NCBI GenBank assembly: GCA_023078555.1
Contig: CM041197.1
Span: 895,501 to 959,500, forward strand
Source of the DNA: Ulva prolifera
Lineage: Eukaryota; Chlorophyta; Ulvophyceae; Ulvales; Ulvaceae
Direction of reading: 5' to 3'
Length of the DNA: 64,000 nt
Shown here: one piece after another, positions 1-64,000 of the stretch
Numbering within the stretch: position 1 is the first letter of the stretch
Layout: every line of letters begins with the position of its first letter
The notes under the pieces: generated by a model
What the model was told of the DNA's origin: nothing
Database searches by the model: none
Seen by the model: only the letters and a program-made list of their open reading frames with translations
Made by a program: the position numbers and the translations under genes

Positions 1-432
1 GTAGTTTTCTGAGTGTCATTAGAAGTGGTTGGTACAGTGGCGTGTACTAAGATCGACGTTCTGCCTGTCCGCTCGGTAGTCGTGGTCACTGTGTTTCTGG
101 CCTACGGAGCGTGATGCCTGTCGCGCTTGGCGAGTCAAGCAGTACAATCATAATCCAATTAGAAGTAACTTTGCAAGCCTGTGATGTCCATGGCTGCCTG
201 GCTACGTTCCTTCAGCTCACCGACCCAGCATGGCCCTCTGGCCCAGCAAGTTGGCTAAGCCAGTCGCCTGGCCAGTGTACATTTGTGCAGCTTGAATAAC
301 AGTTGGTTCCACTGCATGTCGCAGGCAACCTTTGGTGGACTCACTGTGGCTGTGACGTCCCTGCCTGGTATGGGCATGAAGTGTCGTGCACCACAGATGC
401 CACTGTTCCGTGCCCCCAGGCCCGCCAATGGC
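1..432 (+). repeat. Left arm of long inverted repeat (truncated by window)
   Basis: This matches the reverse complement of 12163-12592 along its whole length with scattered substitutions. Shared blocks include the stretch around 34-50, the stretch at 222-262 and the run ending at 432. Similarity is still present at base 1, so the arm continues outside the window. Open frames in both arms encode the same peptide only because the DNA is duplicated; no independent gene is supported. Confidence 0.85.
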
Positions 433-783
433 TCTTAGTGGACTATTGCGTGCCGCTGCTGTATACATGCAATCGCAGTGAGGAGCTGCGTGTACATTGG
501 TGGGCCCATGAGACCCATGCTGCGACAGTGTGGGAATTTCGATCTAGAGAATAGAGACATCACTTGCACCAATGTACACCAAACTCCCGTGCGTTTTGAA
601 TTGAGGTTGACAGAGATTGTACATGCCTTGGAAGGCACAATGGAAATAGTTTTTATTCTCGGCACCTCAGCAGCAGTCAAACGCCAACCTCGGGCAGGGA
701 ATACAGGCACCTGAACAGGCGCCCATGTCATGCACCGGTGGTGTTTACAGGCTTAATCTTCAGTAGCACCCAAGATGGCAGCA

Positions 784-2373
784 CTAACTAAACAGGCTTC
801 GAGTCGGGGGGCCACAGCTGTGGTAAACACTAGGACCCTGGGACCTTGCGCGTGCGGGTCCTGGAGCCTCGCCTTCTTGTGGCTGGCCATTCTGTACAGC
901 CGGGGTGGGTAGGGGGCGTTTCTTACCGGTGCGGCTCGACATCCGGACGTCCATGGCAATGTATTTGCTGCTACTGGTGTCGGTCCTACCAAGTTTCATG
1001 CTTGCGAGTGCATTTGCAGCAAGCTCAGTATTGGAGTTTACGGTCAGGTCTGGGCCTGAATCTCTGGCAAACGTTTCATATTTGTCGGCCGAACTGTGAG
1101 CTGCTGCAGCTGCAGGGGCGATAGTGCCTGTAGGGTGTGGTTGTGTTGTGGCCGCTGTAGGAGGGGACTGCTCGACAGCGGTGGTGCGGGCCCCCGCCGC
1201 CACAGATGCGGGAGGGGGCTGCTCGACAGCGGTGGGGGCCGCCTCCGCCGCAACTGCTGGAGGGGGCTGCTCGACAGCGGTGCGCGCCGCCTCCGCCACA
1301 GATGCGGGAGGGGGCTGCTCGACAGCGGTGGGGGCCGCCTCCGCCACAGATGCGGGAGGGGGCTGCTCGACAGCGGTGGGGACCGCCTCCGCCGCAACTG
1401 CTGGAGGGGGCTGCTCGACAGCGGTGCGGGCCGCCTCCGCCACCGATGCTGGAGGGGGCTGCTCGTCAGCGGTGCGCGCCGCCTCCGCCACAGATGCGGG
1501 AGGGGGCTGCTCGACAGCGGTGGGGGCCGCCTCCGCCGCAACTGCTGGAGGGGGCTGCTCGACAGCGGTGCGCGCCGCCTCCGCCACAGATGCTGGAGGG
1601 GGCTGCTCGTCAGCGGTGCGGGCCGCCTCCGCCGCAACTGCTGGAGGGGGCTGCTCGACAGCGGTGCGGGCCGCCTCCGCCACAGATGCTGGAGGGGGCT
1701 GCTCGACAGCGGTGCGGGCCGCCTCCGCCACAGATGCGGGAGGGGGCTGCTCGACAGCGGTGGGGGCCGCCTCCGCCGCAACTGCTGGAGGGGGTTGCTC
1801 GACAGCGGTGCGCGCCGCCTCCGCCACAGATGCTGGAGGGGGCTGCTCGACAGCGGTGCGGGCCGCCTCCGCCACAGATGCGGGAGGGGGCTCCTCGACA
1901 GCGGTGGGGGCCGCCTCCGCCGCAACTGCTGGAGGGGGCTGCTCGACAGCGGTGCGGGCCGCCTCCGCCACCGATGCTGGAGGGGGCTGCTCGTCAGCGG
2001 TGCGCGCCGCCTCCGCCACAGATGCTGGAGGGGGCTGCTCGACAGCGGTGGGGGCCGCCTCCGCCACAGATGCTGGAGGGGGCTGCTCGACAGCGGTGGG
2101 GGCCGCCTCCGCCGCAACTGCTGGAGGGGGCTGCTCGACAGCGGTGGGGGCCGCCTCCGCCGCAACTGCTGGAGGGGGCTGCTCGACAGCTGTGCGGGCC
2201 GCCTCCGCCACAGATGCGGGAGGGGGCTGCTGGACTGCAGTAGGGCCCCGGTTCGCCGCAACTGTACTAACATCACAGACGGTGTAGTAGTGATAAGAGG
2301 TGACCGGTGACCGGACGTATTGATTCATATGGCTACAGGATTGCGAGATTGTGTCCATGAATTGCATTGACAA
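784..2373 (-). CDS. Putative Pro/Ala/Glu repeat protein (hypothetical)
   Basis: A 529-residue open frame in which about 22 copies of a 16-residue unit (pattern TAVEQPPPASVAEAAR with Ser/Ala and Pro/Arg variants) fill residues 40-410. A non-repetitive tail of about 110 residues follows. The sequence is low-complexity, Pro/Ala-rich and acidic, with no recognisable domain, signal peptide or membrane segment. Caution: the 48-bp unit is a multiple of three, so several frames on both strands stay open across the array and frame length alone proves nothing. The minus frame is favoured because it extends past the array on both sides and lies next to other minus-strand coding blocks. Codon 784-786 is TAG. 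Function unknown. Confidence 0.35.
   Translation of the reverse strand: MSMQFMDTISQSCSHMNQYVRSPVTSYHYYTVCDVSTVAANRGPTAVQQPPPASVAEAARTAVEQPPPAVAAEAAPTAVEQPPPAVAAEAAPTAVEQPPPASVAEAAPTAVEQPPPASVAEAARTADEQPPPASVAEAARTAVEQPPPAVAAEAAPTAVEEPPPASVAEAARTAVEQPPPASVAEAARTAVEQPPPAVAAEAAPTAVEQPPPASVAEAARTAVEQPPPASVAEAARTAVEQPPPAVAAEAARTADEQPPPASVAEAARTAVEQPPPAVAAEAAPTAVEQPPPASVAEAARTADEQPPPASVAEAARTAVEQPPPAVAAEAVPTAVEQPPPASVAEAAPTAVEQPPPASVAEAARTAVEQPPPAVAAEAAPTAVEQPPPASVAAGARTTAVEQSPPTAATTQPHPTGTIAPAAAAAHSSADKYETFARDSGPDLTVNSNTELAANALASMKLGRTDTSSSKYIAMDVRMSSRTGKKRPLPTPAVQNGQPQEGEAPGPARARSQGPSVYHSCGPPTRSLFS
1155..2255. repeat. 48-bp GC-rich minisatellite, about 22 units
   Basis: Tandem units of 48 bp alternate between a form with 'gccgcaactgctgga' and one with 'gccacagatgcggga', each joined by 'gggggctgctcgacagcgg'. 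Unit variants are interspersed rather than blocked, which suggests turnover by unequal exchange or gene conversion. Confidence 0.95.
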
Positions 2374-2711
2374 GTAGGTGTGTACATGAGTTCAGGACCG
2401 CGGATTTTTGACACGCACCCGTAAGACGTGTAGCCAACTTGACTAGGGTGCTTTTCTGCTCCGCAATCCACTCCCACAACACCTTTAACTTGGCTTCGAA
2501 CTTCGTCACATTATCTTCCAAGCTATGGTAGAGGTCTTGGTCCATCTTGTCGTTCCGATTGTGTAAGTGCACCTCAATGATGTGGAGGTTCGTCAAGATA
2601 GCACATGACAACCTGTGCACACAACAGCCTTTGAGAGTTGAGCTTGGACATGTTGTCCATCTGAAAGCACGTCGCAAGAGCTTGTAGGCAGCATATTCTG
2701 TACGCAATGAA

Positions 2712-3566
2712 TCAATTACGCGTGGGAGTCAAGGGGACCCACCAATCAACGCTCCCTTTTGGCTCTGTAGAAAATAAATGGGAGATGTCTTGGTACATGG
2801 CTGCACGTTGATCCAGGCGGCGGACTGATTCACATAGTTGCTGCAGCTGGTCCCGTTCGGAAGACGGAGCATCACTTGCCAGATTCACAACATGCGATGC
2901 AGGGGCTTTTTCAACGCCGGTGATCATCACATCGCCCGGCAAAGATGCAAAGCTGTCCTGCGGAGACGCTTGCGCCGCCAGCACACTATCCCACAAGGCG
3001 ACCTCATCCGCTGCTGCGCCACTCGCCATTGGGCTGATGGATAAGCTGCGAGCCGACAAGCCCCGTAAAGGACTGGAGGGGGCACGCGCGAAGGGCAGCG
3101 GCTGCCCTGTGCTCATCAGGTCTCGGCGATCGAAGGCGAGGGGGCGGGCTGCCAGAGATAGGTTTGGAGCGGCGTGGTATTCGTTTGTTGACTGTGCCTT
3201 CAAAGTACCTTGCTTCTGTTGCAACAAAGACTGCCGAATTTTGACAGGGGTGTGCAGTGCGAATGGCACAGTCATGGCCACCTCGACAGAGTCGATGGCT
3301 AGTTGTGCCTCTTTGAGCAACATCTGCAGGCTCTCTGTACGGCTAAGAAGAGATGCTGGCGGCTCTTTCTTTTCAACATTGCACAGCGCCAGCCACTTCT
3401 GGCCGTTCACCAACTCCAGCATCGCAATGTATGCCGCCTGGGCTGTGAATCCGCTCAGCTGTGGGATGAGTGCAGCCTCGGGAAGCTCCCACCCCCGGAA
3501 GATGAGGTCCACCTTTTCCGATTGCGGCTTCTCGTTGAACCACATCAACTCCTGTCCAAACGCCAT
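2712..3566 (-). CDS. Hypothetical protein exon within the KDZ region
   Basis: A 284-residue open frame starts at an ATG at 3566 and ends at TGA (2712-2714). Its composition resembles a real globular and disordered protein. The first 130 residues mix hydrophobic and charged helices (near residues 45-60 and 85-105), followed by a Ser/Pro/Ala-rich linker (150-200) and a predicted helix near 235-255. No family is recognised. It is flanked on the same strand by further open blocks (2333-2707, 3706-4299, 4280-4471, 4830-5051) that may be exons of one gene. Splice joins could not be fixed from sequence alone. Possible accessory gene of the transposon. Confidence 0.45.
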   Translation of the reverse strand: MAFGQELMWFNEKPQSEKVDLIFRGWELPEAALIPQLSGFTAQAAYIAMLELVNGQKWLALCNVEKKEPPASLLSRTESLQMLLKEAQLAIDSVEVAMTVPFALHTPVKIRQSLLQQKQGTLKAQSTNEYHAAPNLSLAARPLAFDRRDLMSTGQPLPFARAPSSPLRGLSARSLSISPMASGAAADEVALWDSVLAAQASPQDSFASLPGDVMITGVEKAPASHVVNLASDAPSSERDQLQQLCESVRRLDQRAAMYQDISHLFSTEPKGSVDWWVPLTPTRN

Positions 3567-3705
3567 GTAGGTGCGCTGGCGGCGACAGCGCGCAATGCCG
3601 TCAACAAACTCTTCTGCATGCCCACCATGAACTTACAGCAAGGGTTGGTGAGTGTCTGTAGCCAAGTGCAATCGTAGTGCAGGGAAAGTTACACGTGGTG
3701 TGCTG

Positions 3706-5051
3706 TCAGGAGCAAGTTTGTGCATGTCTACCGAGGACACAAAGCAATGAACTCGCACCAGCCTTTGCCGACAAGATGTCGCTAAACCACGACTCACCCT
3801 TCATCCATTCCTGCAGCCACAGCAACTCGATAGTTGCAGGACCCTTTCTTTTGTCTGTGTGTGCCTGCACGCGGTATGTTTTAGTGTGATTGTGCCAGCT
3901 GTTGACCATCGATGGTCTCCAACAGAAGGATGTACGGGAGTCCAGTGGGAATCGCGCCTTAGGAGGTCCGTCCGGCGCCCCCGGGCGGCGGTCGTCCGTG
4001 CCCAGAGTAGCGCAGGCAAGAGGTTTACTCTTCACCCATCCCAACACCGTCTTGCTGGACTCACGTCCGTGCTTGCCACGCCATGCGTTCATGCATGACT
4101 CGATACCGTGGAGTCCTAACTGGGTAGTCGTCACCTCCGAAGCCATCTCAGAGCCAACCATTCCTTCTGAGGCCACTGCTAGAATGCAAAACCTTGACCA
4201 GCACGCGGCTTGTTGAAAGGGGCATGGAACCAGGCCTGGCACGCCTTGTTGATCAATAGCGAACGCCCTGTACACCAAGCTACTTGGCATGCATTGCATC
4301 TAGGGCATGTGTGAGCGCATTGAGCAACCATTGAGGACAGCCATGTTCGTACATGTCAATGACTTCGGCCACGGTCAGCTGGCGGACTGACGAATCAGCA
4401 CATGCCAGGACAAGAGCTTGGAACACTGTCCGCAGATCACCAACCTGCACATACAACGGGCTACTTAACACTTCGTCAACAAGCTTGTGAATACGGGCTT
4501 ATAATGGAAGAAAGGACATAGGGTATCACCACAAAAAACATGTGGGTGGTGCCGACCGTGTAATCCCTGGCTTGCGATTTTGGAATGCCTAGCTTGGTGA
4601 TCACGTGAGTGAGCGGTTGTGCTACGTTAATCTGATGGATGCTCATGACTACTTCTTCGTGAACAGGTTCAGGGGACGCTGAGGTGCCATTGACAGGTCC
4701 GTGTTTGTGTGTCCTCTGAGGAGGTGCCCACATTCGCCTTTGGGCCGGTGCCAATTGCGGCCCAAGATTGTGTAATGACCATCCTGTCTGCGGCTTCTTC
4801 CTCAAGTCGAGAGCACGGGTACCTGTACACTAGCTGATTGGTGGCTGCCGGTGACAGGGGCACCAGACCATCGAGTACAATTTGTATCTCTTGTTGGGAG
4901 CGACCCGCAAGTGCTCAGCAAGACTACAAAGTTGACAAAACAATACCTTGTGCGGTGTCCATTTCGGAACAAGTGAGTGTGTCGAACGGGGGACGTAAAC
5001 TTCCAACGCCTCAAAGTGCCGGTTCAGCGATCGACTAGACCCAGGCGTCAA
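3706..5051 (-). CDS. Additional putative exons of an unassigned minus-strand gene
   Basis: Three same-strand blocks look protein-like. 4830-5051 contains paired cysteines of the form C-x2-C twice. 4280-4471 and the bases just upstream of it encode an amphipathic helical stretch. 3706-4299 runs 197 residues. They are in different frames and would need introns to join; a candidate acceptor CAG lies at the 3' side of the block near 4815 (minus). No homology is recognised, and the grouping into one gene is an inference from strand, spacing and codon character. The blocks could instead be decayed transposon coding sequence. Confidence 0.25.
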
Positions 5052-5958
5052 GCGAGCTCAGGTGACAATTACATGCAACATTTGTGAATGTACTGGTTAC
5101 AGCCTTCGCGAAGTTATCCTATTCTACAGTATACGCGCTGTCACTCTGCTGATGCCAATGATCACGAACGCTATGGGCAAGTTCATGGAGACAAGTCCTC
5201 TGATCCGTGCACGCATTGAGCCACCTACACAGTCGCTGACGCTAGCATGTGAACTGTTTGACACAAGTACGTGCTCCGGCGTTTGCATGACATCCAACGC
5301 ACGGGCTGATCGGTGCTCAAGGGCGCCTGGGTCCCGGCGCACTAGTACTAGCGTGCAAGCCACTCCTCGCGGCAAAGCGAGCCAACACGCAATCGACTCC
5401 ACCGTGACATACAATAGCCGCACATCGACATCTCTCACGTAGTGCTTCGACTGGCATACATGTCGCAGTGCTGCTGACACTGGCTACTGCACGTCGTACG
5501 ACACGAGGACTCGTTAGGATACCATTCGCTAGGATAGGACTACACACGGGCAGAGGATACGACAACCGACTGATAGGTAATTCCTTGTCATGCGGGATTA
5601 TGCTCGAGCCTTGGAGGATGCCGTCGCAACACAAGATCCGTCCCTGGCGTATGCTGCACGAGCCATCGCTCTCATCAAAGTGCGCACAAGGCCATTCCGT
5701 GAAACGACTTCAAGCTTTACGTGCTACTTGAATGATCTGGAGACTGTGTATAGTACGGCGTGAGAGAGAGCTTCCGCGCGTCCTCCCACGTCCGTTGGTA
5801 CATCGTCAGCGTCCAACGGCTCCGTACAAGTCCCGTGTTGGGACCACTTCCACTGTCTCTATTGGAGGACGGGCTAAAGGTACAATCACAGTCATGGTGC
5901 GTCTATAAAGTACTGTCTTGGGCGACCCAGGTGTGTGCTAGTGGGGAGAGTCCAATGA
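5052..5958. other. Unassigned spacer between divergent coding blocks
   Basis: Short open frames occur on both strands, none with recognisable protein character. The minus-strand blocks leave leftward and the peptidase gene leaves rightward, so the spacer may hold promoters and upstream exons of either. No tandem repeat or hairpin was noticed. Confidence 0.4.
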
Positions 5959-6525
5959 GTGCAAGGCCCACTCCCACTGCCATATGGGTACAGGGACCTC
6001 ACCAGGGAGCAAGCTTCAGTGCTTGACCTATTGAAGGGTGCATGGTCGATCGATATTGTCGACAAGCGCTGGTGCTCGGCCAACTTGCACGCAATAGGGA
6101 TGCGAAAATTGATCAACGGTGGCTGGCTAGACGAGGGTGTCATCGAGTGCTATAGTGCTCTTGTCCAGGTACTCCCCTATGAACTCGTGCTACATTGTGT
6201 GTCTTGTAGACCAATTGTCATCTCTTCCTCATGTCGACCCCAGAGCAGTTTTGGGATCCTCCACAACCGTTTGGTGAACCCGCAGACTCGTTTTGCGGAT
6301 CACACCTCCGCCAATGCCATTGTACTCAATGCAACTTTCGGTAGGGGCCTTAGGCAAGCTAATCATCCACAGAGCAAGCCAAGTGAAGTGGAAACAGGGG
6401 CTACTCTCCTCCGCTCATACTTTACACTGGAACACATGACAGACAGAGGAGAATATATGAAGTTTCCTGTCCTGCAGAAGTACACGAAGTTCATCTTCCC
6501 AGTGTGTGTTAACTATGTACACTGG

Positions 6526-6611
6526 GTACGACCACCATCTCAACGTAGCTGAATGACCTCAACACTCTGTACAAAGGCACAGTGCATCTTAAGATTTTTT
6601 CACGCCTACAG
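6526..6611 (+). other. Predicted GT-AG intron in the peptidase gene
   Basis: The donor GTACGA follows the catalytic His codon region and the acceptor is CGCCTACAG. Removal of these 86 bases restores a continuous peptidase core; reading through gives TGA at 6550. Confidence 0.75.
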
Positions 6612-6648
6612 GTCTTGTGCATCGTAGACGTGCATCTTGAAGAGATAT

Positions 6649-6936
6649 TGTCAAGACGCGTGTTAGTCTCATCGAGTGTGCACAGGGGTTAATGCGCGTG
6701 CCTGAGCTGGTAAGCATGCTGACTGTGCATGACGACGTGGAGGGGAGCGTACCTTGCCATCGCGTAAAGTCGCGCGGCAGAAATGAAAGTAAGAATTGAA
6801 CCGGTGACCTCATGAGTACACACTACATGCTCTACCACTGGGGCTCACCTGAAGCAACGAGTCCTTTGTTAGATGACTCCTCCCTTGATTATGTCATCTA
6901 TATTCTTGGAATCCCAGATATGGATATCCCACAACA
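6649..6936 (-). repeat. TRIM LTR (3' LTR in element orientation)
   Basis: 288 bp with TG...CA ends. On the minus strand it contains the tRNA-like segment described separately and short AT-rich blocks near its start. Confidence 0.9.
6788..6849 (-). promoter_or_regulatory. tRNA-like module with Pol III box-like motifs inside the LTR
   Basis: Read on the minus strand, the segment has GTGGTAGAGCAT followed at tRNA spacing by AGGTCACCGGTTCAATTC. The spacing between the D-arm end GAGC and the TTCAA loop, including a five-base AGGTC variable region, matches a canonical tRNA. The loop position would read TGT (Thr-like), but position 33 is G and the anticodon and T stems are poorly paired, so it is not a functional tRNA. 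The A-box region has one extra base; the B-box-like GGTTCAATTCT is good. The same module is present in all four LTR copies, including the plus-oriented one near 25480-25540. Confidence 0.6.
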
Positions 6937-6953
6937 CTTCCCCCCTTAACGAG
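6937..6953 (-). promoter_or_regulatory. Polypurine tract of the TRIM
   Basis: The minus-strand TTAAGGGGGGAAG lies immediately before TGTTGTGGG of the downstream LTR, as expected for a plus-strand primer. Confidence 0.75.
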
Positions 6954-7195
6954 GATCGAGCGTAGGGAGATCCAGATCTGATAACTGTGGGATATCTTCG
7001 ATACTCCTTATGGAATGTTGGAACCTTCTCTTCGCGTCCCGAGTCCACGGGGGCCCAACCCGCTGTAACCGAACTCATATAACTGGGACTCCCTTAAGCT
7101 CGAGAGCTATGCTGACTGGGATGCGATCGCTCGGGAGGAGCTCACACAGCGGAAGGTGTAATGAAGATGGAAGCTGTAAGGCAGATTACGAAGTC

Positions 7196-7209
7196 TGCTC
7201 ACCGATACC
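7196..7209 (-). promoter_or_regulatory. Primer-binding-like site of the TRIM
   Basis: The minus-strand GGTATCGGTGAGC directly follows the LTR end TTGACA. It resembles the TGGTATCAGAGC site of plant Copia elements but differs at several bases, so the priming tRNA is uncertain. Confidence 0.6.
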
Positions 7210-7497
7210 TGTCAAGACGCGTGTTAGTCTCATCGAGTGTGCACAGGGGTTAATGCGCGTGCCTGAGCTGGTAAGCATGCTGACTGTGCATGACGACGTG
7301 GAGGGGAGCGTACCTTGCCATCGCGTAAAGTCGCGCGGCAAAAATGAAAGTAAGAATTGAACCGGTGACCTCATGAGTACACACTACATGCTCTACCACT
7401 GGGGCTCACCTGAAGCAACGAGTCCTTTGTTAGATGACTCCTCCCTTGATTATGTCATCTATATTCTTGGAATCCCAGATATGGATATCCCACAACA
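7210..7497 (-). repeat. TRIM LTR (5' LTR in element orientation)
   Basis: 288 bp, differing from 6649-6936 at one base (cggcaaaaatg versus cggcagaaatg). It is followed on the minus strand by the primer-binding-like site. Confidence 0.9.
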
Positions 7498-7918
7498 GAT
7501 ATTGTACTTTGATTCGATGCAAACTACCAACTCTCATTCGCGTCATGCTGACTGGGTGAAGGTGTGGTTTTCGGAGGAGGTGGAGCGAGAAAGACAAGCT
7601 TTGCCACATCACACCCTGATCCGGCTGCAGCACATCAACTAGACAGTTATTCACGATCCGCGCCACTTCTGCCAACCTACCCCCCAACAAATTGATGGGT
7701 CGGACTGTGGAGTGTGCACGGCATTAGCCATTAGGGACATAGTCGCCCAACGTCCCTTCTCGTATGCTGTCACTGGCGGGATGAGAACAGCCTACCATTT
7801 GCGAAAGCAAATGGCTCTAGAGCTTGCAGTTGGATGCCTTCTGCCTAAAGACAAGTGGTCGGAACAATGCGCTTGCCAGGTGACTGTCGGTAGAAGACCC
7901 GCCCTGTATATTGCATGA

Positions 7919-8723
7919 GCATAGCGTCTTACGTAGCTGGGATTGCCATAGCTATCAGGCAAGGCTTCTGTAACAGCTTCGACTGGAATGTGGCTGATTT
8001 TTTCCCTACAGTGGAGGTTGCTTGATCGTACATGGTGACAGATGTCGTATTTCAGGCCTGACATAGGTAATCTGCGGCTCCCCACTAGCCACTCGTCCAA
8101 TGTAGACGCGAATTCTTAGTGCAGGTCGCTGCGCAAATGTGGTCGAACTTGAATCGTATCATTGTATCAATGCTTGCCGCTCAGCCGTCGTCTAGCTCCT
8201 AAGCGGCTTTGAACTGCAGCATTCTGCGGGTCTTGGTATGCCAAGATGCCAGCAGATTTGCACTTCAGACGCTGCGTCGCGCACCCATACCAAGGAGTCG
8301 ACGAGGTCAATGCAAATGAAGCTGTATCATCGTGCAATATGCTGCTGTTCAGCGCTACTCTATTGGCCTTACTCATGCCATAGAAACATACCCGCCTGCC
8401 CCTCGCACACCGCGAAAGGCTTGTACACGGAGGTGGCCAAACTCTCATTCGCATGTTTGCCGTTTAGTTGATTTCAATTGCCTGTATCATCAAGGAATTT
8501 GAGTAAACTCGAATTACATGCCACCACGATTGCAATCGTCGATGATGTCGACCGTATGCCCCCTCGACGTCGCAGCCTCATGGACGCATGAGTGCCTGGC
8601 GCCATGCGAAAACGCTTTGTACAAGAGCGATTTCATCGGACTTCGCTGTTTTCAGTATAACCTCCCCTCCTATCCGATTACATAGCTTATGTTCGCACTC
8701 GCGCTTCGTCCGTAGAGGACCGG
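7919..8723. other. Spacer between peptidase and transposase genes
   Basis: No gene is recognised. Open frames on both strands are short. Both neighbours read rightward, so the 5' exons or promoter of the transposase could lie here. Confidence 0.4.
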
Positions 8724-11700
8724 GTGGCCATGGAAGCCGATAAACTCGTTGCATGTGCAACCTTACAAATTGCAGACCTACTGTATGCACCACTGCGAAG
8801 AGTCAGAGTGAAAATGAATGTGGTCTCGGGCAGCCATGTCCAAGTAGCAGTGCACGATGTCATGGTTGAGGTGCAAAAGCATCAACCACCCACAGCCCCA
8901 TTGCCATCTGTCCTGGGGCCCATAATAGACACTCTCAGTACTAGTAACTACAGCGAGGTGTTGAGGGACGCTTGTGCTGGCTTGCCCTGCACTAGTGGCG
9001 TCCTCAACCTGGCGTGTGCATCTATTTTCGAGATGAGGCACTTGGAGGTGAAGCAGTGCAAACATGCGAATCATCCGGACTTTCGGACCGGACTCTTCTC
9101 CGTTCTGGAGTGTCTCTCATCCGCGTGCCCATATTGCACCAAAAGGGCTAATCTCATGACACCCAAGCTCGTCCAAGTCATAACAGAGAGCGGCAGGCCA
9201 GACTGGTGTGCTCTCTAGACGACCCGTAGTGCTCCCCGAAAGAACCTTTCAGGTCACTTCATCCTGCGGAAGATAGACCATATGTTGAGTAGGGGCAGCT
9301 GCAGGTTCGTGTTGATCAAGAGGAAATGCAAACCTTGTGGAGTCACCCTCTACCCAGGGTTCTCAAAGGGTAATGAAGAGGTAACATGCACGGATGAGGC
9401 CGAATTAGAAATGCTTCCGTATGACGATGCCGAAATCGATATGGACGATCACGAGAGGAACACTGCCGAGAGGGGGGCACTTGCTGCTGCCACGCGAGCT
9501 GTACAGCTCACCACAGTGCTCGAGTACTTTGCAGCCGAGGGTGAGGCGTTGAACGACCCCAGCACGTGTCCATTCACGTTTCTGCGTGTGAGCGACAACT
9601 TGTGGATGCATATCAACTTTGTCGAGAATGAGATACACTTGCCGGTACGCCCAATTCTGCATGTATGCGAGTTGTCTCCTTCTCTGTAGCAGCTCCACGA
9701 AGCATCCCATTCACTGCAGATGATGGTGGGTGGGCCTGCCTTTGGCAAACTTGAAGAAATATACATTGGGAAATGTGATAGTAAAGGGTGGGCGGCCCCG
9801 ACGCCCATAGCGTCGGGCAGAGGTAGATCATTCGCCAAGGCATTCAAATTGCATTGCATGATCACCTTGCTCAACGCTCAGAATAAGCCACTCGGACGTA
9901 GTGTTCGTGTCATAAGCCGAGTTGATGCAAAAGGGAATCGTCGATGTGGAATGGAAACCATTGCAAAAGAGATTGTGGAAAACCATTTACCAGTGGACAC
10001 GGAGCATCGCAAGCATACATGTGATGTACCCGGTTGTGGAGGCCGAATACACTGTGAAGCACCAGTGAGCAAGTGTCTAGTGATGGATGGTGTTGAGGTG
10101 CCCCCCCTGATTCATTTTAAAAAATGTGCCGTGATGTCCACATTCCCTACTCTTCCAACAACGCACCAACGTTTGCAGAATTATACGGGTCAGCAGTGTA
10201 CATTCTTCACTGATGGTCAACATGGATATAGCTGCCACAAGATGCCTGCTTTCGGGAAACGCTTCTGCCACAAACATAGTGAGTATGAGAAGACATGTGC
10301 AGTGTACAGGCCAATGTCGGACAAATGCTTGAACTTATCTCCTACGTCAAGCCTAGCGACCATGTGTACTGCTTTCCATCGGTTAGGCATGCAGAGCCCC
10401 GTGGTGGGGACCCGTTGCACAAATCCTGCAGAGGAGGGATCATTGGCATGTGATGACCCATTGTGCCAAGCTATACTCCGCATGTTCCGCCATCGGCCTC
10501 AAGTGGAAGACGTTCAGCCTGGCGACAAGGGCACGAAAGAGAAACATGTTCGTGAGTTGGGTTGGCAAAAGATTCATGCCAAGCAATTTGTGCCCCGCAA
10601 CGCCCTCATTGGCTACTTCTTCTATGTATGCCCCTGCGGTGCGCTCCAACAGACCCCGTGTAGCACTCCGGATCCAGCCGGTAGCACATGTACAATATTG
10701 ACTCACAACTACACCATACAAAATTAACTCTTGCATGATCCTCCCTTCCGCAGGCGTGATAGAGGGTTACTATCCCCAAGAGTGCCCCGAGAACTATACA
10801 TCCAATTTGGAATTCCTTGACACGAAGTTATTCCCCATGGACACCCCCCATGCACTACCAGATTTCTTGTTTTATGACAGAGCCTGCTTTCTAGCAGCCT
10901 GCTTCGGAAAAAACTTGCAGAAATTTTCCCATAGGTGGTCAGGTTTGCAGTGGAGGGTAGACCGCTTCCACTTTCTAGGGCACTCTGCCTCCGATCGCCA
11001 TTGCCGGTTTGTTCCGGCTCCGTGTATATTGCACATGCTCGCCTTGAACGCGTACAACGGTTGGGTGCATCGTGCAAGGAAAATTGCAATGCTTTTGAAC
11101 CAAGGGGAAACCACGGGATTGTGCACATACTTGACAGCCATGACATAGAGCCAAACTCCAAGCGGGACTCCGCTAGCGATGGTCCTCGCAGATCTCGTGC
11201 TGGATTCAGAGTAAGAAAGGAGACCGTCGGTCAAACCAAGTCGAAGGTGCGGCACATGCCCCCTGCGCTTGTTCCTATTAAATCCACTGATATACAACTA
11301 GCGTGCAATATCACCACTACAAACCCCCCATGTCCTGCCCATCTCGCAACCACCGGTGTGCATGTTCTGCTGGCATCCTTCAGCAAGAACCATTGGACGA
11401 GTGTTTGTGGGTTTGAGCCATCTGTATACATGCAGGTTGAGATCCGAGAATTCATACGGCCCAAGAAGATACAAAGATTAGGTGAAACTGCACATTATGG
11501 GGCAGCCACAGCGGTTGGTGAGCCTCTGCCGCAGCTGGAAGAACGGGAGGAGTGGATCCAAGCTGTGATTGGGGTCAACACAGAAATTGCTGAACAGACT
11601 TTTAAGGAGTTGCGTGCTAGCAGCCCTACCTTGCGAATGATGGGAGTCTGGTCTTCAAGACTCCTCCTTGCATTCCGTGTGCAATGGCTGAATGTACGAA

Positions 11701-11798
11701 CATGCCGGCGGCAAAAGGCTATCGTTGCAGTCAATGGTCCTATTGCAAGCAGATGGCAGCCGTGCTCTACCCTTGGGCCAACATTGCACTTTATTTAA
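8724..11798 (+). CDS. KDZ-family transposase (CxC5/CxC6 type), multi-exon
   Basis: KDZ proteins are transposases of large DNA elements. Visible features in order: helical N-terminal part (8724-9215); cysteine pair CKPCG (near 9330); a stretch with the family-like VSDNLW; cysteine/histidine clusters around EHRKHTCDVPGCGG, YSCHKM and RFCHKHSEYEKTC; VCPCG; then LFYDRACFL and VDRFHFLGHSASDRHC, which match the core YDRAC and DRFHF motifs. An intron at 10639-10753 (GTGCGC...TTCCGCAG) joins VCPCG to VIEGYYP. The last part (about 11487-11798) carries NTEIAEQTFKEL and ends with TAA. Frame 8724-10638 is broken only by TAG at 9216-9218 and 9687-9689; both follow pyrimidine-rich tracts and could be intron acceptors. 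The exon join near 11050-11487 is unresolved. Confidence 0.8.
10639..10753 (+). other. Predicted intron in the KDZ transposase gene
   Basis: The donor is GGTGCGC and the acceptor CCCTTCCGCAG. Joining G at 10638 to GC at 10754 yields Gly in an uninterrupted CPCG-VIEGYY reading that matches the family pattern, whereas reading through ends in TAA at 10725-10727. Confidence 0.75.
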
Positions 11799-12162
11799 CA
11801 GTGTTCCACACATGGACTGCGAAAATTCAAGCAAGGAATCTCAGTGTCAAGTTGCTACGCTGTCGACTTAGATACAATAATGAAACGTGCATCTAGCATA
11901 AATGAAGTGGACTTGACTCATGTGTCACAACAGTCACCCCACCACCGATACCCAATCAGCATGATAGCTTCGAGGATGAGCCGCTGCGTAGATCGATTAC
12001 ATAGGAGAAGCTAGTTGCATGGCTGTAGCGACTCGGCACCTTGGCGTCAGGCGATACTGTGACAGGTGCCCATCCTTGGGACCACTAGTACTCTGCGCCC
12101 ATATTGACTAGCGCCAGCTTATGCCATATGATATTATCGGCGCATACAACCACTCGCCCAGG
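11799..12162. other. Transposase 3' flank
   Basis: Non-coding as far as can be seen. It lies between the transposase stop and the right inverted-repeat arm, and no polyadenylation pattern was identified with confidence. Confidence 0.4.
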
Positions 12163-12592
12163 CCATTGGCGGGCCTGGGGGCACGGAACAGTGGCCTCTG
12201 TGGTGCACGACACTTCATGCCCATACCAGGCAGGGACGTCACAGCCACAGTGAGTCCACCAAAGGTTGCCTGCGACCTGCAGTTGAATCAACTGTTATTT
12301 AAGCTGTACACATGTACACTGGCCAGGCGTCTGGCTTCACCAACTTGCTGGGCCAGAGGGCCATGCTGGGTCGGTGAGCTGGAGGAACGTAGACAGGCAG
12401 CCAGGGGCATCGCAGGCCTCAGCAAATGCTTCTAATTACATTTCATTTGTACTGGTTGATTCGCCAAGCGCGACAGGCATGACGCTCCGTACGCCGGCAA
12501 CACAGCGACCATGACCACCGAGCGGACAGGCAGAACATAGATCTTGGTACACGCCACTGTAACAAACAAGTCTAATAACACTTTGGAAACTA
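12163..12592 (-). repeat. Right arm of long inverted repeat
   Basis: This is the reverse-complement partner of 1-432. The inner boundary is sharp at 12163 (partner of base 432). The outer boundary is not resolved because the partner is cut off by the window start. Confidence 0.85.
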
Positions 12593-13219
12593 CAGTTGCA
12601 TTGGCCAGCCGTGAGACGAAGTCGCATACCTTTCGCCAGACATTGATGCACCGCAAAATCCTGGCGGAGGGTTAACCTCGGATGGTCCACTGCAGCGAAG
12701 CAGCATGTATGCGTATCATTTGATAAATAAGCTTAAAGTCGATCGGCTAGATCCGGCTTGCGCCATACAAGGCCTCGCCAGCTACTTTCCACCATCAAAT
12801 TAGTAGCCTACAGAAGGCGGATCCGCTATACGCTGGCGAACACCGCATTTAGTACAAACAATACAATACGAAGTTGCTCGCGAGCTGGCCAGGGCCCTGG
12901 CGCTTCGTGCGCGGCTCGCCAGATCTGCCCAAAAGACCCCCCACAGGCACGCCTAATGCGTAAACACGACCGAAATTAGGCTACTGCGGTGGCTGCTCAC
13001 GTTTCACAGTCTGAAAGCGCGCCGTGAGAGCACCGTGATGCACCAGTCGCATGGCTGACGCCGCCACACAAACGCTTGGCGACATGCATGCATGTGTGCC
13101 GCTGCATGGTGACGGCTGCCTTGCCCTGCGCGTGTGGCGTGACAGCTCGGGCCGACCAAATGCAGCAATCTCATGGCAATGCATCAGACTACAGGCGCAC
13201 CAGCCCCACGGCATGAAAA

Positions 13220-13253
13220 TCGCAGCAGTGTTGGAATTCCAACACTGCTGCGA
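13220..13253. repeat. Perfect 34-bp palindrome
   Basis: The sequence reads CAGCAGTGTTGG, then the AATTCC centre, then the exact reverse complement. The arms CAGTGTTGG/CCAACACTG equal the termini of the hAT-like MITE family found elsewhere in the window, so it could be an extreme internal-deletion derivative. Confidence 0.85.
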
Positions 13254-13337
13254 AAGCTGTCTTTCCTTTTTGCAAGCCCGCGCGCGGCTGGGCCTGTGCA
13301 TGCATGCGCATGAAAAACCTTCAAGCACGGTGTATTA

Positions 13338-13411
13338 GCTGAGGTCAGGAGTTCGCTGGTTGCATCACCCTCATATCATGGTGATGCAAGCAGCGAACTC
13401 CTGGCCTCAGC
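13338..13411. repeat. Hairpin with 32-bp arms and 10-base loop
   Basis: Arms 13338-13369 and 13380-13411 pair at 30 of 32 positions, plus one possible G-U pair, around the loop CTCATATCAT. The shape fits a foldback element or a small-RNA precursor; nothing in the sequence decides between them. Confidence 0.85.
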
Positions 13412-14660
13412 GATACAGGTCACATTGGTCCATATGGACCAATTTGACTTGTATCTGCCTTGAGGCTTGTAATGGCTGCCAGGCATGCAGACATGCAAGA
13501 GAATTCTAGATATTATAATCGATTGGATATCATGATGAATCCGCATGCTGCACCAACTAATTTTGAATCACAGCATGCATATGTGTACGCGTGAATCAGT
13601 GACCTTCTCCTGAAATCGTAGACTATTAAAATCGCCTAGGCCGTGTTCATGACCGTGCACGCAGCGACCTCGGTGCGCGCTTTGCGATTGGCTTCTGCTG
13701 GTTTCTGCTGGAGTTCGTGGGGATGGCCTGGTGGCTGTTTGAATTTGTGATGCATGCTGCGTTTCCTGTGCTGCTGAGGGTTTGCAGTTTTACAACAGAG
13801 TATACGGGAGAAACCCCCATGTCTGTGTGTCACAGATATATAAATGTCAAGCAGATAAACCTTGAGGCGATGCAATTCGAGCATTTCGATACGCTTAAAT
13901 TTAATTAAATATATTTAAATATCACACCCACAGTCACAAGCCCAAAGCCAGGGTGCAAGGCATTAACAATGGGACTGCTGTAGCTGTTGCCGGTGCCGTG
14001 CCGTGCTGTGTTCTCCGCAGAGAGCATGCATGCGGGCATGCTGGCTGTGGCTCAGGGTAGTCTTTCAGGGTGTTATCACCCAAGCCACTGTACTTGTTTG
14101 CTCTTCTGTAATTCAGAGAAGTACATGGGTGCAGGTAGACACATCGCAAGAATCTCGTCCCGATCAGCTCAGCGCTCAGGCTGGCTGTGGTTCGGGTGTG
14201 TTCATGACCCGTGTGTTTATGAAGCATTTGAAATATTCATGTGCTGCTGATGTCTTCACATCCTACATCGCACGTGCACCCATCGGAGCAGTTCTGCCAC
14301 CTGTCCCAGTGGCACATCGTGATTGGCATGTCTCCGCCGTTGCGGTTTTGGTGCGGCAGTTTCTTGCACGGCCAGGTCCTTATGACAGTGCCTCTGGTGT
14401 TGAAACATTTTGAAATTTCGTGGTCAGATGTAGCGGTTGTTCTTATTGTCGGTGTTGATGGTGTTGGTGGTGATGCTGGGGTGTCGGGTGTTGCAATTCG
14501 CCCGTCCCCTCTCGGTGAATTGGCTTGTGTTGTTGCATTCTGTGGCGCAAGTCAGAGTTTGCGGCAGCATGTTGCTTGGATGCCTCTTTCGGTCCCGGAA
14601 TTCGGAGTTGTCAATGTCCAAATGGATACGGCTAATGTAATCATGCATACATACATACGC

Positions 14661-15134
14661 GTCGAGCAGGTGTTCAGGGCAGTGGCCCAGGAGAAACTGG
14701 GGGACATCATGTTTATGCCGCCGGGTGACCCTTTGTGCATAGGAGATGTGTCGGTTGTGAACCCCTGTGCCGGTTCCTATTGCGGCCGTGCGGCCCGCGA
14801 GGACGGGGGTGCTGCGGAGACGCGGGACGTGCAGAAACGCACTGCTTATCGTTTGTACGACCCTGATGCGTATAGTTTTGTGCCGTTGTCGCATGAGACG
14901 CATGGTCGATTGGGACGGCCTGCCATGAATCACTTGAATCGGCTGGCGGAGGTTGCGTCTCGGTGTGGCAAGGTGAACCGTGCTTTGTTTGTGACGAATG
15001 CTCTGCGCCGGTTGAGTGTGGCGTTGTGCAAGGGGAATGCTCTTGTGCTCCGTGCGGGGCTTCAATCTTTGGCTGGCATCACCGGCCGAGCTGTGGTACG
15101 TGCTCGTGCCCGGCCTAGTGCCATGACTGCGTGA
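14661..15134 (+). pseudogene. LINE ORF2 C-terminus, unit 1
   Basis: Encodes the conserved C-terminal block of about 155 residues that begins VFRAVAQEKLGDIMFMPPGD and ends PSAMTA, then TGA. The same block recurs in units 2, 4 and 7. It is Arg-rich near the end and has no catalytic residues of reverse transcriptase or endonuclease. It is a 5'-truncated fragment, open in frame with unrelated upstream sequence. Confidence 0.75.
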
Positions 15135-15204
15135 GTGGATTTGCGTGTGTATTCCTGGCAACGGCTCGCTGCCCGGCCTCTGTCCATTGTAACTACATAC
15201 ATAC

Positions 15205-16152
15205 GTGGACCTGGACAATGCGGGGACCTGAACTTCGCGCCACAATATTGTTGAAAAACAATGGCGCGAGATCGGGTCCCACGCGTGTGTGGCATCCACG
15301 CGCATACCGCGCACAGCGCCGTTCGTCCGCGCGCGGCTCGCGGCCGCTCCGAGGCAGATCCATGCTGGCCCGTTGGGCCCGACCCCCCCTGCTCTGCCCC
15401 AGCCCGCCTCCCAGGTCGCGGGCCCTTCGCGTGGGGCGACCTTGCCCGCGGCGCCGATGCCTGCAGCCCCGCTGCCGCCGCAAACCGCGCGCGCGGACGA
15501 GGCGCCGGCACCTACGCCTGCTCCGGCCGCCGACGCCGATGCTGGACACAGCGCCCAGATGGGGCGCCACGCGCCAGACGCAGCGCGGGCTGCGGCACTG
15601 GCGGCGGCGGTGGCGGCGCCGGGTGGTCAGGATCCGGCGGGGCCTGGGGAGCAGGCCGCTGCCGCGCAGGCAACGGCGCTGGATCAGGTGTTCAGGGCAG
15701 TGGCCCAGGAGAAACTGGGGGGCATCATGTTTATGCCGCCGGGTGACCCTTTGTGCATAGGAGATGTGTCGGTTGTGAACGCCTGTGCTGGTTCCTCTTG
15801 CGGCCGTGCGGCCCGCGAGGACGGGGGTGCTGCGGAGACGCGGGACGTGCAGAAACGCACTGCTTATCGTTTGTACGACCCTGATGCGTATAGTTTTGTG
15901 CCGTTGTCGCATGAGACGCATGGTCGATTGGGACGGCCTGCCATGAATCACTTGAATCGGCTGGCGGAGGTTGCGTCTCGGTGTGGCAAGGTGAACCGTG
16001 CTTTGTTTGTGACGAATGCTCTGCGCCGGTTGAGTGTGGCGTTGTGCAAGGGGAATGCTCTTGTGCTCCGTGCGGGGCTTCAATCTTTGGCTGGCATCAC
16101 CGGCCGAGCTGTGGTACGTGCTCGTGCCCGGCCTAGTGCCATGACTGCGTGA
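15205..16152 (+). pseudogene. LINE ORF2 C-terminal fragment, unit 2
   Basis: Starts inside the zinc-knuckle region seen complete in unit 4. It continues through an Ala/Pro-rich linker of about 120 residues and ends with the same C-terminal block as unit 1 at TGA 16150-16152. The open frame from 15289 is 287 codons. A frame change near the start separates the knuckle remnant from the linker, so the copy is dead by truncation in any case. Confidence 0.75.
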
Positions 16153-16222
16153 GTGGATTTGCGTGTGTATTCCTGGCAACGGCTCGCTGTCCGGCCTCTG
16201 TCCTTTGTAACTACATACATAC

Positions 16223-16364
16223 GTAAAGACGCTTTTGAAGTTTCTCATGTGCAGTGCACTTGCCCGTAGTGGGTGTGCACTGGCCTGGTGAATGAGTGGA
16301 TTTGCGTGTGAGTTCCTAGCAATGGCTCGGTGCCCGGCCTCTGTCCTTTGTAACTACATACATA
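16223..16364 (+). repeat. LINE 3' UTR fragment, unit 3 (variant subfamily)
   Basis: About 140 bp with a divergent 5' part, then the common 3' end (GAGTGGATTTGCGTGTGAG... and the CTTTGTAACTACATACATA tail). The substitutions, shared with unit 8 (GAGCAATGGCTCG type), indicate a second subfamily. Confidence 0.7.
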
Positions 16365-18176
16365 CCATAACGCATGCCACGGAGGGCACCGTCATCACCG
16401 GCACGCCCATCGGCACCCCGGCGTTCGAGTCGGCGCACGCGGAAGTGACGGCCGACAAGGTGTGCGCCACCATCGAGAAGATGATGAGCCTGCCCTGAAA
16501 GCGCAAGACCAGTTCTTGCTGCTCTCGATGTCCTGCCAACGCCGTATGCTGCACTACGCCAGGGCGGTGCCGTGGGCGCACATTTCCGATCACATGCGCC
16601 GGAAGGAGGCGTCTGTCCTGGCTGCGGTGAATGTAATCATGCGCGTCCCGCGGGACGACCTTCGTGCGGCCGCACAAGACGTCCTTCCAGCGCGCCTTGG
16701 AGGCCTGGGCATCATGTCCACGCCGCCGGAGGTCGCGGACAGAGCGTACCTCGCTGCAGCTGCGGTGAGCCAAAAGGCATTCGCAGGAGGCCCCGAGTGC
16801 ATGCAGCCGTATCAGGGGCCGCATGGGCAACACTTGCAGGAAACCTGGCAGGCCCTCAACGTCGCTCAGCAGCTCCATCCGGAGCTGCCCGGGCCGGCGA
16901 GCGGCGACACCATCGCCAAGGTGTTACCTGATATGCAGCAGCGTATCACTAAGGTGGTTGCCCTGCGCCGCCGGGCGGCTCTGCTTGCCAGCCATGACGT
17001 CGCCACGCTCGAGGGTGCATGCAACTTGGCACGGCTTCGCAGCTGTGCTTGCCGTGCAGCCACCCTTTGGTCGAGCACCCTGCCGCTCTCCCAGGCGCTG
17101 CGCATGACTGACATTGCGTTCATGCTGAGCATCAGGTATCTCCTGGGCATGTCCCCAGCCCCTCCTAATGCGGTCGGCTCGCGCTGCGAATGTGGCACAT
17201 TCATACAGCCGCATGATCTCGACCACGCGATGAATTGCACACACAATGCGGGGACCTGGATTTCGCGCCACAATATCATTGAAAAACAATGGTGCGAGAT
17301 CGGGTCCCACGCGTGTGTGGCATCCACGCGCATCCAGCGCACAGCGCCGTTTGTCTGCGCGCGGCTCGCGGCCGCTCCGAGGCAGATCCATGCTGGCCCA
17401 TTGGGCCCGCCCCCCCCTGCTCCGCCCCAGCCCGCCTCCCAGGTCGCGGGCCCTTCGTGCGGGGCGACCTTGCCCGCAGAGGCGATACCTGCAGCCCCGC
17501 CGCCGCCGGTTGCGTGTGCGCACGCGGCGCCGGCACCTGCGCCTGCTCCGGCCGCCGACGCCGATGCCGGACACAGCGCCCAGCCAGGGCGCCACGCGCC
17601 AGACGCAGCACTGGCTACGGCCCTGGCGGCGGCAGCGGCGCCGGGTGGCCAGGATCCGGCGGGGCCTGGGGAGCAGGCCGCTGCCGCGCAGGCAACGGCG
17701 CTTGCGCAGGTGTTCAGGGTAGTGGCCCAGGAGAAACTGGGGGACATCATGTTTATGCCGCCAGGTGACCCTTTATGCATACGAGATGTGTCGGTTGTGA
17801 ACCCCTGTGCTGGTTCCTATTGCGACCGTGCGGCCCGCGAGGACGGGGGTGCTGCGGAGACGCGGGACGTGCAGAAACGCACTGCTTATCGTTTGTACGA
17901 CCGTGATGCGTATAGTTTTTTGCCGTTATCGCATGAGACGCATGGTCGCTTGGGACGGCCTGCCATGAATCACTTGAATCGGCTGGCGGAGGTTGCGTCT
18001 CGCGATCGGTGTGGTGAACCGTGCTTTGTTTGTGACGAATGCTCTGCGCCGGTTGAGTGTGGCGTTGTGCAAGGGGAATGCTCTTGTGCTCCGTGCGGGG
18101 CTTCAATCTTTGGCTGGCATCACCGGCCGAGCTGTGGTACAACCTCGTGCCCGGCCTAGTGCCATGACTGCGTGAG
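16365..18176 (+). pseudogene. LINE ORF2 3' part, unit 4 (longest): RT thumb, zinc knuckle, C-terminus
   Basis: Begins with sequence like the post-palm part of LINE reverse transcriptases (GTPIGTPAF). A frameshift near 16475-16500 follows, then about 270 residues of helical thumb/connection sequence. A zinc-knuckle-like CECG...DHAMNC...RHN motif near 17185-17275 is typical of L1-type LINEs. An Ala/Pro linker and the shared C-terminal block follow, shifted in frame by a small indel near 18000. No YxDD box is present because the copy is 5'-truncated. The L1-type assignment rests on the knuckle and on the Zepp-like clustering. Confidence 0.75.
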
Positions 18177-18245
18177 TGGATTTGCGTGTGTATTCCTGGC
18201 AACGGCTCGCTGCCCGGCCTCTGTCCTTTGTAACTACATACATAT

Positions 18246-18730
18246 CTGTGGTAGGGTGAACCGTGCTTTGTTTGTGACGAATGCTCTGCGCCGGTTGAGT
18301 GTGGCGTTGTGCAAGGGGAATGCTCTTGTGCTCCGTGCGGGGCTTCAATCTTTGGCTGGCATCACCGGCCGAGCTGTGGTACAACCTCGTGCCCGGCCTA
18401 GTGCCATGACTGCGTGAGTGGATTTGCGTGTGTATTCCTGGCAACGGCTCGCTGCCCGGCCTCTGTCCTTTGTAACTACATACATATCTGTGGTAGGGTG
18501 AACCGTGCTTTGTTTGTGACGAATGCTCTGCGCCGGTTGAGTGTGGCGTTGTGCAAGGGGAATGCTCTTGTGCTCCATGCGGGGCTTCAATGTTTGGCTG
18601 GCATCACCGGCCGAGCTGTGGTACGTACTCGTACCCGGCCTAGTGCCATGACTGCGTGAGTGGATTTGCGTGTGTATTCCTGGCAACGGCTCGCTGCCCG
18701 GCCTCTGTCCTTTGTAACTACATACATATA
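18246..18730 (+). repeat. Two near-identical 242-bp LINE 3' units in tandem (units 5 and 6)
   Basis: 18246-18487 and 18488-18730 both start CTGTGGTAGGGTGAACC and run to the CATA tail with few differences. Sharing the same truncation point is unlikely for two separate retrotransposition events, so a local tandem duplication is more likely here. Confidence 0.85.
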
Positions 18731-18732
18731 TA

Positions 18733-19251
18733 CTGGCGGGGCCTGGGGAGCAGGCCGCTGCCGAGCAAGCAACGACGCTGGAGCAGGTGTTCAGGGCAGT
18801 GGCCCAGGAGAAACTGGGGGACATCATGTTTATGCCGCCGGGTGACCCTTTGTGCATAGGCGATGTGTCGGTTGTGAACCCCTGTGCTGGTTCCTCTTGC
18901 GGCCGTGCGGCCCTAGAGGACGGGGATGCTGCGGAGACGCGGGCCGTGCAGAAACGCACTGCTTATCGTTTGTACGACCCTGATGCGTATAGTTTTGTGC
19001 CGTTATCGCATGAGACGCATGGTCGCTTGGGACGGCCTGCCATGAATCACTTGAATCGGCTGGCGGAGGTTGCGTCTCGGTGTGGTAAGGTGAACCGTGC
19101 TTTGTTTGTGACGAACGATCTGCGCCGGTTGAGTGTGGCGTTGTGGAAGGGAAATGTCCTTGTGCTCTGTGCGGGGCTTCAACCTTTGGCTGGCATCACC
19201 GTTCGAGCTGTGGTACAACCTCGTGCCCGGCCTAGTGCCATGACTGCGTGA
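18733..19251 (+). pseudogene. LINE ORF2 C-terminal fragment, unit 7
   Basis: Starts in the Ala/Gly linker (GCGGGGCCTGGGGAGCAGG) and carries the full C-terminal block, ending at TGA 19249-19251. It has more substitutions than units 1 and 2, so it is an older or different copy. Confidence 0.75.
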
Positions 19252-19391
19252 GTGGATTTGCGTGTGTATTCATGGCAACGGCTCGCTGCCCGGCCTCTGT
19301 CCTTTGTAACTACATAAATACACCCGGTGTGAATTCCGAGCAATGGCTCGATGCCCGGCCTCTGTCCTTTGTAACTACATACACCCGGTGC

Positions 19392-22300
19392 CCGAACCAC
19401 CGCAGCTGGGTTTAAGACTGTACAACACATAGTTTAGATCTCCAGATGGGATCCCATCCGGGTGGCCAGGCACGCCCAGGCACGCACCCACCAGACTGGA
19501 TCATCAGATCGCTGCTATTGACGCGATGCCGGCAAACTAAACCAATAATCAGCCCTGATTGCAGGTTTTGGTGCTCTGCCATACAATAGCCTGACCCCTT
19601 GTACCCTTTTCGCCTCACAGGTGAGCTGTACATGCATGCATGCAGCGAGCCCTTGGTGCATGTTCACTCGGACTCCATCATGACTCATGATGCATCTCCA
19701 AGCCACCTTAGCTACAGCTGCATCCAAGCTTGCCGGAAAAGCTCTCACGCATTGGCCCCGCCTGTGGCCCCGGGACACAGCTATCCTCGCAACGTACGAG
19801 GTCTGGGCTGATGTAGCTACAAGTAGCTACTTCTTTAAAGTCCTGGTAGGTGCAGATTATAAGCAACACCATAAGAATACGGTCAGATTGCGATTCTAGA
19901 GCTGGTTTCGCTTAGGGAGCTGTGCGCTGCCCTCCGCCCGCGCACGTGCGTACGCCACCGTGGCTGCTCGCACACGCCGGCGCGTGAGCGCATGAGGCGC
20001 GATGACCGCCACCGCACGCCTATGACGGAGCACTCCGATACCCACTGGAGACCCGTCACGGCCGCTCAGCCTGGATGAGCCTAGGGGGCCTGCCATGGTG
20101 TACCGCCGGCCCGGCAGCAAGCTGCACGCAGCCGCGGCGGACGAACTGCAGGGTGCGGTTGACGACGCAGTGACAGTGGCTGCTGCTAACAGATCTAGAC
20201 GAAGCTTTCCACAGGGATCGGAGACATAGCGTCCCGCATGCGACCGTCCCACCGACGTTAACGCACGTGCACCGAGAGATATGATTGTGTTGTCGTTGGA
20301 TAGACCCGCTCATTCGTCTGTCACACGTGCGCGGGTCTCAGATGTCATTACAACAGAAGATGGTGGTACTGCTGCTAGGCTAGCAGTGCTAGCAGAAGGA
20401 TGTGTATACAATGTTATATATTACAAAAGAGTGAACGGGAGAAGACCAACACCAAAACCGAATCTCATCTGAATCAACAGCAACATATACTCGTTTTGCT
20501 ACATACACATTCAGATACTTACTACATGAACATAAAGTACTTTATATTGTACATCCATATGGGCTGGAGCATGCAAACTTTGTGTTGAACACAATGCATG
20601 TGTTCCAGAAGAGTGAACACAACACAAAGGTGGTTTTGGTGCTTGTCTTCTCCCATTCACTCTTTTGTAAAATACAAAGGCGGAGAAGGAAGTCGTGCAC
20701 GATACCCGTTTGTGCAGGCTCCGCATACTATCCGCATAGTATGCCTGCACCTTGATCATCCGTACCATGCGGCAATCTATAGCAATCTATAGCAATCTAT
20801 CATCCGTACCATGCGGCAATCTATATATCTGACTACAGGAAACTCGGCTGGTCTCAGAGGACGAAAGAGCCAGATTCCAGATGCCACTTTGGCGACTTTG
20901 GTGGGGGCAACTGGGGCATATTTGGCTAGGTTTGGGGCTGATGTTGGAAAGGCTTAGCATTTGGAAATAGCTGGTATAGAGTGCTTGAAAGGTTGTTTTC
21001 CATGCCGCCGTCGGCAATCGATTGTACAATAATTGAGCTATTGATATGTTGGAAATTGCGTCGCAGTCGCAACGCGATGGCGATCTCATGCAAATTGCCC
21101 TATTTGCAAAATGCAGCGTAGAGCTGTTTCAGCACGTACATGTTGGCTTCAATTGAACACCACGTCCGTGGATGTTGATGCAGAGATGTTGCAGATTATG
21201 ATAGACTGCATCTTGGGGTGTTCGCGGACCTTGGAGCTCAAGCGAGACATTCTGTGACAACAGAGGCCGGCACAGTGGATGGTGCGCGCATGGGTTATAC
21301 AGCTCCAAAATACGCTGGATTACAAGCGCGCCTTCGCATCTGTGTTCGCTCGTAAATAGTACACCGTATGTGATCTTCTACAGTCCGTGGTTGGCCAGGC
21401 GCGGGCTGTTTGGCGATGTTACAGTCCTTGCACACATGCCACTCCGAAGTGTGCCGATATTGCCCCTGTTGCCACAACAGACGGAATTTGCCGTACGTCC
21501 ACGAGCAGATTCATCTGAATTAGGACCAGTTCGAGAATTTAGATGGCAGATTCTGCCTGTTTTGTGAAAAGGGCCGATTCTGTATGCTGGCGGGAGGCCA
21601 TGCGTCCCAGGCTGAACGCACGGTAGATCAGTGGATGTGCAGCAGTAATTGTTCGATGGTTGATCGTTTTGATGTTACATACATGGTTACAGAGGTACAG
21701 CTTCACTGCACTCTGCTCCCTCCAGCCCACGAGTCCCGAGGGATTCCTCACAACCCACAAGGCAAGTACAGTGCGAAGCAATGGCTAAGTGCCACAAGGA
21801 AGGGGTTGGAAGAACTTTAGAGTCTACTGCTCGAACGAAGCTGCCACCGGTGAGTCTCTGTACGCTTGCTAGCCATCCTCACTTCTGTGGGGGAGCTCTG
21901 CGCCGTGATGATCTCTGCAAGGAACCAGTACCTGTCACACACAGTTTGCATGTGTGAGTATGCTAAACGTAGTATTTTACTGTGAATTGTCACCAAAGTG
22001 TCAGTCCAACTTCATGCTGTGCAGTGTTGCCGGTACTATAGGCCACAAGTATAGGCTGCAAATATGGATCCACAATCGTACGTATTGCATTAATTCCGAA
22101 TTCCGGAATTCCGTCGCAGACTGCTGATGTGCATATGAACGAGTGCTTTGAGCTGACTATACGGTATCATACCTTTGGCACAGGCCGCTGACTGCACTTG
22201 GACGGTTGAGTGGTTGCTGCTGGTCGCTTTTTTGCTCGAGCACTACTCTGAGCTCCTTGCATCTGGTTCTCTTTGCTGGCAACGGATTGCAAAACACCCT

Positions 22301-23931
22301 GCACATAAAAGGACACCAGTACAATGCGCGATCAGATACAATATTCATTGTTGCCATACATTTCCCTGCCGCAGCTCTGCTCTCCAGCACGTGCATTCCT
22401 GTTGGCTCGAAAATGTTCGCAATCTGTCACAGGACTAGCTTTGACCATTACTCGGCACCAGACGTGTCAGAGATACAGGTTGATGTCACACACCTGGCCC
22501 CCGTCTTGATCCTCGGTCACCTGCTTCTATGTTGTGTACAGATGCTGTCCGGTCGCAAGCTTTCTCTGAGCTGCATTCAATGGTTTTGTCCCAATGGCCG
22601 TGGATGCAGGCGGTCAGGAAAATGCTAATGGGGCCATTCAACTCTGTGAATCATCAGGCCCCACCCGCAGACTGCCTGGCGGAATGCACAGCAATCAAGC
22701 CCTGTAGACTCTAAAGCAAACTGTGCTGTTTGCATCCAAAGGACAGGATTGTTGCGCAGCTGTGGCCCGTGCGGCGGGGGTGTCAGAGCGGTGTATGGGT
22801 GCTATGCTGCACCCCCGGGTGGCAGCCAAGCCTACTGAGAGCGCAATCAGGCCCAACCACACAGATCGCCTGATTTATCTCTGAAAATTTTACAGACAAC
22901 AGATCACCCACTGCCTTATGTCTCCACAAACTCTCGCCGGTACAAGACTCCGTACCAGCCCGGTGGCATATCAGACTCTCTACAGTCGCCCGGTCCACGG
23001 CGGCGTTCGAAAACTAATCCAGCACCATCTTGCTATCATGGATCTGAGATCTGGCCAGCGAACCCACCACAGGCTGCGCGATAATGGTTGTTCTCAGGGC
23101 AGTCAACCCGCCATTCCGGCCCGCACAGTGCACCATATGACCTGTGCGAGCATCATGAGACTCACAAAAACGCCCTCTACTCAACTATGCCATCCACGCC
23201 TGCTCTCGTGCACTACAGATGCCTGTCGTTCTGGGCGTCGCTCTCCCATGCATACGTGCACATGCACATCGTGCGTGCTGGTGCGCCGCTTGTGCAAGCT
23301 TAGCCCACCTTGGATGCTACTTACAGTGTCGTCTACAGCGAATGGCCCCGTTAGCGATTTTCTGACCGCAGGTAGCGGATCTGGCAGCACTGTTTGGGTC
23401 AGTGCACATGTTGCCACACGCACGCTGTCCTCACCCACATGTGCACGGCTTGCAATGTCCTCCTGTGTACATTCTTACTAATATGCTATCCATTTCTCAA
23501 ATGCATACGCTAGCAGCTTAGCAGAGCTAGCACCACACCCGAGTCAATGATGGCGTCGTCATCACTCTTGCATCAATTGTCGTCCTGGGTGTGGTCTGAG
23601 CAGGTGGTCCTGTATAATGGGCTGCTGCTGGTTGCATGCAAGCATCCACAATGTCCGGGCACCATGTCAGATCGACCTGATTTGCGGCTGGTGTCTGCCG
23701 GGCGGTGCGTGGTTTTGCCTGTCTGAGGCAGCATGTTCACGTGAGGGGCCATCGGCCACTGGCATCCTATGGGCTGGCCTTGGCATGGTGGCCACATGTG
23801 CTGCTGCGGAAATGCCGATACGGGGGCCCCAACTGCCGGAGAACCTCCGGTCCAACTGAACGCATGAGAACCTGGCTCAGAGATAGATTGCCAGCGGCTT
23901 CCAGCACTGCCTATGCTGGACCTGTGACAGT
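19392..23931. other. Gene-poor, repeat-bearing spacer
   Basis: No coding region is supported across about 4.5 kb. Contents noticed: a 250-bp foldback MITE (20421-20670), a short tandem of GCAATCTATA-type units near 20770-20830, and otherwise unique sequence with short open frames on both strands. Nothing resembling rRNA, tRNA or snRNA was seen. Confidence 0.5.
20421..20670. mobile_element. 250-bp MITE-like element with about 39-bp terminal inverted repeats
   Basis: TIRs 20421-20459 and 20632-20670 share TTACAAAAGAGTGAA(C/T)GGG, then GAAGAC and CACCAAAACC, with few mismatches. A second nested inverted repeat (AACTTTGTGTTGAACAC near 20577 and its partner near 20613-20630) sits inside. No clear target duplication could be fixed, and the superfamily is unassigned. 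Confidence 0.7.
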
Positions 23932-25392
23932 CTAGCCGGCTTGTGGACGGCCTTCGCTGGCTTCATGCACACGCATGGGGGGCGGCCCGGCATGTGTCCT
24001 AGGGAATCCTTCCTGTGCAAACTCGGCTAGCACCTCCGCGCGCACCCTTGCTCTCATCTGCTCTGCAGTCTCTTGGAGGATCATATTCGGGGGTTGGGTC
24101 TGCACGTGAATTCCGTAGCTGTCGTTTGTGCCTGTTGTAGCGGACTGTGTTGCTCGGACATTTGCCTCGGAAAGCTCATGAGGTCGATCTCCTGTCACCA
24201 GTTCATCAGTTGGCTGAAGCTGGTGTGCGCTAGTCACTGGCAGCAAGCCGGCCAAGCCTGAGTTGAAGCACTGCTCGCCGCCTGCCACGATGTCAGGAAA
24301 AAATTCTTCTGGTGTCACATGCACGTCAACCGCCCGGAGCACATGTACCTTGGCAAGTAACAGGCTCCCAGTCGTCCATGCCATCGATGTCGATGCTTCC
24401 CATTGCCTGTACGATGATATGCAATTGAGTCTTGGCTTGTGTTGTACAGGCGGTGTAGCAATCATGCTTTCATGACCTGGGCATCACTCATGAGTGCTCA
24501 TTCATTTGATCATACAGATTGCACTCACAGTTGTCATCATGAATATGGCTTCAGCATCACATGTGCACATACTGCCTACACATTGTTCGAAGCATACCTC
24601 GTTTGCAGATGATGTCTTCGCGGATGTGCTCTGGCCTGGGCTGATGTCAAGACGCTGGTTAGTCTCACCGAGTGTGCACAGGGGTTAATGCGCGTGCCTG
24701 AGCTGGTAAGCATGCTGATTGTGCGTGATGACGTGGAGGGGAGCGTACCTTGCCGCCGCGTTATGTCGCGTGGCAGAAATGAAAGTAAAAATCGAACCGG
24801 TGACCTCATGAGTACACACGACATGCTCTACCACCGGGGCTCACCTGAAGCAACGAGTCCTTTGTTAGATGACTCCTCACTTGATTATGTCATCTATATT
24901 CTTGGATCCCCAGATATGGATATCCCACAACAGCTGATCCATTGAGGCATGGCGTCCTTGAAATGCTTGTCCCATCGAGGGTGAATCTCCACCTCGTGAA
25001 CTCGCCGCACCTTTTCGTCAGGTGCAATCAGTTCCTTGTGATCATCGCTGTTCACACAGGCAAGGAACGCCAATTGTCTCTCAGACACTTCGGCGCCGAT
25101 CAGCTCTGTAGGGTCTTCTACCAGCTGCCATGCATACTCTGCCCATACAGTCTGTGCACAGGTCAAGTCGGAGTCGAATGCAATGGACAAAGCTGGAGGG
25201 GAGTTCTTAGACCAGTTGGCTATTCCTTGATTCGTCAAAGCCGGTGCCTTCATACCCTCGTCCGCCTTTTCTTGATCATAGTGAGGGCGATGGCAGTCTC
25301 CTTGGGGTGCCTTCACATCTTCCAATGCTGTCCCGGTCAGCCCTTGCTCAAATGCTATGCTGCTCATTTCGCCTTTAATCGTCTTGAGCCAG
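23932..25392 (-). CDS. Putative minus-strand gene fragment, interrupted by a solo LTR
   Basis: Two minus-strand blocks look coding. 25392-24938 encodes about 150 residues that are acidic and Trp-containing, ending in a DAMPQWIS motif. 24465-23932 encodes 177 residues with a helical ETAEQMRARVRAEVLAEF segment near its end. The first block is cut by the solo LTR 24645-24932. Without it, the frame runs on about 15 codons to a candidate donor (ACGAG then GTATGC) near 24600. No homology is recognised; it could be host gene or transposon coding sequence. The upstream end is lost at the LTR beginning at 25393. Confidence 0.3.
24645..24932 (-). mobile_element. Solo LTR of the TRIM family with 5-bp TSD
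   Basis: 288 bp, same TG...CA ends and tRNA-like module as the LTRs at 6649-7497, with more substitutions. It is flanked by the perfect 5-bp duplication GCTGA (24640-24644 and 24933-24937), indicating LTR-LTR recombination after a normal insertion. Confidence 0.9.
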
Positions 25393-25680
25393 TGTTGTGG
25401 GATATCCATATCTGGGGATCCAAGAATATAGATGACATAATCAAGACAAGAGTCATCTAACAAAGGACTCGTTGCTTCAGGTGAGCCCTAGTGGTAGAGC
25501 ATGTAGTGTCTACTCATGAGGTCACCGGTTTAATTCTTACTTTCATTTCTGCCGCGCGACTTTACGCGATGGCAAGGTACGCTCCCCTCCACGTCGTCAT
25601 GCACAGTCAGCATGCTTACCAGCTCAGGCACGCGCATTAACCCCTGTGCACACTCGATGAGACTAACACGCATCTTGACA
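25393..25680 (+). mobile_element. TRIM-family LTR in opposite orientation, no TSD
   Basis: 288 bp from TGTTGTGGG to TTGACA on the plus strand. Flanks are GCCAG and ACTGG, so no target duplication. It sits exactly at the junction between the minus-strand unknown coding block and the truncated Copia element, which suggests a rearrangement breakpoint at this copy. Confidence 0.85.
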
Positions 25681-26272
25681 ACTGGCCCGACACATGGCAA
25701 ATCCATCAAAGGAACACATGGATGCAGCAAAGCAAGTCCTACGATACCTGGCGGGATCCACGGACCTAGGACGTATGTTCAAAAGAGACGCACCAAGCGA
25801 AGTTATTGGGTACTGCGACGCTGACTATGCGGGTGACATTGATAAGCGGAAATCAACATCAGGATATGTGTTCATCGTTTCTGGAGGAGCTGTCTCATGG
25901 AGCTCTAAATTACAGTCTACGGTCGCCATGTCCACATGCGAGTCGGAATTCATGTCAGCAGCGCATGCAGCCAAGGAAGCGCTATGGCTGAGAGATATTA
26001 AGGGTGATCTCAAGGGCAGAGTGGAACCAGTGACCATATTCGGAGATAATCAGGGGGCACTAAAGCTGGTACACCACCCATACTCGCACCAACGGACAAA
26101 GCATATAGATGTTGCCCACAGGTTCGTGCAAGACCGAGTGGAACGAGGGGAGCGAAAGTGTGACTATGTGCCCACCGACAAAATGGTGGCAGACTGTCTC
26201 ACGAAGGCTGTTCCACTACAGAAGCTCCAAGAAAATCGGAAGGACATGGGGTTAACAAATCGACCGACCTGA
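25681..26272 (+). pseudogene. Ty1/Copia polyprotein 3' end: RNase H domain
   Basis: Encodes the last 190-odd residues of a Copia Pol. Visible are the Asp-containing DADYAGDIDKRKSTSGYVF motif, the Glu-containing STCESEFMSA, FGDNQGAL, HPYSHQRTKHIDV and ADCLTKAVP before the stop. All are standard for Copia RNase H. The upstream Gag, protease, integrase and RT are absent: the sequence begins abruptly at the TRIM LTR ending at 25680, within the segment before MANPSKEHM. A polypurine tract and a 3' LTR follow. The frame itself is uninterrupted, so the truncation may be fairly recent. Confidence 0.92.
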
Positions 26273-26283
26273 TACACTGCCCT

Positions 26284-26293
26284 CCAAGGGGAG
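26284..26293 (+). promoter_or_regulatory. Copia polypurine tract
   Basis: CCAAGGGGAG directly precedes the TGTTGTGATG start of the 3' LTR, 11 bases after the Pol stop. Confidence 0.75.
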
Positions 26294-26528
26294 TGTTGTG
26301 ATGTGTCATGGTCACCATGTACCGGGAGCATGCATGGGTGACAATGCCATGCATTATGTCAGGCAGTGTACTGGGACGCGTAGTTATGATATCATGGTAC
26401 CACGGGTGACGCCCATAAAGCAGACTTGCCGTGGGTGCACTGGCATCACTTTCAGATTGTTTTGTCATCAAGTAATCCTTGCTTCAAGGAAGCTGTAACA
26501 AGTACAGCTCCAAGCTCGTATCACAACA
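26294..26528 (+). repeat. Copia 3' LTR, about 235 bp
   Basis: Begins TGTTGTGATG and ends ATCACAACA, an inverted terminal match typical of LTR ends, right after the polypurine tract. The 5' LTR is not in the window. The sequence is distinct from the TRIM LTRs apart from the shared TGTTGTG start. Confidence 0.7.
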
Positions 26529-27838
26529 AGGACCCATACACATGTGTGACAAGGACAAAGCAAGCAAGGCAGGTAGCACCGATCATGTTTACATGTGTGT
26601 GTTGTGACCTTATCCCCTGTACCACAGCGCAGTCCAAGATCGGCGAATGTAATTCGCCATGTCCGCATCCTGCCACGCGTACATGCACTGCAGCATGAAC
26701 CCATGCATGGATATTTCTGTATTTTGGCGCCCTAGAGGCCGATCACGATGGCGGTGTGGGTGGAATTCCGGGATCTGTGTTCCACGCGTTTCTGTGTTGT
26801 TCAACAATGTTACAGAAGATTTGGTGGTTGCACGTCGCCACTCTCGTGTGTGGTGTATGCTGTGCAATATGAATGCATGCAACGCAGGCACCCAGGTCAA
26901 TGAAGTCGCCGACCTCGTCAAACCCACAGGCGCTGTTGTTCTCAGCGTGCAGCGGCGCATTGACTTATGAGGGCATGCCTGCTCTGGTATGGATCAGCCA
27001 TGCCGGTACACTGGTGCGCCGTTCGTTGCGTCGGGCGAATGGCAGCTGTCAATTTGTGGCGTGGAATGGCACAGTGACCTCAGGTAGCTGCCAAAACTCT
27101 CCGCTTTAGTCTCAGGGCAACTAATTACTGCGAGCCCAAAGGCAATTCGTTACTGTAGAGGGTTGTGAGGATCATCACCATCCTCCATCGACTCCGTTCG
27201 CCGCGCCCATTCTGAGTACTCTGATCGCTACGCATCTCTACAGCGGGAGGCGTCAACACGGCAGAGTAATAGTTTCGATGTTACCAGGCTGATTTTGTCC
27301 CACGTTACGTGGTGTGGAACGTGTAATGAGCGTCACCGCATACCCCTCGGAGCACCGACGTGCTTACCATGGTGGGTTCTACACAGGAGCTCCGAATCCG
27401 GCCACGCACACCCACGCTGCAGATGGTAGATGCCCTCGTTTATATCACATCAGCAGGGTATACGTATGTGCTCTCCCCGCGGTCTGTGCACATCAACGGT
27501 GCGGCAGGTCATCGCTGGCTTGAACTCCGCCCGCTCGCTCTGTTGCACGTGAGTGAACCCACGCTCCACCTGAAGTTGTGAGGACCTTGTGTTTCTCTGG
27601 AGAGTTCACAGGGAGCAGCAGGCGCGCAGTTGGTGGTTCCAGACGCACGCCTGCTGCTGGCGCCGCGGGGTTCTGGCAGGCCCAGCGGCAGTTGCGTCGC
27701 CAGCGTTACTGCACGTTGAACAGTACGAATCAAGCCCTTTGAGAGCCATGAAGCTATCGCCCTGGGACCTGGGGGTGGTGGTGCCAAGGGGTTTCAGGGG
27801 GACTGCACGGTCAGTGGTGCCTGCCGCTGGCCGCTGGG
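26529..27838. other. Gene-poor spacer
   Basis: No coding region is supported. It holds a short retroposon fragment with the ACAAGGACAAAGCAAGC core at 26549-26580, bracketed by ACATGTGTG on both sides. Otherwise unique sequence. Confidence 0.45.
26549..26592 (-). mobile_element. Short 5'-truncated retroposon fragment
   Basis: Contains the family core ACAAGGACAAAGCAAGC, then AAGGCAGGTAGCA. Flanks share ACATGTGTG (26540-26548 and about 26593-26601), a likely target duplication. This copy lacks the TT of the usual TTACAAGG end. Confidence 0.55.
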
Positions 27839-27940
27839 CAGTGCTGGGTCATTGGGCCCGATCACATAGAGCAATTCCGAATATTCAGATCCAGTGTTGG
27901 GCTGGCTGTCCTGGAAATGCTGCAAAGCAACCCAACACTG
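27839..27940. mobile_element. hAT-like MITE, copy 1
   Basis: 102 bp bounded by CAGTGCTGGGTC and CCCAACACTG, with interior ATTGGGCCCGATCACATAG and ATGCTGCAAAGC. The flanking octamers ccgctggg/ctgctggg match at 7 of 8. Same family as 46667-46775, 47105-47206, 53688-53789 and 63306-63402. Confidence 0.8.
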
Positions 27941-28082
27941 CTGCTGGGTCACCCTGCGACGGTAGCCCCGCTCCGGGAGCCCCCGCTCCGGGGCTAGGGT
28001 ACACATTACAAAGGGCTCTGACTCAGCTGAGATGGCAAGGCTTCTGTGCCTTACAAGCACACAGTTGGGGGAGGCAGGTAGC

Positions 28083-28152
28083 ACCTCCGGGAGTGCCACC
28101 AATGCCACCAATGCGACCAATGCCACCAATGCCACCAATGCCATCAATGGCG
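28083..28152. repeat. 9-bp tandem repeat
   Basis: About seven to eight copies of a 9-bp unit of the form CCACCAATG, with single-base variants. Confidence 0.85.
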
Positions 28153-28515
28153 CACCGGTGCCGGTGCGGCATAGATGGTGGTACCACCATGCTGCCGTCA
28201 GCGGAAACAGGCACAACTGGCAATCACATCCGCGTTCCTTGCGTGCAGCAGGATCACCACACAACCCACACCCAAGATCACCACGGACCGCCACACACCC
28301 CAACCAACGAGCGTATGCACGCACACCCCCGGCACACCCCCGGCCGTGGTCGGGTTTGGCGTAGGGTTTCCTTTGTGTTTGGGGGCTTTGGTGTGCACAA
28401 GCATGCTTGTGCGGTTGCCCGCCGGCCGCACCAACTTTGTCGTTGTGACACAAACACACCCCCACCCGAAAGCCCCGAGAACCGGCAGGCGTGTGCCACA
28501 CACACTCACAAAACG

Positions 28516-28733
28516 GTGTTGGCGGTTGTGTTGTTGTGTGGGCCATGGGGTCTGTGTGTGCGTGTGTGGGTGTGTGGGTGTGTGCTTGGCGGTCTGCGGA
28601 TCTGTGTCATTTGCTGCGCGCGTGATGGGTTTTCTAGACGTGGTGGGTGCTGCGTGCGTGGGTGTCTGGGTGTGTGCTTGCTCTGCTTGCTTCTTTCGCG
28701 GTGTTGGCCGCCTTGCTGCCTTTGTCCTTGTAA
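28516..28733 (+). mobile_element. Retroposon, longest copy of the CCTTGTAA-ending family
   Basis: 218 bp flanked by perfect 17-bp repeats (28499-28515 and 28734-28750, cacacactcacaaaacg). It ends GCCTTTGTCCTTGTAA and is GT-rich with no coding capacity. The fixed 3' end and variable 5' end across copies indicate target-primed reverse transcription of a LINE or SINE 3' region. A diverged older copy may end near 28455. Confidence 0.8.
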
Positions 28734-29324
28734 CACACACTCACAAAACGACCACGTTGCCTCGGACGCGGCTGAGGTGGTCCAGCCGGAACGTCGTGCT
28801 GCTGTTGCCCCCACACCACGCCGCGCAGCCTCCGCCCCCACACGTAAACCCGTCCCAGCTTCACCACTCGTGTGCACAAACAGGTCCACCCCTGTGCAGC
28901 TCCCCGACCCAGCAACACCGCCACCCCCCGTGCGCGGACCGGCAGGACCTGTACGTAACTTCCAAATGCCTGTGGCGGCCTCACCCCCCTCTTTCCCCAC
29001 CGCCGCACTGCGGTGCGTGCTCAACGAAAGACACTGTGTTGGCAACAGTGTCTGTGAGCATTGGAAGTCGGTTGCAGAGCCGGGGCGCCATGCATGATAG
29101 TGAGGATGGCGATGGAGAAGCAAGCCCAGATACCTGGATCTAGTATAGTCCTGTTCTGAATGATTCACAGGCCCACCGCTGCGGAGAAAATGCATCTGGC
29201 GCTGAAAGAAACGGCTGGAACGGACAGCATGTCAGCCGCACAGACAGGGTCGCAGGTGACATCATGCGCGGACAGTACCCCGGGACCTGTTTGATGATGT
29301 ATGAGATTTCGCACATGAGAAGGT

Positions 29325-29573
29325 GGTGCCCTGGAAGTGCACTTCCACGTGGGCGCCGGCGCCGTCGAGCAGCAGCACGGCCTGCTCCAGCAGCTGATGG
29401 CACCGCCCGAGACAACAGAGCCGCAGGGGGATGCCCGGGAGACGAGGAACGTGGAGCCATCGCGGGGGCCGTGCTTCGGGGTGAGCCAGCTGCTGTGCAG
29501 GTCGAGCCTGCTGGCTCCTGCTGCTAGCTCTGCCAGGAGCTCGTCCAGAGAGGCCACAGACGCCTGCAGCTGA
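29325..29573 (-). pseudogene. Orphan exon 2 of a beta-helix paralogue (copy A')
   Basis: Homologous to the 238-nt second exons of copies A, B and C but 249 nt long because of an 11-bp insertion near 29335-29350 that shifts the frame. The donor site is also changed (TTCTCATGTGCG instead of TTCTCAGGTGCG). The acceptor side (CTGCAG then GCGTCTGTGGCC) is preserved at 29573. No matching exon 3 exists to the left, where retroposon and unrelated sequence lie, so this is the stump of a tandem copy. Confidence 0.8.
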
Positions 29574-29759
29574 CATTGGACACCTTGACGGGAGATCGTC
29601 CACTGAGGATTGAATGTTCCTTTGCTGCATGCATGGTGTGCACTATTGTGAGGTGCTATTTGTTGCACTGGAATTTCAGCAGCATGTGCGGCACCGCACG
29701 TGTGGTCAATTACATTGGGGGTAGGGGTGACAGCAGGGTGCACGCCGATAGCGGTTACC

Positions 29760-32609
29760 TGGACTCGGTGGGACGATGACACCGTGAAATCCGCAACCCT
29801 GCACAGCTCCAGCGTCACCGCCGCTCGTGCGCCATTGACAGAGGCCCCCGTGCCCGAGGCGGTCATGGAAACCCCCTCTAGCCGCACCGCCACCTCGGCG
29901 GGGCCCTCGTTCATCACGACAATACCAGTGGACACCTCCTTCACAACACATGCCACCATCAATACGGTGGTGCCCTCCTGCTCTGGCGCTGCCGCGGCCA
30001 CGCCCTCAACCCTGAGCTCTGCATCGCAGCCGAAGAATGTCACGCCCCGACCCTGTGCCCCCCCCCCCCCCTCCCCTGCTTGTCTGTCCGGCAATCACGC
30101 ACGACGGCCCCGATCGTGCATGCGCCGACCTTGCCTCCGCGAACTTCACACCGCGAGCCCAGGATCATGTACGCTGCCCCGGCCTCACGCTCGTCTGACA
30201 CCCACTGATCAATCCCTGAGGCCGTCGGCAGCATCCTGGTGTCGTGGACAATCACGTCCGCCGCAACAACCCCACTCTGCCGCACCGACAACCCCTGCGG
30301 CCCCCTGATGACACGGCAGCGCAGCAGCCGCAGCAGCGAGCCGCTGTCGCCGCATACCACCGTTCCCACCGCCTGCTCAACACCGCGCAGCTGCTGTGGT
30401 ACGAGGGTCGCCGAGAGCCTCGAGTCCGCAAACGCCACAACCGCCCCATCCGCCGCAGTGCATGCCGCGCGGCCACCGTCGAGGTTGCAGCGCGCGGCGC
30501 GCTGCACGCACCCCCGGCCACTTGCGCGCGCACCACGTTTGTCGCTGGTTGCGGCACAGCTGACACATGTCACCATGCATGCAGGCCAGGGTGCACTGCG
30601 TCAAGGCCACCCGGCCGTTCTCACGCGCACAGACCCCGACGACCCAACTGTCCACCCAACATCGCTCCATCTGCACCTTTCCTACGTGCTTGGGAATGAG
30701 GCTCTCTGCAGATACGGCTGCTTGCGGGCCTGTCTCCAAAGGCAGGTTCATCAAAGTGGTGCGCAGAAGGACGCGCGCCCAACACTTCACTTGCACGCCA
30801 ATGCCGCAGTCTTGCATCGCCGTGCCATGCACCTCTATCGCCACCTGCTCATGTGTTGCCATGCATGCAGCTCCGAAGCCCTTGATCGTGCAGCGCCGCA
30901 GCGCCACGGCGTCGCTGTGTATGTGCACGCAGGCGGCGGCCTGCCCGCGGTGGCCGCCGCGGAGGTGCGTTGCAGCGAGGGTCACGCAGCTGCCAGCTCC
31001 GGTGATGGCAGCGCCGGTGAGCGCGCGGTCAACCGCACTTGTGGCCACGGCAACCAACGCCCCACCCTCGGTGATAACGGCCCCCGGGCACTCGGTGAAC
31101 GTGCAGGAGGTGAGGGTGGCGGTGGTGGCGAGGCCGGAGGCGGTGAGGGCAGGGTTGGCACGGTGGAAGGTGCAGGAGCGAAGCGTGAGCGCCGCGCCGT
31201 GCACAGCGCACAGCTGGCAGTTGTTAAAGGTGCAGCCGTTGAAGGAGCCGGAGTAGGTGGGGCCGGCGCAGACGACGGCAGCACCTGCATGCGTGGCCGG
31301 GCATTGGCATCCTACTGCAAAGCCAAGTATAGCTGATCGCATAAATATACGCCCATCGTACCATCAGCCGGCCACAGTTGACCGCCTACTTGCAGCATGA
31401 GACGGGGGACGCCGCGGCTCCCACGCATGCGCACACTGGCGGTGAGACGTCGTATGTCAGGCACGCGGAAGACATGGCAGGATGCCTGCAGAGAGGGCTA
31501 CAGGCGGAGCACTTACTTGATGCGGGATGATCCGCACCTGAGAAGGTGGTGCTCTGGAAGTGGGCGCCGGCGCCGTCGAGCAGCAGCACGGCCTGCTCCG
31601 GCAACTCGATGGTGCCACATGAGACTAAGGCGCCGCATCGGGAGGCCCTGAAGAAGAGGAAGGAGGAGTCATCGCGGGGGCCGTGCTTTGGGGCGAGCCT
31701 GCTGCTGTGCAGGTCTACCCTGCTGGCCCATGCAAATAGGTCCGCCAGGAGCTTGCCCAGAGTGGTCACAAGCGCCTGCAGGAAACGACTGGCAGCATGA
31801 CATCGATGGGAGTCCTAAACTCTGCACAGTCACACATTTCACAGCCTTTGACGCATTTCTGGTGCGTAGTAAGATTCTGTTTGCTGCAACGAGATCAAGC
31901 GGTGTGTGCAGTGAGCCACGTGGCTGTTCAGGCAGCCGCGAAGCTGCCTGGAGATCAGAGTTATCACTGAATGCGTTGCCTTGGCCTCGGCGGGACAGTG
32001 GCGTGGGTGTGGGATACTGCGGAGTGCAGTACTTGCATGTGTGTGGACAGCACCGCGGACAACATCGCGATGTTCACGTGAATGAGTTGAAGAGGACTCT
32101 TCAACTGGCATGAGTGGAACCTCTGAATGCCATGATTCCCCCGGAAGGAGCTGCCGAGTCTAAACAGACCAATAGCAGTGGACGGAGGCGGGTGAACGCA
32201 ACAATCCTCAGCTAACCAGCTTATTTGGGGAGCTTAATCTCTGCGTCGTAAAGGGCACCTCAGATCCATGCGATGAGAATGGCCCAAATTTGCCTTTAAA
32301 AGGCATTGCTCTCTCTTGTGGACTCGGCACCATGGCAACACCGACGGCGTCAACGCACCCAACTGTACATCCTACGCCGGAACTTTCGAGTGTGTATCCG
32401 TTGTAATCCGTCCCATGTCAACTGGTGGCTTGGGCACCGGCTCACCGGATCGAGGCCGCGATTGCCGAGACCGCCCGGAACAGGGTGGGACAGCCGACAC
32501 ACTGAGCATGCTTGGAAGCCACTCTCAGAAGGCGTGGGCCAGCCAATGTGGCCGCAGATAATCAGGCGAATGCACAGAGCCGCGAAGGGCCCCAGCTCTC
32601 AACTGACAT
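29760..32609 (-). pseudogene. Beta-helix family copy A (pseudogene)
   Basis: Exon 1 is 32609-32359, starting at ATG with the MSVESWGP motif but 251 nt instead of 258, so frameshifted. Exon 2 is 31775-31538 (238 nt, intact, donor GTGCGG). Exon 3 starts 31284 with GAAVVCAGPTYSGSF and encodes beta-helix repeats. A deletion with frameshift occurs near 30600-30570, and a second frame change lies at a run of about 13 C (near 30059-30072). Similarity to copies B and C stops near 29770, so the C-terminal third is missing. The family fold is a right-handed parallel beta-helix. Function unknown; this copy is non-functional unless the sequence has errors. Confidence 0.8.
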
Positions 32610-33565
32610 TGCGCTCTAATAGAAACGCAGACAAGTGCCATAACTGGCTGCACGTGTACGCCAGGCGAGGAGTCTCTCATCTGGAGTTTTATCGTCGAAG
32701 CGCGCCGACACGCTGACAATGTTTGGCATTGGGTGTGTTTGCGCTACAAGCCCAACGCAGTGAGCATGTGAACGCAGTCTGTCGGAGTGCAGTCCCTGAG
32801 ACGCGGTCTATCAGCAGTAACCTAACCATCCTCATTGTGGCCGGTGTTGGTGCAGGGCAGCGTAGGCGCATACTCTCTTGCAGTAGCTTCGCGTCCACAA
32901 GCGCAAGTGCCCCGTACGCGTTGGTACTCCCATTATGGGAATCCCATAGCCACAGTGTCCCGGATGTGGTATGTCGAGAAAAGACGGTGGGGCCGCGCTG
33001 CAGCGCCTAATTTGGCATGTGAATACTTTGCTTTCTCAAGATAGGTCGGACGTCCAGTATCGGAATACGTTCTGTCCAGTAACGCTCCCGGATTGCCCGC
33101 ATCATGCTCAGCATTGCCGGCATGAGTGCGATTTCGTTCTGTGATCAGATGTGAATGTGTAAAACACGCGTTCACAGTCGGAGAAAAGCCTCTTGTATGG
33201 CTCCAGCGTGCTCTGTTTTAGAGGGCTCTGGGTTTGAGCCTGGTCTTGTCTGCGCGGTTCCCAGTCTTCTGTTCCTAGCCGATCATGGACGCTATCACAG
33301 CAACCTGTACCAGCTGCAAGGATGCTGCAACATTTCGACGTAAACTTGTTCCTCCTGCCACCTGTCCGCGCTTTCGCGGCCTTCGTGGCGAGTTCTCGAC
33401 GGTCAATGCTCGGCTAGCAGTGAGCCGACACAACTGGATCTCCCAGCTTCTCACCGCGATAAGAAGTTTCGAGAAACATTCGAGAAGGTAGTACTACCAA
33501 GCATGGTTCCATAAGTGATGTCTGAGCCTATGCAGCTTTGACGCGCCGAGGCAGCGTGAGGTGAA
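32610..33565. other. Spacer upstream of copy A
   Basis: No coding region is supported; short open frames only. A promoter for copy A would be expected next to 32610 but no motif stands out. Confidence 0.4.
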
Positions 33566-33573
33566 GTGGCATG

Positions 33574-35456
33574 AGGGGGTCATGCACTCCCGCTAAAGGG
33601 TGGGGCCAGTAAGGGCGCGCAAAATCGACGGCGATTTTTGACTGATTGGGCAAGCTTTTGACTATTGTTTACGTCCAATGCACAATCTGGGAGGTCTAAC
33701 TCGTTCGATTGGGGAAATCGGCCCATATTCGCCGATCAGGCTTCTTGGGTTGGGGAGAATCGCCGTTTGGGGAACGCGGCTCCCCAATCCTCCCGGATCC
33801 TTCCCAATCGCACAGCCGCTTGCCCAATCCTTCCCAAACCATATCTGTGTAGGCTATAATTGCATTTAGGAGCCCCTGGGGGGTCGCGCCTGTTTCTATG
33901 GCCCAGCCAGGTGCTCTTGTGGTGACGTTTTAGTATGAAGTCTGACCATCATGCCACTACGTCCCGGAACTCAATGTGTACACACCTTTGTGATACCTAT
34001 TTAAGGCATGAAATATGTACCTCAGTTCAACAGACATTCTCTCCCGTTGGAGCACGTATCAGCTGACATACAGCTGTGCATGATTTGTTGTCATTCACCA
34101 TCGCAGCACTCTGCTCATCCAGGTCAGATCTAGAGCTCTTCAATCAATTTCATTCACTTGTATTTAGAGCTATGAGTAACAATTCTGCGGACCGTATGAT
34201 CGCAAAGTAGCATCACTATCACTGCCAATGAGCAGCCTCGATGGCAACCATATACCATATCCGGCTGCATTAAGATACGATGCTGCCTTTCGACATTGTC
34301 TGATATAAAAGGAAGATTCATCCGCGCCATATGCACGTGTTGGGTGCTTGTAATCGAAGGTGTCACATCCGTTGAGCTGATGCCTCTTTGATAAGGCAGC
34401 TGCAACGCATTGTAGCCCAGTGTGGATGTGCGCTGGTGTGGATTCGTGGCTGACTGAAGCGGGTCAGCAGATTATTCAACCAGCTGTCTCCTCGGTGTCA
34501 TGTGGACATCGATTGAAAAGAAAAGACTGTGGTTGCAATGTGAAGGCCTCCATGCAGCTGCAGAGCTGGAAATAGTTCGCAGATCGTGCAGCTTTAGAAT
34601 CAATGCTTACTCCACTGAATTCTTGGACTGCCCTGTGTAGTCTCATCGCTGTATAGTGGGAGGTGGTGAGTAGGCTTGGCGAGTCTCTTGCAACATGTGC
34701 ATTTTCAGTACATGCACCATGTGTGTCCAGTCTTTCGCAAGGAGGCTACATGAATGAAGCATATTTCAGCTGATATGTCTCCGGCGTATCCGTGGAATGA
34801 TTTTATGTGTCGCAGTTGTGTCGCGTTGCGAATGATCACCGCATTCTGCTCTCACCGATGCGCAATTCACCAACCCAGTTTGCCAGCAGGCGCTACTATC
34901 GGGCAAAACTGAAATAGGTTACCGCATGGTCCTATCGCAGATTAATCTGGCATGACCATTGCTGGTGCATGCGCGCGCAGGGGCTTGGCATCTCACGGGA
35001 TCACGTTGGTAACCTTTGTATGCCATACGCACATACATTCAGTACACTATAATTTATACAATTGACGGCCAGATAATCGCTAGCCGGCGATGGTCAGACA
35101 GGCTCACGGCAGCCCAACGTCGTTACACATGGTGAGGTCACCCACACACACAACGAAAATGCACCGAGCACCAACAGAAGCAACAAAATCGTGTGCTGTA
35201 TGTCATTTTTGATGCTCTCCGTGCACAGGACACGATGCCGCGCGATTGGGGAACAAATAAGCGCAATTGGGGAGAATCGCCCGTTCTCGCTGAAATGGGT
35301 CATCGCGTTGGGGAGGCTCCCCAACGCTGGGATCGACCTCCCAGAGTGCCCAAACAACATATACAATACTCAAATGCTTCCCCAATTTGGCAAATTCGCT
35401 GTCGTATTTGCGCGCCCTTACTGGCCCCACCCTTTAGCGGGAGTGCATGACCCCCT
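33574..35456. mobile_element. Non-autonomous TIR transposon, 1883 bp, 8-bp TSD (hAT-like)
   Basis: TIRs of about 50 bp (33574-33623 and 35407-35456) begin AGGGGGTCATGCACTCCC and match almost perfectly. The flanking octamer GTGGCATG (33566-33573 and 35457-35464) is identical. An 8-bp duplication is typical of hAT elements. Subterminal regions (33700-33850 and 35235-35400) carry repeated TTGGGGA(A/G)A-type motifs in both orientations, like transposase-binding subterminal repeats. The interior has no open frame of transposase size, so it depends on another element. Confidence 0.88.
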
Positions 35457-36165
35457 GTGGCATGCATCTTTCTCGACGTCCCTAGCATCTATGACGCCAC
35501 CATGCTACAACGACCGTAGCATACACTACCAGCTTCACAGCAGTACCTCAATTGCCGGACGTATGCTTGTGTGCCCGCAGTTCAAATTGCCATTGCATTC
35601 TGGACACAGTGTGCTGACTTCGAAAGCGGTGTTTTTAATGCCCCACACAGCAACTCAGCCAGGACGCAACGGCGGAGACTGCAACTCGGTACGTTGCGGT
35701 CTCAGCATGTCCCCTACAAACAGAAAATCGGTCAGGTAATGGGTGTGTCAGCCATGCTTCGTGCCAAAGGCTCTTCTGCCACTCTGAGTCCCCGCTGTCC
35801 GGCTCAAGCGGATGTGTACAGTGTACACACAACAGCAAAACGGCACTGCGCTGGCAATGTCGAACACATCTGTGGCTCCAAGCTCTTCGCAACGCATGGC
35901 ATAGTCTCAGAAAGCTTTGTCGGCACCATCAGCAGGTTGTTTTGACACTCTCAAAAGCTGGTGGAGCAGGCACAGACCGATGGTCCTCGGCCCCAATTAA
36001 TCAGAACGATTTCGAACATTCAGATCTCACTTCTGGCGGGCACGTCTGGGTTAGCTGCAAGGCGAATGTGCCTAAAGGCGAATATTGACAAAAATAAGAT
36101 GCCTAGGCCGAGACAACTTTGCATGTCTATGGCATGCACGTCCGCAACTCCTTGCCGACATAAGT

Positions 36166-36166
<1 letters not shown>

Positions 36167-36207
<41 letters not shown>
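36167..36207. repeat. C homopolymer, 41 bases
   Basis: An uninterrupted run of C. The length as given may be unreliable because long homopolymers are error-prone in sequencing and assembly. Confidence 0.95.
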
Positions 36208-36279
36208 ACACAACTCTCCAGCCCCCCTCACACAGCTCCCATCTCTCTCAAGCTCTCTCGTTTTGTCCCGCAATACTAT

Positions 36280-36522
36280 ATATAGTGAGGCAGTGGATAC
36301 TATATATAGTGAACCAGTGGATACTATATATAGTGAGCCAGTGGATACTATATATAGTGAGCCAGTGGATACTATATATAGTGAGCCAGTGGATACTATA
36401 TATAGTGAGCCAGTGAGCCAGTGGATACTATATATAGTGAGCCAGTGGATACTATATATAGTGAGGCAGTGGATACTATATATAGTGAGCCAGTGGATAC
36501 TATATATAGTGAGGCAGTGGTG
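36280..36522. repeat. 24-bp AT-rich minisatellite, about 10 units
   Basis: The unit is GTGGATACTATATATAGTGA plus a 4-base end (GCCA, ACCA or GGCA). Each unit contains the self-complementary ACTATATATAGT. One unit has an extra GTGAGCCA. All plus-strand open frames here are repeat artefacts. Confidence 0.95.
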
Positions 36523-37649
36523 CGGTGCAGACCTCCCGTCCTCTCAGTGCACCGTCACTGCATGCCTCGCGCAGGCACCATGCATGCCAACAACATGGAG
36601 CATCGATGCTGGGCATGATAACTACCCAGGAAGACCACCCTGACCATCTAGTACATCTCCCACCTGAAGTGCTGCAGATGCCTCAACTCACACAGTCAAC
36701 ACAGAAATCGCACTGGATTCATCAGTGACATATGGATATCCGCACTAACAAACAGGCGGAATCCTCCGCCCCATGGTATCTACGCAACCGGAGCCCGCAC
36801 TCTGCATCACCTGTGCATGTCGATCATCAGTCGGCGTCGACCGCTGGAATTTCAGTTAACTGTTGCGGCAGATCTAGTCAGTCCAGCGTTTGGAGAAACA
36901 TACATGACTACATAGTGGGCATGGCCTCATTGCTTTGAGATCGTATGTACCGGCCCATCCGGAACTGCCCTTTGAGTGGATTGCTTGACTGTGAATCTGG
37001 CAAGGTCGTCCGGCCTCACTGCATGCAGCCCCCACACCGCGCGGTGACTCAGCGCACCGTCCTCCCCCCTCACTGCGGCTGGATCCTCCTGCTGCGCATG
37101 CATTCAAGTTGGGGAGGACGGCCCGTCCCCGGGGGAAAACTTATCTGTACACCGGGTAAAGTCGCGTCTTCTCACATCAGGCAGCCCCCGCCCAGGCGTG
37201 CTATACACATGCGCAGCGGCTGCGGCTGGCTCCACCACCTCGACATGTACACCCTAGGCTATAGCTGGATCAAGTTTCCCGCCTCGCTCGAGCAAGAGAG
37301 CTCTCTTCAAGACATTCTCTGAAGTCGCCCGGCTCGCTGAACGTCTCTTGTTGGACGATCGATGCTGTGCGTCCGTCCTGTTCAGTGGAGACTCAATACT
37401 TTGTGGCAATTGCACAACGCGTCGCAATGATTCGGGTCAGATCCGTGACCCGCGTCTCTCTAGACTGCTTCTTATGTGCAACAACAACGTTAACGAATGC
37501 AGCGTTGAGCACACTGCCGGGCCGGGATGGCTGCCAGACAGCTTTATTTTTATATGTTCAGAGTAAGGCAAGCACGCAACTCACCCGTCATGATTGCAGT
37601 GCTATGCGCACATCACATGCATGCATGCAATATCAGACACAGGGTGCTT

Positions 37650-37745
37650 GTGGCTAGGGGTGCACCGCAGTGCTTGTTTGTTTGGACTCTCCTGCAATTC
37701 AGGAGGCGTCCAAGCAAACCAGCACTGCGCTGCTCCCCCAGCCAC
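37650..37745. repeat. Imperfect 96-bp foldback
   Basis: Arms of about 44 bases (GTGGCT...GGACTCTCCT and its partner) pair with several mismatches around a short centre, CAATTC. A MITE remnant or hairpin; no target duplication was determined. Confidence 0.7.
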
Positions 37746-38406
37746 ACCGAGGCCTTCAACGTCCCTTGTATTTCTGGCTTAGTGACAATTAATCTAGGAA
37801 GCATTGTGAGTTGATCAAAGTGTCTGGTACTGCCGCGGCAAGCATCCCGTTTGGGACAGGTGTGCTGCTCACGGCAAATGGCAAGCTCGGCAGGAACTTC
37901 GATATCGTGTGCAAGCACTGCAAGTGACATTTTTCGACCGCTAGCGCAGCATGTTGGGCTGCTCATCCAACTGGTCCCAAGGAAGCTGGGGCAGCAACAT
38001 GCAACAAGATGCCTGCGTCTGTTCGTAGCCTGTTCTGTGGCGCACCACAGCAATTGGCAACATAGGACGTTGAGGCACACGCTTCGGTTGATCGGGCGCA
38101 GGCAGCGGCCACCCTGTCTTGCCACGCATGTCATTAGGTGTTGTAGGCAGTGTGTACGCACGTAGACTGCACAAGTCGCTGCTCAGCGCAGACGGGACGA
38201 AGTGGCTGGGGGCCTTCGTCTCCAAGATGACTTTACACTCAAACAAACATGTTTGCATCACAACGAGAAGAAACGCGTTCAATTCAAAAGTTCCGTATGT
38301 AACATAGCATTTCCATGTAACTCTGCCAACATTCACCGCACTCACAGTCAAGACAGCAAACATGCTTGCCGTGTCCCCAACCCCATGCTACCTACCGAAG
38401 CACCTC

Positions 38407-41400
38407 CTAGACAAGGCTCAGCACCCCAGCCGCGAGCAAGTCCTGGATCTCATTCTCAGGCAGCGCGTACTCCGTGCGATATATATGTGCAGCTTCCTCC
38501 CTCCTCCACGCCGCCGTCTCCTCCGGCATCGGCCCCGGCTCCACCACCTCCACCCCCTCGATCGACTCGTCGCCGTCGCTCTCCTCGTCCAGCATGCCCG
38601 ACTCGCTGAACGTCTCTCGCTGGTACCATGACGATGCCAAGGCGTCGTCCTCCGGAGCGACAGTGCACCGCGTGAACACGCTCGGCTCGTGGATGTACGA
38701 CACCTGGATCCCCTGCTCGCAGCGCGCCACGTGCACGTCCTCCGCAGTGAGGTGGCCATACTCGTGCACAACAATCCCATCCCCACGCATGTCCTCGACC
38801 GACACCCGCTCCATCGTCATGCGTGCGACGGCGCCCTCATGTTCACACCGCGCCCCGGCCACCGCCCCTCCGGACCCTTGCACCGCGTCCCACGCTGCGC
38901 GCTCCGCGACGTCCCCCTGCCTCCCGCACGCCCAGCACGCACCGCTGGGCCGGCTGCTCCTCCCGACAGCGACGCCATATTTGCCGTCTCTGAGGACAGC
39001 ATCGCGCATGTGCATCGTGCATGCGCCCCCCAAGCTCAACATGTAGCTGAAGCGTCCGAGCATGCTCTCCTGCAGCGCCACGTGCGCGCGCCCGCCGCTG
39101 ACACTGACACCCTTGCACGTCCCGAACAAGGTGGTCCTATCGACCCGAACCGCCACCTTTGCGAGGCCCTGGTTGTTCACGAGCACGCCCCTGGACACCT
39201 CCATCGCTGCACAGTCGACCATCGAGATGGCACTAGGCCCCCCTTCCGCTGACGCGGACCTCGACTCTACCCTGAGCACAGTGTCGCTGACGGAGAACGA
39301 AATGGCCTGAAACAGCGCGCCCGGGCCCCCCTGTGCGTTCGTCCGGCAGTCACGCACAACCGCCCCGAAGGTGCAAGCAGTGACGCTTCCGCCGCGCACT
39401 TCACACCGCGAGTTCAGGATCATGTACGCGGATCCGGTCTGCTGCTTGTCCGAGACCCACTCATCATGCATTGAGATGTTCGCCAGCTTCTTGATCTGCT
39501 GGACCACCACGGCGACTGCGGTGACGCGGCTGTCGCCGCACACCCGGACCCCTTCCGCCCCCCCGCTCACAGTGCTACGCAGCAGCCACAGCACTGCGCC
39601 CCTCTCCCCGGATATCACCGCCCTGGCCATCAGCGTGCTACTCCCGGCCCCTATCCCGACCACCGCAACCCTGGAATCCGCCAACACCACACGAGCCCTG
39701 TCCTCTGCGGTGCATACTGCGCCGCCGCCGCCGCTGACATCGCAATGCGCGCCACGCATCACGCACCCGCGGCCAGATGCGCGAACAGACACCTCAAAAC
39801 CCGCCACGGCACAGCCAATGCACGTCACGACGCATGCGCGCCCCTGCGCGTCGATGGCGGCGTCGCGGCAGGCCAGGGTGCACTGCGCCATCGCCACCCG
39901 GCCGTCCTCGCGTGCGCAGACCCCGATACCCCACTGCTCCACTCGGCACTGCTCCATCTGCACCTTGGCGACCAGATTAGGGACAAAACCCAGCCCCACA
40001 GACAAAGCGGTGTGCGCAGCTGCTGCAGCAGGTCGTTCCAGCGCGGTCCTGCGCAGAAGCAGGCACCCTCGGGCCTGGGCACGCACGCCCTCGGCGCAAT
40101 CCGAAATCGTCGTGTCATGCATCTCGATCGCCGCGCGCTGGTGCAGCGCCATGCATGCGGCGCCGAAGGATTCGATCGTGCAGCTCCGCAGCGCCGCGGT
40201 GCCACTGTGAACATGCATGCCGCAGACTCCCGGCCCCCTGCTGTGGCCGCCGCGGAGGTGGGTCGTGCTCAGGGTTACGTGGCTGCCGGCGCCGCTGACG
40301 GCGGCCCCGGCCATGGTGTGTTCGATGGAGCACTTTGCCAGGATGGCTGTTGCGCCGTCCTCGGTGATAGTGGCCCCTGGGCACTGTGTGAATGTGCAAC
40401 CGATGAGGGAGGCGGTGGTGCCGGGGCCGGAGGCGGTGAGGGCAGGGTTCGCGCGGCGGAAGGTGCAGGAGCGCAGCGTAAGCGCCGCGCCGTGCGCAGC
40501 GTACAGCTGGCAGTTGCTGAAGGTGCAGCCGCGGAAGGAGCCGGAGTAGGTGGAGCCGGCGCAGACGACGGCAGCACCTGCATGCATGGGCGGGATTGGG
40601 TGTGCATGGCTGTGGCCGTCAGTGGTCAGTGTTGTGACTGCTCTAGCAATGGGTTTTCGCGCGTCACATGTTACTGGGCTTCCAAAGATGGACATTTCGG
40701 CAGCCACCTGTATACGACGTGGCACGCATCAGGGGGTAGGCGATATGAACCGCGATGCAGCGCTCGGAGCATTGTTTTGGTGCAGGAGAAAACTGCACCT
40801 GAGAAGGCGGTACCCTCGAAGTGGGCGCCGGCGCCGTCGAGCAGCAGCACGGCCTGCTCCGGCAGCTCGATGGTGCCGCCCGAGACAACGGAGCCGCAGG
40901 GGGAGGCCCGGAAGACGAGGAAGGTGGAGGCGTCACGGGGGCCGTGCTTTGGGGCGAGCCTGCTGCTGTGGAGGTCGAGCCTGCTGGCTCCTGCTGCTAG
41001 CTCCGCCAGGAGCTCGTCCAGAGTGGCCACAGGCGCCTGCAGCTCATGCCTACAAGTTTGACGAGGGTGTATGAGACCGCGCAATCGTGGCGTGCATCAA
41101 AATTTTCTGCATGTGTGGTCTGCAGCGTTGTGGTGTGAGCTTTGGGCAGCAAATCGATTGCAGCAGAGGAGGTGATATGCAGTGGACTCCGAGTGCACGC
41201 TGATGCTCTGTCGGACATGATGGGATAATGACATCACAATGGTTCACAACATCAGCGGGTGATGTCAAATACATGGCAATGCTGACTAGTAGGTGACGAG
41301 TGACTGTACTACAGTTGCTCTGCAGCCGACTGGTGTCACAACAAGCTCTGCCCGGACAGCTCAAGCTGCCGGAGGAGCTACTGAGTCGGCCGAAGCTCGC

Positions 41401-44400
41401 GGAAACGACAATAATTAGTAAAATAAACTTATACTGCTTTAGCTGGTGCCAAGGGTGTGTTTGTGAGCTGCAGCGGACGACCCAGATCTAAACCCGTGAA
41501 AAACATAACGCCCAGTGGCACAGGCACATGCTGCGGTTGCGGCACAGCTGCAACACTGGCTCTGTCACCACACCCATCTACGCTTCTTTCGCCGGAACTT
41601 GCGCGTGTTCCTCCGCTTCAGTCCGACCCAGGTCAGCCGCTTGCTTGGGCACCGGTTCAGCGGAGCGAGGTCCACAGCCAGGAAGTGAAAGTTTGATACG
41701 ACAGCAATACCCCGTTACCGCCAGATACGTCGGTGGCATTGGCTTCCCAACATGGCTATCAGCGCCTCTCGTCCTGAGACCTTTACCAACGTGTAGACTG
41801 TCGCAACATGATTGCAAATGTCTTTTTTGAGTTTCAATGCGGCTCGCTGTCGCAAAGTTTGCGCTTTACCGTGCTTGTCTGGCATCGACGATATTCGTGC
41901 AGTATGGAACGCCGAACTATGAGTAGGTTGTTCAAGGAGGCATACTCTCCCGGCTCTTTCACAAATGCAAGTTATTATCATGTCGAGTAAACTGCAGCTT
42001 GTTCTGCGCCGAGGCGCTGTTTCTGATGTGGTATAGGGCCGCATTCTGCGCAGCACTGTACAGGTGCGTATTCCGCCCCGTTCTCTGTGCAATCCATGAT
42101 TAGCGTGAAAATCGCTGATCTGACACGCGAAATTCCAAGAATATGTTATAACCCTTTGTATCCTGCCCCGAGTCGCGCTGTGCCTGAGGTCCTTGTTTGT
42201 ATCTGTTGCTGGGGGTGCCTGCAGCGGTATGGGCAGTGTTTGCTACAACACCTGTCACGCACTCCATGCGAATCCGCAGCCGTGCACATGTGCTGATTTT
42301 CGGTGTGGGGATTGTATATCGTCAATGTGTGTTCGTTGCTCCGAGCCGGGTGCTGCCTGGCACTTCGAACTTCTGGTTGCTGACCGGTGGATGGACACCC
42401 TCGTAGCCACAGCATGTGGCTGCAGTCTCGTCGCATCCAGCGTTCCATCTGAACCTAGTCGTGCCAAAGCAACAAAATACACTGATAGAATCATATGGGA
42501 GATCGTTAATCTTTCGCTGGATATTTTTTATTGCTCGTGATGGCTGCATTCTGTCGTGCTCTGCAAAGAACAGTTTGCGATTATAGTCTGTATGAAATCG
42601 AGTCCGCACTTCGCCGGTGCTTGCCAAGCTAGGAGCTATTGGATGCGGCTATTGGATGCAACTTGACGAAGATCGTGCAAGCAGCAGCAAGCTTGAATTC
42701 TGGCAAGTCGCAGATGTTGTCCTACGCATCGCCCACGCCTTGCTCAAGGAAGGAAATCAGGACGGATGGACTCGAAGTTGCAGCCATACATGCAACATGC
42801 AGAACTTGGATCACGGAGCTCGGAGGCGTGCATCATGGAAACTCTGGAATGCAGTAAGTACGCATCTGAGAAGTTCGTTGGGATAAATTGGCCAGAGGCA
42901 GGGCGACCAAATTAAATGATCAGCAGACTCGTTAATTGAGCAGTCTGTGGGGCAAATGTCCCGAGTCCGAGCTTGGTGGTCTGTCAACTCAGGACAAATT
43001 CTCAGAGCACTCGATAAACGGCAGCACATTATGAAGACGACAATATTGGAATCCACGGAGCTGAAATTCAGATCAAGTCTTCGAGCATCACTGAAGGTTG
43101 CTCTCCGTGGCCTGAGCGATAGTCGACATGTAGAATTGATCGCCAACAATCGTGTCAGAAGCTTCAAATTGAGCATGAAATTGCTCTATGCGGGTCAGGC
43201 TTACACAATGGAAAAATGTATCAAGGTGATTCAACGGCCCTGAACTCTGTCAGCGTGTGGTTCTTTGTCAATTGACATCCAAGACATTGCAGCAGCTGCT
43301 TTCAACACGTGGTTCATCGACCAGAAGTATCTGGACTGGACCCAAGGAATTACAAGACAAGCTTCTGGTAGATACAACTGAGAAATGGCTGCGCAGAAAC
43401 AATGCATCCGCGTCCTGATAAATTTCAAACCGTGTTTGCCCAATGACCTGAAGAGGCAGATACGTGAGCTGCGAGGAACAACGAACGGTACACCAGAGTT
43501 GCAGATACCACCAACAGAGTTTCAGATACCGCCAACCCATCCCGATGTACGCTCAGAGCTTCCAATCCAACCGATCCATGCTCTGTATCTCCAGCCAGAT
43601 GTCCCTTGGGAGACTGTCTGCCCATCAGCGCATGCACAGGGTCAGTCCAATGCAGCCCCCTTCCAAAGGTTTGTAAAAGTCCAAATTGGTTTCAGGTTAC
43701 CATGCGTGTGCCGAGGCGAGAACGGATATCGATGTGGTCTTTAGCCCACTGAAATGTATGTAAAGAAGCGAAGCTCGACCAGCCTCAGAGAGCGTACCAG
43801 CAGCAGGTGGCTGCAGCACAAGCAATACCGTTGCTGGTCACGCAGTGCCTGCAGCCATGTTGCAGCCCAACTCCCCCCGTTAGGCCCAGGTGTGTCCCCC
43901 ACTGCTGCAGCCCCTGCCTGTGACTTGCCGGTGGTCAGCCTTCTCCACGATAACACTGCTGCAGAGGTCAGTGGTGCAGGTCGCTGCTCTTCAGCCCGCT
44001 GTGGTGCAAGCGGAGCCGGGCCAGCCAGAGAAAATGTACCAGCAGCAGCTGGCTGCAGCACAAGCGTCACAGCCCGTTCGGCCCAAGGTATGCTCCCCAC
44101 TGCTGCTGCCCCTGCATGTGGACGCGCTCATGGTCAGCCAAGTCAAACACTAGACTGCTGCAGAGGAAATGGTCACCAGCCTCTGCGTCTCAGCGAGGCG
44201 GTGCAGCTGCGGCGCAGGTACGCAACTCTGACGTGACTGCCACTGTGTACGATTTCCAGTGCTTGACAGTTGCTATACTCACCAGTTTGCCATGTAGGGC
44301 GCACAGAACATCAAGGGGAGATGGGCCACAAATGCTCAAGGTAAGAAGAGTTCAGCAAGGGTGAACAAAGACACCACAGATGCAGCTCAAGCTAATCCGC

Positions 44401-45336
44401 AGCCCCGCGTCTCTGCACGGGTACATGTGTGTGTGTCAATCCCATGTCTAGTTTCACAGTACGTTGAAACACTGTATACTTTACCATAGCACACAGCATG
44501 CCTAACGTTTCACGACTTGCAGGCACAAGCACAGGCGCAAATGGAAAAAGATCAGGACAGTGAGACTCTGAGCATGCTTCTGCATTCGGTCTAGTGTCTT
44601 CCAGAGCGACAAAGAGCTGCCTTTCTGAGCTCCCTGCCAGAATCACAACGCAGCCGCATGATGGAGAAGCTGGCAGCGCCATGAATCGATGTAACGTCGT
44701 TGACTAGCCCTCTAGTGGCGCTGCTGGTAGGTGACAGTGCGTTTCGGGAGGAATTCGTCTGCCTGTCTAGATGCTTTTCTTGTCTGTAATACTACATGCA
44801 TGGCTGTGATACCCGTCTGATACTGCAGAATGCTCCGATATGGCAACGGTTCGGGCGCTGCTTGCGACCGACTGGCTGAGGTAGCGAGTGTGCAGTTTGC
44901 AGGACAATGATCAGTGTGATGATAGATTGTATATGCACGCAGCTAGGATCGATTAGATGCACGATCTGCGGTGGGTATTTGTGCGCGTGTGCCGTGGCTG
45001 CAATGTGTCTGGATACTCGACTTGTGTCGAGAATACCGTGCGGGGATGCGATACCGGCGACTTCATACAGGCAATACGATGGTACTGGCCTAGAGCCTCT
45101 CTGGCTGTACCTTGTATGTAATATGTGTATCAATGGTATTTCCACAATATCAAACTTTGCACTTCTGGCTGTGGGTCGCATTTGCCGAGATCGCCCGGGA
45201 CAGGGTGAGGCAGCCGACATACTTCACAGACGACCTCTATGTCATATTCGGAACCCTTTGCAAGGTTGAAGATGTGGCCGCAGATAATCAGGCGAATGCG
45301 CAACGCTGCAAATGGCCCCCAGCCCTCAACTGACAT
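38407..45336 (-). CDS. Beta-helix family copy B, exon 1 split by a transposon
   Basis: Exon 1 lies in two parts, 45336-45174 and 41668-41574, separated by the 3501-bp element; together 258 nt, exactly as in copy C. Exon 2 is 41036-40799 (238 nt) and exon 3 is 40577-38407 (2171 nt, stop TAG). The sum is 889 codons. Exon 1 encodes MSVEGWGPFAALRIRL and a Cys/His set (ICGH, VVCEVC) that could bind zinc. Exon 2 encodes ASRLDLHSSRLAPKHGPR and GTIELPEQAVLLLDGAGAHF. Exon 3 has about 20 beta-helix coils with recurring CTF/CT-type turns and an acidic tail. No signal peptide or membrane segment is seen. Right-handed beta-helix domains occur in polysaccharide lyases and in FBXO11-like proteins; the role here is unknown. 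The long frame is intact, so the insertion is probably recent. Confidence 0.75.
40578..40798 (-). other. Predicted intron 2 of copy B
   Basis: On the minus strand the donor is TCTCAG then GTGCAG and the acceptor is GCATGCAG then GTGCTG, giving Ser-Gly-Ala-Ala across the join. The same junction is predicted in copies A and C, and a matching one in D and E. Confidence 0.8.
41673..45173. mobile_element. 3501-bp TIR transposon inserted in exon 1 of copy B
   Basis: The ends CACAGCCAGGAAGTGAAAG (41673) and, reverse-complemented from 45173, CACAGCCAGAAGTGCAAAG are about 26-bp terminal inverted repeats. The target duplication is GGTC (41669-41672 and 45174-45177). Removing the element plus one GGTC restores an exon of exactly 258 nt. 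CACA... ends recall CACTA elements, but those usually make 3-bp duplications, so the superfamily is open. Open frames inside (42947-43243 and 43385-43744 plus, among others) are short and unrecognised. No transposase was identified; probably non-autonomous or decayed. Confidence 0.85.
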
Positions 45337-45713
45337 AGCGCATCAACTCAACCGCAGAGCTATGCCATGCTTGTCTGCAAACCAGGGAAAGAACATCAAA
45401 TATGTAATAGTGAAGTCGAAGGGCGCCGATATAACGTCACGCAGAGCTTCGGCGCTGCGTGCGCGTGCACTGGTGCACTATGTTTTGATGCAACGTGTCG
45501 GAGTCAGTCAGGCCCTGTGCAACACAGCTTCTCGCATGAGAATTGACTTGCCGGCGATGATCCGGGCCGGCGTAGGTGCATACTCGCAAGCGAAACTTCG
45601 CGTCTCCAAGTGCACCGTCGGCGTGGGCCTGACAGCCACGGTGTCTTGGCGACGTCATGCTTCGAGACAGGTGGCACGTGGCTGATTGTCTATGTTGAAA
45701 CAGATGAACGGTG

Positions 45714-45769
45714 TTGCACATGACCACACATGTTCTGTCAATTGCACATGACCACACATGTTCTGTCAA
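45714..45769. repeat. 28-bp exact direct repeat, two units
   Basis: Units 45714-45741 and 45742-45769 both read TTGCACATGACCACACATG and then TTCTGTCAA. They lie just upstream of the palindrome at 45782. Confidence 0.9.
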
Positions 45770-45781
45770 CCGTTGCAATTG

Positions 45782-45825
45782 TATATCACGGGAGCATGTA
45801 CTTAAGTACATGCTCCCGTGATATA
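45782..45825. repeat. Perfect 44-bp palindrome
   Basis: TATATCACGGGAGCATGTAC followed by TTAA and the exact reverse complement. No unpaired loop. Could extrude as a cruciform or mark a very short foldback element. Confidence 0.95.
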
Positions 45826-46666
45826 ACATTCGTTTGTCATGCGCACACCGAATCAATGACCGCCACAGGCGGCTTACATCCATCCTTAAGCTCAAGGTGG
45901 CCACCTAGCGTGACATCCTTTTCAAAGTCGGGTTCCAAATCAGCTATTACGAGAGCACGGACAGTTCCCAGCAGCATTTGAGGTCACCAGGCACAGGCAC
46001 GGTGCTGCCTGTGTCCTCATGTAATCATTGCAACCTTCACGTTGCCACCACGCTGCCGAAGACTCTTGCCGAAAGCGTCCTGAACACCGCGCTAGCCTTC
46101 CACTTACCTCATGCAGCAATCAGCCACGATGCAAGTGCCGAATGTCTCGGAGGACAGTGGCGCCTCGGTCATCTGGGCGCACACTAGAGACAGCTGTCTC
46201 ATCCTCAAGCCCACCGCGGTCAGTTGTTGAGTTCGAATCCATACCTCGAGCTCCATACCACCCTCACGCCGGCGACCCGGATTACAGCTCTGTCGGACTC
46301 CAGCTCCTCTACAGAAGGCGAACACATCAGTGAGCTGGCGTTTCGTCGACCGCGTGAAGCGTGACGTGGCACGAAGCTCTCCACACCATGTGGCACAGGC
46401 ATACACAGAGAATGCTTCGTATCGAGGGCGTCTCCAGCGCACGAGTCAGTGTCCAGCACTCCAGACACTGCACTGGCAGTAGTTCTAGAAAGGTGAGCTC
46501 ATGCGCTCTCACAGACCGGTGGAGCGGGTACCCGCTGCAAGCTGCTGTGGAAGCATGGCAGTGCCTGTGTGGAAGCTCAGCAAAGGGCAGGTTCCGATTC
46601 CACCGCTGCCGGCAGCGCAGGCGTTTGCCACTGGGTCTCTTGACACACCTCTCTGCAGATGTGCAT

Positions 46667-46775
46667 CAGAGTTGGGTCATGACGCATGAGACGCGATCAG
46701 ATAGTAACATCCCGAGTATTCAGATTCAATTTCGGGGTTGTAGTCCTGGAAATGCTGCAAAGCGACCCCACACTG
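46667..46775. mobile_element. hAT-like MITE, copy 2
   Basis: 109 bp from CAGAGTTGGGTC to CCCCACACTG with the family interior (GTATTCAGATTC, CTGGAAATGCTGCAAAGC). The flanking octamers are only weakly alike, so this is an older copy. Confidence 0.7.
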
Positions 46776-47104
46776 CTGTGCCTCTGTAGCCAACACATGA
46801 GGGACGTGCATGTGCGCGTGTGTCTACAGGGGCCTCGGCGTTGCAAGCATGCGGGCGACCGGTAGCCTGCCGGTCACTCTCAGCGCTTGAGAGCAGCAGC
46901 TTTCCAGCGACAGTGCAGCGACTGGCGAAGAATGGCCTGCATGCGCGATGTGCACATGTGTGGAATACATATGCTGCATGCCCGGCCCGCCCACGGCGCT
47001 GCTCCCGGTCCGGCGTGAATTCACGCCTCTTAAGATCTACAGTTTCGATCTCCTGCGAAGTTGTGTGGCTTTACTTGGGAGCTGTCGAGCACTGCTCTGG
47101 AGTT

Positions 47105-47206
47105 GAGTGTTGAGTCATCGGGCCCGATAACATAGAAGAGCTCCGATTCCCAAGGTCTACTTTTTGGGTGGCAGCCCCGAAAATGCTGCAAAGCGACCCA
47201 ACACCG
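47105..47206. mobile_element. hAT-like MITE, copy 3
   Basis: 102 bp from GAGTGTTGAGTC to GACCCAACACCG with CGGGCCCGATAACAT and AATGCTGCAAAGC inside. No target duplication is visible. It abuts the chimeric gene fragment to its right. Confidence 0.7.
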
Positions 47207-47289
47207 TTGTAGGTAGAAGGACAGCTCAGGCACCAAAGGCGCTAAGCCTCATCTGGCCGATCCGATTCTGCCTGGTCCGTCGAGCCGTG

Positions 47290-47545
47290 CGGTACCCGAT
47301 TGAGATGCATGACACGGCGATGCTGGAGTGCGGCGAGGGTGTGCGAGCCCAGGGCAGTGGGTGCCTGCTTCTGCGCAGCACCAGGCTGGAACCACCTGCC
47401 ACAGCAGCTGCAGACACAGTGGCCGTCGCGCGGCCGTCGATGACAATGGCCCCTGGGCAGTGAGAGAGCGCGCAGGCGGTGAGGGTGGCGGTGGTGCCGG
47501 GGCCGGAGGCGGTGAGGGCAGGGTTGGCGCGGTGGAACGCGTTGG
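47290..47545. pseudogene. Chimeric, partly inverted beta-helix gene fragment
   Basis: The part at about 47300-47430 matches the beta-helix protein on the plus strand (IEMHDTAMLECGEGVRAQGS). The adjoining part at about 47440-47545 matches it on the minus strand (HRANPALTASGPGTTATL). The two come from different positions of exon 3, so the fragment was formed by deletion plus inversion. No exon 1 or 2 is attached. Confidence 0.75.
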
Positions 47546-48128
47546 TAGTTAACTCGGCGGGGTTTGTTTCAGAACTATGCCCGATGAAATATGGTTGCAT
47601 CCCTTCTTCACTTTCACCTCGTCACGTTCATGCTGCCGTGAGCTCGAGCGGCAGCACTCTCATGACTTGCAAGTAGTTTTGAGATTGATGTACTCCGGGC
47701 CCGGGCCCGTGCTCCATCATAGAAGTCAGTCGAAAAACACTGCCTCAGTGTGCATGTATGCAATTGGCATCTTTTGAGCACATACGTGGCGCATATAACC
47801 ATGCATGAAGACATGGCATCGGTCTGAAAGTGCAAAGCGTCACGCGATGCACGCATGTCGGCACACCGCCCTGCCCCGCCGCACAGAAGAACACACACTT
47901 CTGCATGAAGCTGCACCTCAACGCCAGTGTGCAGAATTCATCAAGGCCAGCGCGGTGTCACGCAAAAGCTGTGGGACTTGGAGCAGTGATCGTGCTGTTA
48001 CCACTGCTCATAGCAGACCTGTGTCCCCCGGGGCCGCAAAGAGCATGCCACGGGTGCACTGCACCACATCCCGCCACCGCCGCCACCCTCGCCTCTCTGC
48101 ATGACATGCGTTCCGACCAATCAGGATT

Positions 48129-48203
48129 TAAGACACTGGCAGTCACGCTACCTGCTTTGCACCCCGTAAGACACTGGCAGTCACGCTACCTGCTTTGCAC
48201 CCC
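48129..48203. repeat. 37-bp direct repeat, two units
   Basis: TAAGACACTGGCAGTCACGC followed by TACCTGCTTTGCACCCC occurs twice, at 48129-48165 and 48167-48203. Confidence 0.9.
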
Positions 48204-48427
48204 TCGTACAGGTGCAGCCCACTAGTGGGTACTGTAGCACTCGGCCACAACCAGCACCGACTCATAAAATTAAAATTGCATAATAGCTCGAGAAAAAAAA
48301 AAGGAAACCCCCCACATCCACACCCCTCCTGACTGTTGTAGGGCATCAGCCACAAAAGTGCCACAGCGAGCCACCACCATGGCCGCCCAGATGTGCCACC
48401 GTGACGTAGCCCGCTGGTAGCCACTAC

Positions 48428-51400
48428 TCAGAATCCAATCCACCTCGGCACTGCCTTCCTGACCTTCTCCCGCACCTCTGCCGCGTTGAAGGGTCGACCC
48501 GTGCGATCCGCCTCCTCCCACACTGCCAGCATTATCTCCTTCCCCACTTTGGCTGCTTCTGCCGCCTCGCGCGCGGCTATGGATGACGCTGGCTCCGGCT
48601 GCGGCGACTCCTCCAGCCCCAGCTGCAGCACCTCCACCCCCTCTATCTCATCGTCGTCCTCCGCATCCCTCTCCTCCTCCAGGATCCCTGAGTCGCTAAA
48701 AGTCTCCCGCCGCCAGATGTCCGTGGCCGGCACGCCCCGCCGTGCGGTGACGCTGCACCGCGCAAACACGCTCGGCTCGCGCACGTACGCAATATCTAAC
48801 CCCGGCTCGCAACGACGCACGTGCACATCCGCGGCAGTGAGGTGTCCCGCCTCCCAGACCCCAATCCCCGGCCCGTTCATGTCATCCACCGTTACCCGCT
48901 GCATCGTCATGCGTGCGATGGCGCCGTCGTGCGCGCACAGCGCGCCTGCCACCGCACCGCACGCACCCCTAGCCGCGTCCCACGCTGCGCGCTCCGCTAC
49001 GATCCCATGCCGGTTGCAGGCCCAGCACGGCATGGAGCCGAGGCCGGGCAGACCCAGGTGCACCCCGTACTCGCCGTCCGCGATTTCGACGTCACGCATG
49101 CGCATCATGCATGCGCCTTGGAGCGAGACACCATGCGGGAACCGTGAAAACTTGCAACGATCGAATGAAACATCCCCACCCGCCCCTGTGATGGAGACCG
49201 CCTGCCCTTCCTCCGCCGGGCCCTGTCCCACGAACCCTGTGTCGCTGACGCGCAGCGCCACGTCAGCGTGGCAGAGTGCCCTAATGCCATTGCACACATC
49301 CTGCGCATGACACGACGTGACCTCGACATCAATGCCGTGTTGGCCCGGCCCCTCCGACTCTACCCTGAGCGCTTCGGAGCACTGAGCAAACAACACGCCT
49401 CGAAACACCGCAGTCGCCCCTGTGGCCACCTCTGTGCTCTCCTCATCGCCGAAGTCGTCCGCCACGACCGCCCCGACAGTGCAGTTCTCGACCGACCCGC
49501 CGCGAACTTCGCAGTGTGAGCCCCGACAAAAATATGCGGCGCCCGTCCGAACCTTATCCGACACCCACTCGTCACACAGCGGTGGTCGTTCCTCTGGGTA
49601 GGCATCTGCGTCCGAGAGCTGCGCAACCGTTACGTCCACCGCGACAACGCGGCCGAGGCACACCCGCACCCCCTCCGACCCCCCGCGAAGCGTACACCGC
49701 AGCAGCCGCAGCATCGCCCCGTCTGCGGCATACGCAAGCCCCGCCGCAAACACATACCGGGGCGCGCCGCTGAGCCTCGTGTCCACGAGCGCCACTGCCG
49801 CCCGGTTTGCGGCTACACATGCCTTCAACTCACCCAGCAGAGTGCAGCGCACAGCACGCAGCGTGGCCCCACTCCCATGCGCGCGCACGCACACATCACC
49901 GGATGAAGCTTCGCAGTCAGTGAGCGTAACCATGCATGCGCTTCCCCCCGCGTCGACGGCGGTTGTGCGGCCGGCGACCGTGCTACGCGTAATCGCCACC
50001 CGGCTGTCTTCCCCTGCACCCACCCCGGCGCCCCAGTCGACCCGGCAGCGGTCCATTTGCAGCAATGTACCAGCCACACAGCGAATGGTGCCATGCCCAA
50101 CGAAAACCGCCGCATCCTCCACTGCGCCAGCTGGGTGTGACATCGATGTGTCGCGAAGGACCATTCGCGCGCCATACTGCGTGTCTGCTGCCTCGGTGCA
50201 GTCTTGAATCTCCGTATCTCGCACCTCAAGGTCCGAGTGCAGGCCCGACGTCGCGCAGGCAATGTAGAAGCCCCCGATGCTGCAGCGCCGCAACGCCGCG
50301 GAGCTGTGGTAGACGCGCACGCCGCCGACGCCGCTCCCGCTGCTGTGCCTGTGGCCGCCGCGGAGGTGCGTCCCGGTGAGGGTCGCGCGGCTGCCGGCGT
50401 CGCTGACGGCGGCGCCACAGATGGCGCGCTCGATGGAGCACATGGCCACGGCGGCCGTCGCGCCGCCATTGACGATGAGCGCGCCCGGGCACTCGGTGAA
50501 CGTGCAGGCGGTGAGGGTGGCGGTGGTGCCGGGGCCGGAGGCGGTGAGGGCAGGGTTGGCGCGGTGGAAGGTGCAGGAGCGCAGCGTGGCGGCCGCGCCG
50601 TGCACAGCGTACAGCTGGCAGCCGGTGAAGGTGCAGCCGTGGAAGGAGCCGGCGTAGGTGGGGCCGGCGCAGACGACGGCGGCACCTGCATGCATGCAAT
50701 GGGTGTGATGAGCCTGCATATGCAGTCGCCGCCCAGCGCTGGTGATACTGGTTTCGGACGAAGCCTTGGCAGAGCGAACTGGGCTCTACAAGCTTGGGTC
50801 TGGGGGGGGGGGGGGGGGGGGGGGAGGCTGCGCTTTCCGCGTCCATTATGTCACAATGCCAGGTGCGTGGTAGAGGGGGCACGGGTGCTGTCAAAAAAAA
50901 AAAAACAGAATAAAACCGGGTTTACTCAGCCATGCGCATATCGGATTTGAAGAACTGTGAATGGATGGGATGACCTGCCACGGGGGTGCACCTCCATCGA
51001 GGCAGGTGTATGAAAGTCACAAAATTCCGCAGTGCCACCCAACAGCGGTGCTTGTCAAGACCGATACAGGAGCTTAACTGAGACTCTGTTAACATTGCCG
51101 TGACAGCAAGGCTGTGCATGCATCCCCCCTGGCCGTGCGTTGACACCTGCCGCGACTGCACATCAGACACACTTGCAACTCTGAAGACAACAACCCTCTT
51201 GGAGCGAGCGTACGGGCTGCGAAATGCGGCACAGGGAAGCAATGCACCTGAGAAAGTGGTGCCCTGGAAGTGGGCGCCGGCGCCGTCGAGAAGCAGGACG
51301 GCCTGCTCCGGCAGATCGATGGTGCCGCCCGAGACAACGGAGCCGCAGGGGGAGGCCCGGAAGACTAGGAAGGCGGAGGCGTCGCGGGGGCCGTGCTTCG

Positions 51401-52272
51401 AGGCGAGCCTGATGCTGCAGAGATCGAGCCTGCTGGCGCCAGCTGCTAGCTCCGCCAGGAGCTCCTCCAGATTGGCCACAGGCGCCTGCATGCAGCGCTT
51501 TGCGGGTGAATGAATCCCATTACAATGTCGGCGTTGCTCGATGGCGTTTGACTGTACTGGCAGCCGAGTGGGATGTAACATCGTCGATGTCATTTGTGAC
51601 ATTGCCAGCGAATGCTGCTAGCGAGCCAGCCATTGGTGACTTGATGAGGACACATGGTGATTGCAAAGAAGCAGTCAGAGTGATGTCAAACACTCAAGTT
51701 AGCATGTCACGAAAGCAATAAAGACTGTGAGTTGTTGGCGACTGTACGTTGACCAACTGCAGTTGTGCCCGCCGGCCCAGCTGGTTGCCCTGTCAAGAAG
51801 CACGGACGTAAGAGGCCACGCTAAGGGTGGGCATCGGATCCACGGATGTCCGAGATGAGATATATACTCAGTTACTGTCCCTACCTCGCTTTGTTGGGGG
51901 GCATGTACGTTCCTCAAGGCAACCAAACTGTTGTGGACGCGACAGGATGGCCGCTGGAACAGCACGACGGTCTTGTGCGCATGAGGGATGACGAGCATTA
52001 GTACAAAACCATACCCTTGTGCATGTCTTTGGGCGACACTTTCGAGTGTATCTGCGTTTCAATCCGTCCCATTTCAGCTGCTTGCTTGGGCTCCGGCTCA
52101 GCGGAGCGAAGTTGCATTTCCCGAGAACGCCGGGGACAGGATGTCGCATCTGACAGACGTGACATCGTACGTCAAGTCCACAGTTGATTGGCGTGAGAGG
52201 CTTGAAGATGTGGCCGCAGAGAATCAGGCGAATGCTCAAAGCCGCGAAAGGGCCCCAGCACTCAACGGACAT
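48428..52272 (-). CDS. Beta-helix family copy C, apparently intact (917 aa predicted)
   Basis: Predicted exons: 52272-52015 (258 nt, ATG in CGCAATGTCC, donor GTATGG), 51485-51248 (238 nt) and 50685-48428 (2258 nt, stop TGA). They sum to 918 codons with no internal stop. Exon 1 encodes MSVECWGPFAALSIRL, LCGH and RCHVC, a possible zinc-binding set, with a basic end. Exon 2 gives LEELLAELAAGASRLDL and GTIDLPEQAVLLLDGAGAHF. Exon 3 is a long right-handed beta-helix of Cys/Thr/Gly-rich coils of roughly 22-26 residues. A CWACNRHG motif lies near two-thirds of its length, followed by an acidic EEERDAEDDDEIEG stretch and a charged helical tail. No signal peptide or transmembrane segment is seen. Intron 1 is about 530 bp; intron 2 (50686-51247) holds a 23-base G run. 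Ligand and role unknown. Confidence 0.82.
50802..50824. repeat. G homopolymer, 23 bases, in intron 2 of copy C
   Basis: An uninterrupted run of G on the plus strand, i.e. a C run in the transcript just upstream of exon 3. An A-rich run follows at 50895-50907. Confidence 0.95.
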
Positions 52273-52824
52273 TGCGCATCCAGTCAAAGCGCAAAATCCA
52301 GGCTACAAATGTCTAAAGTCCTACATGACTTTGTAGTGCAGATAGACAGGTCGTGACTTTGAAGCGCGCAACCACCTGGTCACGCAGAGCGCTGCAGCGT
52401 TTGGGTATCTTGTGCGTGTGCCGGCGCGAGTGACAAAGCATTGTCCTGCTCTGACGCTCCCGCTAAACTCTGGTAAATACGCCGATGAACGTAGCCACTG
52501 TACAATTGCGACTCGCGGGAGGCGAAGCTAGAGATGCAGTGGCATCCCGGGCGAGTGGCGTGGTGCTCTCAGTGGACTTTTTGCAGAGAAAATCGAGTCA
52601 GGGCTCAGTGGCAGGGCTTGACAACTTGTTTGAGCACAAGGAAGCTTTCATCTGTATGTAGTTCTAGCAGATCTTTCACCATTTAGATCCACCCAGCTAC
52701 GAGTGTACCATGTCTGTCGAGCACTGGTACTGGCATCAGCCCCCGCCCGTTCAAACGACTGGATGTGAACATGCTGATCGTCATGGTTCACGTGCAGGAA
52801 GGTGTCGTTTGCATACGCTGTATC

Positions 52825-53640
52825 CTGCTTGTGAGTTTTTTGTTCTCCGCGCACTTTCGCTTCTTCTGCTGCTGGACTGCACACCTCTATGTGGGCATGC
52901 CTGGCTTGCAAACGAGTCAGCAGAGAAGTTGCTCTTGAAGTCTTTTCGCGAGTCCGTAGTGTGTCTCTCTTTTCGCTTCCTGTGCATCCGAAGATGCAAC
53001 CGCTGCGCTCCCGCAGCACTAGTCCAACGCGGCCAGCGCAGGACTTTGACGCAGACAGAGTAGACAAGCAGATTTATCACCGTGTTCTGATGGCTGCCCT
53101 GGCCTGAGCCAGAGGTTAGCGCGACAGCCTGTGTGCTGCCATGGCAGCATAGCCTCGAGGCCCACTTTAAAGCAGAAATTTCTGCCAGAATGCGACGCCA
53201 CGGCGACGATCTAGACTCGAAAGATGGTGTCACCGCAATGACTACTGTTTGACCTGGGAGACCTGGGTGCCGCCTTGTCACACCCATGCCGCTGAGTGTT
53301 GTCAGATGGAAGACTGAAGCTCAGGCGAATGTGCATGTGCAGATATCAGAATACGGACAGCTTGTGAACCTTTGGACCTCATGGCATACCCCGATCGTTT
53401 ACATGTCCCAGTTCAACCCACGACCAGCCTCAAGGCAGCGCAGCATTCCTTCCGTTGCCCAGCCCTCATCCTGTGGTAGCAAGAGATTCAGATGCGTCCA
53501 CGTTTCACATGGCAGTTGCCCACTCTTGGAGAGAGCTGGCTTCCGAGGATTCGCTGTGCCTGGATTCGGTCTGTTTCAACTGCAATGTGCTTGTTCATGC
53601 CTGCACAACCACTGCAGCCACTGGCACACCACAGCATGTT
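52825..53640 (+). repeat. Dispersed segmental repeat, copy 1
   Basis: 52825-53170 and 53545-53640 match the reverse complements of 60955-61325 and 60675-60770 in the same relative order, with unmatched sequence between the two blocks. Conserved stretches include CTGTGTGCTGCCATGGCA and TTCTTCTGCTGCT. Unclassified. Confidence 0.65.
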
Positions 53641-53687
53641 CGTGTATCCCTGCAAGTCGACGTGATGCACACCAGCGCCGCTTCTGC

Positions 53688-53789
53688 CAGTGTTGGGTCG
53701 CTTTGCACCATTTCTGGGTCTGCCACCCAGAAACTAGACCTGGATTTTCGGAATTGTTACATATGATCGGGCCCGACGACCCAACACTG
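53688..53789. mobile_element. hAT-like MITE, copy 4
   Basis: 102 bp from CAGTGTTGGGTC to GACCCAACACTG, the best-preserved termini of the family. The flanking octamers gcttctgc/gctgctgc match at 7 of 8. Confidence 0.85.
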
Positions 53790-55007
53790 GCTGCTGCTGC
53801 ACTCCCTCCTTGTCGTCCCGTAATTGTCTCCTGCACTTACCGAGAGAGCCGTTGCAATGGTTTGAATGAGCCACCATCACTGATGGCAATGGCATTCCAA
53901 CTGCAATGCCTTTGCAGCCATCTGGTCCTGTTGCAGATGCCACCCTTGGAGCCTGGGTCGCCTTGCCTCGATGGTTGCTGCACCGCTGGCTGGTGGTGAG
54001 CTTGCCCAACATTCTGACTGTCACCCAGGCGGACGCTGGGAATGCCGCGATGCTCCAGCACACTGCAGCTGACCGTCCCACTCAAGGGGATGGCGTCCCA
54101 CATGGTCCCACAGAGACGGACGCAGATGAATGATCTGGCAGTGGCGAAACAAGATGGACAGGAGAGCCTGATGCTGGCTTCAATGTCATCGAATATCAGT
54201 GGCTGCTGTGAGCCTCTATTGTCAGCCTCTATCCACACCTCTGCATGCGTGCTCATAGTGGTGCTGACCAATGGCAGAGCCCTCTGCCCCCCCGGCCTGA
54301 CAGTGTGGTGCGCAAATATGAAGGCATGTATGGTTTTTTGGGGCCCGCGCCACGCGGCTACACCGCAGCGATGGCTGTGCATAGTGTGCTACCAGAGATC
54401 TTGGGAAATCGAGCGCTGCCGTGTTGGAGCCACACCACGGATGAAAGAGCGCCGGACATAGACTGTGTTGCTCGGTGGACGTAGGTAGGGATGTTGCTCG
54501 ACGCAACCGGCCTGTGCAAGTCCACCAGGCCGATGGCAATCTGGAGTACTAATACATGTGGTTAAAAGGATCAGACGGATAAGGACGCAGGGCACTACCA
54601 CTGCGCCGACCATGGACATGGGGGTTCGAGCCGCAGATCATGCAATCAACAGCGACCGTCAAAATCGCCAATTTACAGCTTTGCATATCTGCATTCTGCA
54701 CAATTACACACTGGATAGTTTACATGAAATTCCAAAACATTGGCCCTGTCAAATGCAGCCCGTGGCAGCACGTCAACAGAACTGTGGGGAGCGCTGGATG
54801 AACATGCGTTGTTCACCTCTCGGCACGTGGCCGCGTTGTTTCGGAGTTGTCCGGCTCGATAATTTCAAATCGACTTGACTAATTCCAAGTGTACTGTACA
54901 TGCACACCTTGCCTGGTTAAATATCGCCTCGCCTACCTGCACCTGCACCAACACAGTCACGATTCCTAGCTACACGGCGACAACCCCCCACGGCTGCGAC
55001 CTCCACA

Positions 55008-58000
55008 CTACTCCCCACTTGACCCGCCGTCTTCTGACTCCTTCTTCTCCTCCTCCCGCACCACCCTCACACCCTCCACAGCCGGCTCCGCTGCAGCATT
55101 GCGCTCACCCGAGCTGGTCTGCATGAGCGCAAGCGCCCCCCGCCGCTCCTCCACCGCCCCACCATCCATCTCAGCGACAGCGTACACCACCGCCGTGCAG
55201 TCGGTGAGGCGGTTCACCTCTGCGCCAGCCCAGGACGTCAACCGGAACCCGAGACGTCCGCCTGACACCCGCACGGCGTGCGCGGCGACGTGGCCGAATG
55301 CCGTCACAGCCACCCCGATGTCCTGGCAGCGGCGGACGTCGACGCTGTCAAGCGTCGCTTGCGCCCGCGCGCCCATGTGGACACACCCTCGCTCCCCTGG
55401 CGTGCATGTGCACTAGTAGCACCGAAATGTCCTTACAGCAGCCTCACTTCAGCCATTCAGTGTCCTTATACGCGTTGTTAGGCCTAAGCTAGGCTGATGT
55501 AAGGACAGCGCAAGGATTTGTGGCATGCTTAAAATCCTTACATGAGGACTGGTTTGGCACATGTTTGGAAAGATAGGGTTCCGTCCTAACAGGTAGGATG
55601 TCCTAACAAGTATAGTCCTTACAGATGCGGACCACATTAGGAGACCTAGCAAACATCCATAATGACAGTTTTAGGATCATGTAGTGTCTGTGTTTGGTGT
55701 ATGCGTGTGTAGTGTGCAATCGTCACCACATGATGAAGTTGCAAAATGCAATGGCTGGTTCATTGGCTGATTGGTGGTGGCCAGCAGGCCACTTAGGGGA
55801 AGCGTGTACGTGTCATGCCCTTCAGCATGACCACATGTGGCTATGCTGAAGCGGCATGACAGGCAGTCTTTCCCTAAGCAGCGCTGCTCACTGCACTACC
55901 TTGATGCCTTGCTGCCTGTGGCCCGCAGGCCACAGAAGTCAAGCGTGTGCGTGCCACACCCTTCAGCATGGCCACACTTGGTTGTGCACAAGCAGCCACA
56001 TGACAAGTTGTCTTCGAGTAGCGCTGCTATAGCACATGTGGCTGTCCGGCTCCGCGCCGACCACGCGAGCTCGAGCGCCTCTGCGCCGCTGCAGCCACAT
56101 GCATGACATCTCGCCCGAACGTCCTTGTCGCGTTCTCCAACGACGACGCCAAAGACACAGCGCGAGATGCGGGAATCGCTGACACGTGCCACTGCGCCCC
56201 CATGCACAACTACCCCTAGGCCTGTGTGTGACCTTGAGACGCTGCAGCGCAGCAGCGACACCTCCACGCCACTCCCAGCCGCTCTCACAGCCGCCTCCTC
56301 CCCAGCGAGCTCGCAGTCCACGAGATTCATCCTACACCGGCTGGGCTCGCCGCCCGAAGCCAGCGCCGCATAGTCCTCCCCGCGGGCCTCCACTCGCTCC
56401 GCCGCTATCGTCCCGCCACTGACCCCGACACGCAGCGCAGCGTCACCCCCTACGCAGACACAGTCCTGCGCGACAATGGCTGCGCCCCGGTCAGCATGCA
56501 GCGCAGCGCTTCTGCATGTGACGGTGGAGCCAGTGACGACCACGCGCGCCTCCGCCATCGCGCCAATCCCGATTTGCACGCCTCCGTCAAAAGTGCATTG
56601 CCGTACCGCACACACTGCCCTCGCACCCTGCGCCGCGATCGCGAAGGGCCCTGAAGTGAACTCACAGTCTTCCACCTCTGTCTTTGATGCCAGGCGCACA
56701 CACGCACCACGCTTCGCGCGTATGGCCCGCTCCTGCCGGTCCGCTCCGGGCCACGTGGACGGCACTCGGAAGGAACACCCCACTATCTGCACCACCTCGT
56801 CCGCTTTGGCAATTACACAGCACACATTGCCAGTGAACTGGCAGTCGCAGACCGAGCCCTTCCGCGACAGGAACGCCACCGCGGTCGAGTGATGCACAAC
56901 GTCGCCGAGCCTCGGGAGCTCCTCCATCGCTGTGCGCTTGCTGTGCGCATCCAGCCCCACGTCCCCCATAAAGCGGCAGTGAGAGATCTCCCCAGAACAC
57001 GCATGCCCCACTCTCACGCCGACTGAGTACTGCTTGAGGGTGACACCATGCGTGTGCAGGCTCCCCCCCTCGGTCAACCCCGCCCCCCGCTGAGACTCTA
57101 GCACCCTCACGGCGTGTATGCAGTCTGCTATCAACCAACCCTCAATTTCGACTTGGCCGCCATCGCACATGATCCCTTGAGATGAGAACATTTTTGAGGT
57201 GACCCAGGGCGAGGGCCTGGCAAGCATGTGTGCGATGTGAGTGTCAACTACCCGCACGCGCGCGCTCTTTGTATGAACCCCAATGCAGCTGTCTTGTACC
57301 TGACAGCGCATGATGTGGCCGCAGGAGCCGCCACTGACCGTCACCGCCCCGTGTGATTGCGACCCGCTGTGGGCGCGCCGCGTCCGCCCCTTCATGCACG
57401 CGTCCGCGAGCCGCGGCCACCAGCACCGCATGGTCGTCTGCAAGGCAGGCACCCCCCCGCGACGTCATGGCGCCGCCAGACACACGCAGGCGGGCCCCAC
57501 GTGACCGCACCGTGCAGGTAACACCGCGCGTGGAAAATTCACACTGCGAAGCGACTGCATGCGTGCTCGAGCCCGCGGCTTCCACCCCGTCGTCACCGCT
57601 GTCCAGCCGGCACCGGTGGAGCGCGCCCCGGCCTCCATCCTTCAGGCGAACCGCCGTCACGCTCGCGTCTGTGCTCCCGACGCGAACTTCGCACCGTGTC
57701 AGCTGGGCGCATGCGTTGATGATCGCCACCGCTGCGAACGACGAGAACATCTGGCGGCGGCCCGGGATGTCGCAGGCACAAATGAGCGTGTCCACGAAAG
57801 ACCCTGCCGCACGCCATGCATCACAGCATACGCGGAACAGCAGTCGTTGATGACAGTTGCGGTGAGCTGGAGGCGGGAGGTGTGGCCGGTGGCGCCTACA
57901 CCATACTCAAACCGGGAGATCGTGCAGGCGCGGAGGTGTGCAGAACCGCGGCGCACGTTCACACCGTGATCCATGCCCTGCCCAGGGGCGTCCCCTATGG

Positions 58001-59730
58001 CCACCCCGGTGATTTCGGTGTCCTCGGCGGCAAAGTGGCTCTCGACGCCGATGACCGCAACGGCGACGCCACTGCTGCTCAGCATGCATGAGCGTATCGC
58101 GATCGTCGCCCCGGCTTCGGCGATGACGCAGAAGCGGCATCCGCGGAGGGTGCAGTCGGTGAGGGTGGCGGTGGTGGCGGGGCCGTGGGCGACGAGGGCG
58201 GCGGGGCAGTTGCGCCAGGTGCAGTCCGAGAGGGTGGCGGAGGCACCATGCACGGCGTAGAAGGTGCAGGATATGAAGGTGCAGGTCTGGAAGGATCCGG
58301 AGAAGTCGCGCCCGGCGCACATCACGGCGCCGCCTGCAGGGGTCAGTTTTGTGAAGCAGGTCGTCTGCTGTGATGTCGGCCATCAACTGTTTTGAGCATA
58401 TGGGTCTATGTAGATATGGCTGGGCTATATGTCTGCATGCATGGCCGTGCCCGCGGCATGGACCAGGCTTGAGGGGTGGCTGCTGCATAGCGATGAGCAC
58501 GTGGCGATGCAGTGTGGCGATCGCATCTGGGGCAGGGAGGGTGATCATGAGTGCGGTGCGCCTATACCCGGAAGCCGATCTACTCTACTTCTGACACCTT
58601 GTGGAAACTGTTGCGGGACAGAAACGGCGGGCGTGTTTTCACTATAAGGACAGGCCCAGCGATGTAGGAGCAGCAGGGCGTTTGCGCCTACGCCATGGTC
58701 CGTGACAAACACATCGTCCAACAAGTATGGGCTGCTTGCGCTATCCGATGGGAAGGTTTGCAGTTCTATACTGCAGACCCCACCATTTCTGCGTGCCATG
58801 AATGTAAGCATCACATGTTGAGCACTCGAGGATCATCAAGAATCGGAAAGGACGCCTTGTGCGGAGTAGATGCCGGCACACAGAAACGATGGTAGCCGCA
58901 TCAACGTGGCTCCGCAATCATCTGCAGAAGCTGCAGCTTCTCACCTGAGAAGGTGGTGTCCCTGAAGTGAGCACAGCGGCCCGTGAGCTGGAGGATGCAG
59001 CCGGGTAGCAGTGAGATGGCGCCCCCGCTGATCTGACATCCCCAACTCGAGGCTTTCCAGACCACAAAGCTTCGCCGCTGATCACCCCTTGGCCGGCAGG
59101 TCGGGTGCAGTGCCAGGTCTCGAAGTGAAATTCCCGGTGTATGGGCTGCGATGGCAGCAACCAGGTCCTCAATGCTGGCATATACGCCCTAAAAGAGGAC
59201 CCCACTCATGCCCATTCTTGATGCAGGAAATTTGTTTGCTTGTGGGATGCCTGATTCTTACGTTAAGCACAGGACGTGCCCATGGCGTGCTCGACAACGT
59301 GACATACGTTCGGTAGTGGACAACCAGTCACTGGAAAATGCTACATACACTCGGAAGCTGTACTTGATTAGTATGAATTGGACACTGTGTTGCCGACAAA
59401 GGTAGGCAGACTTGGCGAGCCTGCTGAGATCCACGTGCCGGGCAGGACACACATCGGCATCAAGGACACGACTCCTCCTATACGCACATGTTTACTTTGT
59501 TTAATCTCCAAGTCTTGGGCGTCGGTCTGCTCCGCTCCCTCCCACGCTAAGTCTGCCGATGGAACGTTGTCGTAGACACTGATTTCGTCTCCCTGAAAGT
59601 TCAGCTCCCCACACACGGAGCATCTATTCAAATACTTTTTGATGTGATGTTCCGGGATGTGGACGGAATGTCCGCAGAAATGGAAGCGGATGCGACAGGC
59701 GGAGTCTCCGCCCCAGAAAGCGACAGACAT
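55008..59730 (-). CDS. Beta-helix family copy D (diverged subfamily), with frame disruptions
   Basis: Predicted exon 1 is 59730-59386 (345 nt, donor ACA then GTGTCC). Exon 2 is 59188-58945 (244 nt, acceptor CTCTTTTAG, donor GTGAGA). Exon 3 starts 58333 with GAVMCAGRDFSGSFQTC. Exon 1 encodes MSVAFWGGDSACRIRFHFCG, then a CSVCGE pair: the same Cys/His layout as copies B and C with a longer tail. Exon 3 changes frame near 57800 and back near 57440, so two indels compensate; the stretch between still reads as beta-helix. An intron of about 650 bp (about 56040-55390) precedes a last exon ending TAG at 55008, with a Glu/Lys-rich tail. The gene may be expressed with an altered coil or may be a young pseudogene. 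Sequence error is also possible. Confidence 0.65.
55390..56040 (-). other. Repeat-bearing intron region of copy D
   Basis: On alignment with copies B and C, the protein resumes on the other side of this block. It contains several GTAAGGAC/GTCCTTAC motifs in both orientations (55427-55625). It also has two diverged direct repeats around CCCTTCAGCATG(A/G)CCACA (near 55820 and 55960), each followed by AGCGCTGCT. Likely transposon remnants inside the intron. Confidence 0.5.
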
Positions 59731-60487
59731 GGCCGATTTCAAAGCGGCCTGCCGCAGCAGGACAGAATCCACAAGCCTGATCGCCTATTGTGGGTCATTT
59801 GTGCGACTCGGACTAACCTGGCAGGCTTGGGCGCGGCTGCAGCTTTATCGGTGTGATCCATCTGATCCAACTTCAATGCATATCTCTCGAGATAGGCATG
59901 CACATGCCACTCCGACACCAGTAGCCATGTCACGCGATACCATGAAAACCTCCTTCTGGGCCTTTCAACATGCGCACGCTGAGACGACGTTCGGGAAGTG
60001 ACAGCGACGACTTGCGTATGTGTCGTTTAAATGGTGGCCATGCTTGCATTTCCCGGGGCCCCGATTGCCAGTGGCAATTGGCCACCAGCCTCCCTGATCC
60101 TGTCCACATGGATCCATATCAATATTGAACGCACCTGGGGCACCCCAGCCAACTGCAACTCAACAAGCCGCGATACAACCGTAGTGCCCTCGCTGGCGCA
60201 GTGGTCGGGCTCTGCATCCGTGGCCCTCCGTCTGGTAAATATTTACTCCCTCCGGCCACATGCATACCTGCATGTGGGATGGCATAGATGATGGCACAGA
60301 TGGCATTAATGATCCAATATTGGCACCAGTATTGGATCGCTTTGCAGATTTCCCTGGAGGCGATTAGGACAGAGCTCCAGCGAGGGTGTGCCGAAGCATG
60401 ACTGCAGCTGTGACATGCCGTCGATCTCACAGGAACGATGCTGCGGAAGCATGCTGCCACCGTCCGTCGCAGTGACAGGTTTGTGTG

Positions 60488-60640
60488 TTACAAGGACAAA
60501 GCACGCGAGGCAGGTAGCACCGCAAGCAAGAAGCAGGGGAAACGCACACCACGCAGCAAGCCACACGAAGCGCACACCAAAACACCCACGCAACGGCAGC
60601 ACCCGCGCCGGACACAGCGACACGGCAACACAACCACACA
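60488..60640 (-). mobile_element. Retroposon of the CCTTGTAA-ending family, 153 bp
   Basis: Flanked by a perfect 18-bp duplication (cagtgacaggtttgtgtg, 60470-60487 and 60641-60658). On the minus strand it ends GCTTTGTCCTTGTAA and is similar to 28516-28733 over its length. Confidence 0.85.
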
Positions 60641-60674
60641 CAGTGACAGGTTTGTGTGACCTGCTGCGCAATGT

Positions 60675-61325
60675 TGTATGCCAGTGGCTACAACATTTGT
60701 GCAGGCATAAAAAGGTGCTTTGCAGCTTAAGCAGACCGATACTAGAGACAGCAAGTCCTCGCCATTCAGATTCAGCCTTCCTTATCACACTCAGAGAAGC
60801 TCCTTATCAGAAGCTCCTTATCACACTCAGAGAAGAAGATGAGAGGGGACAAGCTGGCTGACAAGAGCACAAGGAAGATGAACATCAGCCATCATAGATA
60901 CCGACATAGATACCATCTGTTGAGTCTACAGCGTCGCTCTGGCGTCAAATTATGGTGTGGCATTGCGCCTCGAGGCCATGTTGCCATGGCAGCACACAGC
61001 ATGTCGTGCTCTGACGTAGCACAGGCCAGTTGACTCAGATAACAGTGAAAATGTAGTGTATGTAATTTGTCAGGCTACGCTCGGGCCGCTTTGCACTGGC
61101 GCTACGGGAGCGCAGCGGTCGCATGACGACTCGCATCCCTCAGCCTGAGCTGCACATGAAGCGGTAAGGGAGACACAGCGCACACTCTCGCCATCACAAC
61201 TGCAAAAAAAATCTCTGAGAATTCGTTTGCCTGCCATACAAGTCCACGTAGATGCGTACAGTCTAGCAGCAGAAGAACAGAAAGTTGCGCGGAGAGCACA
61301 GAGCAATAAAAACTAAAATACGGCG
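60675..61325 (-). repeat. Dispersed segmental repeat, copy 2 (inverted)
   Basis: Partner of 52825-53640, in reverse orientation. The two matching blocks are 61325-60955 and 60770-60675. Confidence 0.65.
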
Positions 61326-61645
61326 CATCTATACGACGCTTGCATAATAGCCACGATGACTTCATAGTTCCACGTGCAAGCGTCTGGGGCGGGGGCTTAT
61401 GTCAGTATCAGCGCTCGGCAGACATGATGCACGCAAATCTGGGTGGATGTACGTGTTGGCGGATGTAATGAAATAAGGTGAAGTTCAACTGTTAACCCGC
61501 GTTTCTGTCGAGATTGAAGGCACGGTGCGCCACTGATCCAGATCTGAACTTGCCAACTGTAGCACAATCCTCTATAACACCCCAGCCACTGGCCTGGACT
61601 GGCCTGGTGCTGATGTGTGCGGTTACAAGGGTGTTTTGGTCTGTG

Positions 61646-61683
61646 TTACAAGGACAAAGCAAGCAAGGCAGGTAGCAAGGGAG
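61646..61683 (-). mobile_element. Very short retroposon, 38 bp
   Basis: TTACAAGGACAAAGCAAGC plus a short tail sits between identical 13-bp duplications gttttggtctgtg (61633-61645 and 61684-61696). An extreme 5' truncation of the same family. Confidence 0.75.
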
Positions 61684-61764
61684 GTTTTGGTCTGTGTTGC
61701 GTGTTGACGGTTGCTTGGGTGCGAGGTGCCCCTGTTTATGCCCTGCGGTACTACCTGCCTCGCT

Positions 61765-61790
61765 GGGTTTGTCCTTGTAACAAAGCTTAA
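61765..61790 (+). mobile_element. Retroposon fragment in opposite orientation
   Basis: TACTACCTGCCTCGC...TTTGTCCTTGTAA, the 3' end of the same family. It could pair with the copy at 61646-61683 as a foldback. The target duplication was not determined. Confidence 0.55.
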
Positions 61791-63305
61791 GTGTGGGATG
61801 CCCCAAGCACGCGAGATTGCACAGGCAGCAAGGTCCAGAGGGGAGGTGATTGCACTGCGTGCAACATGTCACGAATACGGCTCAGGAAAATCAGATTTAC
61901 TTTACATGGCTAATTGTGGGGAGAGGGGCGTCTCTCCTGCATGCATTGCTCGAGCAAGATGTCACGCAGGCACTGCTGCAGTGCCGCACGGACCAGCAAG
62001 CTCTGTCCGAGTCACTGGCATGGGGTACGCTTGGGCTGCGGTACAAAGGTTATTGCCATTTTAGCTGAGGCTTTCCCACCGCTGTAGGCGTTGACCATGT
62101 CTATTGAGTTCTGGGGCGGAGATTCCGCCTGTCGCATTCGCTTCCACTTCTGCGGCCACTCCGTGCACGCCTCGGAAATCCAAGTTGACGACACATTTTC
62201 GCGTCCGAAATGCCTCGTCTGTGGGGAGGTTAGTCCTCAGGGGGTGGAGATCAGCGTTTGCGACCACGTCCCGACGGCAGATGTAGCATGGCAGGGAGCG
62301 CAACATACCAACGTCCAAAACTTGAAGCTGGGACGTCGTTAACATGTACGTGCTGTAGAAAATGTGACCTTGAAGTTGATGTGCGCCCTCTTTGGCGCTG
62401 TGACCTCTTCGGGTTCGCCAAGTGCGCGTGCCTTTATTGGGGGTGCATTGCCCTGGTGAAACGCAGTAAACTGTAAGAGCATCTGCCTGATGATAGCATA
62501 TGAGGTAGACTGGGTGCCCCCCCTGATCGCATGTCTCGTCGTCTTGCACACCGTCAGACACGTCCTGTGGTTCACGGAAGCATAATCAGCTCGCAAGCAA
62601 ACAAATCTGCTGCACGAATAATGAGCATGGTGTCAAACCTATCTTGAGGTCGTCGTCGCAAGGATCGAGGATCTGGTCGCTGCCATTGCAGCCCATGCTC
62701 CCAGCATCTCCCTTCGGGGCCTACCACTGCACCCGACCAGCCGGCCAAGGGGCCATCAGCGGCGCAGCTTTGTGGTCTTGAAAGCTTCGAGCTCTGGATG
62801 TCAGATCAGTGGAGGCACCATCTCGCTGCTGCCTGACTGCATCCTCCTGCTCACTGGCCATGGGGCTCACTTCAGGGACATCACCTTCTCAGGTGAGACG
62901 CTGCTGCACTGCACGTGAACATATCTGTGTGTTGGCTGCAAGCCACGCACAGATAGGCAGAGGAAGTTCTATGCAGCCTTGATTCTGACTGTTCATGGAG
63001 TGAGCACATCACGGAAACCTTCCGATCCTGGCGTGCAGCAACGATATAGATCCCACAGTTTCGCACTGAGTGACTCAGTGGGCCCAAAGTAGTAGGCATT
63101 GTTGCTGTTCACAGGCTAATGGCGTAGGTGCCCACGCCCTGCTGCTCATACACTGCCAGGCCTGTCATCACTCTGAGAACACCCCCGGCAGTCGCAATCG
63201 CTTCTGAGAGGCAAGGCTGCCAGGAGCAGACGCATCAGATTCTCACTCCTGTGCAAGCCGCAATTTCAACATTGCGGTGGCGTGCGCGTGCCCATCGCTG
63301 TGCAG

Positions 63306-63402
63306 CAGGGGTGCTTTGAACCATTTCCAGGGCTGCCACCCCGAAATCAGATCCGAATATTCAGAATTGTACTATGTGATCGGGCCCGGTGTCCCAACAC
63401 CG
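63306..63402. mobile_element. hAT-like MITE, copy 5, with perfect 8-bp TSD
   Basis: 97 bp from CAGGGGTGCT to CCCAACACCG, flanked by the identical octamer ctgtgcag (63298-63305 and 63403-63410). The clearest evidence that the family transposes hAT-style. Lies in intron 2 of copy E. Confidence 0.9.
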
Positions 63403-63722
63403 CTGTGCAGCAGCAACCCCTGCGTACGGCGGTATGTGTGTGTCCACAGGCAGCATCCAGGTTCTCTATCACCTCGGCATGTGGCCCGGGTCGTCCGGGC
63501 TTATAAAGCACTGACACGAACGTGGCCAAGCCAACTATGGTCACTTTGCTTTGCTCCTCCGCCCAAGTACATGTACCGCCATGCATTGCTCAGGCGTAGA
63601 GCCATGCAGCCATGGGTTTGATACCCTCGACTGCGTGATGTCACACCAGCCAACCGACTTTCTCCCGCATCAGCATTGTACACGTGTACCACGTGTGAGC
63701 GCACATGGGCACCGTTGGTGTG

Positions 63723-63750
63723 TGTTACAAGGACAAAGGCAGCAAGGCGG
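63723..63750 (-). mobile_element. Very short retroposon, about 28 bp
   Basis: TGTTACAAGGACAAAGGCAG plus 8 bases, between 22-bp flanks 63701-63722 and 63751-63772 that differ at one base. Same family as 60488-60640. Confidence 0.75.
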
Positions 63751-63801
63751 GCACATGGGCACTGTTGGTGTGAGGCGGCATGGGTGTGCTGGTCTGTACA
63801 G

Positions 63802-63844
63802 ACCACCGACACGTAACACGTAACACGTGTTACGTGTCGGTGGT
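63802..63844. repeat. Hairpin with 18-bp arms
   Basis: ACCACCGACACGTAACAC, a 7-base GTAACAC spacer, then the exact reverse complement. It lies in intron 2 of copy E. Confidence 0.9.
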
Positions 63845-64000
63845 TGGGTGTGTGTTTGGTGCCCATGTCTGGGTCCTGCTGTGCTGCTTGACTGTTGACG
63901 AGCATGCCCCCCCCCTGCAGGCGGCGTCGTGATGTGTGCCGGCCGCGACTTCTCCGGCTCCTTCCAGACCTGCCCCTTTGTATCCTGCACCCTCTACGTC

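Follow-up and report, generated by a model that had tools for sequence, protein, structure and literature searches.

The window, by which we mean the whole 64,000-nt stretch of DNA analysed, holds a complete TRIM retrotransposon, whose parts are listed in Table 1 together with two further LTRs of the same family. The two LTRs of the element differ at 1 of 288 positions, and the region between them is too short for gag or pol. The sense strand of the element is the minus strand, as shown by the purine tract AAGGGGGGAAG, which borders one LTR at 6937, and the primer-binding site, which borders the other at 7209. The stretch 6649-7497 thus has the two LTRs, the length under ~1 kb and the absence of gag and pol that define a TRIM, as well as a primer-binding site after the 5' LTR, a polypurine tract before the 3' LTR and duplications of a fixed 5 bp. 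The initial annotation had described a complete TRIM with these LTRs, both priming sites and GATAT duplications, and the sequence of 6649-7497 confirms it. It had also assigned to the LTRs a module with GTGGTAGAGC, AGGTC and GGTTCAATTC; all three were found in both LTRs on the minus strand, in sense to the element. Likewise, all four LTR copies of the window keep the module, with the B-box changes GGTTCGATTT and GGTTTAATTC in LTRs 24645-24932 and 25393-25680. The DNA just after the latter reads by eye like Copia RNase H, judged from its motif, and gave no Pfam match.

Table 1. Coordinates of the TRIM, its parts and the related LTRs within the window
Feature	Position	Strand	Detail or basis
Complete TRIM element, 849 bp	6649..7497	minus (sense strand)	
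5' LTR, 288 bp	7210..7497	minus	TG...CA; primer-binding site follows
3' LTR, 288 bp	6649..6936	minus	TG...CA; polypurine tract precedes
Internal region, 273 bp	6937..7209	minus	without gag or pol
Primer-binding site	7198..7209	minus	GGTATCGGTGAG
Polypurine tract	6937..6947	minus	AAGGGGGGAAG, directly before the 3' LTR
Target-site duplication	7498..7502	none	GATAT
Target-site duplication	6644..6648	none	GATAT
tRNA-Thr(UGU)-like segment, 5' LTR	7356..7412	minus	LTR positions 86-142; alignment to local tRNAs
tRNA-Thr(UGU)-like segment, 3' LTR	6795..6851	minus	LTR positions 86-142; alignment to local tRNAs
Degenerate A box, 5' LTR	7396..7406	minus	6/8 defined positions of TRGYNNARNNGG; read by eye
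B box, 5' LTR	7353..7363	minus	GGTTCAATTCT, one mismatch to GGTTCRANTCC; read by eye
Least variable LTR part	6649..6756	minus	LTR positions 181-288; divergent copies
TTTTT, 5' LTR only	7340..7344	minus	arises from the single LTR-LTR difference; possible Pol III stop
Same-family solo LTR	24645..24932	minus	duplications GCTGA at 24640-24644 and 24933-24937
Same-family LTR, opposite orientation	25393..25680	plus	without matching duplication

Family copies and host genome

The assembly searched comprises 88.9 Mb in 44 contigs. With the LTR as query, all of the best 40 of 195 candidates were at least 98% identical. The internal region gave 33 genome matches, 29 of them at full length. A search for an autonomous partner through these matches yielded none, as the 29 were full TRIM internals; the remaining four look like two TRIMs split by ~10-kb insertions. 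A 33-nt core of the tRNA-like module occurs at 149 sites with up to 3 mismatches (reversed control, 0), and among the 100 of these sites that were listed, 2 are tRNA-Thr genes themselves. A 40-nt query from the 3' portion of the LTR gave 150 sites, with 0 for its control.

From 70 distinct LTR matches, 60 full-length LTRs were kept (25 5' LTRs, 25 3' LTRs and 10 solo LTRs), making up 22 complete elements. Perfect 5-bp duplications flank 17 of the 22 complete elements and 9 of the 10 solo LTRs. One of the five elements without a perfect duplication belongs to a tandem array as its second unit, and the outer flanks of that array do match (CAGGG). The polypurine flank GGGGGAAG is present at 25 of the 60 full-length LTRs. 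In 13 of the 22 complete elements the two LTRs are identical, so the family has moved recently; old copies are under-represented in this sample, because the LTRs were mostly taken from similarity-ranked lists (best 40 of 195 candidates). In IMG/VR, a 16-mer had 26 exact matches, the longest match to the element at these loci being 21 nt (2 of the 26), and two longer patterns had 0 matches.

The genome had been called alga-like, and this stands: it belongs to a photosynthetic eukaryote whose chlorophyll a/b proteins are of the green type; the chlorophyll a/b-binding family has 38 matches in the assembly. When one such protein was compared with the PDB, the best hits were named chlorophyll a-b binding proteins, entries that are presumably from green algae and plants. 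The top chain by total score was LHCI-2 of 9vfj, which is presumably from Euglena and whose rank stems from two summed domains (230 + 189 bits). The contig stretch C1:1-150 has a high GC content and reads by eye like a bacterial tryptophan synthase gene; it is possibly contamination or a misassembly.

The tRNA-Thr(UGU)-derived segment and variation across the LTR

For comparison with the LTR, a local tRNA set was assembled from 1780 candidates, of which the best 63 were scored and 60 matched; 50 genes with 41 distinct sequences were compared, and 8 further tRNA genes were left out. Two tRNA-Lys genes among the predictions carry an 11-nt intron each, and two other predictions measure 90 and 93 nt, presumably through introns.

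LTR positions 86-142 align with positions 2-58 of tRNA-Thr(UGU) in sense orientation and without gaps, with 42 of 57 positions identical (74%) and the anticodon UGU in register. The match has an E value of 2e-7 in this small set of 41 distinct tRNA sequences, and tRNA-Thr(UGU) is also the best match of the LTRs at 24645 and 25393 (E 1e-5 and 3e-5). Against the 41 local tRNAs, the best local score was 30 on the sense strand and 14 on the antisense strand, whereas 500 dinucleotide shuffles of the LTR reached at most 20 and none attained 30. A second tRNA-like segment considered on the antisense strand was dismissed, its score of 14 comparing with a shuffle mean of 13.3. The tRNA-like part was found in all 38 full-length LTRs compared.

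The Pol III promoter consensus sequences are TRGYNNARNNGG for the A box and GGTTCRANTCC for the B box. ARAGORN predicted no tRNA gene in the window, and Rfam searches at E up to 10 returned no tRNA match in the whole window or in 24645-25681; the covariance check on the LTR that the initial annotation had proposed therefore came out negative. These two results are what could be said for a chance likeness, in which the LTR would owe nothing to a tRNA. We regard that explanation as hardly credible, since none of the 500 shuffles reached the observed score and the sense strand matches one particular local tRNA across 57 nucleotides without a gap. The segment retains the 5' three quarters of tRNA-Thr(UGU) and lacks the 3' part. 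It shows no tRNA fold either, which is weak evidence because plain energy folding misses the cloverleaf of the real tRNA-Thr too. The tRNA-like character seen in the initial annotation is thus upheld and traced to the host tRNA-Thr(UGU). The alignment, the missing 3' part, the missing fold and the missing tRNA model match together mark the segment as tRNA-derived but not as a tRNA gene.

Among the 149 module-core sites, the five variant sites that were read (L168-L172) are all LTRs and not SINEs. L172 had been chosen as a site where the module was not listed, and the module proved to be present. Capture straight from a tRNA gene and capture via a SINE that is now lost are both possible.

The conservation test used 38 LTRs, one per insertion. 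The module at 86-142 had 0.37 changes per site and the LTR overall 0.27. The 17 box-defining sites had 6 changes (0.35 per site), the other module sites 17 changes in 43, and the 228 LTR sites beyond the module 55 (0.24 per site). Random sites were as low as the boxes or lower with P 0.53 within the module and P 0.80 across the whole LTR. The initial annotation had held that its reading would fall if the boxes showed no more conservation than the remaining LTR, and this is what was found (0.35 against 0.24 changes per site), in a test of low power, the copies being young.

A more divergent set of 24 of 64 copies, consisting of the 20 of the 60 LTRs under 97.5% identity and the variant sites L168-L171, was compared with the window LTR. 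The changes per site were 0.085 in the module, 0.067 at 146-180, 0.052 at 1-85 and 0.024 at 181-288, with subfamily changes counted more than once because both LTRs of some elements are included. Across the two LTRs of the 22 complete elements, the module had 0.28 and 0.35 changes per site, level with 0.29 and 0.34 at LTR 146-180. The module thus ranks among the LTR's most variable stretches. Its variation falls mostly at a few subfamily sites, namely LTR 97, a D-loop insertion after 102, 113 and 124-125. GGTAGAGC (the D-loop insertion aside), AGGTC and GGTTC are seldom changed, although the boxes remain statistically unremarkable. The low variability of LTR 181-288 had a P of 0.055 in the 38 young copies, and the RNA structure of this part is not unusually stable (z -0.79). 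In the variant copy L171, these 108 nt are unchanged and the first 180 nt carry 26 differences.

Priming, candidate partner and transcription signals

The 3' end of the initiator tRNA-Met gene of this genome is CTCATCGATA, and the primer-binding site GGTATCGGTGAG is complementary to it at 11 of 12 positions plus one G.U pair. The exact 12-nt complement GGTATCGATGAG opens 9 of the 29 full-length internal regions, and the other 20 begin with GGTATCGGTGAG. The site of the TRIM lacks the leading T of a full TGG. A primer tRNA with the 3' end CTGCTCACCGATA was also considered and discarded: no such gene was found, and the initiator tRNA-Met gene explains the site.

At three near-identical loci elsewhere in the genome, an ATG reading frame follows CTGGTATCGGTGAGCAG, and 15 nt at the primer-binding site are exactly common to them and the TRIM. 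At two of the three (C8:451575 and C5:7001214), an RVT_1 match lies ~3.2 kb downstream on the proper strand; the third has no RVT_1 nearby, both statements applying to the best 150 of 452 candidates. None of the three lies near an RVT_2 (Copia) match among the best 150 of 676 candidates. With RVT_1 near two loci and no listed RVT_2 near any, a Gypsy-like partner is a fair guess, and an RVT_1-type (Gypsy-like) element is possibly the autonomous partner of the TRIM. Besides the 15-nt site, no stretch longer than 9-12 nt is common to the TRIM and the partner pieces read.

The retention of 42 of the 57 tRNA-Thr positions could also reflect a role of the segment in reverse transcription, as a mimic for priming or packaging, and not in transcription. 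This is very improbable in our judgement: the priming site matches initiator tRNA-Met and finds no exact complement longer than 6 nt in the LTR segment, which has neither the 3' part nor the fold of a tRNA.

Half-tRNA priming is the mode of Drosophila copia and Ty5. Other elements of this genome, for example at C10:1580985-1581085, have a primer-binding site that can pair with the 5' half of initiator tRNA-Met as far as the anticodon loop, as in this mode. Fifteen further sites match this primer-binding site with 2-3 mismatches, and several of all these elements have an RVT_2 (Copia) match ~3 kb downstream.

On the sense strand, 21 of the 22 elements contain no T4 run, and a run of T4 or longer usually closes the local tRNA genes (found within 40 nt downstream in 27 of 30), so Pol III could read through the element. 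The scarcity of T4 was dropped as support in its own right: a shuffle test at first gave P ~0.10, and it is ordinary against the genome background, in which 213 of 690 stretches of the same length lack T4 (the background includes TRIM loci). The window copy may be silenced for Pol III, given the TTTTT in its 5' LTR. As for Pol II signals, a TATA-like AATATAGA lies at LTR 33-40, 30-40 nt before the expected start. TGTAA is the poly(A) signal of green algae, and neither TGTAA nor AATAAA occurs in the window element.

Related elements, competing readings and the surrounding window

The initial annotation had put forward a tRNA-based counterpart of Cassandra as a new idea. It had been anticipated: Helenus, known from fungi, animals and Selaginella, comprises TRIMs whose LTRs contain tRNA-derived sequence, and forms with Cassandra part of the wider class TRIMp3 (Kojima 2024, PMC10886601, in the sections drawn on here). 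According to the same sections, Helenus elements are 311-1263 bp long, have an A box with TRGCY and YGG and a B box with GGTTC, and show conservation around the boxes; fungal Helenus, with 5-bp duplications, is linked to Copia, and animal Helenus, with 4-bp ones, to Gypsy, and Pol III transcription of Helenus is left unproven (PMC10886601). Measured against these sections, the window TRIM has Helenus anatomy. It is 849 bp long, carries a tRNA-derived A/B-box segment in each LTR, a primer-binding site and a polypurine tract, and its family has solo LTRs and 5-bp duplications, as fungal and plant Helenus do. The segment is not a functional tRNA and has little complementarity to the primer-binding site. 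Of the Helenus box motifs, GGTTC and TGG are present in the window LTR, and TRGCY only as GAGCC.

There are also differences from Helenus as those sections portray it. The host is a green-lineage alga, and the source is a local tRNA-Thr(UGU). Within the window family, the boxes are not conserved beyond the rest of the LTR, whereas the published conservation refers to many families and to tRNA genes. The partner candidate is of the RVT_1 type, though the duplications of the TRIM are of 5 bp. The literature searched, as far as its available text goes, named no other TRIMs with tRNA-like LTRs besides Helenus, and to that extent the host lineage is new. Cassandra TRIMs of land plants carry 5S rRNA sequence in their LTRs (PMC10886601, same sections); the window TRIM resembles them in having a Pol III promoter-type sequence in the LTR and differs in that this sequence is tRNA-derived. 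The Rfam scans of the window and of 24645-25681, at E up to 10, gave no 5S rRNA match. With tRNA-derived SINEs (SINE2), the element shares internal A and B boxes from a tRNA, but it has LTRs, a primer-binding site, a polypurine tract and fixed 5-bp duplications.

Our leading explanation, to which as a whole we give about an even chance, starts from what the sequences show: a non-autonomous, Helenus-type TRIM with LTRs, 5-bp duplications, a tRNA-derived sense segment, an initiator tRNA-Met primer site, a polypurine tract, many copies and recent insertions. To this it adds transcription by Pol III. The LTRs would have taken up the 5' three quarters of a host tRNA-Thr(UGU) gene. Pol III would start in the 5' LTR upstream of the A box, near LTR position 70-80, continue across the element including the 3' LTR, and terminate at the first T-run beyond. 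The resulting RNA would have LTR ~75-288 at both ends, enough for the first strand transfer; initiator tRNA-Met would prime reverse transcription, and the proteins would come from an autonomous element, perhaps the RVT_1-type one with the same primer-binding site. Judged from its sequence, use of Pol III by the LTR is a plausible hypothesis; against it stand an A box that departs from the consensus at 2 of 8 defined positions, boxes without excess conservation in a variable part of the LTR, the missing tRNA fold and tRNA model match, an unremarkable freedom from T4 and the TTTTT in the 5' LTR of the window copy. A bolder version, which we hold to be rather unlikely, is that a green alga independently made tRNA-Thr(UGU) into a working Pol III promoter of a TRIM that has no terminator of its own. 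The RNA would then run to the first T-run of the flanking DNA, LTR 75-288 would be the strand-transfer repeat, and LTR 181-288, with its lower variability, would be the part recognised by the RVT_1-type (Gypsy-like) partner.

It may instead be that a tRNA or SINE fragment landed in the LTR and persists as a passive fossil, with Pol II transcribing the element from a TATA-like start in the LTR; we rate this as a serious candidate at somewhat under an even chance. The variability of the module, its unexceptional boxes and the degenerate A box agree with such a fossil, as do the position of AATATAGA ahead of the expected start and the fact that the least variable part of the LTR is 181-288. Yet the sense-oriented B box is almost perfect, the tRNA-like part persists in every full-length LTR compared, and the lack of TGTAA and AATAAA in the window element is suggestive, though only that, of transcription by other means. 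The element extends TRIMs with a putative tRNA promoter to a green-lineage alga, with a traceable donor, as the host tRNA-Thr gene is still present. With this donor and the 13 elements with identical LTRs, both the origin and the Pol III hypothesis could be tested in a microbe and not in rust fungi or wasps. Moreover, tRNA-like stretches in algal genomes can stem from LTR elements.

Several other features of the window were recorded. Inverted repeats at 1-432 and 12162-12593 (432 nt, 89% complementary) bound a 12.6-kb stretch that holds the TRIM, and a weak Ulp1 protease (C48) match lies beside the TRIM on the plus strand (7643-7915, E 0.0068, below the cut-off). From its sequence, this stretch looks like a large DNA transposon with a SUMO-type protease, which we presume may be of the KDZ/Zisupton kind. 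A 48-nt tandem repeat runs through open reading frames at 1039-2346, and 14600-19400 contains clustered repeats of 242 nt and 300 nt, spaced ~1.0 and 2.0 kb apart. Repeats common to several long open frames at 29000-58400 suggest a tandem gene family; the one frame tested there (38410-40728, minus strand) encodes a right-handed beta-helix protein (Pfam Beta_helix, E 1.2e-17). Both strands of a 98-nt hairpin at 37649-37746 match miRNA models, with scores under the gathering thresholds of these models.
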